55,479 nucleotides of DNA from Actinomycetota bacterium (GTDB lineage Bacteria; Actinomycetota; Coriobacteriia; Anaerosomatales; UBA912): positions 1-55,479 of the forward strand of contig JAMDCK010000040.1 of the NCBI GenBank assembly GCA_023488435.1, given 5' to 3'. Numbering within the stretch: the first letter of the stretch is position 1; every line of letters begins with the position of its first letter. Made by a program: the position numbers and the translations under genes. Positions 1 to 55,479 of the stretch are shown here, in pieces. The notes under the pieces were generated by a model. That model had not been told where the DNA came from. It worked only from the letters and a program-made list of their open reading frames with translations, and did no database searches.

Positions 1-134
1 TGGTGGCCGGGTTCGCCGACGGCGGCCTGCTGCTCGAGTTCGTGTGTTCCGCTGGCAAGGCCCCCGTGTGCGGAAAGGCTTTCGCTTGCGGATTGCGCCT
101 CGCGGATGACACGCGGTGGGAGCCTATCCCATGA
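1..134 (+). CDS. fmt: Methionyl-tRNA formyltransferase, C-terminal end (partial)
   Basis: The reading frame that is open from base 3 ends at a TGA at 132-134 and gives about 43 residues. They include AGKAPVCGKAFACGLRL, which matches the C-terminal domain signature of Fmt (AGK-P-M-AFxRG-R). Fmt formylates initiator Met-tRNA using 10-formyl-tetrahydrofolate. The stop overlaps the rsmB start as ATGA, and the fmt-rsmB pair is a very common bacterial arrangement, which supports the call. The gene is cut by the window start, so the catalytic domain is not visible. The assignment rests on a short tail plus context. Confidence 0.7.
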   Translation, partial: VAGFADGGLLLEFVCSAGKAPVCGKAFACGLRLADDTRWEPIP

Positions 135-1495
135 GTGTGGCTAGGGCTCGTCGAGTCGCCCTTAGGGTCATCGCCCGAGTCCGCCGAGGTGGCTCTTGGG
201 CACACGAGGTCCTCTCGGCAGAGCTTGAAGACTCACGCCTCGATGAGCGCGACGCCGCACTGGCCACTCGGCTGGCTTACGGCACCGTCGAGATGGGCGG
301 TGTCCTCGATGAGGTTCTCGCGAAACACCTGAAGCGCCCATCCGGCGTCGAACCCAAGGTGCTCGATGCGCTGCGGCTCTCGACCTACGAGTTGTTGTGC
401 CTACGCACACCTGCGCATGTCGCCGTCGACCAGGGAGTCGAGATGGTCGGAGCGATCGCACCCCGCGCAAAAGGGCTTGCCAACGCCGTCCTGCGCCGAA
501 TCGCCGAGGAGGCGCCCGAGTTCCCTTTCGGCGATGCCGATGCCGACCCCGAAGCGCTCGCCCGACTGACCGGCTTCCCATACTGGCTGGCCACGCGTTT
601 GACCGAGGACCTGGGTTGGGATGCAGCCTCCCAGATGATGCGTGCGCACACGGCACCGGCCCCACTATACCTGGCGCACAATCCCTTCAAGGGCGACGAG
701 GCGGCCCTCTTTGCGCGACTCCAGGAGGCGGGGGCTTCCCCTGAGTCTTTCGGGCCTGCGGGTTGCATACGTTGCGGCTCGGCTTCGGCTGTCTTGCGCT
801 CAGGCGTACTCGCCGAAGGACTCGCCATCGTGGCAGACGCCGCCGCACAGGCGGTGGTCGCGATGATGCCGCTTGCCGATCGTATGCGCGTGATCGACAT
901 CGCAGCTGGCCGGGGCGGCAAGAGTGCGCTCATGCACTTCTCGGCGGCCCGGTCGGGATTCTCGATCGAGGTCGTTGCCACGGACATCCATGGCTTCAAG
1001 ACCGACGTGATCGCCGAACGCATGCGGCTGCTGGGCGTCCCGCGCGTCACCACGGCGTGTGCGGATGCATCCGATCCTGCGGCTCTATCTGCCGCGGTGG
1101 GAGGCTCGGCCAGCGCAGACATCGTCCTGGTCGACGCACCGTGCACAGGAACCGGAACCCTGAGGCGTCACCCTGACAAGAGGTGGCGACTGGAACCCGC
1201 CCAAATCGCCGAGATGGCTGCTCTGGGAGCCAAGCTGCTCGCCAGCGGCGCGGGACTTGTCCGCTCCGGCGGTTTCGTGGTGTACTCGACATGCACGGTG
1301 ATCCCTGAGGAGAACACCGGTGTCGTTGATGGGTTTTTGGGTTCTTCGGCAGGGGAGGGCTTCGAGGTCGTGGACCTGGCGACCAGCTCTGCGGGTTTAT
1401 TCGGCGATACGATCATGCGTGGAGGGATGTTCCAGACGATTCCCGAGATCGAAGGTTTCGACGGTCATTTCGCCGCTTTGCTCCGCCGAAGGTAA
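131..1495 (+). CDS. rsmB: 16S rRNA (cytosine-967-C5)-methyltransferase RsmB
   Basis: This is a 454-residue SAM-dependent m5C methyltransferase of the RsmB/Sun family. Residues about 1-140 form the NusB-like RNA-binding domain, and the Rossmann methyltransferase core follows. Visible motifs are the SAM loop DIAAGRGGKSALM near 256-268, DAPCTGTGTLRRHPD (general Cys near 338) and YSTCTVIPEEN with the presumed nucleophile Cys near 388. The ATG at 131 was chosen because it overlaps the fmt stop (ATGA). A GTG at 116 is in frame but would lie deeper inside fmt. glpX follows after 31 bases on the same strand, so the three genes could be co-transcribed. Confidence 0.95.
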   Translation: MSVARARRVALRVIARVRRGGSWAHEVLSAELEDSRLDERDAALATRLAYGTVEMGGVLDEVLAKHLKRPSGVEPKVLDALRLSTYELLCLRTPAHVAVDQGVEMVGAIAPRAKGLANAVLRRIAEEAPEFPFGDADADPEALARLTGFPYWLATRLTEDLGWDAASQMMRAHTAPAPLYLAHNPFKGDEAALFARLQEAGASPESFGPAGCIRCGSASAVLRSGVLAEGLAIVADAAAQAVVAMMPLADRMRVIDIAAGRGGKSALMHFSAARSGFSIEVVATDIHGFKTDVIAERMRLLGVPRVTTACADASDPAALSAAVGGSASADIVLVDAPCTGTGTLRRHPDKRWRLEPAQIAEMAALGAKLLASGAGLVRSGGFVVYSTCTVIPEENTGVVDGFLGSSAGEGFEVVDLATSSAGLFGDTIMRGGMFQTIPEIEGFDGHFAALLRRR

Positions 1496-1526
1496 GTTCG
1501 GCGGGTCGGCTCTATAAGGAGGTTCG

Positions 1527-2492
1527 ATGCGTAGCACACGGATAGTGGAGATGCTGGAAGTCACAGAGGCTGCAGCACTTGCAGCCGGGCGTTGGATGGG
1601 GAAGGGCGACAAACATGCCGCCGATGGTGCCGCCGTGGAGGCCATGCGCGGCGCATTCAACGGATTGGACATATCAGGGCGCATCGTTATCGGCGAAGGT
1701 GAGCGTGATGAAGCGCCAATGCTCTTCATCGGCGAGGAGGTCGGAGCGGGCGGAGAGCGCATCGATATCGCAGTTGACCCGCTAGAAGGGACCAACCTGA
1801 CAGCCTTTGGGCAGCCAAACTCGCTTGCGGTGCTTGCTTTCGGCCCCGAAGGGTCTCTACTCCATGCTCCTGACACCTATATGAACAAGCTTGCAGTCGG
1901 ACCGATGGCAGCGGATGCCGTACACATTGACGCCACACCGACTGAGAACGTTCAGGCTGTCGCTAAGGCTTTGAAGCGCCCCGTAGAGGATATCGTGGTG
2001 TGCATACTGGACAGGGACCGCCACATCGACCTCATCGCAGAGGTCCGTCAAGCTGGTGCCAGGATCCGGCTGATCTCCGATGGCGACGTGTTCGGTGCTG
2101 TCGCTACCGCTATTCAGGGAACAGGAATCCATCTCTACCTAGGGATTGGCGCAGCTCCTGAGGGCGTTCTGGCGGCCGCAGCGATGCGCTGCATAGGCGG
2201 CAACTTCATGGGACGGTTCGCATTCCGCAGCCAAGAGGAGCGTGAACGCGCTGAAAAGATGGCGGTGTGCAACATCGACGGGATCTTGGACATGGACTGC
2301 CTTGTAGCCACCGACGAGGCAGCGTTCATCGCTACGGGAGTCACCGACGGCGAGATGCTTCGGGGCGTCAAGTACTTCGGCGCAGGGTCGCGCACCCACT
2401 CGATCGCGATGGACGGCAAGACCGGCACGGTGAGGTTCATCGAGACCGTCTACCGGACCGGGGGAGAGCATTTCTGGGTCCGAATGGACTAG
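1527..2492 (+). CDS. glpX: Fructose-1,6-bisphosphatase class II (GlpX)
   Basis: GlpX hydrolyses fructose-1,6-bisphosphate to fructose-6-phosphate in gluconeogenesis. The 321-residue protein has the family hallmarks GDKHAADGAAVEAMR, the acidic metal site IGEGERDEAPM, VDPLEGTNL near 83-91 and a C-terminal GGEHFW. The length matches the usual 320-340. A strong ribosome site (taaggagg) sits 5 bases before the ATG. The stop lies 5 bases from the stop of the convergent fmdB. It fits with the PPDK and membrane pyrophosphatase genes further on, all of which serve carbon flow towards sugars. Confidence 0.95.
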   Translation: MRSTRIVEMLEVTEAAALAAGRWMGKGDKHAADGAAVEAMRGAFNGLDISGRIVIGEGERDEAPMLFIGEEVGAGGERIDIAVDPLEGTNLTAFGQPNSLAVLAFGPEGSLLHAPDTYMNKLAVGPMAADAVHIDATPTENVQAVAKALKRPVEDIVVCILDRDRHIDLIAEVRQAGARIRLISDGDVFGAVATAIQGTGIHLYLGIGAAPEGVLAAAAMRCIGGNFMGRFAFRSQEERERAEKMAVCNIDGILDMDCLVATDEAAFIATGVTDGEMLRGVKYFGAGSRTHSIAMDGKTGTVRFIETVYRTGGEHFWVRMD

Positions 2493-2497
2493 CGGCT

Positions 2498-2761
2498 TTA
2501 GTCGGACTTTGCAGGACAGGTACTGCAGGCACTTTTCGAGCCTGCCGAATCGCAGCTAGCGACGGCAGGCTTATCTTTTGGCTTGCTCTTGTAGTCAGTG
2601 TTGTGGAAACCCGAGCCCTTGAAAACAACGCCTACCGGGGTGAAGACCCTCTTCATGGGAGCATCACATAGAGAACACGGATCGTCATGGGTAGACCCGA
2701 CTGGGAGCGTAATCTCAACTGTCTTGCCACAGCTCGTGCAGCGAAAGTCGTAAGTAGGCAT
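2498..2761 (-). CDS. FmdB-family zinc-ribbon protein
   Basis: This is an 87-residue protein starting MPTYDFRCTSCGK. It has a CxxC pair near residues 8-11 and a second CxxC (CSLC) about 20 residues later, the FmdB/CxxC_CXXC_SSSS zinc-ribbon pattern. It ends in a Lys-rich stretch and a further Cys-rich tail (CDS...CSTCP). Small FmdB proteins are described as putative regulators, but no biochemical role is established. GAGGAG about 10 bases upstream supports the ATG at 2761. It is convergent with glpX and lies downstream of nrfA on the same strand, separated by a likely terminator hairpin. Confidence 0.85.
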   Translation of the reverse strand: MPTYDFRCTSCGKTVEITLPVGSTHDDPCSLCDAPMKRVFTPVGVVFKGSGFHNTDYKSKPKDKPAVASCDSAGSKSACSTCPAKSD

Positions 2762-2850
2762 AGATCATTAGCTCCTCAGGTGCTCGAATAGCTGATACTG
2801 ACTCCGAATGGCGCATAAGGATATACCCGGGTAGCCACATATTGCAAGAA

Positions 2851-2887
2851 GTCTGCCGCCGGCGCACTTCCTGCACCGGCGGCAGAC
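2851..2887 (-). terminator. Probable rho-independent terminator of nrfA
   Basis: This inverted repeat has 12-bp arms GTCTGCCGCCGG / CCGGCGGCAGAC. A C/A mismatch and three more pairs (GCA/TGC) extend the stem around a CTTCC loop. Read on the minus strand it lies just past the nrfA stop at 2925 and is followed by TTCTTGCAATAT, a moderately U-rich tail. No other gene uses this 160-base gap. Confidence 0.7.
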
Positions 2888-2924
2888 GGATCCTGTCCTC
2901 AAACAGGGCAACGCTATTTAGTGG

Positions 2925-4193
2925 CTATTGCAGTGACGCCTGGGTCAAGCGGGCCATCTCATCTGTGGCCTTACGTGCACCGGCCAGTGTTTCCCTGGCC
3001 TCAGCACCGTCGTGGAAGCCAGTGCTGTTCTCCACCAGAATCCAATCAAGCAGGGTCTGTGCGCGACGGTGCTGCGCTTGCGCTTGGCGAATCAAAGCTT
3101 GGTCGGCTTCGGGATTGCGCCTAGCGTCGCGCAGAGCGTTGATCGCAGTCTCCAGATCAGTACCGATCGCGTTGGCCTCAGTCCTGATCTCTGACTGAAG
3201 GTCCTCAGTTCTAGTGATTATCGCATCGCCATCGGCGTGGCATTCCCCTAGACAGGAGGGCTCAACGGTCAAGAGGGGGCTTGTCAGCCAGTGGGAAGTG
3301 TACTCGTTGTTCTCAGCATCCCGCGCCTTGGGCATATGACAATCAGCGCACTGAAGGCCAAGCTGCTCATGGATACTGTCCTGGTAGAACTCGAACTCCG
3401 GGTGCTGTGCCTTGAGCACTCCGGCACCGGTGCGGGGGTGAGTCCAGTCTGAGAACCCTTCGGCATCGACATGTGCGAGAGCGTCCTCAGCGGTGAACCC
3501 GACACTCCATGGGAACACTATGCGGTTCTCAACCCCGGGGGCCTCGAAGTAGTACTCAGAGTGGCACTGGGCGCACACCAATGAGCGCATATCGAAGTCT
3601 TCGAGGGTCTTGCCCTGGGCGACGATGGCCTCCTCCAGCCAGGGGCGGGTAAGTGTCAGCTCAAAGTCGGGACTTTCCGCATCATGACAATCGATGCATG
3701 CGACGGGATGCGTGGTCTTGTCGGCTGCCTCGCTCCAGAGCATGGTGTTCAATTCTGTCTCACCATATTCAGCCACCAATGCTGGATAATCGGCAGATTT
3801 ACAGGCCCAACATACACCGCCGAACTTGGGGCGCCCGCTGATCATAGTGTCTTCGACGGCGAACAGGTGACCACGCGATTCACGGAAATCGAACCAGAAT
3901 CCGAATCCATGGTACATGGCCCGCATGAAGGGGTACTCGTCAAGCTTCTGGTACGGGACGGATCCGGCGTGTGCGGTTTCGGTCATCTCTGTGGTCCGTA
4001 GGTAACTCGCTACCTGGGCTGGGAAGCGATCCTGCCAATACTCTGATGCTGCCTGTGAGAGCTCAACCGCCGGCTCCTCGACCGCCGGTTCTTCTTGGGC
4101 GCAGCCAACTAAGCCGAGCGCCAGCATCAATGCGCCTACAATCAAAGCAATTGCGAGGGGAATCGGTTTCTTGGCTTTGACTTCGTCGCTCAC
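2925..4193 (-). CDS. nrfA: Lipoprotein cytochrome c nitrite reductase (pentaheme, ammonia-forming)
   Basis: NrfA reduces nitrite to ammonium with six electrons outside the cytoplasmic membrane. The protein is 422 residues from the GTG at 4193. The signal sequence ends in the lipobox LVGC (Cys 31), so it is probably a lipid-anchored exported enzyme. Heme sites in order are CWACK at 128-132 (the catalytic heme with Lys ligand typical of NrfA), CIDCH at 166, CAQCH at 207, CADCH at 282 and CLGECH at 314-319. The last has three residues between the cysteines instead of two. KAQHP near 261 matches the Lys/Gln calcium-site motif. The GTG start was chosen because gaggaggt lies 10 bases upstream; an ATG at 4214 is in frame but sits on that ribosome site. 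No nrfH membrane quinol dehydrogenase gene is adjacent. Confidence 0.93.
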   Translation of the reverse strand: MSDEVKAKKPIPLAIALIVGALMLALGLVGCAQEEPAVEEPAVELSQAASEYWQDRFPAQVASYLRTTEMTETAHAGSVPYQKLDEYPFMRAMYHGFGFWFDFRESRGHLFAVEDTMISGRPKFGGVCWACKSADYPALVAEYGETELNTMLWSEAADKTTHPVACIDCHDAESPDFELTLTRPWLEEAIVAQGKTLEDFDMRSLVCAQCHSEYYFEAPGVENRIVFPWSVGFTAEDALAHVDAEGFSDWTHPRTGAGVLKAQHPEFEFYQDSIHEQLGLQCADCHMPKARDAENNEYTSHWLTSPLLTVEPSCLGECHADGDAIITRTEDLQSEIRTEANAIGTDLETAINALRDARRNPEADQALIRQAQAQHRRAQTLLDWILVENSTGFHDGAEARETLAGARKATDEMARLTQASLQ

Positions 4194-4234
4194 AATACCC
4201 TGCACCTCCTCCATCGATAACGATACTTAATGAA

Positions 4235-4257
4235 ATTATACCCATTAACTCCCATTA
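4235..4257 (-). promoter_or_regulatory. nrfA promoter -10 with adjacent direct repeat
   Basis: On the minus strand a perfect TATAAT (4235-4240) lies 41 bases upstream of the nrfA GTG. Directly upstream of it are two copies of TAATGGG with a 10-base period (4241-4247 and 4251-4257), one helical turn apart, within the -10/-35 spacer region. The -35 is weak (TCGTGA region). Helically phased repeats at this position suggest a regulator binding site. Which regulator cannot be told. Confidence 0.45.
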
Positions 4258-4369
4258 GTCACGAAACAGACTTCCGGAGTCATCGGCACGAACAGCGAGC
4301 CCCATCTCGGCTGTGGTGGTAATATTGCCTCTGACCGATTGCTCCACTACACACCGAAAGGCAGTCCAC

Positions 4370-5494
4370 ATGATCGAGCGGGATCGGCCGGTAAGGCCCC
4401 CATTGATCCCAAAGCAGGTTTACATCGCTGTAGGTATTTTGGCTGTCATAGCGATCGTCACTGTGGCAGCTGTCGTGGTTTCGACTCAGCTGGAGAGGGT
4501 TGTCGTTCCAGACGTTGTAGGCGTCTCCGAAGGAGAAGCTGAGGCCCGACTCGCACTACTTGAACTGCAGGCAGTGGTGGGGGAGCAGGTGTTCGACCCC
4601 GCGCCAGTCGGCACTGTATTGTCACAAGAACCGACTGCAGGAGTCTCCGTCACCCCAGGTACTGCGGTTACCTTACGCCTTTCGGCTGGGATCGAGGAGT
4701 TCACGATGCCCGATGTTTTCGGGTTTTCCTTGCCAGTGGCGAGGGCACAACTTGAGGGACGTGGCCTGACGATAATCGAGGAGCAAGTTCCATCCGACGC
4801 ACCGATGGACACGGTCTTGTCGACCATTCCCTCGCCTGGAGCAACCGTGCGAACGGGTGACTTCGTTCGTGTGCAGATTGCTGCTGCACCAGAGGACGTC
4901 TCAGCCTTGTTGCCGCTCGATCTGACTGGACATGTGATCGCCATAGATCCTGCGCCGATCCAGGTCCCGCTGCCCGCCTCGGCAGCCGCCTCCCCGACAG
5001 CTGCCGTTACCGACCCCACCCTCGAGGTCGCCCGAAGGGTCGGCTCACTGCTAGAGGCAGCAGGAGCCAGGGTCATCATCACACGCTCGATGGTGATGCA
5101 GGACGCCTCGCCGCCGGTTCGCTCGGCAGTTGTGACCGGCACTATATCCGCCATCATAGGCCTGGACTTGACTACCCGCGCCGAGGAGCCCGGCGTCCAC
5201 ATCCGTGCGGTCAATCGGGTCTCCGCGCCGGGCACCTACGACTCAGCAATTGCCTTGGCGCGGGGAGTCGGAATCGCGTTCACAGAGGACGGCAAAGCTA
5301 ACGTCCAAGGCGAGATTCCTGGCGACCCTGTGACGACGGCGGTGAGTGCTCCGGCGATGCGGATCACTCTTGGGTCACTGGCTGTGGCCGAGGACGCTGT
5401 GATGTTCGCGGATCCTGCGTGGGCGGATTCGATTGCGCGCACGCTCTACCGTGGGGTGGGCGAGTGGCTCACCGTACCGGGTCGCGGGCTTTGA
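4370..5494 (+). CDS. Membrane-anchored PASTA protein with amidase-like domain lacking zinc ligands
   Basis: The protein is 374 residues, with a cytoplasmic start (1-16), a single membrane helix at about 17-38 and two PASTA domains at about 42-108 and 110-176 (VVVPDVVG and FTMPDVFGF openings). PASTA domains bind peptidoglycan or muropeptides in Ser/Thr kinases and PBPs. The rest (about 180-374) has the layout of an Amidase_3 N-acetylmuramoyl-L-alanine amidase: GHVIAIDPAP, then EVARRVGSLLEAAGARVIITR. The GHGG zinc-binding turn after IDP is replaced by APIQVP and no later zinc His is obvious. Catalysis therefore looks lost, and a cell-wall sensing or scaffold role is inferred. The ATG at 4370 has an AAAGG ahead of it. 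Its last 391 bases are duplicated downstream. Confidence 0.75.
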   Translation: MIERDRPVRPPLIPKQVYIAVGILAVIAIVTVAAVVVSTQLERVVVPDVVGVSEGEAEARLALLELQAVVGEQVFDPAPVGTVLSQEPTAGVSVTPGTAVTLRLSAGIEEFTMPDVFGFSLPVARAQLEGRGLTIIEEQVPSDAPMDTVLSTIPSPGATVRTGDFVRVQIAAAPEDVSALLPLDLTGHVIAIDPAPIQVPLPASAAASPTAAVTDPTLEVARRVGSLLEAAGARVIITRSMVMQDASPPVRSAVVTGTISAIIGLDLTTRAEEPGVHIRAVNRVSAPGTYDSAIALARGVGIAFTEDGKANVQGEIPGDPVTTAVSAPAMRITLGSLAVAEDAVMFADPAWADSIARTLYRGVGEWLTVPGRGL

Positions 5495-5941
5495 GAAGCG
5501 ATTCCTAATCGCGTTCTGCTCCGCTAGAATCCCAAGATGACTACCATAAGCTGGCTGGAGGAGTGTCTGTGAATCGCGATTACGACCCGAGTTCCATAGA
5601 GCCCAAGTGGCAACAGGCGTGGAAGCGGGATGATCTGTACAAGGTCATCGAGCAACCTGGCAAGCCCAAGTACTATGTACTCGAGATGTTCCCGTATCCC
5701 AGCGGCGACATTCACATGGGACACGTTCGCAATTACACGATAGGCGACGTCGTCGCCCGGCAGCTGAAGATGCGCGGGTACGATGTGTTGCACCCGATGG
5801 GTTGGGATGCCTTCGGACTACCTGCCGAGAATGCCGCCATCAAAGGCAACACACACCCCGCTACCTGGACCTATGCGAACATCGAGAAGCAGAAAGCCAG
5901 CTTCGAGGCGATGGGCTTCGCGTACGACTGGGACCGCAGTG
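5104..5941. repeat. 838-bp exact tandem duplication, copy 1
   Basis: Bases 5104-5941 are repeated directly and, as far as I can read, identically at 5942-6779. Copy 1 covers the 3' part of the PASTA gene, the intergenic leuS promoter region and the first 373 bases of a leuS copy. The flanks differ immediately on each side (base 5103 against 5941; base 5942 against 6780), so there is no microhomology at the junction. Confidence 0.95.
5525..5530 (+). promoter_or_regulatory. Possible -10 element for leuS (copy 1)
   Basis: TAGAAT lies about 39 bases upstream of the leuS GTG in the gap after the PASTA gene. The same hexamer serves as a likely -10 for several other genes in this window. No convincing -35 is present (TTCCTA at 17 bp spacing). 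The element is repeated at 6363-6368 in front of the intact leuS. Confidence 0.35.
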
Positions 5942-5973
5942 CGCCTCGCCGCCGGTTCGCTCGGCAGTTGTGA
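5569..5973 (+). pseudogene. leuS: Truncated leuS copy (N-terminal fragment)
   Basis: The first 373 bases of leuS (5569-5941) are identical to the intact gene at 6407 and then break at the duplication junction. The frame runs on through 11 unrelated codons into a TGA at 5973. The fragment keeps the N-terminal Rossmann entry with the class I HMGH signature but lacks the editing domain, KMSKS loop and anticodon-binding domain. It cannot be an active synthetase. It exists only because of the tandem duplication. Confidence 0.9.
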
Positions 5974-6332
5974 CCGGCACTATATCCGCCATCATAGGCC
6001 TGGACTTGACTACCCGCGCCGAGGAGCCCGGCGTCCACATCCGTGCGGTCAATCGGGTCTCCGCGCCGGGCACCTACGACTCAGCAATTGCCTTGGCGCG
6101 GGGAGTCGGAATCGCGTTCACAGAGGACGGCAAAGCTAACGTCCAAGGCGAGATTCCTGGCGACCCTGTGACGACGGCGGTGAGTGCTCCGGCGATGCGG
6201 ATCACTCTTGGGTCACTGGCTGTGGCCGAGGACGCTGTGATGTTCGCGGATCCTGCGTGGGCGGATTCGATTGCGCGCACGCTCTACCGTGGGGTGGGCG
6301 AGTGGCTCACCGTACCGGGTCGCGGGCTTTGA
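5942..6332 (+). pseudogene. 3' fragment of the PASTA/amidase-like gene
   Basis: This is a copy of the last 391 bases of the gene at 4370-5494, with the same stop (TGA at 6330-6332). It has lost the start, membrane helix and both PASTA domains. A longer open frame (from 5802) runs into it from inside the broken leuS, but in a different frame from leuS, so it is not a meaningful fusion. Confidence 0.88.
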
Positions 6333-6779
6333 GAAGCGATTCCTAATCGCGTTCTGCTCCGCTAGAATCCCAAGATGACTACCATAAGCTGGCTGGAGGA
6401 GTGTCTGTGAATCGCGATTACGACCCGAGTTCCATAGAGCCCAAGTGGCAACAGGCGTGGAAGCGGGATGATCTGTACAAGGTCATCGAGCAACCTGGCA
6501 AGCCCAAGTACTATGTACTCGAGATGTTCCCGTATCCCAGCGGCGACATTCACATGGGACACGTTCGCAATTACACGATAGGCGACGTCGTCGCCCGGCA
6601 GCTGAAGATGCGCGGGTACGATGTGTTGCACCCGATGGGTTGGGATGCCTTCGGACTACCTGCCGAGAATGCCGCCATCAAAGGCAACACACACCCCGCT
6701 ACCTGGACCTATGCGAACATCGAGAAGCAGAAAGCCAGCTTCGAGGCGATGGGCTTCGCGTACGACTGGGACCGCAGTG
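5942..6779. repeat. 838-bp exact tandem duplication, copy 2
   Basis: This is the second copy of 5104-5941, in direct orientation and directly abutting it. It supplies the promoter region, ribosome site and first codons of the intact leuS. Absence of any visible base change means the event is either very recent or an assembly artefact. Confidence 0.95.
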
Positions 6780-8944
6780 TGGTGACGTGCGACCAGAGCT
6801 ACTACCGGTGGGGGCAGTGGATATTCCTGCAGTTTTGGCACCGCGGGCTTGTGGAACGCAAGATGTCACCTGTGAACTGGTGCCCGGACTGTGCGACCGT
6901 TCTCGCCAACGAGCAGGTATTGGGCGATGGCGAGTGCTGGCGCTGCAAGACCGTCGTGGTCAAGCGCGACTTGGAGCAGTGGTACCTCAAGATCACCGAG
7001 TACGCGCAGGAGCTGCTCGATGATCTGGAGACGCTGACCGGCTGGCCCGAGCGCGTCAAGGCGATGCAAGCCAATTGGATCGGGCGTTCCCAAGGCGCTC
7101 TTGTCGACTTCGAGTGGTGCGACGCGACTGGGAGCCCGTCTGGGGAGACGGTCTCGGTGTTCACCACACGCCCTGACACTCTTTTTGGTTGTACATTCTT
7201 CCTGCTAGCTCCTGAGCATCCACTGGTGCACCAGATGGTCGTCGGCACCGAGTTCGAGTCGGCTGTAGTCGAGGTTCAAAGGGCAGCAGCTCGCCAAAGC
7301 GCAGTCGAACGCTCCATGACCGAGAGGCCCAAGCTTGGCGCTTTCACCGGACGATACGTCATCAATCCCGTAAACGGCGAGAGAGTGCCCGTCTGGATCG
7401 CCGACTATGTCCTCATGGACTACGGAACTGGTGCTGTGATGGCCGTGCCCTGTGGTGATCAGCGGGATTTCGAGTTCGCCCGGACCTACGGGCTGCCGAT
7501 TCCGCCGGTGGTTCTCTCGGTGGAAGATCCGCTTTACGAGCGCCTGAAGAGCGAAACCCAGCGGGTGGTCGAAGATGTTGATTGGGACTCGGCCTACGAT
7601 GGGTCTGGCGTGATGGTGCAGTCACACGACTTCACTGGTACCCCTACCGGGAAGGACGGTGAAGGGGTCCGCAAAGTCATCGAGTGGCTGGAGGCCAACG
7701 GCAAGGGCCAGGGGGCTATCAACTTCCGTCTGAGGGATTGGCTGATCTCTAGGCAGCGCTACTGGGGCAACCCTATCCCGGCGATCCACTGCCCGGTGTG
7801 CGGCCTGGTTCCGGTTCCCGAGAAGGATCTGCCGGTAATCCTGCCGCCTGATGTCGACATCACCAAGGGCGAGACGCTTGCGGATCATCCTGAGTTCTAC
7901 CTGACCACTTGCCCGGAGTGCGACGGTCCTGCTCGGCGGGAGACCGACACGATGGACACGTTCACGTGCTCTTCGTGGTACTACCTGAGGTACTGCGATG
8001 CTCGCAACGAAGACGAGATATGGGACCGTGCGAAGGCTTCTCACTGGATGCCGGTCAACCAGTATATCGGTGGGATCGAGCACGCCATCCTGCACCTACT
8101 CTATTCGCGCTTCTTCACCAAGGTTTTCCGCGACATGGGGCTGATCGAGGCCTCCGAGCCCTTCACCAACCTTCTGACTCAGGGGATGGTCAAGAAGGAC
8201 GGCGAGACGATGTCCAAATCCCGAGGCAACGTAGTAGCCCCCGAGGAGATTATCGCCCGTTACGGCGCTGATACGCTTCGCCTCTACATTCTCTTCATGG
8301 CGCCGCCGGACAAGGACCTCGAGTGGTCCAACGAGGGTCTGGAGGGCATCTATCGTTGGCTTGCCAGGGTCTGGCGTCTGGTAGAGGCGATTTCGGCCGA
8401 ATACGCCGACAGCGGGTCGCAACTAACGGTGACAGGCGAGGCGCAGGCAGTGCTGTACCGAGAAATCCACAGGGTCATCCAGAAGGTGACCGATGATGTT
8501 GCTCGCTTCTCCCTGAACACCTCGATCGCTGCGATGATGGAGCTCACCAATGCGGCGTATCAGTACCGCAACGCGTCTGAAGGTGACACTCGTAACACCG
8601 GATTGCAACTCGAAGTCGCGAAGGTGCTCGTGAAGCTGCTAGCTTCGTATGCTCCGCACATCGCCGAAGAGATGTGGCAGGAGCTCCTCGGCGGTACGGG
8701 TTCGATTCACCTCGAGCCGTGGCCCGAGTTCGATCCAGCCGCGGTCGTTGCGGACACGGTCGAAATGGCAGTTCAGGTGAACGGCAAGGTCAGAGCTAGG
8801 ATCAGCGTGTCTGCAGATGCCTCTGAGGAAACCGTCAAGGAGCTCGCCTTGTCGTCGGTTTCAGACCAGACCGCGGGTGCAGTCATCAAGAAGGTAGTCG
8901 TGGTGCCGCGCAAGCTTGTCAGCATAGTGATGGCTGGCGGGTAG
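6407..8944 (+). CDS. leuS: Leucine-tRNA ligase
   Basis: LeuRS charges tRNA-Leu with leucine. The 845-residue protein has the class I signature HMGH near 49, a CP1 editing domain in the middle (TTRPDTLFG and the YGTGAVMAVPCGDQRD region), a zinc-type CPVCG, and the TMSKS loop near 600. The anticodon domain and a C-terminal domain (VQVNGKVRARI) follow. The length is normal for the bacterial enzyme. The GTG at 6407 is preferred over one two codons earlier because ggagg lies at a proper distance. Its 5' 373 bases are identical to the truncated copy upstream. Confidence 0.97.
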   Translation: MNRDYDPSSIEPKWQQAWKRDDLYKVIEQPGKPKYYVLEMFPYPSGDIHMGHVRNYTIGDVVARQLKMRGYDVLHPMGWDAFGLPAENAAIKGNTHPATWTYANIEKQKASFEAMGFAYDWDRSVVTCDQSYYRWGQWIFLQFWHRGLVERKMSPVNWCPDCATVLANEQVLGDGECWRCKTVVVKRDLEQWYLKITEYAQELLDDLETLTGWPERVKAMQANWIGRSQGALVDFEWCDATGSPSGETVSVFTTRPDTLFGCTFFLLAPEHPLVHQMVVGTEFESAVVEVQRAAARQSAVERSMTERPKLGAFTGRYVINPVNGERVPVWIADYVLMDYGTGAVMAVPCGDQRDFEFARTYGLPIPPVVLSVEDPLYERLKSETQRVVEDVDWDSAYDGSGVMVQSHDFTGTPTGKDGEGVRKVIEWLEANGKGQGAINFRLRDWLISRQRYWGNPIPAIHCPVCGLVPVPEKDLPVILPPDVDITKGETLADHPEFYLTTCPECDGPARRETDTMDTFTCSSWYYLRYCDARNEDEIWDRAKASHWMPVNQYIGGIEHAILHLLYSRFFTKVFRDMGLIEASEPFTNLLTQGMVKKDGETMSKSRGNVVAPEEIIARYGADTLRLYILFMAPPDKDLEWSNEGLEGIYRWLARVWRLVEAISAEYADSGSQLTVTGEAQAVLYREIHRVIQKVTDDVARFSLNTSIAAMMELTNAAYQYRNASEGDTRNTGLQLEVAKVLVKLLASYAPHIAEEMWQELLGGTGSIHLEPWPEFDPAAVVADTVEMAVQVNGKVRARISVSADASEETVKELALSSVSDQTAGAVIKKVVVVPRKLVSIVMAGG

Positions 8945-9112
8945 CGTCCTTCAGTCTTGCGGTTGGATTCGGTTCAGACACAGGTAAGGTTCTGGTTCGA
9001 TGGTCATGGTCTAATCGGATGCATCGCCGATAATGCGATGATCGACTGACCGATTTTCAGCCTCCCCTCGGCTGCAAAGGCTTCTGCCTGTGACGCCTGA
9101 GGGGGCTTGTAA

Positions 9113-9805
9113 GTGAACCATCCTACTCGCCGAGGAAGCCTCGACGAACTGCTCGCACGTGCCGGGTTGGCGCATGTGAATCGCTACATCGTGTATGTCG
9201 GAGCGGCAATCTTCATCTGCGGGATTGTTTTTGCTCTCTTTCGCTGGTGGCCAGGGGGACTGGCCAGCGATCAAGAGTTCTCGATAGATGCGCCTGTGAC
9301 CGATATCGCTCGGCCAGAGAACTCGCCAGGATCTGCAACTGAGACGGTGTCTGCTGCTGTAGAAGCAACGCTTGTTGTACACGTTGCGGGTGCTGTTTTG
9401 CGTCCAGGCGTTGTGGAATGTCCCCCTGGAAGTAGGGTTCAAGACGCGATATCTCTCGCTGGCGGGCCTTTGGGCAACGCTTCCACTGACGCTATCAACC
9501 TTGCCCGTCTTTTGACCGACGGGGAGCAGATATTCGTTCCGACCCATGATCAGGCATCCACAATGCAACAGGGGAGTGGCGGGCGTGCAACCGTCGGCTC
9601 TTCTGACCCCGCGGTGATCGACTTGAACAGTGCGACAGCCGAGGAACTGCAATCGCTACCAGGGATCGGTCCGTCGATCTCGGAGAGGATAGTCGCTGAT
9701 CGTGAGGCCAATGGGCCATTCGGTAGTCCTGAGGACTTGATGCGGGTCTCGGGAATCGGACAGAAACGATTTGATTCGCTCAAAGAGATGATCTCCGTTA
9801 GGTGA
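9113..9805 (+). CDS. comEA: Competence protein ComEA, DNA-binding receptor
   Basis: ComEA binds incoming double-stranded DNA at the outer face of the membrane and hands it to ComEC. The 230-residue protein has one membrane helix at about 24-44, an SLBB domain at about 87-150 (HVAGAVLRPGVVECPPGSRV) and a C-terminal pair of helix-hairpin-helix motifs at 169-228 (LNSATAEELQSLPGIGPSIS). The start is a GTG. comEC follows after 4 bases, the standard order. The 168-base gap before it holds GC-rich inverted repeats close to the start but no gene. Confidence 0.92.
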   Translation: MNHPTRRGSLDELLARAGLAHVNRYIVYVGAAIFICGIVFALFRWWPGGLASDQEFSIDAPVTDIARPENSPGSATETVSAAVEATLVVHVAGAVLRPGVVECPPGSRVQDAISLAGGPLGNASTDAINLARLLTDGEQIFVPTHDQASTMQQGSGGRATVGSSDPAVIDLNSATAEELQSLPGIGPSISERIVADREANGPFGSPEDLMRVSGIGQKRFDSLKEMISVR

Positions 9806-9809
9806 CTCA

Positions 9810-12149
9810 GTGACCCTACCGCTCGACATCGAGCAAGAGGATGCGACCGGCGGAGCAGTCAGACCGTCCATACCGGTGCTGGCGTGGGGGGCGGGGTGTC
9901 AGTGGTTCGGTGTGGTTTTGGCCGAACACTTCGCCTGGAATGGCGCCAGCGTGATCCGAGAAGAGGTGTGGTGGATAGCCTGCGTTGCGATTGTTGCAGC
10001 GATCCTGGTGTCTGTGTTGCTCGGCGGTCGGCGACAATGGGGAGTCGGTCTGGCTGTCATCGGGTTGACCGCAGGACTGGTATCCGGGGGATTGTACTGG
10101 GGTGATGTAGATCAGGCTCGAGAGAACCTCAAGGAGCGAGGTGCTATCGAAATCAGCGGGGTCGTTTCGGAGGATCCGACCTCTAACGAGGGCCGGGTCA
10201 CGGTTCGCATGTCGCTCGAAGACGGGAACCTCAAAGGCTCCAAAGTGGCGGTGAGTTGGCCTAGCGACGCTACAGTTCCGAGGGCCGGTCAGCGTGTTGA
10301 GGTTCGGGGCAGCTTTCAGAGTGCTTCATCTCGCGATGAGTGGGCTCGCAAGGCCCATCGTCGGGGCGAAGCAGGCAGGCTGCGCGTCTATTGGGTCGAG
10401 ATGGGCCCCTATGCCTCGACCTTGGTCGGGTCGATGGCATCGACACGGCAGCGCCTCTACGACGGTATCAATCGGATCCCGGGTGATGGTGCGATGCTGC
10501 TTCAGGGGATGCTCCTCGGCGATCAGACCCGACTGCGTGGTTCGATAGCCGAGGAGAACTTCCGGACCACTGGACTCTCGCATCTCATTGCAGTGTCAGG
10601 CGGACATCTCGTCATTGTCGCGTACTTGATGAGCCTGGGGATGCGTGCGGTCGGGGTTCCGAGGAGATCTGCAGCGCTGGTAGTTCTTGTTGTTTGTGCG
10701 GCATACGTAGGGCTAAGTGGTGCACAGTCTTCAGCCGTGAGATATTTCGTCATGAGCGTCATCTCTGGGATGGCACCCCTCGTTGGCCGACGGGGTGATT
10801 CTTTGAGTGCACTGTCACTCGGGGTGATCGGACTATTGTTGTTCCGTCCCTCATGGGCGTTTTCGATTGGATTGACACTGTCTGTGGTCGCAGTCGCTGG
10901 ACTGATCATCTTCGGCACTTTGGCGGCCGAATGGGCCAGGGCGGCGGCTCCAAGACTTCCAGAGTGGATAACATCGGGCTTGGCGTCATCCGTCGTTGCG
11001 CAAGTCACGACAGTCCCCGTCATCGTTCCAGTCTTCAACATGCTCTCACTGATCGGTCCCATCGCTAATGTTCTTGCACTTCCTTTGGTCACCGCTAGCC
11101 TTGGTCTGGGCCTTGTTGGCGGCGCTCTCTACTTGGTCCACTCCCCGACAGGGACCTTCATACTTCAGGCTGCCACTGTCCCGATGTCTATTTCAGTAGA
11201 TATGGCCGCATGGCTAGCAGCCTTGCCGTATGCTGCGATCGCTTTACACGGGTCGGCCGCGGCAATCGGGTCGGGGCTGGGACTCATCTCAGTAATCGTT
11301 TGGTGTTGGTGGCCGAAGCCCAAGGACGGTCGTGTCGCCCGTTTGGCGATTACTGCCTTGCTGGCGGGGGCTGTGATGTGGGTGACAGCGCCCGTGAGCC
11401 CGTCGGCTTCGCGGGCGATCTTTCTGGATGTCGGACAAGGAGATGCCATCCTTCTTGTTTGCGGTGACAGCAGCGTATTGATTGATGCTGGCGAGTGCCC
11501 CAAAGTCCTCAGAAAGGCAGTTGCCAGACACGGAGTGCGCACACTAGATGCGGCTATCATCACGCATGACCACTTAGACCACTACGGTGGCCTCGAGGGA
11601 CTAGTTGGCGTGGTTGGCGTCGAGCGCATATTGGTTCCTAGTACTGCCGATAAGGCCGACTTTGAGTGGCTGCCTGGTATAGCGAACAGGTTGCGCGCAC
11701 AGGTGGAGGAGGTATCGAGCGGGCAGACCTTGCGGGTTGGTGCACTGGTGGGCGACGTTCTGTGGCCACCAGCGGAGTGGCGAGGAGAGGAGGTCAATGA
11801 CTCGAGTGTGATAATTCGTTTCGCCGGGGGAAATCGGTCCCTGCTGCTTACCGGTGATGCCGAGTCTGGCCCGCTGGGCACGCTTCTGGCGGAAGGAGCG
11901 TTGGAGCCAGTTTGTGTGGTGAAGGTTCCACATCATGGAAGCGACGAGGCGCTATCCGATGAAGTGGTGGAGTTCTTGCAGCCATCGCTTGCAGTGATCA
12001 GCGTCGGGTCCGACAATAGGTTCGGGCATCCTACCGCGTCGACTCTGAGTCTGTTGCGCGAGGCCGGTGTCAGGATTTCGAGGACCGATCGCGATGGAGA
12101 TGTGACATTCTGTCTCAATACCGGCAAGGCAGGAATACAAGGTAAGTAG
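9810..12149 (+). CDS. comEC: DNA uptake channel ComEC/Rec2
   Basis: ComEC is the membrane channel for single-stranded DNA during transformation. The 779-residue protein has N-terminal hydrophobic helices and an OB-like region at about 100-200. The multi-helix Competence domain follows (GMLLGDQTRL, then FRTTGLSHLIAVSGGHL). The C-terminal metallo-beta-lactamase domain runs from about 530 (FLDVGQGDAILL) and carries the metal motif HDHLDH. GTG start, 4 bases after comEA. Together with comEA and the following holA it follows the Bacillus order, but no comEB lies between. Confidence 0.93.
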   Translation: MTLPLDIEQEDATGGAVRPSIPVLAWGAGCQWFGVVLAEHFAWNGASVIREEVWWIACVAIVAAILVSVLLGGRRQWGVGLAVIGLTAGLVSGGLYWGDVDQARENLKERGAIEISGVVSEDPTSNEGRVTVRMSLEDGNLKGSKVAVSWPSDATVPRAGQRVEVRGSFQSASSRDEWARKAHRRGEAGRLRVYWVEMGPYASTLVGSMASTRQRLYDGINRIPGDGAMLLQGMLLGDQTRLRGSIAEENFRTTGLSHLIAVSGGHLVIVAYLMSLGMRAVGVPRRSAALVVLVVCAAYVGLSGAQSSAVRYFVMSVISGMAPLVGRRGDSLSALSLGVIGLLLFRPSWAFSIGLTLSVVAVAGLIIFGTLAAEWARAAAPRLPEWITSGLASSVVAQVTTVPVIVPVFNMLSLIGPIANVLALPLVTASLGLGLVGGALYLVHSPTGTFILQAATVPMSISVDMAAWLAALPYAAIALHGSAAAIGSGLGLISVIVWCWWPKPKDGRVARLAITALLAGAVMWVTAPVSPSASRAIFLDVGQGDAILLVCGDSSVLIDAGECPKVLRKAVARHGVRTLDAAIITHDHLDHYGGLEGLVGVVGVERILVPSTADKADFEWLPGIANRLRAQVEEVSSGQTLRVGALVGDVLWPPAEWRGEEVNDSSVIIRFAGGNRSLLLTGDAESGPLGTLLAEGALEPVCVVKVPHHGSDEALSDEVVEFLQPSLAVISVGSDNRFGHPTASTLSLLREAGVRISRTDRDGDVTFCLNTGKAGIQGK

Positions 12150-12210
12150 GCACTGTGCGAGAATAGTTTCGCCAAACATCGCAACAGTGTGAAGTCAGGA
12201 GTAATGATTC

Positions 12211-13200
12211 ATGCCCTCGAAGGTCAATGAGCTCAAGCCCGTTTATCTCATCTATGGCGAGCAGGAACTGTTGTTGCAGCGCGCGCTCGACCGATTGGTA
12301 AAACGGATCTCCGATTCAGGGGGGTCTGAATTCGACATCGATATCCTCGACGGGGAAGACGCCTCCGTAGACACGATACTGAGCTCTGCGAATATTCTGC
12401 CGTTCATGGCAGAACGGCGTTTGGTCATCGTACGCAGAGCCGACAAATTGTCTACCGCAGAGCTAGGTAGCCTGGCGGATTACGCGAAGAACCCCAACGC
12501 CATGTCCACTCTGGTCCTGGTGTTCAAGAAGATTGCGAAGAATCTTCGGGTTTACAAGGCCGTTGACGCCCTGGGTGGTGTTGCTGAGTATAAGCCGCCC
12601 TCCAAGCAGAGGTTCCCACAATTCGTGGTAGAGATGTTTGCGGAACGTGGCAAGAAGATGGGGATCGAAGCCGCGGAACTCTTTGTCAGTGCCGTTGGTT
12701 ACGACCTGCGTCACATCGATACGGAAATCGGGAAGGTCATCGCCTATACAGGCGATCGGATTACTCTCTCGCGCAAAGATGTCGAGCAGGTAGTCACGCA
12801 GACAGCCCCACCCTCGATCTTCGAACTCCTAGAAGCCATCGGTGATCGGAATGTAAGGGGAGCACTTTCGCTCCTTGCTAGATTGCTAGGATCAGGAGAG
12901 TCGATACACGGAGTCCATGCGATGACCTCGCGACATATCCGGACGCTGATCTCTGTGAAGGCAGTCATTGATCGTGTTGACGGAGCGCGTGGCCCCGAGG
13001 GTGTGGCGCGAGCGATTGGCGGGGGGCTGCAGGCTTGGCAGGCCAAGCGATTAATTACGCAAGCCGGAAAGTATACCTCCGAGGAGCTAGTGTCTGCCCT
13101 CAGGTTGCTTGCGTCAACTGAGCTGGAAATGAAAACGAGCCGGGATGCCCGGCTCGCTTACGAGCGCTGGATCTGCGAAGTCTGTCCGCAAAGCCGCTGA
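12211..13200 (+). CDS. holA: DNA polymerase III subunit delta
   Basis: HolA is the delta subunit of the clamp loader that opens the sliding clamp ring. The 329-residue protein begins with the typical KPVYLIYGEQELLLQRAL. It has a Rossmann-like first domain, a middle region with DLRHIDTEIGKVIAY, and the helical C-terminal collar (MKTSRDARLAYERWICEV). The ribosome site AGGAG lies 9 bases before the ATG. Its place between comEC and rpsT is the usual one in Gram-positive genomes. The stop lies 24 bases from that of the convergent rpsT. Confidence 0.92.
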   Translation: MPSKVNELKPVYLIYGEQELLLQRALDRLVKRISDSGGSEFDIDILDGEDASVDTILSSANILPFMAERRLVIVRRADKLSTAELGSLADYAKNPNAMSTLVLVFKKIAKNLRVYKAVDALGGVAEYKPPSKQRFPQFVVEMFAERGKKMGIEAAELFVSAVGYDLRHIDTEIGKVIAYTGDRITLSRKDVEQVVTQTAPPSIFELLEAIGDRNVRGALSLLARLLGSGESIHGVHAMTSRHIRTLISVKAVIDRVDGARGPEGVARAIGGGLQAWQAKRLITQAGKYTSEELVSALRLLASTELEMKTSRDARLAYERWICEVCPQSR

Positions 13201-13224
13201 TCGCCATAGGGTAGCGACGGAGTT

Positions 13225-13488
13225 CTACTCGCCGCCGTTCACTCTCTTGGAGATTCCAGACTTGCGGTTGGCAGCCTGGTTCTTGTGGATTACGCCCTTG
13301 CTTGCGGCACGATCCAGCAATCTAGCTGCCTGGCTGGCGGCAGTCTTAGCCGTGTCCATGTCTTTTGCAGCGATCGCAGCGTCAACCTTCTTAATCGCAG
13401 TCTTGACCTCTGACTTGACGGCCTTGTTGCGAAGTCTGGCCTTCTCGCTGGTTATTATCCGCTTCTTCTGACTCTTGATGTTTGCCAC
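13225..13488 (-). CDS. rpsT: 30S ribosomal protein S20
   Basis: S20 binds the 5' domain of 16S rRNA early in small-subunit assembly. The 87-residue protein starts [20 protein letters not shown] and is strongly basic and helical, as is standard. The start is GTG at 13488, with AAGGGATC 8 bases upstream. It is transcribed against the flanking genes, between holA and lepA, which is the conserved neighbourhood. A hairpin lies in its leader (13520-13554). Confidence 0.96.
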
Positions 13489-13519
13489 TTGAAAGATCCC
13501 TTCGGTAATTATCGTTTTC

Positions 13520-13554
13520 GGTTCGCCCTACAGGTACGATGATGCGGACGAACC
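13520..13554 (-). other. Hairpin in the rpsT leader
   Basis: A 9-bp stem (GGTTCGTCC / GGGCGAACC read on the minus strand, one G-U pair) with a 17-base loop sits 32 bases upstream of the rpsT start. S20 represses its own translation in Escherichia coli. A comparable leader role here is only a guess from position. Confidence 0.35.
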
Positions 13555-13651
13555 TGGCGATGTTATCACAACAGTCGACCGGATTCTAGGCGTCATACGA
13601 GTAAAGAGTGACGCATGTCCCGAAATTGGTTGCGCCGCTTGCAGCCTGCCC

Positions 13652-13660
13652 TGTTAGAAT
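13652..13660 (+). promoter_or_regulatory. Extended -10 promoter for lepA
   Basis: TGTTAGAAT is an extended -10 (TGn plus TAGAAT). TTGCGC (13630-13635) lies 19 bases further up as a possible -35. The hexamer ends only 8 bases before the lepA ATG, so transcription would begin at or within about 3 bases of the start codon. There is no Shine-Dalgarno sequence in between. Confidence 0.55.
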
Positions 13661-13668
13661 CGTGCCTT

Positions 13669-15471
13669 ATGAGCAATCCACAGTATATCCGAAACTTCTC
13701 TATCATCGCGCACATCGACCACGGCAAATCGACGCTTGCCGATCGAGTGCTCGAGTTTACCCATACCGTGGCTGACCGGGATATGGTCGAACAAGTGCTC
13801 GACTCGATGGACATTGAGCGCGAGCGTGGAATCACCATCAAAGCCCAGGCTGTACGCGTCACCTACGATGCCAAGGATGGTCACACGTACCAACTCAACC
13901 TTATCGACACGCCAGGGCATGTGGATTTCACCTATGAGGTCTCACGTTCGCTGCAAGCGTGCGAGGGAGTGCTTCTGGTCGTTGATGCTGCTCAGGGCGT
14001 CGAGGCACAGACAGTGGCCAATGCGCTCATGGCCATGAGCGCTGAGCTGGAGATAATCCCCGTCATCAATAAGATCGATCTTCCTGCTGCCGACCCGGAG
14101 CGTGTTCGCTACGAGATCGAAGAAGGACTGGCGATTCCGGCAGACGAGGCTGTCCTGACGAGCGGAAAAACCGGCGAGGGCATCGTTGATGCATTAGAAG
14201 CCGTTGTCCAGCGCATACCTCCGCCTCGGGGAAACAGGGAGGCACCACTCAAAGCCCTGATCTTCGACTCTTACTTCGACACCTACAGAGGGGTCGTGGC
14301 ATTGGTAAGGATCGTCGACGGTGAGATCCGTAGGAACATGAAGGTGCGTTACATGGCGACCGGAGCAGTCACTGAGGTCGAAGAGGTCGGTGTGCGGCGT
14401 CCCGCCAATATGCCAGTTGCTGTTCTGAGCCCTGGTGAGGTGGGTTACATCGTCACGGGACTGAAGGATCCCTCCCAGGTCAAGGTCGGCGACACGATCA
14501 CTCTGGCTAAGCACGGAGCGACTGACCCCCTGCCTGGCTATCGCGAGGTCAAACCCATGGTGTATACCGGGCTTTTCCCGATAGACGGAGACCAGTATCC
14601 CAGCCTTCGCGATGCTCTTGAGAAGCTGCAGCTCAACGATCCTGCTCTAGTTTTCGAGCCGGAGAACAGTCACGCTTTGGGCTTCGGCTTTCGTGTAGGG
14701 TTCCTCGGGCTGCTTCATATGGAGGTCGTCAAAGAGCGTCTTGAGCGCGAGTTCGACCTCGATTTGTTGGCGACAGCCCCAAGCGTTGCCTATCGGGTAA
14801 CGACGACTGCGGGCAAGACACTTGAGATCCACTCACCCCAGGACATGCCGGAGCCGGGTGCGATCGAGTCGATCGAGGAGCCATATCTCAAGGTCCAGGT
14901 CATCGTCCCGCCGGAATACGTCGGGGCGGTGATGGAGCTCGCCGAAAGTCGCCGCGCGACCTTCAAGGACATGCAGTACCTGTCCAAGACCACCGTGGAC
15001 ATGCACTACGAGATGCCGCTCTCGGAGTTGATCATGGACTTCTTCGACCAGCTCAAGAGCCGAACCAAAGGCTACGCCTCGCTTGACTACGAGGTTTCGG
15101 GGTACGCCCCGGGTGCGCTGGTGAAGCTCGATATCCTTTTGGCTGGCAAGGTCGTGGATGCACTCTCGTTCATAGTCCACAAGGACAAGGCTTATGCCCG
15201 AGGCAAGGTTCTCACCGAGAAGTTGCTCGACATCATTCCTCGGCAGATGTTTGAGGTTCCCATCCAAGCTGCAATCGGAGGACGGATATTAGCCCGCGAA
15301 ACGGTCCGCGCCAAACGCAAGGATGTCTTGGCTAAGTGCTACGGTGGTGACATCACTCGGAAACGCAAGCTGCTGGAGAAGCAGAAGAAGGGCAAGAAGC
15401 GGATGAAGCACGTCGGCAACGTTGAAGTTCCCCAGGAAGCATTCATGGCCATACTCAAGGTGGATGAGTGA
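13669..15471 (+). CDS. lepA: Elongation factor 4 (LepA) GTPase
   Basis: LepA is a ribosome-dependent GTPase that acts on stalled or mis-translocated ribosomes. From the ATG at 13669 the protein is 600 residues. The G1 loop is [14 protein letters not shown], the switch region is RERGITIK, G3 is DTPGHVDF, and NKIDLP is G4. EF-G-like domains follow, with the LepA-specific C-terminus ([18 protein letters not shown]). An in-frame ATG at 13615 would add 18 residues not expected in the family. The 13669 start lies just behind a promoter -10, implying a leaderless message. It overlaps hemW by 4 bases (GTGA). Confidence 0.96.
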
Positions 15472-16640
15472 GTGGCCCCGAGCTGCCGCCTCATGTTTAT
15501 GTGCACGTCCCGTTCTGCCGCTCCAAGTGCAGTTATTGCGACTTTTTCTCCGTAGCTAGAGCCGATGAGGATCTGCTCGATGCTGTAGGCGCAAGACTCG
15601 AGCTCGATCTCGCCCTTTGGGGTTCTGCTGGCTTGCCTGGTCAGGTGCAAAGCATCTACTTCGGTGGCGGGACGCCTACACTGCTGGCTGAGCGGCTCCC
15701 CGAGCTGGTTCGGCGGGCCCGTGAGGTGCTGCCGCTTGCCGAAGACGCCGAGATCACCGTCGAGGCCAATCCGGATTCGCTGGAAACCGCATTCATCGCG
15801 GATATGGCATCGGTAGGAGTCACGAGGATCAGCCTAGGGGTGCAATCGTTCGATCCGGCAACCTTGCGCCGCTTGGGCAGGATTCACCGTGCCGAAACCG
15901 CCCTACAGATGGCTGCTGCGATCGAGCAATGCGGCCTCGAGCTCTCGCTCGACCTGATTTGCGGGGTGCCGGGACTCACAGACGATGGATGGGCTCACTC
16001 GCTTGAGCGAGCCGTGGGCAGCGGGGCCGGCCATATCTCGGTCTATCCACTGACCCTGGAGGCAGGACGCTCACTGGTCGGGGGAGAAGGCCACGACGCC
16101 TGCGACCCTGATTCTGCAGCGAATCAAATGCTGATCGCGGAGGAATACCTTGCCGCATGCGGATTGGGCCGCTACGAGGTTGCAAACTACGCATTTCCGG
16201 GTCGAGAGTCGGTGCACAACCTTGCGTACTGGCAAGCCCGCCAGTACCTGGGGTTGGGGCCCTCCGCCTGCGGGATGCTCGATTCACCGACTGCCTTGCA
16301 CACCGGTATGCTCGGCGCCGAAGCCGGCGGCGAGATTGCGCGGGTCAGATATTGCCAGGCAGCTTCGGTAGAGGCATGGCTGCATGGGGAGCTGCCGGAA
16401 ATCGAGTCGCTGGACCAGCAAGAGGCCGCTCGTGAGGACCTGATGATGGGCCTTCGGTTGACTGAAGGGGTTGCGGCCGACTGCTTTGCGCGTGCGGGGC
16501 TGGCTTCGGTGCTTGACGAGCTCAAGTCAGTGGGGCTTCTGGAGTCCTTCGATGCCGAGGATGGCCCGCGGGTGCGTACCACACGCCGCGGCTGGCTTCT
16601 CGGCAATGAGGTGTTCTCACGGGTGTGGAACGCGAGTTGA
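15468..16640 (+). CDS. hemW: Radical SAM heme chaperone HemW
   Basis: HemW is a radical SAM protein related to coproporphyrinogen oxidase HemN but acts in heme handling. The 390-residue protein opens with [17 protein letters not shown], the CxxxCxxC 4Fe-4S cluster motif, followed by [10 protein letters not shown] and the SAM-binding strands. The HemW C-terminal domain is present. It follows lepA with a 4-base overlap, as in Bacillus. Heme provision would suit the multiheme NrfA in the same window, but the link is inference. HemN-type oxygen-independent oxidase activity is a less likely alternative. Confidence 0.88.
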
Positions 16641-16707
16641 GTGCGGTGCGATCGTTATTGTGAGGGCGGCGGAGTGCGACTCGGGCGTAGTGGTCCCAAG
16701 ATTGCTG

Positions 16708-16735
16708 TTGGCCGATCGCTGGCACTCGCTATAAT
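16708..16735 (+). promoter_or_regulatory. hrcA operon promoter
   Basis: TTGGCC (-35, 16708-16713), a 16-base spacer and a perfect TATAAT (-10, 16730-16735) lie 32 bases before the hrcA start. The -10 lies in the spacer of the CIRCE operator, so HrcA binding would block RNA polymerase. Confidence 0.8.
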
Positions 16736-16745
16736 GGAGTGCCAA
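16719..16745 (+). promoter_or_regulatory. CIRCE operator (HrcA binding site)
   Basis: The arms CTGGCACTC and GAGTGCCAA are separated by exactly 9 bases and match each other at 8 of 9 pairs. The consensus is TTAGCACTC-N9-GAGTGCTAA. It overlaps the -10 hexamer and lies directly upstream of hrcA, so the heat-shock repressor should control its own operon. Confidence 0.92.
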
Positions 16746-16767
16746 TCACGCAAGTAATGGAGTGAGG

Positions 16768-17790
16768 ATGCTTTCTGGTAGACGCCACCAGGTGCTCAAA
16801 GCCCTGGTGCAAGAGTACATATCAACTGGTCAGCCAGTCGGTTCCAAGCACTTGGTTGACCGACATGGCCTGTGCTGCAGTTCGGCGACTGTAAGAAACG
16901 AGTTGGCCGCTCTTGAGGAGGGCGGGTTCGTTCACCAACCGCACATCAGCGCTGGCAGAGTACCCACCGACTCCGGCTATCGGCAGTTCGTTGACGGAAT
17001 CCTCGAGGTCGAGTGCGGCGTCGCGGAAACGCCTGCACCGCATGACGGAGATGATTCTCGGCCGTCCAGCAAGTGTGGTGTGCCCGCCGAGGAGTTGATT
17101 GCCACCACTTCGGCGGCTCTTGCGAATCTGACGCACTACGTCGCGGTCGTGCTTGCGTCGCCGATCCAGATCTCGCGGATCCACAAGGTCGATGTCGTGC
17201 TGATGGATGCGCGACGACTCTTGTTGCTGCTGATCTTCGAGTCAGGCAAGGTGGTAAGCCGCCACATCATCACGTCAGAGGATGTGAGTCCGGCCGACCT
17301 GTCCGGCGTGCAACAGTGGGCGAGTGATTCGCTTGCCGGAAACACCCTCGATGAGGCCAGAGCAACGACCCGCCTTGCTGTCCCAGAGAGTCTCGATGGT
17401 GGCCTGACCAGGAGGATCTTCGAGGAGGTGCTTGCCGTCGTCGAGGAGAGCGAGCGCGACAGGGTGCATCACGTAGGCATCGGGGAGCTGGCATCGCTAC
17501 CTGATTTCGCCGAAAGTGCCCGCCTCAGACCGCTGCTTGGCTTGCTCGAGGACGGAATCGCCATGCTTGATACGCTCGCTGAGGTCATGAGTGATCGCGG
17601 CATCGTAGTGCGGATCGGGAACGAGAATACGCGTCGGGAGCTCGACGTGATGAGCATGGTCATGACCACCTATGGCGCTTCGCGGGTCGATGGAGTCGTC
17701 GGTGTCATCGGCCCCAAACGAATGGACTATCAACGTTCGATCGCAGCGGTCCGGGTGGCGGCCAACGATCTGACGACCAAGCTCGGATGA
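16768..17790 (+). CDS. hrcA: Heat-inducible transcription repressor HrcA
   Basis: HrcA binds CIRCE elements and represses chaperone genes until heat shock occupies GroEL. The 340-residue protein starts [18 protein letters not shown] and has the N-terminal winged helix ([13 protein letters not shown], then [17 protein letters not shown]) and the GAF-like middle and C-terminal domains. GGAG lies 5 bases before the ATG at 16768; a GTG two codons earlier is possible. Its own promoter carries a CIRCE site. dnaJ follows after 58 bases, while the grpE and dnaK genes usually found between them are missing here. Confidence 0.95.
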
Positions 17791-17848
17791 AGGCAGCGGC
17801 CCGCGAAAGTGCGCGTCAAGTGGAATCGATGAGAGGAATTCAGCACAG

Positions 17849-18958
17849 GTGAAGACGGGAACGAAGGACTACTACGAGTGTCTGGGTGTGTCGCGCGATG
17901 CGTGCGAAACCGAAATAAAGAAGGCTTTCCGCCGCAAAGCACGCGAAACGCATCCCGATGTGTGCACTGAACCAGACGCTGAGGAGCGCTTCAAGGAGGT
18001 CAATGAGGCTTACGACGTCCTTTCGGACCCACAGAAGAAGGCGATGTACGACCAGTATGGGACTGTCGACCCGCGGATGGCGGGCGGTCCGGATCTAGGA
18101 GACATCTTCGGCGGGTTCGGAATGGAGGACCTCTTCAGCGCATTCTTCGGAGGTGCGGCCGGGTCGAGACGCAGCAGGACCGAAGGCCGGGACATCGCTG
18201 TGACTCTCGACATCACCTTGGAGGAGGCGGCCGCTGGGGCGGTCAAACAGGTCGTTTTGAACCGCATGGTCGAGTGCGATGAGTGCTCCGCCTCGGGAAG
18301 TGCTGACGGCAGCGGGGTGCAGAGTTGCGCCGACTGCAATGGAACCGGTCAGAGGCAGAGCTATCGTCAGACGTTCCTGGGCACGATGACTACGTCGACC
18401 CCGTGTGCCACCTGCGCTGGCAGCGGTGACGTGATCGCGAATGCCTGCGAGGAGTGCGCCGGGCAGGGCCGGGTCCCCGACCGCGACCACGTGGATATCG
18501 ACATACCGGCCGGTATCGACGAAGGCATGCAGATAAGGATGCGTGGTCGAGGCGAAGCCGGCATCCGTGGAGCCGCCTCCGGCGACCTGCTCGTCAACGT
18601 GCGGATCGCGCCTCACGAGTTCTTGCATCGTCAGGGAGACGACCTGCACTGCAGGGTCTCGCTGTCGATATCCCAGGCGGCCCTTGGCTCGGACTTGCCG
18701 GTCAAGGGCATCGACTCCGAGGTGGAGGTCGCGATAGCCGCAGGCGCCCAGCACGGGGACAACATCCGGGTTCGCGGCAAAGGTATGCCTCGACTGCGTG
18801 GCTCCGGCCGAGGAGACCTCATCGTGCACATTGCCGTTGAGGTTCCCCGCAAGTTGAGCAAGCGCCAGAAGGAGCTGCTCGCAGAGCTGGGCGAGACACT
18901 CGGCGATCCTGACCGGCGGTCCACGCTCCAAAAGCTCCACAAGTGGATCACCGGCTGA
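17849..18958 (+). CDS. dnaJ: Chaperone protein DnaJ
   Basis: DnaJ delivers substrates to DnaK and stimulates its ATPase. The 369-residue protein has a J domain at 1-70 with HPD near 35. A Gly/Phe-rich stretch follows ([19 protein letters not shown]). The zinc domain carries four repeats, [24 protein letters not shown] and CEECAGQG. The substrate-binding C-terminal domains complete it. GTG start. It lies behind hrcA, without grpE or dnaK, and is followed two bases later by rsmE. Confidence 0.96.
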
Positions 18959-18960
18959 CG

Positions 18961-19758
18961 ATGGGCGTACTGCGTCTGTTCGTGGAGGTGGAGTCCTCGG
19001 CTCGCGCTACTGGCGATCGAGTAGAGGCCCCGCTCGACCCGGCTAGCGCCCATCACGCACACCGTGTCCGGCGCCTTTCGGCCGGTGCGGTGGTCGAAGT
19101 CGTCGAGCCGAGCGGTCGGGTGCTCACGGTGACACTCGAATCGGCACCTTCGGCGGTCCTTTCCGGTACGGTGACTTCGATCGCCGAGCCGCGACAAGGT
19201 CCCCGGATCGCACTCTTCCAAGGGATGCCCAAGGGCGACAAGCTCGATCTTGTCGTCGCCAAGGCGACCGAGATCGGAGTTGACACGGTCGTGCCGGTGA
19301 TCTTCGAGCGGTCGGTCGTTGATCTGTCCGCTCCCAAACGCGCTGCTCGCGGGGAGCGACTGCGAAGAGTGGCCCTGGCCGCCGCCAAGCAATCCAGACG
19401 CGATTCGGTACCGACTGTGATCGATCCCGTCGATCTCGCCGAAGCCATCCCCATGCTCGCGGAGTATGACACCGTCCTGCTGGCGCTCGAAGACGGCCTC
19501 GTCACCAGAGTCGACGCTGCGCTGTCAGGAGACGCCGGCTGCGACTCGGTGGCAATCGTAGTCGGCCCCGAGGGCGGATTTGCCGACCGGGAGCTCGAGC
19601 GACTTCTCGCTACAGGGGCAACTCCCGTGACACTGGGACCCAACATACTGCGTACCGAGACCGCCGGAATCGTTGCTTCGGCGATCATCGCATACCACCT
19701 TTACGGCCTGCGACCCGGCGATGAGACTTCGGCAGAGATCGAGATCGTTGGTGAGTGA
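18961..19758 (+). CDS. rsmE: 16S rRNA (uracil-1498-N3)-methyltransferase RsmE
   Basis: RsmE makes m3U1498 in the 30S decoding region using SAM. The 265-residue protein has an N-terminal PUA-like domain (HHAHRVRRLSAG) and a SPOUT methyltransferase domain with the knot motifs VVGPEGGFADREL and LGPNILRTETAGI. The ATG lies 2 bases after the dnaJ stop. An in-frame GTG at 18943 inside dnaJ is less likely. It overlaps mtaB by 8 bases. Confidence 0.93.
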   Translation: MGVLRLFVEVESSARATGDRVEAPLDPASAHHAHRVRRLSAGAVVEVVEPSGRVLTVTLESAPSAVLSGTVTSIAEPRQGPRIALFQGMPKGDKLDLVVAKATEIGVDTVVPVIFERSVVDLSAPKRAARGERLRRVALAAAKQSRRDSVPTVIDPVDLAEAIPMLAEYDTVLLALEDGLVTRVDAALSGDAGCDSVAIVVGPEGGFADRELERLLATGATPVTLGPNILRTETAGIVASAIIAYHLYGLRPGDETSAEIEIVGE

Positions 19759-21019
19759 CACGAACCGACACTTCGGCGGGGTGTTCATCAAGACGCTGGG
19801 CTGCAAGGTCAATCAAGCTGAGTCCCGCACTCTCTCGGAGGCCCTGCTAGAGGCGGGCGCCATGCTCACACCTGAAGCCGCCGCGGAGATCATCGTCATC
19901 GACACCTGCACCGTCACTGCCGAGGCTGACCGGAAAGTCCGCAAGTACATAAGACGCGCGGTCGAGTCCGCGAACTGCCGAAAAGTGCTCGTTACCGGTT
20001 GCTTGGCGCGCATGGATGCTGCTCAGGCCGTGGCCTTCGGATCAAAGGTAGAGGTACTTGCCGACAAGGACGCGGTGCGCGATCGCATCTTGGATTTGCT
20101 CCCTGCAAGCCGAGCCGGTTCTCCTTCGATCTCTTCCTCAAGCCGAGTCCGCGTGCCGATCAAGGTCCAAGACGGTTGCGATGCGGGATGTGCCTACTGC
20201 ATCGTTCCACTCGCTAGGGGCAGCGCCAGATCCGTTCCGCTTGCGCGGGTCATGAGTGCCGCGACCCGAGCCGTTGCGGCCGGGACACCCGAGATCGTCG
20301 TCACCGGCATCAACATCGGCCGATATCGGGACGACCAAGTCGACCTGCCCGACCTGCTTGCCGCCATCGCAGGTACCGGTGTTGGCCGGGTGGCGCTGTC
20401 GAGCATCGAGCCGCTCGATATCACGCCGCGATTGCTGCAGGTCATGGCCAACACGCCCTCGATCTGCTCGCACCTGCACGTGCCCCTGCAGTCGGGTTGC
20501 ACTCGCACACTGCAGGCGATGGGGCGGAGGTACACCGCCGAGCAGTACCGCGAGCGGATCGATGCGGCCCGCGCGGCGATTGACGGCCTTTCGGTGACCA
20601 CCGACCTGATGTGCGGCTTTCCGGGTGAGACCGACGATGACTGGGAGCAATCGATCGCGTTTTGCGAGGAGATGGGTTTCTCGGGAATGCACGTTTTTCG
20701 CTACTCGCCGAGGAAGGACACACGAGCCGCAACATTGCCGGATCGGGTTGACCCTTCGCTAGCCGCCCGCCGCGCGCGCGGGGCGAGGGAACTTGATGCG
20801 CGGATGCGCTCGTCTTTCCTGGCGGCTAAGATCGGTCGGACTGAGCGGGTCTGTATTGAGAGACAACGTGAAGATGGGTGCTACGAGGGAACCACCCCTT
20901 GTCATTCGAAGGTGATTTTCAGCTCCCCGGCAGTGCTTACTCCGGGTGGGATTGTGGACATCTCGCTCACTGGCGTTATCGAAGACTCGCTGAGGGGAAA
21001 GATTGTCTGCAAGGGTTAG
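19751..21019 (+). CDS. mtaB: tRNA threonylcarbamoyladenosine methylthiotransferase MtaB
   Basis: MtaB converts t6A37 of tRNAs reading ANN codons to ms2t6A, using two 4Fe-4S clusters and SAM. The 422-residue protein has the N-terminal MTTase cluster cysteines (TLGCKVNQAES, IDTCTVTAEADRK, TGCLARM), the radical SAM motif DGCDAGCAYCIVPLARG and a C-terminal TRAM-like region. The GTG at 19751 overlaps the end of rsmE. An upstream in-frame ATG at 19673 would give 26 unrelated residues. rsmE-mtaB is the standard order in Gram-positives. Confidence 0.93.
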   Translation: MSDTNRHFGGVFIKTLGCKVNQAESRTLSEALLEAGAMLTPEAAAEIIVIDTCTVTAEADRKVRKYIRRAVESANCRKVLVTGCLARMDAAQAVAFGSKVEVLADKDAVRDRILDLLPASRAGSPSISSSSRVRVPIKVQDGCDAGCAYCIVPLARGSARSVPLARVMSAATRAVAAGTPEIVVTGINIGRYRDDQVDLPDLLAAIAGTGVGRVALSSIEPLDITPRLLQVMANTPSICSHLHVPLQSGCTRTLQAMGRRYTAEQYRERIDAARAAIDGLSVTTDLMCGFPGETDDDWEQSIAFCEEMGFSGMHVFRYSPRKDTRAATLPDRVDPSLAARRARGARELDARMRSSFLAAKIGRTERVCIERQREDGCYEGTTPCHSKVIFSSPAVLTPGGIVDISLTGVIEDSLRGKIVCKG

Positions 21020-21033
21020 TTGTCCGCCCTGCG

Positions 21034-21042
21034 TGGTAGAAT
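21034..21042 (+). promoter_or_regulatory. Extended -10 promoter for phoH operon
   Basis: TGGTAGAAT is an extended -10 just past the mtaB stop. It would give a leader of about 105 bases ahead of the preferred phoH start and begin transcription of the phoH-to-ppdK gene block. No good -35 is visible, as is usual with extended -10 elements. Confidence 0.45.
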
Positions 21043-21154
21043 CGAAAAGGGCGACAAGCCTGACACCGAACACTTACACCGCAACGCTGGATCGTCTCCG
21101 CTGTTTGTTTGCGAGGAAGAAGTCGAATTGCCCAATACTGTAGAAGGTTCACCT

Positions 21155-22129
21155 GTGGCAGAGTCCACCCAGATATCGATAGTCATACCCCCAGAGATTC
21201 ATATGGCCGACATTCTTGGCGAGGGCGATAAACTGCTCAAACTGATGGAGAAGAGCTTCGACTCAGACATCCTTGTTCGCGGCAACCATGTGAGCATAAA
21301 AGGTGCCGCCTCTGAGGGACAAGCAATCTCGACGCTACTCACCGAGATGATCGCCCTCGCCGAACGTGGCGAACGACTGGACACCGATGTAGTTGAGCGC
21401 ATCATCCACATGACGCAAGCCGGTCGGTGCAGCCCATCGGCTGTTCTTTCGGACGTGATCTTGACCCACAAGGGTCGTCCGATACGCCCCAAGACCGCCG
21501 GTCAGAAGATCTACGTCGACGCGATCCGGTCGAACACTGTCACATTCGGCATCGGACCCGCCGGCACCGGCAAGACGTATCTTGCTATGGCAATGGCCGT
21601 CGATGCCCTGCGTCGCAGGGAGGTCGGGAGGATCATCCTGACCCGGCCGGCAGTCGAGGCAGGGGAGTCACTAGGGTTCTTGCCGGGCACGCTGTTCGAG
21701 AAGGTCGACCCCTATCTGCGTCCGCTATACGACGCACTGTTCGACATGATGGACTCCGAGAAGTTTCAGCAGCTCATGGATCGCGGGATAATCGAGGTAG
21801 CACCGCTGGCATTCATGCGCGGACGGACCCTGAACGACAGCTTCATCATCCTAGACGAGGCACAGAACACCAGCCCAGAACAGATGAAGATGGTGCTTAC
21901 CCGCTTGGGCTTCGGCTCTAAGATGGTGATCACCGGCGACATAACCCAGGTCGATCTACCTAAAGGGGTTTCCGGATTGAGGCAGGTACGGAAAATCCTT
22001 GAAGGTGTGACCGATGTTGAGTTCGTCACCTTGGAAGCTGACGATGTGATCAGGCACAGGCTGGTTCAGAGAATCGTCACTGCATATCACGCCTATGAAG
22101 AGGCATTAGCAGGAAGCTCGGATGGCTAG
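21155..22129 (+). CDS. PhoH-like ATPase
   Basis: This PhoH family protein has a KH-like N-terminal part and an AAA-type ATPase domain: Walker A GPAGTGKTYLAMAMA, Walker B SFIILDEAQN, and TRLGFGSKMVITGDITQ. About 324 residues from the GTG at 21155, which has AGAAGG 7 bases upstream. A TTG at 21128 behind gaggaag is also possible. The family is implicated in RNA metabolism, often as a nuclease or helicase partner. The phoH-HD-ybeY order here matches the B. subtilis phoH-yqfF-ybeY block and supports a shared RNA-processing or stress role. Confidence 0.88.
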   Translation: MAESTQISIVIPPEIHMADILGEGDKLLKLMEKSFDSDILVRGNHVSIKGAASEGQAISTLLTEMIALAERGERLDTDVVERIIHMTQAGRCSPSAVLSDVILTHKGRPIRPKTAGQKIYVDAIRSNTVTFGIGPAGTGKTYLAMAMAVDALRRREVGRIILTRPAVEAGESLGFLPGTLFEKVDPYLRPLYDALFDMMDSEKFQQLMDRGIIEVAPLAFMRGRTLNDSFIILDEAQNTSPEQMKMVLTRLGFGSKMVITGDITQVDLPKGVSGLRQVRKILEGVTDVEFVTLEADDVIRHRLVQRIVTAYHAYEEALAGSSDG

Positions 22130-23609
22130 CCTGGCTGAAAGACTCTACAGTGCGCTGTCGGAAGATGGTGTCATCTCGAACTCGAAGTGGTCTCGCACCG
22201 CTATCGGGGTCGCTGTGATCCTCCTAGCTTCGATTCCACTAGCCCTTCAGTTGGACCCGGCTGGAAGGGTCTCGCTTCTTGCCGGTGAACGATCGATCAA
22301 TCGGATGCTCTCCGATATAGCCATCTTCGGCCTACTTGTTGTCGGCTCTGGCCTTGTGCTGCGTTGGCATGAGCCCAAAAACTACCGCTCCCCCAGGATA
22401 CTGCTCTTGCTTGCGTTGCTAGTTCTCTCTACCGTTACAATCATGCAGGCCATTACTTTGTGGTTCCCCGAGATCGCTGTCTTCATCCTTCCAATCCCGG
22501 TCGCTGCGATGCTTGCCACACTCCTGGTATCTGCGCGCTCCGGTCTTTTGATGTGCGTTGCAAGCGTTTGTTTGGCAGCCCTGATCGGCATCGCCGAAGG
22601 TACAGCATTGGTCGGCATTCTTGTATGGAGCCTTTTTGGCGTCGGTGCCGCTTCGCTGATGACGCAGCGTCACGCACTGTTCAAGTCTGCAGGTATGTTG
22701 TCTGCCGCCGGACTCGGGGCGGCGCTTCTACAGGCGCTCTCCACAGGAGCGCCTCTCACAGCAGGAATCATCTCGGCCGGTCACGGCATAATCGGTGGAG
22801 TCCTGACGGTGGTGCTGGGTTATGGGTCGAGGCCGTTCCTTGAGAAGGCATTCGGTATCACCACGGATGTGAGCCTAATGGAAATGACGGACCCAGCCCA
22901 TCCTCTCCTTCGTGAGCTTGCCTTGAAGGCGCCCGGCACTTACTCGCACTCGATGATGACGGGTAATCTTGCCGAGACGGCTGCCCAAAAGATCGGTGCG
23001 CGCCCTTTGCTGGCTCGGGCTGGAGCCTACTATCATGATGTCGGCAAGATCAAACGCCCCGACTTCTTCGTGGAGAACCAAACATCGGGATTGAATCCTC
23101 ATGAGTCAAGATTGCCCTCTCTCTCGGCGCTGATCATTACTGCGCACGTCAGGGAAGGCGTCGAGTTGGCCCGTGCCCATCGTCTGCCTTATGAAGTCAT
23201 CGACATCATCCAACAGCATCATGGGACCTCTCTTGTCACCTACTTCTACAACAAGGCCACCGAAGGAGACGCTCCCGTCCTCGAGGCTGACTTCCGCTAC
23301 GATGGTCACCTCCCGCGATCCCGCGAGGCCGCACTCGTGATGCTGGCTGACTGCGCCGAAGCCGTCGCTAAGACTGTCAAGAAACCGACCTCGGCAAGGA
23401 TCGAGGCAGCTGTTCGGCGGGTCATCGAGGTCAAGATGGCCGACGGTCAGCTTATCGACTCCCAGCTCACCTTGGCTGACATCGAGGCGGTCGTGCAGGT
23501 CTATTCGAAGATGTTGTCGTCCGCTTATCATTCAAGGAACGAATACTACGAGCCCAGAGCAGTGAGGTTAGAGCATGCAGATAAGAGTATCGAGCCATCG
23601 CGAACCTGA
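22122..23609 (+). CDS. Membrane HD-domain phosphodiesterase, short PgpH-like
   Basis: In the PgpH family the HD domain hydrolyses c-di-AMP. This 495-residue protein has an N-terminal membrane part of about six or seven helices (about 25-240) and a cytoplasmic HD domain at about 265-460: GTYSHSMMTGNLAE, YYHDVGKIKRPDFFVENQ and QQHHGTSLVTYFY. These motifs match PgpH closely. Full-length PgpH is about 700 residues because of a large extracellular 7TMR-HDED domain after the first helix. That domain is absent here. The gene overlaps phoH by 8 bases and ybeY by 35, so it is in the same operon. Confidence 0.85.
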   Translation: MASLAERLYSALSEDGVISNSKWSRTAIGVAVILLASIPLALQLDPAGRVSLLAGERSINRMLSDIAIFGLLVVGSGLVLRWHEPKNYRSPRILLLLALLVLSTVTIMQAITLWFPEIAVFILPIPVAAMLATLLVSARSGLLMCVASVCLAALIGIAEGTALVGILVWSLFGVGAASLMTQRHALFKSAGMLSAAGLGAALLQALSTGAPLTAGIISAGHGIIGGVLTVVLGYGSRPFLEKAFGITTDVSLMEMTDPAHPLLRELALKAPGTYSHSMMTGNLAETAAQKIGARPLLARAGAYYHDVGKIKRPDFFVENQTSGLNPHESRLPSLSALIITAHVREGVELARAHRLPYEVIDIIQQHHGTSLVTYFYNKATEGDAPVLEADFRYDGHLPRSREAALVMLADCAEAVAKTVKKPTSARIEAAVRRVIEVKMADGQLIDSQLTLADIEAVVQVYSKMLSSAYHSRNEYYEPRAVRLEHADKSIEPSRT

Positions 23610-24027
23610 GCCGCTGGACCTTTCGGCCTTCGAGCGTCTCGCCAGCTTCGTCTTGGTCGAAGAGGAAGTCATCGACTCGGCCGAATTGTCGTTGGCTTTG
23701 ATCGACGTCGACGAGATGTCCGCACTCAATGAGCGCTATCGTGGGATTGCGGCACCTACGGATGTACTCGCCTTCGGGTGCGACGATCCATGTCCGGTCG
23801 CTGGCGACGAGCCCGTCACTCTTGGAGACGTGCTCATCGCACCGCAGGTAGCCGAAGTGAACGCGCGCGAACTTGGTCATACGATCGAACATGAACTCAA
23901 CGTACTTACGATCCACGGCATCTTGCACCTTCTCGGCTATGATCACGAGGATGACGCTGCGGCACAGGTCATGCAAAGCCGCGAAAGTGAGCTGTTGTCG
24001 TCCTACTCCAGACTTCAGGACTGGTAG
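23575..24027 (+). CDS. ybeY: Endoribonuclease YbeY
   Basis: YbeY is a zinc-dependent RNase needed for 16S rRNA 3' end maturation and ribosome quality control. The 150-residue protein carries the invariant HGILHLLGYDHE metal motif near its C-terminus and the preceding DVLAFG and LGDVLIAPQ blocks. Length is typical. The start overlaps the upstream HD gene by 35 bases, with gaggttagagc before the ATG. Confidence 0.95.
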   Translation: MQIRVSSHREPEPLDLSAFERLASFVLVEEEVIDSAELSLALIDVDEMSALNERYRGIAAPTDVLAFGCDDPCPVAGDEPVTLGDVLIAPQVAEVNARELGHTIEHELNVLTIHGILHLLGYDHEDDAAAQVMQSRESELLSSYSRLQDW

Positions 24028-24035
24028 ATACCCAG

Positions 24036-24737
24036 GTGAGAAGCGGTTCTCTTCTATGGAGTTTCAACTACGCGATCGCAGGCATCGTGTACTCCTTGCG
24101 GACTCAGCGCAACATGCGGCTTCACGCCGCCGCCGCCGGATTGGTGTTCGCTGCGGCACTCATTCTCGACGTCGCTCGCTGGGAGCTCGTTGCGCTTCTC
24201 TTCGCTGTGACCCTTGTGGTCACGACGGAGCTACTCAACACAGCTATCGAAGCCGCAGTGGACGTGGCGACGGAAGGCTTCGATCCGATGGCGAAGGTTT
24301 CGAAGGACATCGCAGCGGGTGCGGTTCTGGTCACGAGCCTTAATGCTCTGGCCATCGCTTACCTTGTCTTCTTCGATCGCGTGTCCATGCTCCTCGACGC
24401 AAACGTGCATCTTGTCAGACAATCTCCCGTGCACGTTACGCTCATCGCATTGACGGCAACGGGCCTCCTGGTCATCGTTATCAAAGCCCTTCGGAAGGAA
24501 GGAAGCTTCCTTCGCGGCGGTTGGCCGAGTGGACACACTGCCCTTGCTACTGCAGCCGCCACATCGATCGGCTACATGACACTGTCGGGAAGCATCACAC
24601 TTATCGCCTTCTTCCTCGTAGCGCTCGTTGCACAGAGCCGCATCGAAGCCGGATACCACTCGATAGCACAGACCGCCCTCGGTGCCGCGCTCGCATTTCT
24701 CGTCACAACGTTGTTGTTTCAGGTATTCTGGCTTTAG
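24036..24737 (+). CDS. Diacylglycerol/undecaprenol kinase fused to PAP2 phosphatase
   Basis: The 233-residue protein joins two domains with opposite chemistry. Residues about 1-110 are a DgkA-type lipid kinase (RTQRNMRLHAAAAG, ELLNTAIEAAVD, KDIAAGAVL). In Gram-positives this phosphorylates undecaprenol. Residues about 130-230 are a PAP2 phosphatase with PSGHTA and the SRIEAGYHS motif, which would dephosphorylate lipid phosphates. The protein is membrane-bound throughout. A combined role in undecaprenyl-phosphate balance is inferred. GTG start, 8 bases after ybeY. DgkA-PAP2 fusions are known in other Gram-positives. Confidence 0.85.
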   Translation: MRSGSLLWSFNYAIAGIVYSLRTQRNMRLHAAAAGLVFAAALILDVARWELVALLFAVTLVVTTELLNTAIEAAVDVATEGFDPMAKVSKDIAAGAVLVTSLNALAIAYLVFFDRVSMLLDANVHLVRQSPVHVTLIALTATGLLVIVIKALRKEGSFLRGGWPSGHTALATAAATSIGYMTLSGSITLIAFFLVALVAQSRIEAGYHSIAQTALGAALAFLVTTLLFQVFWL

Positions 24738-24760
24738 AAAAGGGGAGGTAGTTTCCGGTA

Positions 24761-26023
24761 GTGGAATCGATGATTGCATCAGGTTTGGCACTCGTACTCA
24801 GCTTGGTGGCCGCACTTCTGGCCGCCGAAGAAGCCGCTAGCTCACTGCTTTCGAGCAGCAGGATCGCTCGACTAGCCGAATCCGATCGTCCGGGAGCCTC
24901 GGCACTACTCGATCTGACCGCCTCGCCGCACAAGTTGCGCGCCACGGCAGCGCTATTCTCTGGCGCCGCCTACGTGGGCGTGGCGGCCGCGGTCGCCCTG
25001 TGGGTCACACGTGCTCAGGGACTCCCGTTGACCCTCGCTTTGCTGGTTGGCGGTGTCTTCTCGGCGGCTTTCGTGTTCTCCATCGCCCAAACGCTTCCCA
25101 GGACGATCGCGGTCCAGAACCCCGAAGGTGTGGCGCTCAGGTTCGCCGGAATGTCATCCCGCGTTGTCCTCCTCGGCGGGCCGATAGTCGTGGCGCTGGA
25201 GTGGCCATGGAGTCGGCTCATCGCACTGGTGATCGGCGACAAGCTCTCCAAGCATGCTTGGCAGGCCGAGACCGACTCGCGCGTACTTGGCACCGACGAG
25301 CCGCAGTCCCAACTCGAAGTCGCCGAGGAGGCCCTTTTGGAGGCCGTGAGCGATTTCGCCGAGAAGGTGGTTCGCGAGGTCATGGTTCCTCGGACGGACA
25401 TGACGTGTCTGCCGGATACAGCCACGGCGAGGCAGGCGGTCGAGGTCATCCAGAGTCACGGCATCTCGCGACTGCCCGTCTATCACGAGACCCTCGATGA
25501 CATCCGAGGCGTTCTGTACGCGAAGGATCTTTTACCAGCGATCCTGCAAGACGCTGAGGTCAGCCCCCTCACACTGGTGCGCAAGCCTTACTTCGTGCCG
25601 GAGACCAAGCCGGTCCAACAACTGCTGGTGGAGATGCGTGATCGCACCCATATCGCCATAGTCGCCGACGAATACGGTGGCACCGCGGGGCTCGTCACCA
25701 TCGAGGACTTGCTTGAGGAGATCGTAGGCGAGATCCAAGACGAATTCGATTCTGAGCAGCCGCTGGTCGAATCACTTCCCGATGGGCGGCACATCGTCGA
25801 TGGTCGCTTGCCCGTAGACGACCTCAACGAGATGCTCGGCACCGCGATCGAGTCCGACTCCGACACCGTTGGAGGTGTGGTGATCGAAGCTGCTGGCAGG
25901 ATACCGGAGATCGGCGATGAGGTGCTTATCGAGGGACTTACGTTCCGTGTCGCCGAACTGCAGGGTGCGCGAATCCGACAACTCGTCGTAGAACCCGCAA
26001 AGAAATCAGACCTGGAGGGATGA
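24761..26023 (+). CDS. CNNM/CBS/CorC-HlyC family membrane protein
   Basis: This 420-residue HlyC/CorC (CNNM-like) protein has a DUF21/CNNM membrane domain at about 1-180, two CBS domains at about 205-325 (VREVMVPRTDM, then HIAIVADEYGGTAGLVTIED) and a CorC_HlyC domain to the end. The family is linked to magnesium and cobalt efflux or divalent-metal homeostasis; hemolysin is an old name. GTG start after a gaggtag stretch. It ends 3 bases before cdd. Confidence 0.88.
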   Translation: MESMIASGLALVLSLVAALLAAEEAASSLLSSSRIARLAESDRPGASALLDLTASPHKLRATAALFSGAAYVGVAAAVALWVTRAQGLPLTLALLVGGVFSAAFVFSIAQTLPRTIAVQNPEGVALRFAGMSSRVVLLGGPIVVALEWPWSRLIALVIGDKLSKHAWQAETDSRVLGTDEPQSQLEVAEEALLEAVSDFAEKVVREVMVPRTDMTCLPDTATARQAVEVIQSHGISRLPVYHETLDDIRGVLYAKDLLPAILQDAEVSPLTLVRKPYFVPETKPVQQLLVEMRDRTHIAIVADEYGGTAGLVTIEDLLEEIVGEIQDEFDSEQPLVESLPDGRHIVDGRLPVDDLNEMLGTAIESDSDTVGGVVIEAAGRIPEIGDEVLIEGLTFRVAELQGARIRQLVVEPAKKSDLEG

Positions 26024-26026
26024 ACC

Positions 26027-26443
26027 ATGCGAAATCCGACATCACCCGACCTCACGCTCCTCGCATTCGCCCGTGAAGTCCAACCCAAGGCGTGGGTGCC
26101 GTATTCGGACTTCCGAGTGGGGGCCGCAGTCTTCGCCAACGGAGAGGTCTTCCAGGGCGTGGCGGTCGAGAATGCGGCTTTCGGCTCATCGCTATGCGCC
26201 GAGAGGGCGGCGTTGTCGGCGGCCATCACTGCCGGGTGTCAGGAGATCGACGCTCTTGCGGTTGTGGGCGATTCAGAGTCGCCGACGGTGCCATGCGGTG
26301 CTTGCCGTCAGGCGTTGGCGGAGTTCAACCCTGAGATGCGCATAATCATGGGCGGTCGGAGCGACGAGGTCATCGTCATGTCTCTGGAAGAGCTACTCCC
26401 TGAGCCCTTCGTACGCGGATACCTCGACCAGGACGATCGATAG
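26027..26443 (+). CDS. cdd: Cytidine deaminase
   Basis: Cdd deaminates cytidine and deoxycytidine in pyrimidine salvage. The 138-residue protein has the substrate loop PYSDFRVGAAV, the zinc/catalytic motif CAERAAL and the zinc pair PCGACRQ. Length is normal for the homotetrameric class. A ribosome site (ggaggga) precedes the ATG. The stop shares a base with the era GTG. deoC, for deoxyribose-phosphate use, lies one gene away. Confidence 0.95.
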   Translation: MRNPTSPDLTLLAFAREVQPKAWVPYSDFRVGAAVFANGEVFQGVAVENAAFGSSLCAERAALSAAITAGCQEIDALAVVGDSESPTVPCGACRQALAEFNPEMRIIMGGRSDEVIVMSLEELLPEPFVRGYLDQDDR

Positions 26444-27366
26444 TGCCCAATCCTAAAACCCCTGACGCCTTCAAGAGCGGTTTCGTCGTTTTGGTCGGGC
26501 GCCCCAACACTGGGAAGTCGACACTGCTGAACGCACTTGTCGGCAAGAAGGTCTCAATCGTATCGGATCGCCCGCAGACGACCCGCACTCGCCTGCGGGC
26601 AATAATAGACAGGCCCGATGCCCAGGTGGTCATAGTCGACACCCCTGGCATCCACAAACCCATGGACGCACTGGGCGGTGAGCTCAACAAGACGGCCCTG
26701 CGCGCAGTCTCCGACGCCGATGTCGTGTGCTTCGTCGTCGATGGCTCCCAGCCTGTAGGCAGGGGAGACGAGTGGATAGCACGGCATATCGCCGCATCCA
26801 CTGAACCTCACCGCATCCTGCTGGTCACCAAGGCAGACCTCGTCGATCAGGCCACAGTTGAGAGGCAGATCGCCTCGGCACGTAAATTCCTCTCTTTCGA
26901 TGAGGTTCTGGTTGTCTCGGCAGTGGAGGGCTTCAATCTGGAGGCTTTCCTCGAGGTCGTCATCAGGGCGCTTCCCGAAGGCCCCAGGTACTTCCCGCCG
27001 GATATGGAGTCGGATCAGTCCATCGAGACCACGATCGCCGAGTTCATCCGAGAGAAGATCATCCGCGCGACCTTCGACGAGGTCCCGCATGCGATCGGTG
27101 TCGTTGTCGAGGAATACTTGCCTGCGACAGAGCGATCCGTGGCCAAGATCGCGGCCATCATCTACGTCGAACGCGACTCGCAGAAGGGGATCTTGATCGG
27201 CAAAGGCGGCGAGACCATCAAGAAGATGGGCATCGATGCCCGGCTCGATCTCGAACGTCTGCTCGCCGAGAAGGTCTACCTGGACCTGAGAGTCAAAGTG
27301 AAACCGAACTGGCGACGGGATCCCATCCAGATCCGTCGGCTTGGGTACGGCGACGGAGGCGACTGA
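26443..27366 (+). CDS. era: GTPase Era
   Basis: Era binds the 3' end of 16S rRNA and acts in 30S assembly. The 307-residue protein has G1 GRPNTGKSTLLNAL, the switch SDRPQTTRTRLRAI, G3 DTPGIHKP, G4 TKAD and a C-terminal KH domain (GKGGETIKKMGIDARLDLE). GTG start, overlapping cdd by one base and deoC by one base. The ybeY-dgkA-cdd-era-recO order is conserved in Firmicutes. Confidence 0.97.
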   Translation: MPNPKTPDAFKSGFVVLVGRPNTGKSTLLNALVGKKVSIVSDRPQTTRTRLRAIIDRPDAQVVIVDTPGIHKPMDALGGELNKTALRAVSDADVVCFVVDGSQPVGRGDEWIARHIAASTEPHRILLVTKADLVDQATVERQIASARKFLSFDEVLVVSAVEGFNLEAFLEVVIRALPEGPRYFPPDMESDQSIETTIAEFIREKIIRATFDEVPHAIGVVVEEYLPATERSVAKIAAIIYVERDSQKGILIGKGGETIKKMGIDARLDLERLLAEKVYLDLRVKVKPNWRRDPIQIRRLGYGDGGD

Positions 27367-28052
27367 TGATTGCCCCGCTTACGCTGGCCGCGATGATCGA
27401 TCAAACGTGGCTGAAGCCCGCTGCGCCGGTGACAGATGCGCTCCGGTGGATTGAAGAGAGCGCAAGTGTTGGGTTTGCAGCCCTGTGCGTGCCGCCGTTC
27501 CTGACGGAGCGGACCGAACAGCGACTTGCCGGGTCGCCGACTCGCACCTGCACGGTGTGCGGCTTTCCCTTCGGCTTCGAAGACACTGCCGACAAGGCAG
27601 CACAAGCCCGGCATCTCGTGGGGCTCGGAGCCCAAGAGGTCGATGTGGTGATGAATATCGCCGCGATGATCGACGGCGACCACGATTACGTCCGCAAGGA
27701 CCTGGCGGCCGTGGCGACCGCCGTCGTCGAGGCCTCGGACTCGACCGCGACCCTGAAGGTCATCCTCGAGACCGGCTATCTGGGCTCCGAGCAGATAGCC
27801 CGCGCAAGCGAGATCGCGGTCCTCGCCGGAGCGCACTTCGTCAAGACGTCGACCGGATTCGGTCCCCGGGGGGCCAGCGTCGCCGACATCGAGACGATCA
27901 GGGTGGCCATCGGCCCCGAGATCGGCATCAAAGCCTCCGGAGGCATCCGCGACCTCGATGCGGCCCTTGAGCTGATCGAGGCAGGCGCGACTCGGATCGG
28001 CACATCGGCCGGTATCGAGATCATCAGCTCTGCTCAGGCCCGCTGGAGCTAG
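27366..28052 (+). CDS. deoC: Deoxyribose-phosphate aldolase
   Basis: DeoC splits 2-deoxyribose-5-phosphate into glyceraldehyde-3-phosphate and acetaldehyde. The 228-residue TIM barrel shows DVVMNIAAMIDGD, LKVILETGYL and the Schiff-base lysine in HFVKTSTGF, then ASGGIRDLDAA. It starts on the last base of era. It is an insertion relative to the Bacillus order (era-recO) and fits with cdd in deoxynucleoside salvage. Confidence 0.93.
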   Translation: MIAPLTLAAMIDQTWLKPAAPVTDALRWIEESASVGFAALCVPPFLTERTEQRLAGSPTRTCTVCGFPFGFEDTADKAAQARHLVGLGAQEVDVVMNIAAMIDGDHDYVRKDLAAVATAVVEASDSTATLKVILETGYLGSEQIARASEIAVLAGAHFVKTSTGFGPRGASVADIETIRVAIGPEIGIKASGGIRDLDAALELIEAGATRIGTSAGIEIISSAQARWS

Positions 28053-28060
28053 GGGTTTCA

Positions 28061-28828
28061 ATGCCGAGGTACCCGCTCAGAGCGCTAGTTCTGCGCAAGA
28101 CCAAACTCGGGGAGACCGACGCCATCGTGGCCCTGCTTTCCTCGGAAGGCAAGAACGTCCGCGCGGTGGGCAAGGGGATGCGCAAGCCCGGATCGAAGGT
28201 CGGCGGGCGCTTGGAGCCGTTTTGCCTGGTCGACATGTTGCTCTACTCGGGGCGGTCGCTCGACACGATCGTCGAAGCCGAGACGGTCGAGGTTCATCGC
28301 GGGATACGCAGCGATTACGACCGGAGCACGGCTGCGGCGGTCGTGGTTGATGTGCTCGACAAGCTGTCGGTTGAGGGCCTCGGCGAACCGAGGCTCTACG
28401 GATTGGGGCTCGCAAGCCTCGCCGCCATCGAGCACGCACCTGCCGAGAGACTCGAGGCACTACTCGTTGGCTTCCTTGTCAAGGCGATGGCGATGCATGG
28501 GCATCGACCCGTGCTCGGTTCATGCGCCGGATGCGCGTGCGATACCCTCCACGCCGCAGATCAGCGGTTCTCGCTCGCCGAGGGGGGGATGCTCTGCCGG
28601 GCGTGCAAGCCCCGGTTCCACGACACCGCCGCCATCTCGCTCGAGGCGCGATTGCTTCTCGACCGCCTTTTCGGCATGACGATGCAGCAGATCGCAAGTG
28701 ACACGGCCGAGCTCGATCCTCGGCATGTCGCCGAATCGTTCAAGCTCATGCAGGCATTCGTGAAGTATCATGTCCCTGCGCGCATCAAGGCGCTGGACTA
28801 CTATTCAAGACCCACGGACGCATTCTAG
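28061..28828 (+). CDS. recO: DNA repair protein RecO
   Basis: RecO helps load RecA at gaps with RecR. The 255-residue protein has the N-terminal OB fold (RALVLRKTKLGETDAIVALL), a helical middle and a zinc site formed by CAGCAC and CRAC. The HVPARIKALDYY ending is typical of the family. It lies 8 bases after deoC and 12 bases before glyQ. Confidence 0.92.
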   Translation: MPRYPLRALVLRKTKLGETDAIVALLSSEGKNVRAVGKGMRKPGSKVGGRLEPFCLVDMLLYSGRSLDTIVEAETVEVHRGIRSDYDRSTAAAVVVDVLDKLSVEGLGEPRLYGLGLASLAAIEHAPAERLEALLVGFLVKAMAMHGHRPVLGSCAGCACDTLHAADQRFSLAEGGMLCRACKPRFHDTAAISLEARLLLDRLFGMTMQQIASDTAELDPRHVAESFKLMQAFVKYHVPARIKALDYYSRPTDAF

Positions 28829-28840
28829 GAGTAGCGGTAT

Positions 28841-29764
28841 ATGCCACAAATGACCTTTCAAGAGATCATTCTCGCGCTGTCGGATTATTGGGCTAAGCGC
28901 GGCTGCGTTGTAGTGCAGCCGTACGACAGTGAAGTCGGTGCCGGAACCTTCCATCCAGCAACCACGCTCAGAACGCTCGACCCCAAGGATTGGCGTGTCG
29001 CCTACGTCCAGCCCTCTAGGCGTCCGGCCGACGGCAGATACGGCGAGAACCCCAACCGTTTGCAGCACTACTATCAGTATCAGGTCATCCTGATGCCTTC
29101 CCCCGACGACGTACTGGATCAGTACTTCGATTCCCTGCGCGCGATCGGGATCGAACCGGCCATGCACGACGTCAGGCTCGTCGAGGATGATTGGGAGAGT
29201 CCTACGCTTGGTGCTTGGGGTCTGGGGTGGGAGGTCTGGCTCAACGGCATGGAGGTCACACAGTTCACCTATTTCCAGCAGGTAGGTGGGTTCGACTGCC
29301 GCCCAGTGCCGGCGGAAATCACCTACGGACTGGAACGCCTGGCGATGTACATCCAGGGCGTGGACAGCGTCTACGACATCACGTGGTGCATCAGCCCCGA
29401 CGGGACTCCCGTCACTTACGGGGATGTTTTCCTCGAGAACGAGCGACAGTACTCCAAGCACAACTTCGAGCTCGCCGACACCGACATGCTCTATCGCCTC
29501 TTCGACATGTATGAGGCGGAGTGCAAAAGACTCGTGGAGGCGAAGGTCCCGCTTCCCGCATACGACTACGTACTCAAGTGCTCGCACGCGTTCAACTTGC
29601 TCGATGCAAGGGGAGCGATCGCAGTCACTGAGCGCGTGGCTTTCATCGCGCGCGTTCGCAACCTCGCCAAAGCCTGCTGTGCCCTCTATGTAGAGCAGGT
29701 TCGCGGAGCCGAAGAGCCGCCCGAACCTAAGCAACTCGATGGGGAGGAGGGCGGTCGGCCATGA
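28841..29764 (+). CDS. glyQ: Glycine-tRNA ligase alpha subunit
   Basis: GlyQ holds the class II catalytic core of the heterotetrameric (alpha2 beta2) GlyRS. The 307-residue protein shows [16 protein letters not shown], motif 2 around [20 protein letters not shown] and the long conserved [17 protein letters not shown] precedes the ATG. It overlaps glyS by 4 bases (ATGA). Many actinobacteria use the single-chain dimeric GlyRS, so the two-subunit form is a mild taxonomic clue. Confidence 0.97.
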
Positions 29765-31842
29765 ACCACACCCTACTCCTTGAGATCGGCGTTGAGGAAG
29801 TCCCCGCCAAACCGCTCGCAGACGCCGTCCTCCAACTCAAGCAGACCGCCGAAGAGTCCCTCTCGGCGCATAGACTCGCGTACGGCTCCGTAGAGACCTT
29901 CGGGGCCCCCCGCAGGCTCACGCTCATCGTCCGCGACCTGGCCGCAAGCCAAGAAGACCACGTGCTCGAAGTCCGAGGACCGGCCGCCAAAGCCGCCTGG
30001 GACGAATCGGGCGCGCCCACGAAGGCCGCGATTGGATTCGCAGCCTCAAAGAAGATCGACGTGTCCACCCTCGTTCGCCGAAGCGAGGCCGGAGGCGAGT
30101 ACGCTTGGGCATCGATCGAAGAGATCGGCCGACCCGCCACCGAGGTCCTGCCAGAGCTGCTGACATCGCTCATCGGCGGCCTGAGCTGGCCCAAGGCCCA
30201 GCGCTGGGGCCGAGGTGAGACCCGCTTCATCCGCCCGGTGCGGTGGATCGTCGCCCTTCTCGGCGATCAGGTGATTCCTTTGGAGTTCGGCGGCGTGTCC
30301 TCTGGGCGCACTACACAGGGACATCGCTTCCTCGCACCGCAGCGCGAGATCGACATCCCCTCTGCCGATGACTACCCCCGCGTGGCAGAGACGGGCATGT
30401 TCGTTTTCGACGCCGAGGAACGCGCCCGGCTCATCGCCGATGGGATCGCGCCTTTCGAGACCGCCGAAGGGCTGCGAACCGTCATCCCCGAGAAGACACT
30501 CGCCGAAGTCATCAACCTGGTCGAGTGGCCGACCGTCGCGGTAGGAACCTTCGACACCGAGTTCCTGGTAGTGCCCCGCGAAGTCATCCAGACAGCGATG
30601 ACCAAGCACCAGCGCTACTTCCCGGTCGAAGACTCGGCCGGCAACCTCGTCAACAGGTTCGTCATCGTCCACAACGGGGATGCGGCCAGGCAGCAGGAGA
30701 TCGTCGCTGGCCACGAGCGTGTCATCCGTGCCCGCCTTGCCGATGCCGCCTTCTTCTACCGCGAAGACATGGCCGCCTCACTCGACACGTGGGCCGACAA
30801 ACTGCGAGCCACGGTCTTCCACGAACACCTCGGCACGTCCGGTGCGAAAGTCGCCCGCATCGAAGCCCTGGTCGACAAACTCGCCGCACTGCACCAATCC
30901 ACTGCCGAGGAGACCTCGACAGCCCTTGTGGCTGCCAAGTACTCCAAGGTCGACCTTGTGAGTCAGGTCGTGATCGAGTTCCCTGAGCTGCAGGGACACA
31001 TGGGTTACCACTACGTTGCCGCCCGCGGGTTGGGCGAACCCGTCGCGCTTGCGGTCCGGGAGCACTACCGCCCGAGATTCGCTGGCGACGTTGTGCCATC
31101 GACCCTGCCAGGGATGCTCGTTTCGGCTGCCGACAAGCTTGACACGATCGTCGGCATCTTCGCCATCGACCAGGCGCCAACCGGATCCGCCGATCCTTAT
31201 GCGCTCAGGCGCTCGGCGATCGGTGTGCTCTCCATGCTGCTCGAAGGCGGCTTGCGGTTCAACCTGGCCGCTGCGATCGCGGTAGCTATCGACTGCTATA
31301 GCGAGATGTTCCCGGATATCTCGGAAGGTCCGACCTCCCAAAGCGTCCTGGACTTCTTCGAAGTCCGCCTGGGCAACATCTTGCGTGACCGCGGACACGC
31401 ACATGACACTGTTGCAGCCGTCTTGGCCCGCACTGCCGCTGAACCCCTTGATGCCGCTGCGCGCTGTGAGGCGCTCACCCAGGCTCGCGCTCTCCATCCG
31501 CAGGTCTTCGGCGACCTCTCGACCGCGTACACACGCGCACTCAACCTCTCTGCGCCCCAGTTGGGCCTTTCGCCCGACGTCAGCCTGATGGGCCCTGCAG
31601 AAATACGCCTCGCAGAGGCTCTGACCGACGCCGAGACCGCTGTCGATCGCACCTTCGCCTCCAGGGATTATCCAGCTCTCCTCGATACACTTGCCTCTCT
31701 GAGACAGCCCATCGATGAGTTCTTCGATGCTGTCATGGTCATGGACGAGGATGAAACTCTCAGGAACAATCGCCTAAGACTGCTAAACCGATTCGTCGCC
31801 CTGTTCGCGCGCTTCGCCGACTTCTCCAAATTGAGCGGATGA
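29761..31842 (+). CDS. glyS: Glycine-tRNA ligase beta subunit
   Basis: GlyS is the tRNA-binding and regulatory partner of GlyQ. The 693-residue protein starts [15 protein letters not shown] and has the B3/B4-like and HD-like domains typical of the beta subunit ([14 protein letters not shown]; DRVDxx-like region replaced by [19 protein letters not shown]). A C-terminal DALR anticodon domain follows. The stop overlaps the start of the PPDK regulator as ATGA, so the three genes are translationally coupled. Confidence 0.96.
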
Positions 31843-32666
31843 CCTCGATGTCGCATGAACCCATCTCAGTCCACGTCCTCTCAGACTCGCTAGGCGAGAC
31901 AGGGGAGATGGTAGCCCGTGCAGCGATGGCGCAATTCGAGTCCGGAAGATTTCGGATCGAGCGCCTGCCCAAAGTCGAGACCCCCGAAGAGCTCACCGCT
32001 TTAGTTAGGACTCACTGCGGCAGACATTGCATCTTCCTGTACACGCTGGTCGAGTCGTCGCTTCGAACCCAGATGGAGCTTCTGTGTGCTCAAGGTGTCA
32101 ACGGGGTGGATCTTCTCGGTCCGTCGATGGACCTGCTTACGCGAGTGACGGGTATCACGGCCACTGGCGAAGCCGGCGCTGTTCACCGGACAGACGCTCA
32201 GTACTTCGCGCGCATAGAAGCGATGGAGTTTGCGGTGCGTCATGATGATGGCCGAAACCCCGAAGGCTTGCCCGAGGCCGACATCGTGCTGCTGGGAGTC
32301 TCGCGCACTAGCAAGACGCCGCTAGCCATGTACCTGGCCTTCAAAGGCTGGCGAGTGGCAAACGTGCCTCTGGCTCCCGGTATCGACCCGCCACATCAGG
32401 TCTTTCAGCTCGACCCGAGACGCGTCTTCGGCTTAGTCACGGACCCGGACATCCTCGTTGATATCAGGACTGAGCGGATGTCTGACCTCGGCACTTGGGT
32501 GCCCCGGTACACCGACCGCGAGGAGATCATCCAAGAGCTCGAAGAGGGTAGGGCGCTTATGCGCCAACTGGGGTGCATCATCATCAGGACCGACAATCGG
32601 GCTATTGAAGAAGCGGCGCAAGAGATAGTGCGGTATGTCCAGGGCGGCCTGACCGTCTCGGATTAG
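31839..32666 (+). CDS. ppsR: Pyruvate, phosphate dikinase regulatory protein (ADP-dependent kinase/phosphorylase)
   Basis: This bifunctional DUF299 protein inactivates PPDK by phosphorylating a Thr next to the catalytic His, using ADP. It reactivates PPDK by phosphate-dependent removal. The 275-residue protein shows VLSDSLGETGEMVARA, HRTDAQYFARIEAMEFAVRHDDG and the P-loop-like GVSRTSKTPLAMYLA. The ppdK target follows 84 bases downstream, which supports the PPDK (not PEP synthase) version. It overlaps glyS by 4 bases. Confidence 0.92.
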   Translation: MTSMSHEPISVHVLSDSLGETGEMVARAAMAQFESGRFRIERLPKVETPEELTALVRTHCGRHCIFLYTLVESSLRTQMELLCAQGVNGVDLLGPSMDLLTRVTGITATGEAGAVHRTDAQYFARIEAMEFAVRHDDGRNPEGLPEADIVLLGVSRTSKTPLAMYLAFKGWRVANVPLAPGIDPPHQVFQLDPRRVFGLVTDPDILVDIRTERMSDLGTWVPRYTDREEIIQELEEGRALMRQLGCIIIRTDNRAIEEAAQEIVRYVQGGLTVSD

Positions 32667-32679
32667 ATTCGAGCGCCGG

Positions 32680-32707
32680 TTGGATTCTGCCGACGATGCG
32701 CTATTAT
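32680..32707 (+). promoter_or_regulatory. ppdK promoter
   Basis: TTGGAT (32680-32685), a 16-base spacer and TATTAT (32702-32707) lie in the gap between the regulator gene and ppdK. The ppdK TTG start is 43 bases past the -10. ppdK can therefore be expressed apart from its regulator. Confidence 0.6.
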
Positions 32708-32750
32708 GCTTTACACGCCAGGCTGGATTGTATCGAGAGAGGAAATCGAG

Positions 32751-35465
32751 TTGTCTGACGTCAAGCGGGTTTACGCATTCGGTGGCGAGAACACCGAGGG
32801 CAACAGGGAGATGAAGGCCATCCTCGGTGGAAAGGGTGCGAACCTTGCCGAGATGTCCAATATGGGACTGCCTGTTCCACCGGGTTTCACGATCACGTGC
32901 CAAGCGTGCATGGAGTATTACGCCTCTGACCCGCCAGCATTCCCTGCGGGCCTGTCTGACGAGATCGCCGCATTCCTTGCTGACCTCGAACGCAAGATGG
33001 GCAAGCGCCTTGGTGATGCGAAGGATCCGCTGCTGGTCTCGGTTCGTAGCGGCTCGCCGTTCTCGATGCCCGGAATGATGGATACCGTGCTCAACCTCGG
33101 ACTCACCGACATCTCGGTACAAGGCCTCCTGGAGCAGACCGGCGACCACAGGTTCGTCATGGACAGCTATCGCAGGTTCATCCAGATGTTCTCCAAGGTG
33201 GTCCTCGATGTTGAAGGCGACCTGTTCGAGAACGTGATGAGCCTCATGAAGATGGACCGCAGAGTGAAGACGGATGCCGAACTTACCGCCGGTGACATGG
33301 CTGAGCTTGTCGCAAGCTTCAAAGAGGTCGTCAGCGAACACGTCAGCGCCGCTGAGTTCCCTGCGCTTGCCATCAACGGGAAGGTCGTATTCCCGCAGGA
33401 TGTGGACGTCCAGCTGCACCTTGCTATCGAGGCTGTCTTCAAGAGCTGGAACAACCGTCGGGCCATCGATTATCGACGCATGGAGCGCATCAGTGATGAC
33501 CTTGGAACCGCAGTCAACGTGCAAGCGATGGTCTTCGGCAACAAGGGGCAGACCAGTGCCACGGGAGTGGCTTTCACGCGTAACCCGGCCGATGGCACCA
33601 ACGAGTACTACGGTGACTTCCTCATCAACGCGCAAGGCGAGGATGTTGTTGCGGGTATCCGGGTGACCGACCCTCTGGCCAACCTTCCACTGGAGTTGCC
33701 TGAGGCCGGCAAGCAGCTGTGGGATGTCTTCGACACCCTTGAGAAGCACTATCGCGACATGTGTGACATTGAATTCACCATCGAGCAGGGCAAGCTGTGG
33801 ATGCTCCAGACCCGCGTCGGCAAGCGTACGGCACGCGCGGCCCTCAAGATCGCCGTCGACATGGTCGAGGAGGGATTGATCTCCAAAGAAGAGGCGATCT
33901 TGCGTATCGATCCGGCGCAACTCGACCAACTCCTTCACCCTCAGTTCGACCAGGGTGTCGAGTACGACGCACTTGTGAAGGGCCTCAACGCCTCGCCCGG
34001 AGCGGCAGTCGGCGAGGTTGTCTTCTCGGCAGATGACGCTGTAGAAGCCGCCAACGAGGGCAAGAAGGTCATCCTCGTCCGGTGGGAGACCACCCCTGAT
34101 GACCTGCACGGCATGATCGCTGCGCAGGGAATCCTGACTTCACATGGCGGAAAGACCTCGCACGCAGCTGTGGTCGCCCGCGGCATGGGCAAACCTTGCG
34201 TTTGCGGTGCCGAGGGTCTGCGGATAGATGCCGAGCGTGGGATCGCCGAGGTCTTCGAGTCCGATGTCGTGCTCAAGAAGGGGGATATCATCTCGCTCGA
34301 TGGCACCACTGGCATCGTCGTGCTCGGAGCTGTGCCTTTGGTTGAGCCTGAGGTCAGCGGTGATTTTCACACGGTCCTCTCATGGGCCGATGAGTTCCGA
34401 GTCACAGGCGTCCGCGCAAATGCAGACATGCCCGAAGACGCTGCGCTTGGACGCGAATTCGGCGCCGCCGGTATCGGTTTGTGCCGTACCGAGCACATGT
34501 TTCTCGGCGAGCGCAAGAGCATCCTGCAGCGTTTCATACTCGCCGACAGTCGTGCTGTGCGCGAAGAGGCGCTTTCGGATCTCCTTGCGGCGCAGGTCGA
34601 GGATTTCCTCGGCATCTTCGATGCGATGGACGGATTGCCTGTCACAGTTCGCCTGCTGGATCCTCCGCTGCACGAGTTCCTTGACTCGCCTAGGGAGCTC
34701 GAAGTCGAAATCGTGCGCGCCGAGAACAAGGGTGCACCCCAGAGTGAGATCGCCGAGATGCGTAGGCTGCTTGCCCAGATCGATTCTATGTCGGAGATGA
34801 ATCCGATGCTCGGGCTTCGCGGATGCCGGCTTGGCATCATGTTCCCCGAACTCTACGCGATGCAGGTCAGGGCTATCACAGCGGCTGCTTGCCAGCTCAA
34901 AGCTGCAGGCAAGGATCCGCGCCCTGAGATCATGATACCGCTGGTATCTCTCGAGGCAGAGCTGTCAATCCTTCGCCAGGAGACCGTCGCGGTGATCGAT
35001 AAGGTGAGCGCTGAGTTCGGAGTAGCTGTCGACATCCCGATCGGCACCATGATCGAGCTACCCCGCGCTGCTGTGATGTCTCAGGAGATCGGCAAACATG
35101 CCGACTTCTTCTCCTTCGGCACCAATGATCTGACGCAAACAGCTTTCGGATTCTCGCGTGATGACATCGAATCGAAGTTCCTGCCCAAGTACCTCGATCG
35201 CAAGGTTCTTCCGACCAACCCGTTCGAGACTGTCGACGAGGGCGTAGCACGCCTGGTCGAGATGGGCTGTGAGGGAGGCCGGGCCGTCAATCCCCAGATC
35301 AAGATCGGCGTATGCGGTGAGCATGGCGGTGACCCGAAGAGCGTCCACGTCTTCTATGGCCTCGGATTGGACTATGTGTCATGCTCTCCGTATCGCATTC
35401 CATTGGCTCGCCTAGCCGCTGCTCAGGCACGGCTTTCCGATAAAGCGCGTTCTTCTGACAACTGA
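32751..35465 (+). CDS. ppdK: Pyruvate, phosphate dikinase
   Basis: PPDK interconverts pyruvate + ATP + Pi with PEP + AMP + PPi. The 904-residue protein has the N-terminal ATP-grasp domain (ILGGKGANLAEMSNMGLPVP), the swivelling domain with GGKTSHAAVVARGMGKP (catalytic His, with the regulatory Thr two residues before it) and the PEP-binding barrel (GLCRTEHMF, then FFSFGTNDLTQTAFG). The TTG at 32751 was chosen because agagg lies 8 bases upstream and the protein then begins SDVKRVYAFGG like its homologues. An in-frame ATG at 32706 overlaps the -10. With the membrane PPase downstream, released PPi can be used. Confidence 0.96.
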   Translation: MSDVKRVYAFGGENTEGNREMKAILGGKGANLAEMSNMGLPVPPGFTITCQACMEYYASDPPAFPAGLSDEIAAFLADLERKMGKRLGDAKDPLLVSVRSGSPFSMPGMMDTVLNLGLTDISVQGLLEQTGDHRFVMDSYRRFIQMFSKVVLDVEGDLFENVMSLMKMDRRVKTDAELTAGDMAELVASFKEVVSEHVSAAEFPALAINGKVVFPQDVDVQLHLAIEAVFKSWNNRRAIDYRRMERISDDLGTAVNVQAMVFGNKGQTSATGVAFTRNPADGTNEYYGDFLINAQGEDVVAGIRVTDPLANLPLELPEAGKQLWDVFDTLEKHYRDMCDIEFTIEQGKLWMLQTRVGKRTARAALKIAVDMVEEGLISKEEAILRIDPAQLDQLLHPQFDQGVEYDALVKGLNASPGAAVGEVVFSADDAVEAANEGKKVILVRWETTPDDLHGMIAAQGILTSHGGKTSHAAVVARGMGKPCVCGAEGLRIDAERGIAEVFESDVVLKKGDIISLDGTTGIVVLGAVPLVEPEVSGDFHTVLSWADEFRVTGVRANADMPEDAALGREFGAAGIGLCRTEHMFLGERKSILQRFILADSRAVREEALSDLLAAQVEDFLGIFDAMDGLPVTVRLLDPPLHEFLDSPRELEVEIVRAENKGAPQSEIAEMRRLLAQIDSMSEMNPMLGLRGCRLGIMFPELYAMQVRAITAAACQLKAAGKDPRPEIMIPLVSLEAELSILRQETVAVIDKVSAEFGVAVDIPIGTMIELPRAAVMSQEIGKHADFFSFGTNDLTQTAFGFSRDDIESKFLPKYLDRKVLPTNPFETVDEGVARLVEMGCEGGRAVNPQIKIGVCGEHGGDPKSVHVFYGLGLDYVSCSPYRIPLARLAAAQARLSDKARSSDN

Positions 35466-35527
35466 TAATCAGTAGGGCACAGAGACTGCCTTTTGGCAGC
35501 CGAATAACGAGTGGGTGCGGAGCCAGA

Positions 35528-35872
35528 ATGAGTAGGACCAAGCTATTCCAAGAGCCAGGTTCACCCCTGATTCAGGTGCATTCGCGCACGCACCGCAAGT
35601 TCTTGACTGATGTCGCCGTCGCGGCTGCGCTTGGAGTGACGGTCGCGGCGCTTTACCGCTCCGCAGCGGCCATATACTCCGCAGGTTACGGGGTCCGTTT
35701 GAGCGAGATGGTGGCATTGGTCGCCGAAGGCGCGCCGCACTTTGCCCTGCTCGCATTGCTGGCAGTGTTCCCTGCATCTCTCGGCGTATGGTTGGCGCGA
35801 AGGATGGGTTGGCGATATCCGTGGGTCTGGGGAGCCGTTGTGTTCCTCTCGGTTGCGATAGTAGTGAGGTAG
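35528..35872 (+). CDS. Small membrane protein of unknown function
   Basis: This 114-residue protein was not recognised. It has a soluble start of about 25 residues (with FQEPGSPLIQVHSRTH), then hydrophobic segments at about 27-50, 70-92 and 97-113. The ATG has only a weak ribosome site. It lies between ppdK and dgt on the same strand, 10 bases before dgt, so it may be co-transcribed with dgt. No catalytic motif is visible. The composition fits a real gene rather than a shadow of another frame. Confidence 0.6.
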   Translation: MSRTKLFQEPGSPLIQVHSRTHRKFLTDVAVAAALGVTVAALYRSAAAIYSAGYGVRLSEMVALVAEGAPHFALLALLAVFPASLGVWLARRMGWRYPWVWGAVVFLSVAIVVR

Positions 35873-35882
35873 GCTTCGGCCG

Positions 35883-36917
35883 ATGAGCTTGATCACAAGA
35901 GAACAGTACGAGTCCGAAGAACGCCTGCGCTTGCAGGTTCATGCCACTTTATCCTCCGAGACGAAGGGTCGCGCAGTAGAGGCTTCACCGGATCTGTATA
36001 GAACCGAGTTCCAGCGCGACCGCGATAGGATCCTTCACTGCAAAGCATTCAGGAGACTCTCGCACAAGACGCAGGTCTTCCTCTCGCCCGAGGGGGACCA
36101 CTATCGCACTCGCTTAACCCACACACTCGAGGTTGCGCAGATATCCCGCTCCATTGCCCGCGCTTTACGCTTGAACGAGGACCTCGCAGAGGCGGTTGCT
36201 CTTGCCCACGATCTGGGGCACACGCCGTTCGGGCACATCGGCGAGGATGCCCTGACCGAGTGCCTGCACGCCCTCGGTCCAGAATTTCCCGGCGCACCAC
36301 GGAGCTTCAGGCACAATTTCCAGTCGCTGCGCGTAGTAGAGCACCTTGAGTTCGGCGGCAAGGGACTCAATCTGACCTGGGAGGTCCGAGACGGGATCGC
36401 CAACCATAGCGGTTCCCTCAAAGCATCCACCATGGAAGGGCAGATAGTGGCTATCGCGGATCGAATCGCTTACATCAACCACGATATCGACGATGCTATC
36501 CGAGGCAATGTGATCGATGAAAGTGATCTGCCGGCTCACCTGACTGAAGTGCTCGGCCATAGACACGACACTCGGATCACTACCCTGGTGAATGCCCTGA
36601 TGGATGCAAGTGACGGTGCCTCGGAAATCACCATGACGCCGCTAGTCTGGGAAGCGATGCTCGAGCTGAGGCATTGGCTGTTCGACAACGTGTACTTCTC
36701 CAGCGTTGCCAAGGTCGAGGAACCGAAGGCCCACGGCATCGTTAAATCGCTCTTTGGGCACTACATGCAGAACCCAGAGGCGCTACCTGCCGAACATCGT
36801 CCAGTGAATCCGGAGGATCTCCCTCAGGCTGTAGTCGATTATGTCTCAGGTATGACCGATCGCTTCGCCTTGCGGCAGTTTGAAACGATCTTCATGCCGC
36901 GAAGCTGGATGTTTTAG
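35883..36917 (+). CDS. Deoxyguanosinetriphosphate triphosphohydrolase-like HD protein
   Basis: dGTPase family proteins cut dNTPs to deoxynucleosides and triphosphate. The 344-residue protein shows RDRILHCKAFRRLSHKTQVF, the first metal His in RLTHTLEVAQI, the HD pair in LAHDLGHTPFGHIGED and a later DDAIRG region. The length fits the short Gram-positive type 2 dGTPase-like group rather than the 505-residue E. coli Dgt. It normally lies just before dnaG in this lineage type. Here the membrane pyrophosphatase gene stands between them. Confidence 0.9.
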   Translation: MSLITREQYESEERLRLQVHATLSSETKGRAVEASPDLYRTEFQRDRDRILHCKAFRRLSHKTQVFLSPEGDHYRTRLTHTLEVAQISRSIARALRLNEDLAEAVALAHDLGHTPFGHIGEDALTECLHALGPEFPGAPRSFRHNFQSLRVVEHLEFGGKGLNLTWEVRDGIANHSGSLKASTMEGQIVAIADRIAYINHDIDDAIRGNVIDESDLPAHLTEVLGHRHDTRITTLVNALMDASDGASEITMTPLVWEAMLELRHWLFDNVYFSSVAKVEEPKAHGIVKSLFGHYMQNPEALPAEHRPVNPEDLPQAVVDYVSGMTDRFALRQFETIFMPRSWMF

Positions 36918-36938
36918 ATCGGGTCGGTCCGAACGGTG

Positions 36939-36967
36939 TTGCCCAACCGTTGATGTTCCAATAGAAT
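36939..36967 (+). promoter_or_regulatory. hppA promoter
   Basis: TTGCCC (36939-36944), exactly 17 bases of spacer and TAGAAT (36962-36967) lie 48 bases before the hppA ATG. A strong ribosome site (ggaaggaga) follows before the start. Confidence 0.75.
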
Positions 36968-37015
36968 CACTCCCAATGTAATCCACGTCGTTGTTGGGGA
37001 AGGAGATCCATCTAA

Positions 37016-39133
37016 ATGGAAGCATGGATTGGTTGGCTAGCGCCCGGTGCCGCACTTTTCGGCATTGCGGTCGCCCTGTTTCTCGCATCATGGGTGCTCA
37101 AGCAGGATCCAGGTAACGAGAAGATGCAGGAGATCTCCAAGGCGACACAAGAGGGTGCCCTTGCCTTCCTTCTACGGGAGTACCGGGTTCTCGCGATCTT
37201 CGCCGTCATCGTGGCCATCATCATCGTTATCGTGCCCGCGATGCCACCCCTTACGGCCCTAGCATTCCTCACAGGAGCCTTTCTGTCAGCCGCCGCCGGA
37301 TACATCGGCATGTACGTGGCGACTCGTGCTAACTGCAGAACCGCCCAGGCGGCTACCGTAGGCGTCCACAAGGCGTTGCAGGTTGCGTTCCGCTCTGGCT
37401 TGACCATGGGTCTGACAGTGGCGTCCTTCGGCCTCGGTGGTGTCAGTCTCTGGATCCTCTTCTTGATCCTCGGCGGCTCAGAGCCTCAGCCTGAGGTAGT
37501 CAATGGATTCGCAATGGGCGCAAGCTCAATCGCGCTCTTTGCACGTGTCGGTGGCGGAATTTACACGAAGGCCGCTGACGTCGGTGCTGACCTGGTAGGC
37601 AAGGTTGAAGCTGGAATCCCCGAAGATGATCCACGCAACCCCGCTGTCATCGCTGACAACGTCGGAGACAACGTCGGAGATGTTGCAGGCATGGGTGCTG
37701 ACCTGTTCGAGTCGTTCGTTGGTTCGATCATCGCCCCGGTCGTTCTTGCGATATCGCTATGGGGAATCACGTACGGTTTCACCTCTATCGACTTCATGTA
37801 CGGTGCGCTTGCGCCGATCCTCATCGCTGCTTTCGGTATCGTCACTTCGGTGATTGGACTCTTCGCAGTGAGAGTGAAGGAAGGTGCGAACCTCCACAGT
37901 GCCCTCAATATGGGCACATACGTAGCGGCGACCCTCCAGATCGGAGTCATGGGTTACCTGTTCTGGCACTGGTCCACCCGTGAGGGCTCTGACCCTGCCC
38001 GTTTCTGGTTCTTCGGTGCGGTTCTCGCTGGCTTGGTAGCTGGAATCGCCATCGGCAAGATCACCGAGTACTTCTGCTCCGATCATTTCGCTCCCACTAA
38101 GGCTATCGCAAAGGCATCTGAGACAGGGACCGCCACCAACATCATCTCGGGTATCGGTACGGGCATGATGTCGACTGTCGCACCGATCCTGGTCGTCTCG
38201 GCAGCCATCCTGATCTCATTCGTCGCTGGAAACGCTGCATACCCCGGCGCCGAGGTTGCTGGAGTAGTTGTTGGCGGCGGAATCTACGGTATCGGTCTCG
38301 CAGCCCTGGGAATGCTTTCGATCATCGCAATCACTGTCGGCGTCGACGCCTACGGCCCTGTCGCTGACAACGCCGGTGGAATCGCCGAAATGGCCAAGAT
38401 GGGTGCTCCCATCCGCAAGATCACGGACGGTCTGGACAGCGTGGGCAACACCACTGCCGCTATCGCGAAGGGCTTCGCGATCGGATCGGCGGGACTCACG
38501 GCGCTTGCTTTGTTCGTTGCTTTCCGCACCCAGCTCGCCGCTGCAGGCATTGAGCTGAACATGGGACTCGACAACCCCTTCGTCATCGTAGGACTGTTCA
38601 TCGGCGGTATGCTGCCGTTCCTCTTCGGTGCGCTGACCATGGGTGCTGTTGGACGTGCGGCGTTCTCGATGATTGCTGAAGTTCGCCGTCAGTTCCGTGA
38701 GATCCCCGGCATCATGGAGGGAACCGGTCGTCCGGACTACGCAGCTTGCGTAGACATTTCGACCAAGGCATCCCTGCGCGAGATGGTTGTACCCGGTGTC
38801 ATCGCAGTTGCTGCACCGCTTGTTGTCGGCGCATTAAGCGTCGACATGCTGACCGGATTGCTGGCCGGTTCGCTGGTCACCGGCTTCCTCCTCGCTATCT
38901 TCATGGCTAACGCCGGAGGTGCTTGGGACAATGCCAAGAAGTACATCGAGGGCGGTCAGCATGGTGGCAAGGGCTCTGAGGCTCACAAAGCCGCCGTGGT
39001 TGGAGATACCGTCGGTGATCCCTTCAAGGACACCAGTGGACCCTCTATGAACATCCTCATCAAGCTCATGGCAATCGTCAGTTTGGTATTCGTGCCGCTT
39101 TTCATCTCCATGGGTGGCGGCATCCTGCAGTAG
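37016..39133 (+). CDS. hppA: Membrane-integral pyrophosphatase, K+-dependent type (H+ or Na+ pump)
   Basis: The enzyme couples PPi hydrolysis to ion pumping across the membrane. The 705-residue protein has about 16 helices and the catalytic signature DVGADLVGKVEAGIPEDDPR, followed by VIADNVGDNVGDVAGMGADL. A conserved Asp pair sits near the end (GDTVGDPFKDTSGPSMNIL). The stretch GNTTAAIAKGFAIGSAG has Ala at the position that separates K+-dependent (Ala) from K+-independent (Lys) enzymes, so it should need K+. Whether it pumps H+ or Na+ cannot be settled by eye. It has its own promoter and a strong hairpin after the stop, so it is likely a single-gene unit. Confidence 0.95.
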   Translation: MEAWIGWLAPGAALFGIAVALFLASWVLKQDPGNEKMQEISKATQEGALAFLLREYRVLAIFAVIVAIIIVIVPAMPPLTALAFLTGAFLSAAAGYIGMYVATRANCRTAQAATVGVHKALQVAFRSGLTMGLTVASFGLGGVSLWILFLILGGSEPQPEVVNGFAMGASSIALFARVGGGIYTKAADVGADLVGKVEAGIPEDDPRNPAVIADNVGDNVGDVAGMGADLFESFVGSIIAPVVLAISLWGITYGFTSIDFMYGALAPILIAAFGIVTSVIGLFAVRVKEGANLHSALNMGTYVAATLQIGVMGYLFWHWSTREGSDPARFWFFGAVLAGLVAGIAIGKITEYFCSDHFAPTKAIAKASETGTATNIISGIGTGMMSTVAPILVVSAAILISFVAGNAAYPGAEVAGVVVGGGIYGIGLAALGMLSIIAITVGVDAYGPVADNAGGIAEMAKMGAPIRKITDGLDSVGNTTAAIAKGFAIGSAGLTALALFVAFRTQLAAAGIELNMGLDNPFVIVGLFIGGMLPFLFGALTMGAVGRAAFSMIAEVRRQFREIPGIMEGTGRPDYAACVDISTKASLREMVVPGVIAVAAPLVVGALSVDMLTGLLAGSLVTGFLLAIFMANAGGAWDNAKKYIEGGQHGGKGSEAHKAAVVGDTVGDPFKDTSGPSMNILIKLMAIVSLVFVPLFISMGGGILQ

Positions 39134-39173
39134 TCTAGTCCAGGCACTCGGCGTACGTTGAACGATTTCTAGT

Positions 39174-39204
39174 GGCTCCCGGTTGCATCCAGCAGCCGGG
39201 AGCC
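39174..39204 (+). terminator. Strong hairpin after hppA, probable terminator
   Basis: The 13-bp stem (GGCTCCCGGTTGC / GCAGCCGGGAGCC, one G-U pair) has a 5-base ATCCA loop and lies 40 bases after the hppA stop. The following ctagattgtgttg is only weakly U-rich, so termination may be partial. It separates hppA from dnaG. Confidence 0.65.
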
Positions 39205-39286
39205 CTAGATTGTGTTGGGTCCCCACGTTTGTCGCGGCACTTTGTCGCGAGATGTGCCCCGGCCCGCCAGCAAAGGAGATGACCCA

Positions 39287-41125
39287 ATGGGTCGCATATC
39301 CGACGAAGACATTGCGACGGTCCGGGATGCCACCGATGTGGTGAGCCTGATCTCTGAATCTGTCGTTTTGAAGCGCAAAGGCCGACTCCACTGGGGAAAT
39401 TGCCCATTCCACTCCGAGAAAACCCCTTCGTTCAAAGTGGATCAAACTACGGGACTGTGGCACTGTTTTGGCTGCGGTGCCGGGGGAGACGTCTTTGGAT
39501 TCGTTATCAGAAGAGACACTCTGGAGTTTCCTGAAGCCGTCAGGTTCCTTGCCGACAGAGCCAACATCACTCTGACAGAGACCGACGCTGGATTCGCCAA
39601 AGGTCCTCGCGGTCGGATTCTAGCCGCCAATGCTGCAGCCGCAACCTTCTACCATCAAACACTGCTCACTTCTGCAGACTCTGATGCAGCTGCCGCCCGG
39701 AAGTACCTTGCTGGCCGCGGGTTCGGCATAGAAATCGCCAAGTGCTTTCAGATCGGTTGGGCGGCAGGGCGTACTTCATTGCGAGACCACTTGCGAGCTC
39801 AAGGGTTCACCCATGATGAACTCATCCTAGCTAACCTTGCTGTTCGATCAGAGGCTGGCTCTGTAAGAGACCGTTTCTGGCAGAGGGTGATCTTCCCGAT
39901 CAGGGACTTGGCTGGAAAAGTGGTTGCTTTCGGTGCTAGGTCCTTGGGCGACGACCATCCAAAGTACGTCAACACCGGGGAGACAGTGGCTTTCCACAAA
40001 TCACGACATCTGTACGGCATAGAGAAGGCCAAGAGCCCAATGGTGCAAGAGGACACAGCCATCATTGTGGAGGGTTATACCGATGTGATAGCGATGCACA
40101 TCGCGGGGCTGACCAATGTGGTCGGTACTTTGGGGACCGCACTGACTCAGCCACACATCAAACTGATTTCCCGATTCGCCAGCAAAATCGTGTTTCTATT
40201 TGACGCAGACGAAGCCGGTCTTCGAGCCGCCGAAAAAGCGATGGAGTTCATTCATTTGACGACGGCTCCCCAGGATGGACGCCAACCGGTTCAATTCGGC
40301 GTTGCAACTGTCCCTGAGGGAAAGGATCCCGCAGATTATGTCTCCGCCGCGGGTCCCGAGGCCATGCGCGCCCTTCTAGCTGAGGCCCCTCCCTTGATTC
40401 AGTTCGTCATCGATCGACGCCTTGCGTCCAACGACACCACTACACCTGCGGGAAGGTCTGCTGCGCTCTCGGAGGTCGCCTCGGTGCTTGCCACCATCAA
40501 GGGCTCTTTGCTTGCTCAGGATTACATGAACTATGTTGCAGATAGACTGCAGACCAAGTATGTCACTATAGATAGCGCGGTCAGTAGGGCAAAGCCCGCA
40601 TATACTGCCCCTTCGCATACCGCAGATGAGGCATCACATTCTTCACCCATAGAGTCTGGTCCCCCTAGTGTTCAGACACTGGCGGAGCAAGAGTTGGTCG
40701 GACTTCTTATCCGTCACCCAGAGCTTCGCGAGTGCACTCGAGATTCTTTGGGGACTATTCGACTCATCGACTCGCGGGCAGCGGCATTAATTGATATAAT
40801 CTTGGATTCTGGAGATGAGAGCGCCCAAGACCTTGCCCCTCGGTTATCCGCCGTAGATCCGATGCTCACGGCGTTCGCCGCGGAAGCGATTGTGATGTCC
40901 GAAATTCATGAGAATCCTGTGAGCGCCCATGAGCAGCTTTTGACACGACTCAAGGAATTCGATCTCGAACGTCAAATTATTGAGATGCAGGCAAAGATGC
41001 GAACCTTGGATTCGCTAAAGCACAGACAGCTAATTGACGATTTGTTCGTAGAGATCACTGCGTTGCAGAAGGAATACGAGAGATTGCGCACAGAAGAGTA
41101 TCTGGAATCCGACCGGAAAGAATGA
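39287..41125 (+). CDS. dnaG: DNA primase DnaG
   Basis: DnaG makes RNA primers at the replication fork. The 612-residue protein has the CHC2 zinc finger ([12 protein letters not shown], then [16 protein letters not shown]), the TOPRIM core ([16 protein letters not shown], then [11 protein letters not shown]) and a C-terminal DnaB-interacting region. The ATG at 39287 has aaaggag 9 bases ahead of it. An upstream in-frame start at 39212 has no support. It is followed 7 bases later by the primary sigma factor gene, the classic macromolecular synthesis pair. Confidence 0.96.
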
Positions 41126-41132
41126 GGCCAGA

Positions 41133-42515
41133 GTGACCGAATCAAAGAAGTCCCGCAAAGCCAAAGGGAGTTTCACCGACACTGCTGCACCTCTAACTGC
41201 GGAGCCCAAGAAGTCGGTTAAGCGCACTCGCGCAAAGAAAGAGGACTCACCAGATAATGACTTGCTATCTCGTCCTGAGGTGGCGGCTCTCGCCAAAGCA
41301 GGAAAGGCGAAGGGTAGCCTTGAGCCAGATTTGATAATCGATAGGCTGGCGGACTTGGACCTTAGCCCCGAACAGCAAGACCAGGTCTATGCCCACTTCA
41401 TGGCTCTCGGAATCGATGTCGGAGAAGATTCACCTGATGTTGTCCCGGATGGCTCACTGATTCATGACCATGACTCGGGGGACGATGATCTCACCCTAGA
41501 AGAAAAAGAACACATCAGCATCCCTGTTCTGAAGCCGACAAAGGCTGGTAAGGGCAAGGCTAAGCGGCGTTCGGACAACGCGCCACTACCTCCTGTGACT
41601 GGTGATCCCGTCAGGATGTACTTGAAAGAGATCGGCAAGGTTCCGCTGCTCACTGCCGCTCAGGAGATTGATCTTGCAATGAAGATCGAGGCTGGCCTCG
41701 AGGCTACGGCCAATCTCGATGCCGCCGAAGAGTCAGGTACACAACTCAACCGGGCAGAACTTAGGCGCCTTCGTCGAATTGAGCAGGTTGGGATCAATGC
41801 TAAACAGCAGCTTGTTGAGGCCAACCTAAGATTGGTTGTCTCAATCGCAAAGAGATATGTCGGGCGCGGAATGCTCTTCCTCGACCTAATTCAAGAAGGA
41901 AACCTTGGACTTATCCGTGCTGTAGAGAAATTCGACTATACGAAGGGATTCAAGTTCTCCACATATGCCACTTGGTGGATTCGTCAGGCCATCACTCGGG
42001 CGATCGCTGATCAGGCTCGGACTATTCGGATTCCCGTACACATGGTCGAAACCATCAACAAGTTGATCCGTGTACAGAGAGGTCTCCTGCAAGAGCTTGA
42101 GCGCGAACCCACCCCTGAGGAGATCGGCCTTCAGATGGATATGCCGCCCGAGCGCGTCCGTGAGATATTGAAGATCAGCCAGGAGCCGGTTTCCCTCGAG
42201 ACGCCTATTGGAGAGGAGCAGGACAGTCAGCTCGGCGACTTCGTCGAGGACAGAGAGGCTGTTGTTCCCCCTGACGCTGCAAGTTTTACGATGCTACAGG
42301 AGCAGCTTTCACGAGTACTCGATGGACTATCGGAGCGCGAGCGCAAAGTCATCGAACTGCGCTTCGGCTTGCTCGACGGACACCCGCGCACCCTTGAAGA
42401 GGTTGGTCGCGAGTTCAGCGTCACTAGGGAACGAATCAGACAGATTGAGTCGAAGACCTTGTGCAAGCTCCGGCATCCGAGTAGATCGAACAAACTCAAG
42501 GACTACTTGGAGTAA
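41133..42515 (+). CDS. rpoD: RNA polymerase primary sigma factor (RpoD/SigA)
   Basis: The 460-residue protein begins with a Lys-rich stretch and a short region 1.1. Region 1.2 is [18 protein letters not shown]. Regions 2.1-2.4 run [20 protein letters not shown] to [18 protein letters not shown]. Region 3 ([13 protein letters not shown]) and the region 4 helix-turn-helix ([19 protein letters not shown]) follow. This is the housekeeping factor expected to read the TTGnnn/TATAAT and extended -10 promoters noted in this window. GTG start, 7 bases after dnaG. Confidence 0.97.
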
Positions 42516-42563
42516 ACGTCGGTACGATGTTGCTCTCGACATGAGCGATGAAGTCCGATGGTG

Positions 42564-42638
42564 TGGCTCCCCGGGTAGGATTCGAACCTACAACCCTCCG
42601 GTTAACAGCCGGATGCTCTACCATTGAGCTACCGAGGA
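42564..42638 (-). tRNA. tRNA-Asn (GTT)
   Basis: The 75-base cloverleaf has acceptor arms TCCTCGG / CCGGGGA, anticodon loop CTGTTAA (anticodon GTT), T-arm GGTTCGAATCC and an encoded CCA. It lies tail-to-tail with rpoD and is divergent from the next tRNA. Confidence 0.96.
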
Positions 42639-42659
42639 ATACCAATCGAACGAATGTGG

Positions 42660-42689
42660 ATTATACGGTAACCATCCGCGGCGTATCAA
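42660..42689 (-). promoter_or_regulatory. tRNA-Asn promoter
   Basis: On the minus strand TTGATA (42684-42689), 18 bases of spacer and a perfect TATAAT (42660-42665) lie 21 bases upstream of the tRNA 5' end. Confidence 0.8.
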
Positions 42690-42779
42690 CCACCAAAGTG
42701 AAAATCTCTCATGGGTGATGTCGACAGCGAACCCACTGTTCAGAGCTTGTGAGTTCACTCGGAATACCCTTTGGAGTGC

Positions 42780-42788
42780 TGGTATAAT
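42780..42788 (+). promoter_or_regulatory. Extended -10 promoter for the CAT tRNA
   Basis: TGGTATAAT is a consensus -10 with the TGn extension, 34 bases before the tRNA 5' end. No good -35 stands at 16-18 bases, which an extended -10 can tolerate. The 184-base gap between the two tRNAs contains only their divergent promoters. Confidence 0.75.
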
Positions 42789-42822
42789 GTCCAGGCTTGA
42801 ACACCGGTAATGACCAACACAC

Positions 42823-42897
42823 GGGCCCGTAGCTCAATGGTGGAGCAGGGGACTCATAATCCCTTGGTTGCAGGTTCGAATCCTGCCGGGCCCACCA
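42823..42897 (+). tRNA. tRNA with CAT anticodon (Ile2 or elongator Met)
   Basis: The 75-base cloverleaf has acceptor arms GGGCCCG / CGGGCCC, anticodon loop CTCATAA, T-arm GGTTCGAATCC and an encoded CCA. The G1-C72 pair excludes the initiator tRNA. The variable region after the anticodon stem (CTTGGT) resembles tRNA-Ile2, whose C34 is changed to lysidine by TilS. Elongator Met is the alternative. Confidence 0.9.
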
Positions 42898-42912
42898 TTG
42901 GAACAGGTGTAG

Positions 42913-43599
42913 ATGGTGCGAGGTCCTTCAAAAAAGACCAACTGGCTTCACATGGGGGCGACGATCGCTGTAGTCCTGATTGTTGGTGCTGGGGTAGCCG
43001 TCACCATCCTCGGCGGACGAATCGCCAATGAGCCCGCAGAATCGGATGTTTTGCTGATCCTGGCCTTGCCCGGAGAGGACGATATTGTTCTCCCAAGAAC
43101 CATAGATCGCCATCAATTCCAGAGCGGAACCATGGAGATTCAGAGCCTAGACCCCATGTCCACCGTGACCATCCCGGGTACAGGACTCAATCTCTTGCGG
43201 GATGTCTATCCGTTCGAGGGACCGGCCGGGCTAGCCGAGAGTATTTCGTCGGACTCGCCCCACCCTGCGCATGTAGTGCTTGATTCTCAGGACCTAGGGG
43301 CGCTGACCGCCGAAGGGAAACTGACAGTTCACCTCACGACCCAGATCGATGTGTTCGATGGCGAGCAGATGTTCACATTCCCGCAAGGCCCTATGCCTCT
43401 GGACGCTCAGCAAATCACTGCCATGCTCAAAGGTGTGGAGTATCTTGAGGCTGCAGACAGGGTTCCAATTATTGAGGGGCTGGGGAGGGAAGTCGCAAGG
43501 ACACTAGGCATCGTCGGTATACCCCATAGCGAAGTAGATACTGATCTTAGTCCAGATGAGTATCAGCGTTGGCTCGCCAAACTGGAGGCATATCGTTAG
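42913..43599 (+). CDS. Membrane-anchored protein resembling a degenerate LCP (LytR-CpsA-Psr) domain
   Basis: The 228-residue protein has a membrane helix at about 14-34 and an extracytoplasmic domain. The order of elements recalls LCP phosphotransferases, which attach polymers to peptidoglycan: SLDPMSTVTIPGTGLNLL, YPFEGPAGLAESI, then FPQGPMPLDAQQI. The Arg and Asp residues that bind the polyprenyl pyrophosphate head group (IPRD, R-x-R) are not visible, so activity is doubtful. The resemblance is by eye only. It starts 15 bases after the tRNA and ends 61 bases before a CWB2 surface protein, in an envelope gene cluster. Confidence 0.5.
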   Translation: MVRGPSKKTNWLHMGATIAVVLIVGAGVAVTILGGRIANEPAESDVLLILALPGEDDIVLPRTIDRHQFQSGTMEIQSLDPMSTVTIPGTGLNLLRDVYPFEGPAGLAESISSDSPHPAHVVLDSQDLGALTAEGKLTVHLTTQIDVFDGEQMFTFPQGPMPLDAQQITAMLKGVEYLEAADRVPIIEGLGREVARTLGIVGIPHSEVDTDLSPDEYQRWLAKLEAYR

Positions 43600-43614
43600 A
43601 TGGAGTTTGTTTTG

Positions 43615-43623
43615 TGGTATAGT
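43615..43623 (+). promoter_or_regulatory. Extended -10 promoter for the CWB2 gene
   Basis: TGGTATAGT (TGn plus TATAGT) lies 37 bases before the ATG of the cell-wall protein, giving a leader of about 30 bases with the ribosome site gggag. Confidence 0.5.
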
Positions 43624-43660
43624 TCCTATTAACGGAATCAAGGGGCCACGGGAGTCAAAT

Positions 43661-45517
43661 ATGAGAATTCACAAGTCAAGGTTACTTATTGTCGCTATTT
43701 CCGCTCTACTCATTTCCACCACACCACTCCACGCATACACGCCATCACCCACCACAGTGAATCCGGTACTACTCAAAGGGCTCGGTCAAACTGAGCACAC
43801 TGCAACCCTGGCACCCAATGTTTCGGGTCTGGCGCTGGACTCTACCGCTGCGACCCCCCTGCCACCATCTCCCGCAAGCGGCACTCTGGTTGCTGGTGGA
43901 TTCGATCTCTATAGGATTGAAGTTACGCCAGGTCAACGCCTCGAACTTGAACTGACGCCCGGTCCAGGTAGCAACGCTGTGTTCGACCTTTATCTTTACT
44001 CTCCAGGTCTGACCATGCTTCCCGATGCGATCGCAGTCGCCCACGCCACGGAGGGTGGATATCCCAAAAAGATCGCGTATGACATCCCCTCAGGCTTGGG
44101 AGGAACATACTTCATCGAAGTGAATGCATTCGCTGGTGCGGGAGACTATCGGCTGAAATGGAATCTGCTTCCGGCGACCGCCAATGCTAGGGTCGACATT
44201 CCCTCTGCTCTCCCCCTACCAGCCCCCAGTACGATTTCGACCGACATCCCCAACGTATGGGGAGCCAACAAGGTATTCAGAATCACATTGCCTGCGAACA
44301 GGAGGGTCGAGATTGGTCTAGCAGGACCCTCGGATAGCGATTTCGATCTCTATCTCTACGCTCCTGGCACTACGAGTCTTCGGCCTCTCACCGTCGTACC
44401 CCAAGAATTCAGCAATGGACCAACTTCCAACGAGAGCATCATCCTTGATACTCCCGCCGGGACTTCACAAGTTTGGCATCTTGAGGTATTGCGCTTCAAT
44501 GGATATGGTCGAGCGGACATCACTGTCGATATCGACCCAGTACCGGCACCACCGTCGGCCACACGAGTTGCGGGTGCTGACAGGTTTGCGACTGCCGCCG
44601 AGCTTTCGAGGCGCGCATATCCCGCGGGCTCCCGCACCGCTTTGTTGACTTCTGGTAGGGATTTTCCCGATGGCTTGGCGGCTGCATCGTTGGCCGGCGC
44701 ACTGAACGCACCAGTTCTACTGACAGAGCCGTCGATTTTGCCGGTTGCCACCGCCAACGAACTTGCCCGTCTCAGAGTAACAAAGGTATACATTATCGGG
44801 GGTAGTGGCCCGGTATCTCCCGCAGTCGTCACAGCCCTTCGAGCAAGATTTCCACAACTCGTCATAGAGCGCATTCATGGCGCTAATCGCTATGCCACCG
44901 CAGCCGAGGTAGCACACAAGGTCCGCCAGGTTACCGGCGTGAGGCCGCGAACGATATTCCTTGCATCGGGTGAGACCTTCCCTGATGCCCTGTCGCTGTC
45001 TGGCCCGGCATTTCTCACCAGAACTCCGATTATCCTCACTCCACGCGCAGCACTTCACCCAGCCAGCGCTGAGGCGATCAGGTCTCTAAGACCCGTTGGC
45101 GGAAGGATGGATGTCTACGTTGCAGGTGGGGTAGGTGCGGTCAGCGCTAGCGCGGCCGACGCGGCCTTGTTCGCAGCTGGCGGATCGATGAGTCGTGCTG
45201 CAGGGATAAATCGATTCGAGACATCATTGATTATCGCCGAGGACTCAGTCGCCGCCGGCTGGACCCAGCCCCGGAACCTATCGATCGCATCGGGGGCCAC
45301 CTTCCCCGATGCCTTGGCAAGCGCTGCCCTGTCCGGCGCCCATGGCGGCCCCCTGTTGCTCACCCAGCCCAATTTCCTCTCCACTCAGGTGGGAGACTAT
45401 CTTCGGTCCTTTGATTTCGCGATCAATCACTCGTTCGTAGTCGGCGGCACGGGTGCCATAGGTGTTACAACTTGGAATACATTGATCGGAATGTTGCCGC
45501 CTACGCCGTTGCGATGA
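43661..45517 (+). CDS. Secreted surface protein with two PPC-like domains and three CWB2 repeats
   Basis: The 618-residue protein has a signal peptide (RIHKSRLLIVAISALLI, then ISTTPLHA). Two beta-sandwich regions at about 60-155 and 175-275 resemble bacterial pre-peptidase C-terminal (PPC) domains, each with an FDLYLY core. Three cell-wall-binding repeat 2 (CWB2) units follow from about 290 to the end. Each opens RxxGxxRFxTxxE-like (VAGADRFATAAELS, IHGANRYATAAEVA, AAGINRFETSLIIA) and contains DFPDGLA or TFPDALS. CWB2 anchors S-layer proteins to secondary polymers in clostridia. No protease or other catalytic domain is seen. The ATG at 43661 has gggag 6 bases upstream. Confidence 0.85.
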   Translation: MRIHKSRLLIVAISALLISTTPLHAYTPSPTTVNPVLLKGLGQTEHTATLAPNVSGLALDSTAATPLPPSPASGTLVAGGFDLYRIEVTPGQRLELELTPGPGSNAVFDLYLYSPGLTMLPDAIAVAHATEGGYPKKIAYDIPSGLGGTYFIEVNAFAGAGDYRLKWNLLPATANARVDIPSALPLPAPSTISTDIPNVWGANKVFRITLPANRRVEIGLAGPSDSDFDLYLYAPGTTSLRPLTVVPQEFSNGPTSNESIILDTPAGTSQVWHLEVLRFNGYGRADITVDIDPVPAPPSATRVAGADRFATAAELSRRAYPAGSRTALLTSGRDFPDGLAAASLAGALNAPVLLTEPSILPVATANELARLRVTKVYIIGGSGPVSPAVVTALRARFPQLVIERIHGANRYATAAEVAHKVRQVTGVRPRTIFLASGETFPDALSLSGPAFLTRTPIILTPRAALHPASAEAIRSLRPVGGRMDVYVAGGVGAVSASAADAALFAAGGSMSRAAGINRFETSLIIAEDSVAAGWTQPRNLSIASGATFPDALASAALSGAHGGPLLLTQPNFLSTQVGDYLRSFDFAINHSFVVGGTGAIGVTTWNTLIGMLPPTPLR

Positions 45518-45585
45518 AGACAGTCTGGCATTATTTGGTTTCATGCACGATAATCATCAGGTGATATGCTGGCTTGAGGGAGCGG

Positions 45586-46467
45586 ATGATGGAAGAGTCA
45601 AGAGCGTCAGGAACAGGGTCAAGAAAAGGAGTGGTCATCGGGCTGGCTTTAGTGCTGCTCTCCGTGGTCGCGTTGGCTCTGGCTGTCACATGGGTAGGTG
45701 GCGTCTCTGAGGTGGCAAGGATTCTCGGAATTGCCGACCAACCTGTCGCTGAAGCGCCTGTTACCCCTGCGCCGCAACCGGAACCAGTTCCACCAGCGGA
45801 TGAAACCACCCCTACGCCTTCTGATGAAGCGACCCCACCGGTGTCCATGGATCCCACCCCGACGCCTGATCCCACTCCGGCACCCCCATCTGCACCAGCC
45901 GCTCCTCCCGCAGATCGGGATGCCGAAGCTGCCGTCGTATTCCCAATCAGCACCGCCCAAGCGGCTATGTACAGAGAACAACTACAGTCTCAGTCTCAAA
46001 TCAATCGACTGGTGAACGGTGATATCACAGCACTCGCTCTCGGATCTGCAGCAATCGGTCCAAACAGGGCTACCGTCCCTGTTACAGTCAGATACCGTGC
46101 TGGCGGCTCATTGTCAGGCACGATGGTTCTTGGCCGCACCGACGGACTGTGGTATTTTCTCAGCATTGCTGCAGCCGGGGGTGCTGAATCGACACCGCGC
46201 CCGCGGACCATCGATTCTGGCGTCGTCCGTACCATTTCTCAACAGCAAGAAACTGCTGCAAACCAGGACCTCATCAATAGGGGTCTGCTTCAAGGGGGGT
46301 TCACAACTGCACGAGTAGACGGCGTCACGCGAGGATCGGGCACAGCGACAGTCCACGTTACGCTACTCGGCGGCTCTCTTGACCGCAAGCCTGCTCGCTT
46401 CGTTCTTGTCTCGAAGGATGACAGTGGACGGAAGTACTGGTTCATCACTCGGTTCGAGCTGAAGTAA
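45586..46467 (+). CDS. Membrane-anchored extracytoplasmic protein with Pro/Thr linker, unknown
   Basis: This protein of about 293 residues was not recognised. It has a short cytoplasmic start, a membrane helix at about 15-38 (VVIGLALVLLSVVALALAV) and a long Pro/Thr/Ala-rich linker (PEPVPPADETTPTPSDE and PDPTPAPPSAPAAPP) that could span the wall. A C-terminal domain of about 170 residues has two similar-looking beta-rich halves (TVPVTVRYRAGGSLSGTMVL and GTATVHVTLLGGSLDRKPAR). Start at ATG 45586 after gagggag. It ends 7 bases before the Wzz/BY-kinase gene, so it is probably in that operon and may act in surface polymer export or anchoring. Confidence 0.6.
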   Translation: MMEESRASGTGSRKGVVIGLALVLLSVVALALAVTWVGGVSEVARILGIADQPVAEAPVTPAPQPEPVPPADETTPTPSDEATPPVSMDPTPTPDPTPAPPSAPAAPPADRDAEAAVVFPISTAQAAMYREQLQSQSQINRLVNGDITALALGSAAIGPNRATVPVTVRYRAGGSLSGTMVLGRTDGLWYFLSIAAAGGAESTPRPRTIDSGVVRTISQQQETAANQDLINRGLLQGGFTTARVDGVTRGSGTATVHVTLLGGSLDRKPARFVLVSKDDSGRKYWFITRFELK

Positions 46468-46474
46468 TCAATCA

Positions 46475-48313
46475 GTGGAACTTAGGGACTACCTAAAGAT
46501 CATAAAATCCCGCAGGTCCGTGATTGTGCGGGTTGCTATAATTGCACTGGTTACCGCCTTGGCGGTCAGCTTTATTCAGGCCCCTCAATTCGTAGGGGAA
46601 ACACGGGTTCTCATTACCGACAGAGATGCGGGAGCAGCTCTTCTGGGCACAGCCATTACCGAGTTCACGGGGCAACCAGAGCGAGGGATGCAGACACAGG
46701 TCCAACTACTTCAGATGAGACCCCTGCTGGAGAATACGATTCGGGCCCTGAGTCTTGGTATGACGGCTGATGCCCTTGCTCAGAACGTGACAGTTTCTAC
46801 CGTCGGTCAGACCAACATCATTCAGGTCAGCGTAAGGTACACGGATCCTCGGATGGCTGCCGACATAGCCAATAGGCTCGCCGATGAGTTCGTTGTCTGG
46901 TCCCGTGATCACAGGCGGGAGAGTATCGCTGCAGCTGCTGACGAGGTCGATGCTCGACTCACCGAGGCTGAGGACAGGATACTCACCCTCGGCAGGCGAA
47001 TCCAGGCTGAGGGCAGACAAGAAGAATTGGCCGCCGAACTTCAGATAGCTATCGGTGCCTACACTACACTTGCGGAGAAGCGAGAGACTCTCCTCATCCA
47101 GGAGCAACTTGAAACAGGTGCTGCCCGTATTGTTAGTGAGGCGGTATACAATCCTCAGCCCGTTTCACCGAACCCGCTTCGCAATGCGTTGCTTGGATTG
47201 TCTCTTGGTCTGGTCCTTGGGATTGGGTTGGCGCTTCTCAATGAGTATCTGGATAACACACTCAAGTCGACAGAGGAAGTCGAGGGAGCTCTTGGTGCAC
47301 CTGTCCTTGGGCTGATACCTCTCGAGAAGTTGGAAAAAGACGAAAAGCGGAAACTCACGATTATTGAGAACCCCGGATCACCTGCTGCCGAGGCATATCG
47401 CGTCCTCAGAAACTCGTTGGACTTCATCAACTTTGAGCACAACATCAAGACTCTACTGATCACCAGTGCTGCACCAGCTGAAGGCAAGTCCACAGTCGCA
47501 GCCAATCTTGCAGCCTCGTTGGCGCAGGCAGGCAAACGGGTTGTTCTAGTTAGCTGCGACTTTCGAAGGCCAACCACAGAGACGTTCTTTGGCATTCAAA
47601 ACATAATCGGCCTGTCCGACGTGCTCCGCGGCTCGCAGACCATGAAGGCCGCCTTGCAGCGTCCGGGTGACGAGAGACTTCTAGTTATGACAAGCGGAAA
47701 GATGCCTCCTAATCCCAGTGAACTCCTTGGATCCAACAAGATGAAGGAGCTCATCGAGAGCCTGGAGGAGTGGGCTGATTGGGTGATATTGGATGCCCCG
47801 CCACTGCTTGCCGTAGCAGACCCCAGTGCAGTCGCCCGATGGGTAGACGGTGTTCTGATGGTGACTAAAGCGGGCTCTTCGACCCGTGAAACTGCAACCA
47901 AAGGCCGCGAGCTATTGGAGATGGTAGGCGCGCGGATTCTTGGCTCTGTGGTCTGGGGTCTTCAGCAAGGGGAGCAGGGTGGCGGATACGGCTACTATGG
48001 TGGACACTATGGACCGTACAGCTATGCCGGATACTATCAGGACGTCCCGACTGATCGTGGCCGAAAGGCTAGCAGGCAGCCTGACTCCGGTGCCAGAACC
48101 ACTGTGGATGTCGGAGCTCCGGCTCGGTATACATCCGCTGCTGGTATACCGGCCGAGGGAACGGCCCAGCGGTACGCTAGGATTCTCGGACAACTGCTTT
48201 CAGTGGTTCTCGCTGTGGTTCTGCTCTTTGCCGTCCTTGTCGTGGCGATGTACTTTGTTGACCAATCTCTTGGGCTGGGAATGGTCGAACAGGTACGCGC
48301 CTTACTACGCTGA
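46475..48313 (+). CDS. Wzz-type chain-length determinant fused to BY-tyrosine kinase, with extra C-terminal helix
   Basis: The protein is 612 residues. The N-terminal Wzz part has helices at about 17-37 and 232-255 around an extracytoplasmic coiled-coil region. The cytoplasmic BY-kinase domain from about 290 has Walker A SAAPAEGKSTVAANLA (about 330), a Walker A' of LVSCDFRRP (Ser in place of the usual first Asp) and Walker B WVILDAPPLL. The Tyr cluster at about 502-521 is GGGYGYYGGHYGPYSYAGYY. Such proteins control exopolysaccharide length through Tyr autophosphorylation. Unusually, the chain does not end at the Tyr cluster. About 45 further residues lead into a third hydrophobic helix at about 570-595. 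GTG start. Its 3' 877 bases are duplicated downstream. Confidence 0.88.
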   Translation: MELRDYLKIIKSRRSVIVRVAIIALVTALAVSFIQAPQFVGETRVLITDRDAGAALLGTAITEFTGQPERGMQTQVQLLQMRPLLENTIRALSLGMTADALAQNVTVSTVGQTNIIQVSVRYTDPRMAADIANRLADEFVVWSRDHRRESIAAAADEVDARLTEAEDRILTLGRRIQAEGRQEELAAELQIAIGAYTTLAEKRETLLIQEQLETGAARIVSEAVYNPQPVSPNPLRNALLGLSLGLVLGIGLALLNEYLDNTLKSTEEVEGALGAPVLGLIPLEKLEKDEKRKLTIIENPGSPAAEAYRVLRNSLDFINFEHNIKTLLITSAAPAEGKSTVAANLAASLAQAGKRVVLVSCDFRRPTTETFFGIQNIIGLSDVLRGSQTMKAALQRPGDERLLVMTSGKMPPNPSELLGSNKMKELIESLEEWADWVILDAPPLLAVADPSAVARWVDGVLMVTKAGSSTRETATKGRELLEMVGARILGSVVWGLQQGEQGGGYGYYGGHYGPYSYAGYYQDVPTDRGRKASRQPDSGARTTVDVGAPARYTSAAGIPAEGTAQRYARILGQLLSVVLAVVLLFAVLVVAMYFVDQSLGLGMVEQVRALLR

Positions 48314-48333
48314 CCCTCAGTTAGACTTGAGGG
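48314..48333. terminator. Weak bidirectional terminator between kinase and exchanger
   Basis: CCCTCAG / TTGAGGG form a 7-bp stem (one G-U) with a 6-base loop directly after the kinase stop, where two convergent genes meet. It is repeated at 49533-49552. There is no strong U tract, so the call is tentative. Confidence 0.35.
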
Positions 48334-48346
48334 CCGCCAGCAATTC

Positions 48347-48655
48347 CTAGGCAGTACTGCCATTTCCTCTTCCGGCCGGATGGTTCTTGCCGACTACCAT
48401 AATGGCTATAAGGGCCGCGACGGCAATCGGAAGGATAATGCCCTGCATCGTTTGCACGAAGACTGGCAGTGATGGATGGCTTGTGGCCATAAGAATCTGG
48501 TAGGCGACATACGACACATATGCAGCTAGGAAGAGTGCGCCGTTCGCTCTTGTGATCTGATGGCTGAATGCGAACAACGGCAGACATGCGATTGATACTG
48601 CCACCATCAGTGGGATGTCGAATGCCAGAATCTGAGGGGATACCGACAAGCCACC
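48347..48655 (-). pseudogene. C-terminal fragment of the cation/calcium exchanger
   Basis: This is a copy of the last 309 bases of the gene at 49566-50681, cut at the duplication junction. The open frame runs upstream into antisense kinase sequence (to 48814), giving a chimeric 157-residue frame with no biological sense. The first alpha repeat is missing, so it cannot transport. Confidence 0.88.
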
Positions 48656-49532
48656 GCACAACATCAAGACTCTACTGATCACCAGTGCTGCACCAGCTGA
48701 AGGCAAGTCCACAGTCGCAGCCAATCTTGCAGCCTCGTTGGCGCAGGCAGGCAAACGGGTTGTTCTAGTTAGCTGCGACTTTCGAAGGCCAACCACAGAG
48801 ACGTTCTTTGGCATTCAAAACATAATCGGCCTGTCCGACGTGCTCCGCGGCTCGCAGACCATGAAGGCCGCCTTGCAGCGTCCGGGTGACGAGAGACTTC
48901 TAGTTATGACAAGCGGAAAGATGCCTCCTAATCCCAGTGAACTCCTTGGATCCAACAAGATGAAGGAGCTCATCGAGAGCCTGGAGGAGTGGGCTGATTG
49001 GGTGATATTGGATGCCCCGCCACTGCTTGCCGTAGCAGACCCCAGTGCAGTCGCCCGATGGGTAGACGGTGTTCTGATGGTGACTAAAGCGGGCTCTTCG
49101 ACCCGTGAAACTGCAACCAAAGGCCGCGAGCTATTGGAGATGGTAGGCGCGCGGATTCTTGGCTCTGTGGTCTGGGGTCTTCAGCAAGGGGAGCAGGGTG
49201 GCGGATACGGCTACTATGGTGGACACTATGGACCGTACAGCTATGCCGGATACTATCAGGACGTCCCGACTGATCGTGGCCGAAAGGCTAGCAGGCAGCC
49301 TGACTCCGGTGCCAGAACCACTGTGGATGTCGGAGCTCCGGCTCGGTATACATCCGCTGCTGGTATACCGGCCGAGGGAACGGCCCAGCGGTACGCTAGG
49401 ATTCTCGGACAACTGCTTTCAGTGGTTCTCGCTGTGGTTCTGCTCTTTGCCGTCCTTGTCGTGGCGATGTACTTTGTTGACCAATCTCTTGGGCTGGGAA
49501 TGGTCGAACAGGTACGCGCCTTACTACGCTGA
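48656..49532 (+). pseudogene. BY-kinase fragment (kinase domain without Wzz part)
   Basis: This is an exact copy of codons about 322-612 of the kinase at 46475. The frame is open from just upstream of the junction, but the first usable start (TTG at 48738) lies after the Walker A lysine, so any product would lack the P-loop. It is a by-product of the tandem duplication. Confidence 0.88.
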
Positions 49533-49874
49533 CCCTCAGTTAGACTTGAGGGCCGCCAGCAATTCCTAGGCAGTACTGCCATTTCCTCTTCCGGCCGGAT
49601 GGTTCTTGCCGACTACCATAATGGCTATAAGGGCCGCGACGGCAATCGGAAGGATAATGCCCTGCATCGTTTGCACGAAGACTGGCAGTGATGGATGGCT
49701 TGTGGCCATAAGAATCTGGTAGGCGACATACGACACATATGCAGCTAGGAAGAGTGCGCCGTTCGCTCTTGTGATCTGATGGCTGAATGCGAACAACGGC
49801 AGACATGCGATTGATACTGCCACCATCAGTGGGATGTCGAATGCCAGAATCTGAGGGGATACCGACAAGCCACC
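48656..49874. repeat. 1219-bp exact tandem duplication, copy 2
   Basis: This second, directly abutting copy of 47437-48655 supplies the 3' part of the intact exchanger gene. Absence of divergence means a very recent event or an assembly artefact. Confidence 0.95.
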
Positions 49875-50681
49875 CGGCGTTACCAAGGAAGCAAGACCAA
49901 GAATGCACAGGATGTTGAAGATGCAGCTCCCGATCACATTACCAACGGCAATGTCTCGTTCCTTCCGGATGGCAGCGATAACTGAAGTTGCAACCTCCGG
50001 AAGTGAGGTTCCAGCTGCCACGATGGTCAATCCGATCACAAGCTCACTGACACCCAGGAGCTGAGCGAAGGCGACTGCTCCATCGACAAGCCAATTAGAG
50101 CCAACGACCAGAAGCGTAAGCCCTCCAACGATGAGGGCAAGCTGGACCGCAAGCTTGTCTAGAATGCTCAATCGCTGCCCCGGTTTGACTCCATACTCAT
50201 TCTCGTACTGCTCCTCAGTCGCTGGCGTGTCTGCAGGGCTGCTCTTGATCGCGAAAACGGTGTACGCAACCACTCCGGCGAATAGAATTAGCCCATCGAA
50301 CACACTCACTTTGCCATCAAAAGCCACTACTAATAGCAACATAGAGACTGCCATCATGATCGGAATTTCCAGTCTGACAATCTGATGCGAGATGGTCAGG
50401 GGCACGATCAGTGCGGCAACACCCAGAATGAACAGGACGTTGAATATGTTGCTGCCGACGACGTTTCCGAGGGCTATGTCAGCTTGACCGGCGAGACCCG
50501 CCTGAATACTGACCGCAAGCTCGGGGGAGCTGGTTCCAAACGCCACGACGGTCAATCCAACGACTAGTGCAGAAATGCCCAGCCGGGACGCAAGCTTTGC
50601 AGCTCCACGGACCAATAGCTCTGCGCCAACGACGAGAAGGACCAGTCCGATAATGAACAATATGATGGTTATGAGATCCAT
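49566..50681 (-). CDS. CaCA-family sodium/calcium exchanger-like transporter (YrbG type)
   Basis: The 371-residue membrane protein has about ten helices and the two inverted alpha repeats of the CaCA family: GTSSPELAVSIQAG with GNVVGSNIFN, and GTSLPEVATSVIAA with GNVIGSCIFN. The acidic residues in these repeats bind the cation. A short cytoplasmic loop (TPATEEQYENEYGVKPGQR) separates the halves. It would exchange Ca2+ for Na+ or H+; the ions are inferred from the family. It is convergent with the BY-kinase gene and divergent from the yedE operon. Its 3' end lies in the tandem duplication. Confidence 0.92.
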   Translation of the reverse strand: MDLITIILFIIGLVLLVVGAELLVRGAAKLASRLGISALVVGLTVVAFGTSSPELAVSIQAGLAGQADIALGNVVGSNIFNVLFILGVAALIVPLTISHQIVRLEIPIMMAVSMLLLVVAFDGKVSVFDGLILFAGVVAYTVFAIKSSPADTPATEEQYENEYGVKPGQRLSILDKLAVQLALIVGGLTLLVVGSNWLVDGAVAFAQLLGVSELVIGLTIVAAGTSLPEVATSVIAAIRKERDIAVGNVIGSCIFNILCILGLASLVTPGGLSVSPQILAFDIPLMVAVSIACLPLFAFSHQITRANGALFLAAYVSYVAYQILMATSHPSLPVFVQTMQGIILPIAVAALIAIMVVGKNHPAGRGNGSTA

Positions 50682-50777
50682 GGCTCCTCTTTCAGATGCA
50701 CACTGTGCTGCGAATTATTGCCACGCGATTGTGACATTGTTTGCAGCGGATTGCGAATTCTGAAAGGAAAAAGACAG

Positions 50778-50808
50778 TTGTTCTACTCGAAATTATATGA
50801 TGTATAAT
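50778..50808 (+). promoter_or_regulatory. Promoter of the yedE operon
   Basis: A perfect TATAAT (50803-50808) lies 39 bases before the yedE ATG in an AT-rich stretch. TTGTTC (50778-50783) is a possible -35 at a long 19-base spacing. The 166-base gap shared with the divergent exchanger holds no gene. Confidence 0.55.
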
Positions 50809-50847
50809 GACCACAAATAGCATAGCGAATCAGATCTGGAGGCGGGT

Positions 50848-52119
50848 ATGAGACGGAAGGCAGGGATTGGGGTAACTGCTTGGTTTGTGGGCGGAGCGGG
50901 CATATTCATCGGCGTTGTCGCATCGTGGTTGGTCAGTCAGGGTAATCCGGGGAACATGGGTGTATGTGTTGCATGCTTTCTTCGTGATATCACCGGATTC
51001 TTCGCCGGTGTAGCCACTGGGCAAGCTGGAACCGCCTACATTCGCCCTGAGATCATTGGCATCATCTTAGGTGCAGTTGCGGCAGCGGCATTGACACGGG
51101 AATTCCGTCCGCGCGGAGGAAGCGGAACTCTACTTCGGTTCGTTTTGGGCTTCATCTTCATGGTTTCCGCACTTATCTTTCTGGGATGCACTGTTCGTGC
51201 ATGGTTGCGTCTCGCCGGTGGTGACCTGAACGCCATTTGGGGAATCCTTGGGATCGTTGCTGGGGTTGTTGTTGGAATCATGATCCTCAAGCGGGGGTAC
51301 TCGTTGGGTAGATCCAAGAAAGTCTCGGGGGTTCTCGGTTGGGCACTTCCCGCACTTGCGATAATCCTTCTGGTCTTTGCCGGCCTAGCCGCATTCGATT
51401 CACGACCAACCTTTACCACCCAGACCACTCAGGGCGCATTCGCAACCGGAGACTCTCCGCCTGCGGTCTTCGTCAAGGAAGACGGTGTGATCGCGAATGT
51501 TCTCAGGCCTAAGGGCGCAATCGTCACAGCCGAAGGTTCCGTTGTCGCTGCCACCGGTGAGGTTCTCGCCAGCGCTGAGTCGGTTAGCAACGCAAGGCCG
51601 CAGCCGGGTGGGAGACGTGCTCCGCTCGCCATCGCACTTGTAGCAGGCCTTCTGATAGGCGTTGTGGCCCAGAGAACACGTTTTTGCTCAATTGGCGGGA
51701 TACGCGATGCGATCCTTGTCAGACGCTACGATCAGCTTTTCGGTGTTGCCGGTCTACTAATCGGTGCTGCAGTCGCCAACGTTGCCCTCGGGCAGTTCCG
51801 ACTCGGTTTTGAGAATCAGCCGGTTGCCCACATGGATATCCTCGGGAATTTTGTGGCGATGACGGTTGCTTCGGTCGCAGCCATGATGCTCGGTGGTTGC
51901 CCTTTCAGGCAGATCATAGTTGGCGCTGAAGGTGATTTCGACGGCTTTACTGCAGTGGTCGGCATGTTGGCTGGTGCAGGTTTCGCCCACTGGGCCCAGT
52001 TGACCTCGAGTGCGGCGGGACTTGCCCCGCTTGCGTGGCCCGCCATCGGGGTGATGGTCGTCATATTGGCCGCAATTGCGCTTCTGGCCAGGCGTAGCGG
52101 CGCTATCGCGAGAGGATGA
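50848..52119 (+). CDS. yedE: YedE/YeeE-type transporter (putative selenium or thiosulfate uptake)
   Basis: The 423-residue membrane protein has two sulfur-transport halves, each with several helices, joined by an extracytoplasmic or loop segment at about 185-265. Cysteine motifs typical of the YeeE/YedE family are present: GVCVACFLRD near the start, QRTRFCSIGGIRDAI after the linker and LGGCPFRQ in the second half. YedE is proposed to bring in selenium species and YeeE (TsuA) imports thiosulfate. Both work with a TusA-like carrier, and such a gene follows directly. A ribosome site (ggaggcggg) precedes the ATG. Four genes from here overlap or nearly touch, so they form one operon. Confidence 0.85.
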   Translation: MRRKAGIGVTAWFVGGAGIFIGVVASWLVSQGNPGNMGVCVACFLRDITGFFAGVATGQAGTAYIRPEIIGIILGAVAAAALTREFRPRGGSGTLLRFVLGFIFMVSALIFLGCTVRAWLRLAGGDLNAIWGILGIVAGVVVGIMILKRGYSLGRSKKVSGVLGWALPALAIILLVFAGLAAFDSRPTFTTQTTQGAFATGDSPPAVFVKEDGVIANVLRPKGAIVTAEGSVVAATGEVLASAESVSNARPQPGGRRAPLAIALVAGLLIGVVAQRTRFCSIGGIRDAILVRRYDQLFGVAGLLIGAAVANVALGQFRLGFENQPVAHMDILGNFVAMTVASVAAMMLGGCPFRQIIVGAEGDFDGFTAVVGMLAGAGFAHWAQLTSSAAGLAPLAWPAIGVMVVILAAIALLARRSGAIARG

Positions 52120-52124
52120 TTGCG

Positions 52125-52334
52125 ATGATAGAGGTTGATGTAAGGGGATTATCGTGCCCGATGCCGTTGGTGGAAACCAAGAAAGCGCTAGATTCCGGAC
52201 CCGATAATCTCACCGTGCTGGCAGACTCAGGTACAGCTAAAGCCAACGTTGTTGCCATGCTGAGAGACAGTGGCTACGACGTGACAGTCGATGAGTCGGC
52301 TGAGGGCTATAGCATAAAAGCAACGAGGGCATGA
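52125..52334 (+). CDS. TusA/SirA-like sulfur or selenium carrier
   Basis: The 69-residue protein has the CPxP motif in VRGLSCPMPLVETKKAL, whose Cys carries persulfide (or perselenide) in TusA-type proteins. Start at ATG 52125, because agagg lies 9 bases upstream. An ATG at 52116 overlaps the yedE stop but has no ribosome site spacing. Paired with yedE it matches both YedE-YedF-like (selenium) and YeeE-YeeD (thiosulfate) pairs. The DsrE-like second domain of true YedF is missing. Confidence 0.88.
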   Translation: MIEVDVRGLSCPMPLVETKKALDSGPDNLTVLADSGTAKANVVAMLRDSGYDVTVDESAEGYSIKATRA

Positions 52335-52876
52335 GATCCGCTTCGACAGGTGCAGCGCCTTCAAGCGAGGCTAGTCAAGCACTCGGGCTCCTGCTTTTCG
52401 ACGAGATCGCTGAAGCCATGGCTGCCGAATCGGTTCTTATCGATCACGGGCTGAAAGTGGCCATGGTTGCACCACCCTTCGATCTCAGGGTGGGATGCGA
52501 CCTTGCACTCGAGTTGCCCGCTGAGGAGATCTCTCAGGGGATAACGCATCTCATTGCGGGCGAGGTGAGGGTGCGAGCATGGACCGTGAGCGCAGATGGT
52601 GGTGAGAGGCTCGTAAACGTAGCAACCACAGTCGACTACGGTTCTTGGCTCATGGTTAGAGTCGGCAATATGAAGCTCACCGTCAAGAAGGATGATGGTT
52701 TGATCGTCAACATCAGCGGTGGTGGTTGCCCGGATATTCCATTCCTGAACATCGAACTGGTCGGACTGAGGCTAGATCAGGCGCCTCGGCCACGAGAGCT
52801 CGGGGCCACAATCTGTGGCCTGATGCTGGATTCGGCATTCGTTGAGGCGTGCCATCTACTCGGGGCCAAGCGATGA
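52331..52876 (+). CDS. Se/S-carrier-like (DUF3343) protein with an unrecognised C-terminal domain
   Basis: Residues about 17-75 of this 181-residue protein (LGLLLFDEIAEAMAAESVLI, then LKVAMVAPPFDLRVGCDLAL) match the DUF3343 / putative Se/S-carrier-like family. That family is a small domain found beside selenium-metabolism genes. The remaining 105 residues are not part of that domain and were not recognised. They contain a striking SGGGCPDIPFLN and GATICGLMLDSAF, with cysteines that could take part in sulfur or selenium transfer (inference). Start ATG overlaps the tusA-like stop (ATGA), and its own stop overlaps the next gene, so expression is coupled. Confidence 0.7.
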   Translation: MRSASTGAAPSSEASQALGLLLFDEIAEAMAAESVLIDHGLKVAMVAPPFDLRVGCDLALELPAEEISQGITHLIAGEVRVRAWTVSADGGERLVNVATTVDYGSWLMVRVGNMKLTVKKDDGLIVNISGGGCPDIPFLNIELVGLRLDQAPRPRELGATICGLMLDSAFVEACHLLGAKR

Positions 52877-53721
52877 TGAGGACCCTTGTTGTTGCGACCT
52901 ATCCTGCCATCTCAGGGAGCCCTATCGTTGGCTCCGCCTCCTTCGAAAGTGGTGGAGTTCGTATAGCGGACCGGGAGTACCCCTGTATGCAAGGGGCATT
53001 TGCCCTCATCGCAACCGCTGCAATTGTGGCCAAGGCCAACCAGGCTCCGCCTCCCCATGTTCTCCTGTGCCCGGATATCGGCCGCGGAGACGGCACAATC
53101 CAGGCATTCGGTATGCTCGCTGAAGTCATCTCCCGGATAGAACCCGATATCGTGGTCTTCCACTACATGAAGCCGCTGGTCTCGCTGATGTTCGATGCCG
53201 TTTCACAGATCGACCAGATCCGCCCCCAGGCGACCTTGGTGGCCGATGCTGGCGGGATGTATGCGGCCAAGGCGGCGGGAGTAGCCCAGCGCTTCGAGTT
53301 GATGACCCCCGATGTCGGGGAGATAGGGTTTCTCGCTGACCCTGACACACAGCATCCTGCTTACTCATCGAAGTTCATCTTCGGCGGTCAAGATTTCAAT
53401 CCGAAGCAGCTGGCTGGGCGTGCATGGGAGTCCGGAGGTTCAGCCCGAACCCTCATCATCAAAGGTGCGGTAGATCATATCTGCCGAGAAGGCCGTGTGG
53501 TCGCGCAAGTCAGCGAACCCTCAGTGCCGTCGCTAGAGGCTATCGGCGGAACCGGTGATACGCTGACCGGAATCGTTGCTGCCCTCATGGCCGCCGGGTT
53601 GCCCACTGTCGACGCGGCGACCATGGGGTGCGAGATTAATCGCCGGGCCGGGGAGGATATCGCAGCTACTCCGGCCACGAGTGTTTCTCAGCTCATAGGG
53701 GCGATTCGCGCTTCGATGTGA
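52873..53721 (+). CDS. Ribokinase-fold protein related to NAD(P)HX dehydratase (NnrD-like)
   Basis: The 282-residue protein shows the CARKD/NnrD layout: a PDIGRGDG region, the central MTPDVGEIGFL (where NnrD has TPHPGE), LIIKGAVDHIC and the anion-hole motif GGTGDTLTGIVAALMAAGL. NnrD repairs hydrated NAD(P)H using ADP or ATP. The missing epimerase partner and the operon make another substrate possible. The ATG at 52873 overlaps the previous stop (ATGA). A GTG at 52849 is in frame but less likely. It is the last gene of the yedE operon and convergent with the next gene, 21 bases away. Confidence 0.7.
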   Translation: MMRTLVVATYPAISGSPIVGSASFESGGVRIADREYPCMQGAFALIATAAIVAKANQAPPPHVLLCPDIGRGDGTIQAFGMLAEVISRIEPDIVVFHYMKPLVSLMFDAVSQIDQIRPQATLVADAGGMYAAKAAGVAQRFELMTPDVGEIGFLADPDTQHPAYSSKFIFGGQDFNPKQLAGRAWESGGSARTLIIKGAVDHICREGRVVAQVSEPSVPSLEAIGGTGDTLTGIVAALMAAGLPTVDAATMGCEINRRAGEDIAATPATSVSQLIGAIRASM

Positions 53722-53742
53722 GCGTGTGGCAGCCAGGCCTCG

Positions 53743-54612
53743 CTACGGGTTACAGTGTCTGCACCGACCGGGATCAGCCATTTTTCCCTTCGGCAGATCG
53801 GTCGTCTCGGCGAATGCGCATTTTGCACAGGTACGTGTCTCTGTACTTGGCTCATCGGTAAGTCCGCCGCAATCGGCGCAGGGGAGACGCCCAGAGCGAG
53901 TAGTCACGGCGTAGCCGGGCGTCGCACACGCAGGACAGGGGGTGACCAGCTTGGTCGCAAGGTCCTCGGCGGCTGATTTGATTACGGCCATGCGCGTCGG
54001 GTTGGTGTGCGCCCGAAGATCGGTCTCGACATGGACTTTTCCTTCCGAGGACAAGGAGAAGGCCCACCGAAGGGCTTTGGAAAGCTCCGGTTCGGTGCTG
54101 ATTCCCTTGAGGATGCGAGCGTCGCTCTCGCTGTCGGGCCTGACGACTAGCTGGTGTGCTGGGAAGCCCACGCGCGCCTTGAACTCTTCCAGCTCATCCG
54201 GGTGCGATATGACGAGGTGGGCGAAGTTGGACTTCCCCTGAGCGACCCCGACTATCTCCAGGCCGCGTTCGTCATCGAGAAAGAGGACGAACTCGATGTT
54301 CCACGGGATCAGACCAACCATCGGATCGGGTCCGAAGGATCCCTCGCTGGCCAGACCGACAGGCAAGTCGGCGATCTCCATCCCGATGCGCGCCTTCTTG
54401 CGGGCAACCTCCAGCTGAGTGCCTTCGCGGGCGATTTCTCGGGTGAAAGTGCCTAGTCGATCCGTGTCGAAATCTGACACGGTGTGAACCTCGCAGCCCA
54501 ACGATGCCTCGAGCACGGGGGCGATGACTCGCTGCTTCTCGTGCTTCGTCAGTAGCGATATGCGCCTGCCGAAATACGCTGACTTTTGCGCTGCTTGAGG
54601 TCCTTGGGGCAT
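53743..54612 (-). CDS. DUF6671-like protein with C-terminal double zinc ribbon
   Basis: The 289-residue protein starts with YFGRRISLLTKHEKQRVIAP, a pattern I associate with the DUF6671 family, whose function is unknown. A globular region with DMGR-like elements (SEGSFGPDPMVGLIPWN) follows. The C-terminus has four CxxC pairs (CPAC, CADC, CAKC, CRHC), forming two zinc ribbons. The cytoplasmic protein has no signal or membrane segment. The start at 54612 has only a distant GGAAG. It stands alone on the minus strand between the yedE operon and an acetyltransferase. Confidence 0.65.
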   Translation of the reverse strand: MPQGPQAAQKSAYFGRRISLLTKHEKQRVIAPVLEASLGCEVHTVSDFDTDRLGTFTREIAREGTQLEVARKKARIGMEIADLPVGLASEGSFGPDPMVGLIPWNIEFVLFLDDERGLEIVGVAQGKSNFAHLVISHPDELEEFKARVGFPAHQLVVRPDSESDARILKGISTEPELSKALRWAFSLSSEGKVHVETDLRAHTNPTRMAVIKSAAEDLATKLVTPCPACATPGYAVTTRSGRLPCADCGGLTDEPSTETRTCAKCAFAETTDLPKGKMADPGRCRHCNP

Positions 54613-54797
54613 CGATCTACAGGTCTTCCGGTCGTGACGGTTGGTGCGAAATCAGTATAGCCTCAAGGCTTCACAAGAACCATCGAGCGCAAAAGAGCCA
54701 TATCGGCCTTGCCGAGGCATCTGGATGTATGGCAAGTTGGTAATCGTTGGGTGCAATGTATCGAGGCCAAAATCGGACGGCGAAGGGAAGTCGCATC

Positions 54798-55388
54798 GTG
54801 GATGTTGTGATATTCGGCGCAGGGGGCTATTCGAGGGAAGTCGCCGATGTGGTGGTTGCTGCTGGGTATACAATTGCAGCCTTCCAAGACGATTTTGCCG
54901 AAGGCCCTCATATCCCAACTGGATTGCCTGTGATTCGAATCCCGGATTCGTCCATCTGTAAGCAGGCCGTCTGTGCCATCGGCGACGTTCAGGCAAGGGC
55001 GAACTGCTGGCACTCATGGGTGAAGGAGCTCGAGTTCATCACACTGATCCACCCTTCGGCATGTGTGAGTCGATACAGTGCGATTGGCGCAGGCAGTCAG
55101 GTCATGCAGAATGTTGTGGTCAACGCTCAGGCGCGGGTTGGAGTGAACGTCATCTTGAACGTAGGGTGCGTCGTAGCTCACGATGTCAGTGTTGGTGCCC
55201 ATACGCATATAGCTCCCGGCGTTCTTTTGAGCGGCGCCTCTACTGTGGGGACGAGGACCCTCGTTGGTGCAGGCGCGGTTCTACTGCCAGGCATCCATGT
55301 CGGATCGGATTGCGTGATCGGTGCAGGTGCGGTAGTCACACGGAATATACCGGACAACTCAAAGGTTTTCGGAGTGCCTGCACGCTGA
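54798..55388 (+). CDS. NeuD/PglD-family sugar O- or N-acetyltransferase
   Basis: The 196-residue protein has an N-terminal Rossmann-like part (VVIFGAGGYSREVADVV). A left-handed beta-helix of hexapeptide repeats runs from about residue 85 (SAIGAGSQVMQNVVVNAQAR to VIGAGAVVTRNIP). It ends FGVPAR, as in PglD and NeuD, which acetylate UDP-amino sugars or sialic acids for surface glycans. GTG at 54798 follows aggga. An in-frame ATG at 54747 would add 17 unlikely residues. No partner glycan genes are next to it in this window. The 185-base gap upstream shows no further gene. Confidence 0.85.
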   Translation: MDVVIFGAGGYSREVADVVVAAGYTIAAFQDDFAEGPHIPTGLPVIRIPDSSICKQAVCAIGDVQARANCWHSWVKELEFITLIHPSACVSRYSAIGAGSQVMQNVVVNAQARVGVNVILNVGCVVAHDVSVGAHTHIAPGVLLSGASTVGTRTLVGAGAVLLPGIHVGSDCVIGAGAVVTRNIPDNSKVFGVPAR

Positions 55389-55410
55389 TTGTGGAATTTC
55401 GGCGGATTGA

Positions 55411-55419
55411 TGTTAGAAT
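55411..55419 (+). promoter_or_regulatory. Extended -10 promoter for the terminal tRNA
   Basis: TGTTAGAAT (TGn plus TAGAAT) with TTGTGG 19 bases further up (55389-55394) lies 46 bases before the tRNA 5' end. A small hairpin (CCGAAG / CTTCGG, 55442-55457) stands in the leader. Confidence 0.6.
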
Positions 55420-55465
55420 GACGTTCGTCTTTGCGGCTTACCCGAAGGCGGCTTCGGACAGGATC

Positions 55466-55479
55466 GGGCGATTAGCTCA
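55466..55479 (+). tRNA. 5' end of a tRNA, cut by the window end
   Basis: GGGCGATTAGCTCA is an acceptor strand plus the start of a D-arm (TAGCTCA). Only 14 bases are present, so the anticodon is unknown. The start resembles tRNA-Val genes, but this is a guess. The promoter-like element upstream supports a real tRNA. Confidence 0.75.

Follow-up and report, generated by a model that had tools for sequence, protein, structure and literature searches.

Organization of the locus

The window, that is the whole stretch of DNA analysed here, is the 55,479 nucleotide contig JAMDCK010000040.1 of an Actinomycetota bacterium of the class Coriobacteriia (assembly GCA_023488435.1). Four consecutive genes on its + strand form the cassette described in this study. 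They encode a putative selenium transporter YedE (50848 to 52119, 423 aa), a TusA-like carrier that resembles the N-terminal part of YedF and contains a CPMP motif (52116 to 52334, 72 aa, with an alternative start at 52125), an extended DUF3343 protein that we call DUF3343x (52331 to 52876, 181 aa), and an NnrD-like protein of ribokinase fold (52873 to 53721, 281-282 aa). Inspection of the reading frames in the window found all four where they had first been placed; only the start of the fourth was moved, because its homologues begin at a methionine that makes ATG 52873 or 52876 the most likely start, rather than GTG 52849. With this revision all three gene junctions (52116, 52331 and 52873) are overlaps of the ATGA type, and not two as counted in the original prediction.

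The 108 nt leader (50740 to 50847, + strand), which includes a GGAGG 5' of the yedE start, has 39.8% GC as compared with 58.7% for the window, and only 0.13% of segments of this kind are lower. The AT-richness claimed for this presumed promoter region was thus confirmed. A promoter scan of the leader found no sigma-70-like site on the + strand, and no Rfam element was found there, so a single promoter for the cassette is something that we infer and do not read directly from a consensus site.

Conservation of the cassette across genomes

Among 300 genomes drawn from Coriobacteriia, 25 (the one studied here included) encode a full-length DUF3343x. The order YedE, TusA-like, DUF3343x, NnrD-like is identical in the 22 loci that lie on unbroken contigs, representing about 20 genera; the search gave no TusA for L006, and the short loci L024 and L025 show only the DUF3343x/NnrD-like pair. 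A wider scan, in which each species was represented by a single genome, detected 147 relatives. It yielded 79 loci, spanning Actinomycetota, Chloroflexota, Bacillota, Desulfobacterota and a single Nostoc; the groups represented are Coriobacteriia, Dehalococcoidia, Syntrophomonadaceae, Peptococcaceae, Dethiobacter, Syntrophaceae, other Deltaproteobacteria and this Nostoc. Of the 79 loci, 71 have YedE and 70 have TusA or YedF within 3 kb, several of those without being cut off by a contig edge, and the usual order outside Coriobacteriia is YedE, DUF3343x, NnrD-like, TusA. Freely varying gene neighbours had been named beforehand as the outcome that would speak against the proposal, and the neighbours do not vary freely: the NnrD-like gene adjoins DUF3343x in 79/79 loci. 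The four-gene operon that was originally proposed is therefore real, with its reading frames in place and its order conserved in relatives, an arrangement beyond chance.

In Nostoc, YedE and DUF3343x are fused in frame into one protein, which suggests a direct hand-over from YedE to DUF3343x. Contamination is an unlikely source of the Nostoc cassette, since the same contig carries a gene that we take to be that of photosystem D1, and its GC content fits.

The transporter and the carrier

YedE from the window scores 355 bits against the TIGR04112 equivalog model (cut-off 200), compared with 17 bits against the thiosulfate transporter (TsuA) model NF052577, whose cut-off is 400; a second TsuA/YeeE thiosulfate model, NF041049, gave no match. 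By these models the protein appears to be of the selenium-transporter and not of the thiosulfate type, with its transport role deriving from family membership. No dedicated selenium transporter has been established in any organism, and when yedE and its operon partner were deleted from Methanococcus maripaludis, transport was not clearly impaired for any of the selenium species (PMC11097638). The M. maripaludis protein is a different YedE, found without the cassette.

The TusA-like protein consists of a single TusA domain (PF01206, 6e-17) and is nearer to YedF (TIGR03527, 2e-14) than to TsuB/YeeD (0.01). It stays below the TIGR03527 cut-off (54 bits against 110, with the TusA part only matching) because the C-terminal domain of YedF is absent from it. 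Full-length YedF was found in the clusters of Dehalococcoidia, where the YedF of locus L053 exceeds the same cut-off.

An extended DUF3343 protein

DUF3343x matches PF11823 with 40.4 bits (gathering score 25). The match is confined to residues 20-80, and the approximately 100 further residues have no match in Pfam or NCBIfam. Members of the DUF3343 family are typically 80-100 aa long, and the survey by Lin et al. 2015 found no selenium-specific subfamily among them (PMC5322559). At 181 aa, DUF3343x exceeds this one-domain size, and its extra domain is conserved in the 69 relatives that were aligned. The unannotated part contains the motif SGGGCPDIP (residues 129-137, positions 52715 to 52741, + strand). 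Three cysteines are invariant in the alignment, C56 in the DUF3343 domain, and C133 and C162.

The structure of DUF3343x was predicted with a pLDDT of 90, and neither sequence nor fold searches returned a PDB match at E<=0.001. Weak fold matches of the extra domain to ACT, PII and YebC proteins were discarded, as they resemble the ferredoxin-like N-terminal domain instead and none is significant. In these searches the C-terminal domain has no relatives of known structure.

A divergent NnrD-like protein

The NnrD-like protein matches PF01256 (9e-12) over its C-terminal half only, and with about 40 bits it falls far under the TIGR00196 NnrD cut-off of 129.85. Its predicted structure (pLDDT 93) has a ribokinase fold, the closest PDB entry being TM0922 (TM 0.62, E 5e-8). 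Among 66 sequences the phosphate-binding GGTGD is invariant, as are the new motifs GDxGxGxG, HY and NR. Compared with one canonical NnrD, TPHPGE is replaced by TPDxxE with an invariant Asp, and DADAL by DAG/A. The hydroxyethylthiazole kinase (ThiM) model gave 24 bits against a cut-off of 180, again for the C-terminal part only.

The genome studied here encodes a separate NnrD domain of 189 bits, well over the cut-off of about 130, so the cassette protein is not the housekeeping NnrD. It had been recognised from the start that a plain NnrD, in genomes with no other copy, would speak against a special role; another NnrD over cut-off is present in 16 of 17 cassette genomes, the present one included, and plain NnrD identity was therefore rejected. 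ATP- or ADP-dependent chemistry on a substrate other than that of NnrD is a reasonable reading.

Association with selenium genes

A selD gene over cut-off is present in 24 of 25 Coriobacteriia genomes with the cassette versus 181 of 275 others (Fisher p 6e-4), and in 11 of 11 Dehalococcoidia genomes with the cassette (one frameshifted copy counted) versus 123 of 186 others (p 0.013), both p-values being inflated by shared ancestry, as related genomes are not independent. In the set of mixed phyla the count is 49/50, and over all distinct cassette genomes, told apart by handle and contig, 79/81. The gene for SelD also lies inside 20 of the 79 loci, often directly downstream as the next gene. 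Such physical linkage is less affected by shared ancestry than co-occurrence in a genome. The co-occurrence with selD that had been proposed for checking is thus borne out, while the remark that no selD lies nearby is correct for the window, which contains no selD match, and does not hold in general. Fifteen loci have a divergent LysR gene, and the one tested (in L074) scores above cut-off with NF040786, the model for selenium-LysR.

A link to selenium-dependent molybdenum hydroxylases had likewise been proposed for checking. Their marker yqeB (TIGR03309) occurs in only 7 of 51 cassette genomes, and in 0 of 25 Coriobacteriia, and a link to these enzymes is not supported. Set against the presence of selA in 47 of the same 51 genomes, this makes selenocysteine synthesis the likely consumer of selenium from the cassette. 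Most genomes with selD lack the cassette, which is therefore accessory.

The assembly that contains the window is 96% complete, and neither selD, selA nor tRNA-Sec (selC) was found over cut-off in it. The congener G142 has all three. Since a stretch of about 7 kb contains them in the relative G003, a single missing contig could explain their joint absence, although the loss may also be real.

UGA-coded paralogues in Dehalococcoidia

Dehalococcoidia have a second cluster, with a DUF3343x paralogue, an NnrD-like partner of its own and half-size YeeE-like proteins. In nine of these paralogues (L053, L059, L077, L096, L145, L146, L147, L148 and L150) an in-frame UGA takes the place of the cysteine codon in SGGGCPDIP; homology runs past it to the end of the protein, and the sequence is conserved on both sides. 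Orthologues from L086, L087, L089, L106, L115 and L118 have UGU or UGC at the same codon. This exchange is not visible from the sequence of the window alone, where DUF3343x itself encodes a cysteine at residue 133.

Eighteen nucleotides after the UGA stands GGUCU in eight of the nine genes and the variant AGUUU in one, with four or five base pairs forming the stem that closes it. When 49 conserved degenerate columns are ranked by how fixed they are, the four codons of the hairpin (+6 to +9) all fall in the top 7, the chance of which is C(7,4)/C(49,4), or about 2e-4, and 91% of cells are paired in the hairpin, as against 9-53% when it is slid. Elsewhere in these paralogues, codons for Leu, Gly and Val are free to vary. 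Covariation is weak, with one double change, little variation overall and shuffles that reach the observed value. As an Rfam search of four of the UGA loci gave no SECIS match, the case for the hairpin is made by conserved codons and by pairing, and not by a model. In spacing and loop it presumably resembles the SECIS element of Escherichia coli fdhF.

The genomes in which L053 and L059 lie (G304 and G310) have both selD and selA. No model in NCBIfam 20.0 covers the UGA-coded protein. The words carrier, SirA, TusA and PF11823 are absent from a 2026 review of prokaryotic selenoproteins (PMC13188914), and DUF3343 is not among its matching DUF entries. From their genes, the nine Dehalococcoidia paralogues are probably new selenoproteins, which gene calls that read UGA as a stop would truncate. 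The exchange of cysteine for UGA in relatives also marks C133 of the window protein as its likely reactive residue.

Proposed function and alternatives

The idea of an uptake-and-delivery route for selenium or sulfur gains support from the conserved cassette, and the YedE model, selD, selA and LysR favour selenium over sulfur. We regard the selenium reading as well supported, and it is probable that the cassette serves acquisition of selenium and its delivery for selenocysteine synthesis. This proposal builds on the features that were computed, namely that the operon is conserved and goes with selenium genes, that three cysteines are invariant and that UGA can replace the Cys codon at C133. 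YedE and the TusA-like protein contribute roles in transport and as a carrier that come from their families: YedE would import reduced selenium species, and the TusA-like protein would accept selenium on the Cys of its CPxP motif. In the order of transfer that we infer from there, DUF3343x would take over the selenium on C56, C133 and C162 and pass it to SelD for the synthesis of selenophosphate. The NnrD-like protein might use ATP or ADP for a step on DUF3343x or its cargo, for instance by phosphorylating a small hydroxylated acceptor; the nature of this reaction is our conjecture, and that the enzyme drives such a step at all is a tentative suggestion. Just as speculative is the further idea that DUF3343x and the NnrD-like protein together constitute an enzyme of a new kind, one that transfers selenium in an ATP-dependent manner and acts ahead of SelD. 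Its kinase-like subunit would activate an acceptor or a carrier, and the residue to carry or transfer the selenium would be the Cys, or the Sec, in SGGG(C/U)PDIP. If this were true, such an enzyme would separate selenium from sulfur ahead of selenophosphate synthesis.

A sulfur-based function is the strongest competitor, albeit an unlikely one. The cassette would then import thiosulfate or polysulfide and deliver sulfane sulfur to thiolation, Fe-S or molybdenum-cofactor targets, and its link with selenium would reflect shared anaerobic ecology. The YeeE/TsuA and TusA families do also serve sulfur systems, neither selD nor selA is present in the Nostoc genome with the cassette or in the assembly of the window, and DUF3343 also occurs in organisms without SelD (PMC5322559). 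Against this reading stand selD in 79/81 cassette genomes and inside 20/79 loci, a selenium-LysR neighbour, and a YedE that reaches only 17 of the 400 bits required of the TsuA type.

Less probable still is a buffer or detoxification system, in which DUF3343x would sequester reactive selenide and the kinase-like protein would control its release. Three invariant cysteines would suit a sequestering protein, synthesis of UGA-coded paralogues would require plentiful selenium, and an accessory distribution is what one might expect of such a device, yet the genes are co-transcribed with an importer instead of an exporter, and selD lies directly downstream in many loci. Finally, a role of the NnrD-like protein in ordinary NAD(P)HX repair, with its place in the operon due to chance, is very improbable, for although it retains GGTGD and the ribokinase fold, with TM0922 as its closest solved structure, a separate NnrD over cut-off exists in 16/17 cassette genomes including its own, TPHPGE and DADAL have become TPDxxE (with an invariant Asp) and DAG/A, and it adjoins DUF3343x in every one of the 79 loci.

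Under the preferred reading, acquisition and delivery of selenium, the cassette bears on the question of how selenium and sulfur are separated on the way to SelD. The four-gene set, often accompanied by selD, can be transferred to a laboratory host for testing, and the UGA codons of the relatives single out one residue, C133, for mutation. Two of its proteins were not found in the earlier selenium gene set described in open-access papers, and one of them includes a domain without a solved relative.

Comparison with known systems

The UGA-coded paralogues share with known bacterial selenoprotein families the use of UGA for a conserved cysteine followed by a short stem-loop, and differ in that the 2026 review (PMC13188914) has no such family among its matching entries. 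The NnrD-like protein has in common with NnrD (PF01256/TIGR00196; TM0922) the ribokinase fold and the KG and GGTGD motifs, and is set apart by TPDxxE, DAG, GDxGxGxG and HY, by a score far under the cut-off and by the canonical copy elsewhere in the genome. With ThiM it shares the C-terminal ribokinase-like core, and that part alone matches (24 bits against 180).

A PF04143 permease beside a TusA-like protein is also the arrangement of the YeeE-YeeD and TsuA-TsuB systems of thiosulfate uptake, but YedE of the window follows TIGR04112 (355 bits) rather than the TsuA model (17 bits against a cut-off of 400), and its TusA-like neighbour is nearer to YedF than to TsuB. There is likeness too with the YedE/YedF/LysR_Se/DUF3343 set (PMC5322559), which also combines a selenium-type YedE, a TusA-fold carrier and a DUF3343 protein with a conserved cysteine, with selD and LysR_Se as neighbours. 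Neither an NnrD-like partner nor an extended DUF3343 is mentioned in the available portion of that work, whereas here the two are inseparable and tied to selD. The extended DUF3343x is a candidate for a selenium-specific DUF3343 subfamily.

Probable selenocysteine codons in the extended DUF3343 family

Several paralogues of the extended DUF3343 protein have an in-frame UGA at the cysteine of the SGGGCPDIP motif. Such genes occur in relatives' loci L053 (12438-12977), L059 (12426-12980), L077 (3605-4240) and L096 (8490-9029), and in L145, L146, L147, L148 and L150, each with a hairpin 18 nt downstream of the UGA. These paralogues probably represent a selenoprotein family, so far unlisted.

Gene neighbourhoods

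In L145, L146 and L147, the UGA-coded extended DUF3343 protein and an NnrD-like protein form a third version of the pair. It is accompanied by a PF06050 protein resembling 2-hydroxyglutaryl-CoA dehydratase D, by a membrane ferredoxin of the NapH-like kind and by a protein of about 400 aa without Pfam match. Beside the second cassette, from Dehalococcoidia, genes for a GcvH-like protein and for a flavoprotein resembling dihydrolipoyl dehydrogenase run in the opposite direction (L086, L087, L089, L090, L106). In a Nostoc, YedE and the extended DUF3343 protein are fused in frame (L054:8915-11439), with a local rise in GC and an adjoining NnrD-like gene; this genome has neither selD nor selA. Downstream of the window operon, a DUF6671 gene (PF20376; 53743-54612, minus strand) converges on it and is followed by a PglD-like gene, both in the same place in the congener contig L033.

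SelD

Nearly all selD genes of the genomes carrying the cassette contain one in-frame UGA, which makes SelD a selenoprotein in its own right in these bacteria. In many other Coriobacteriia, by contrast, selD has no UGA.
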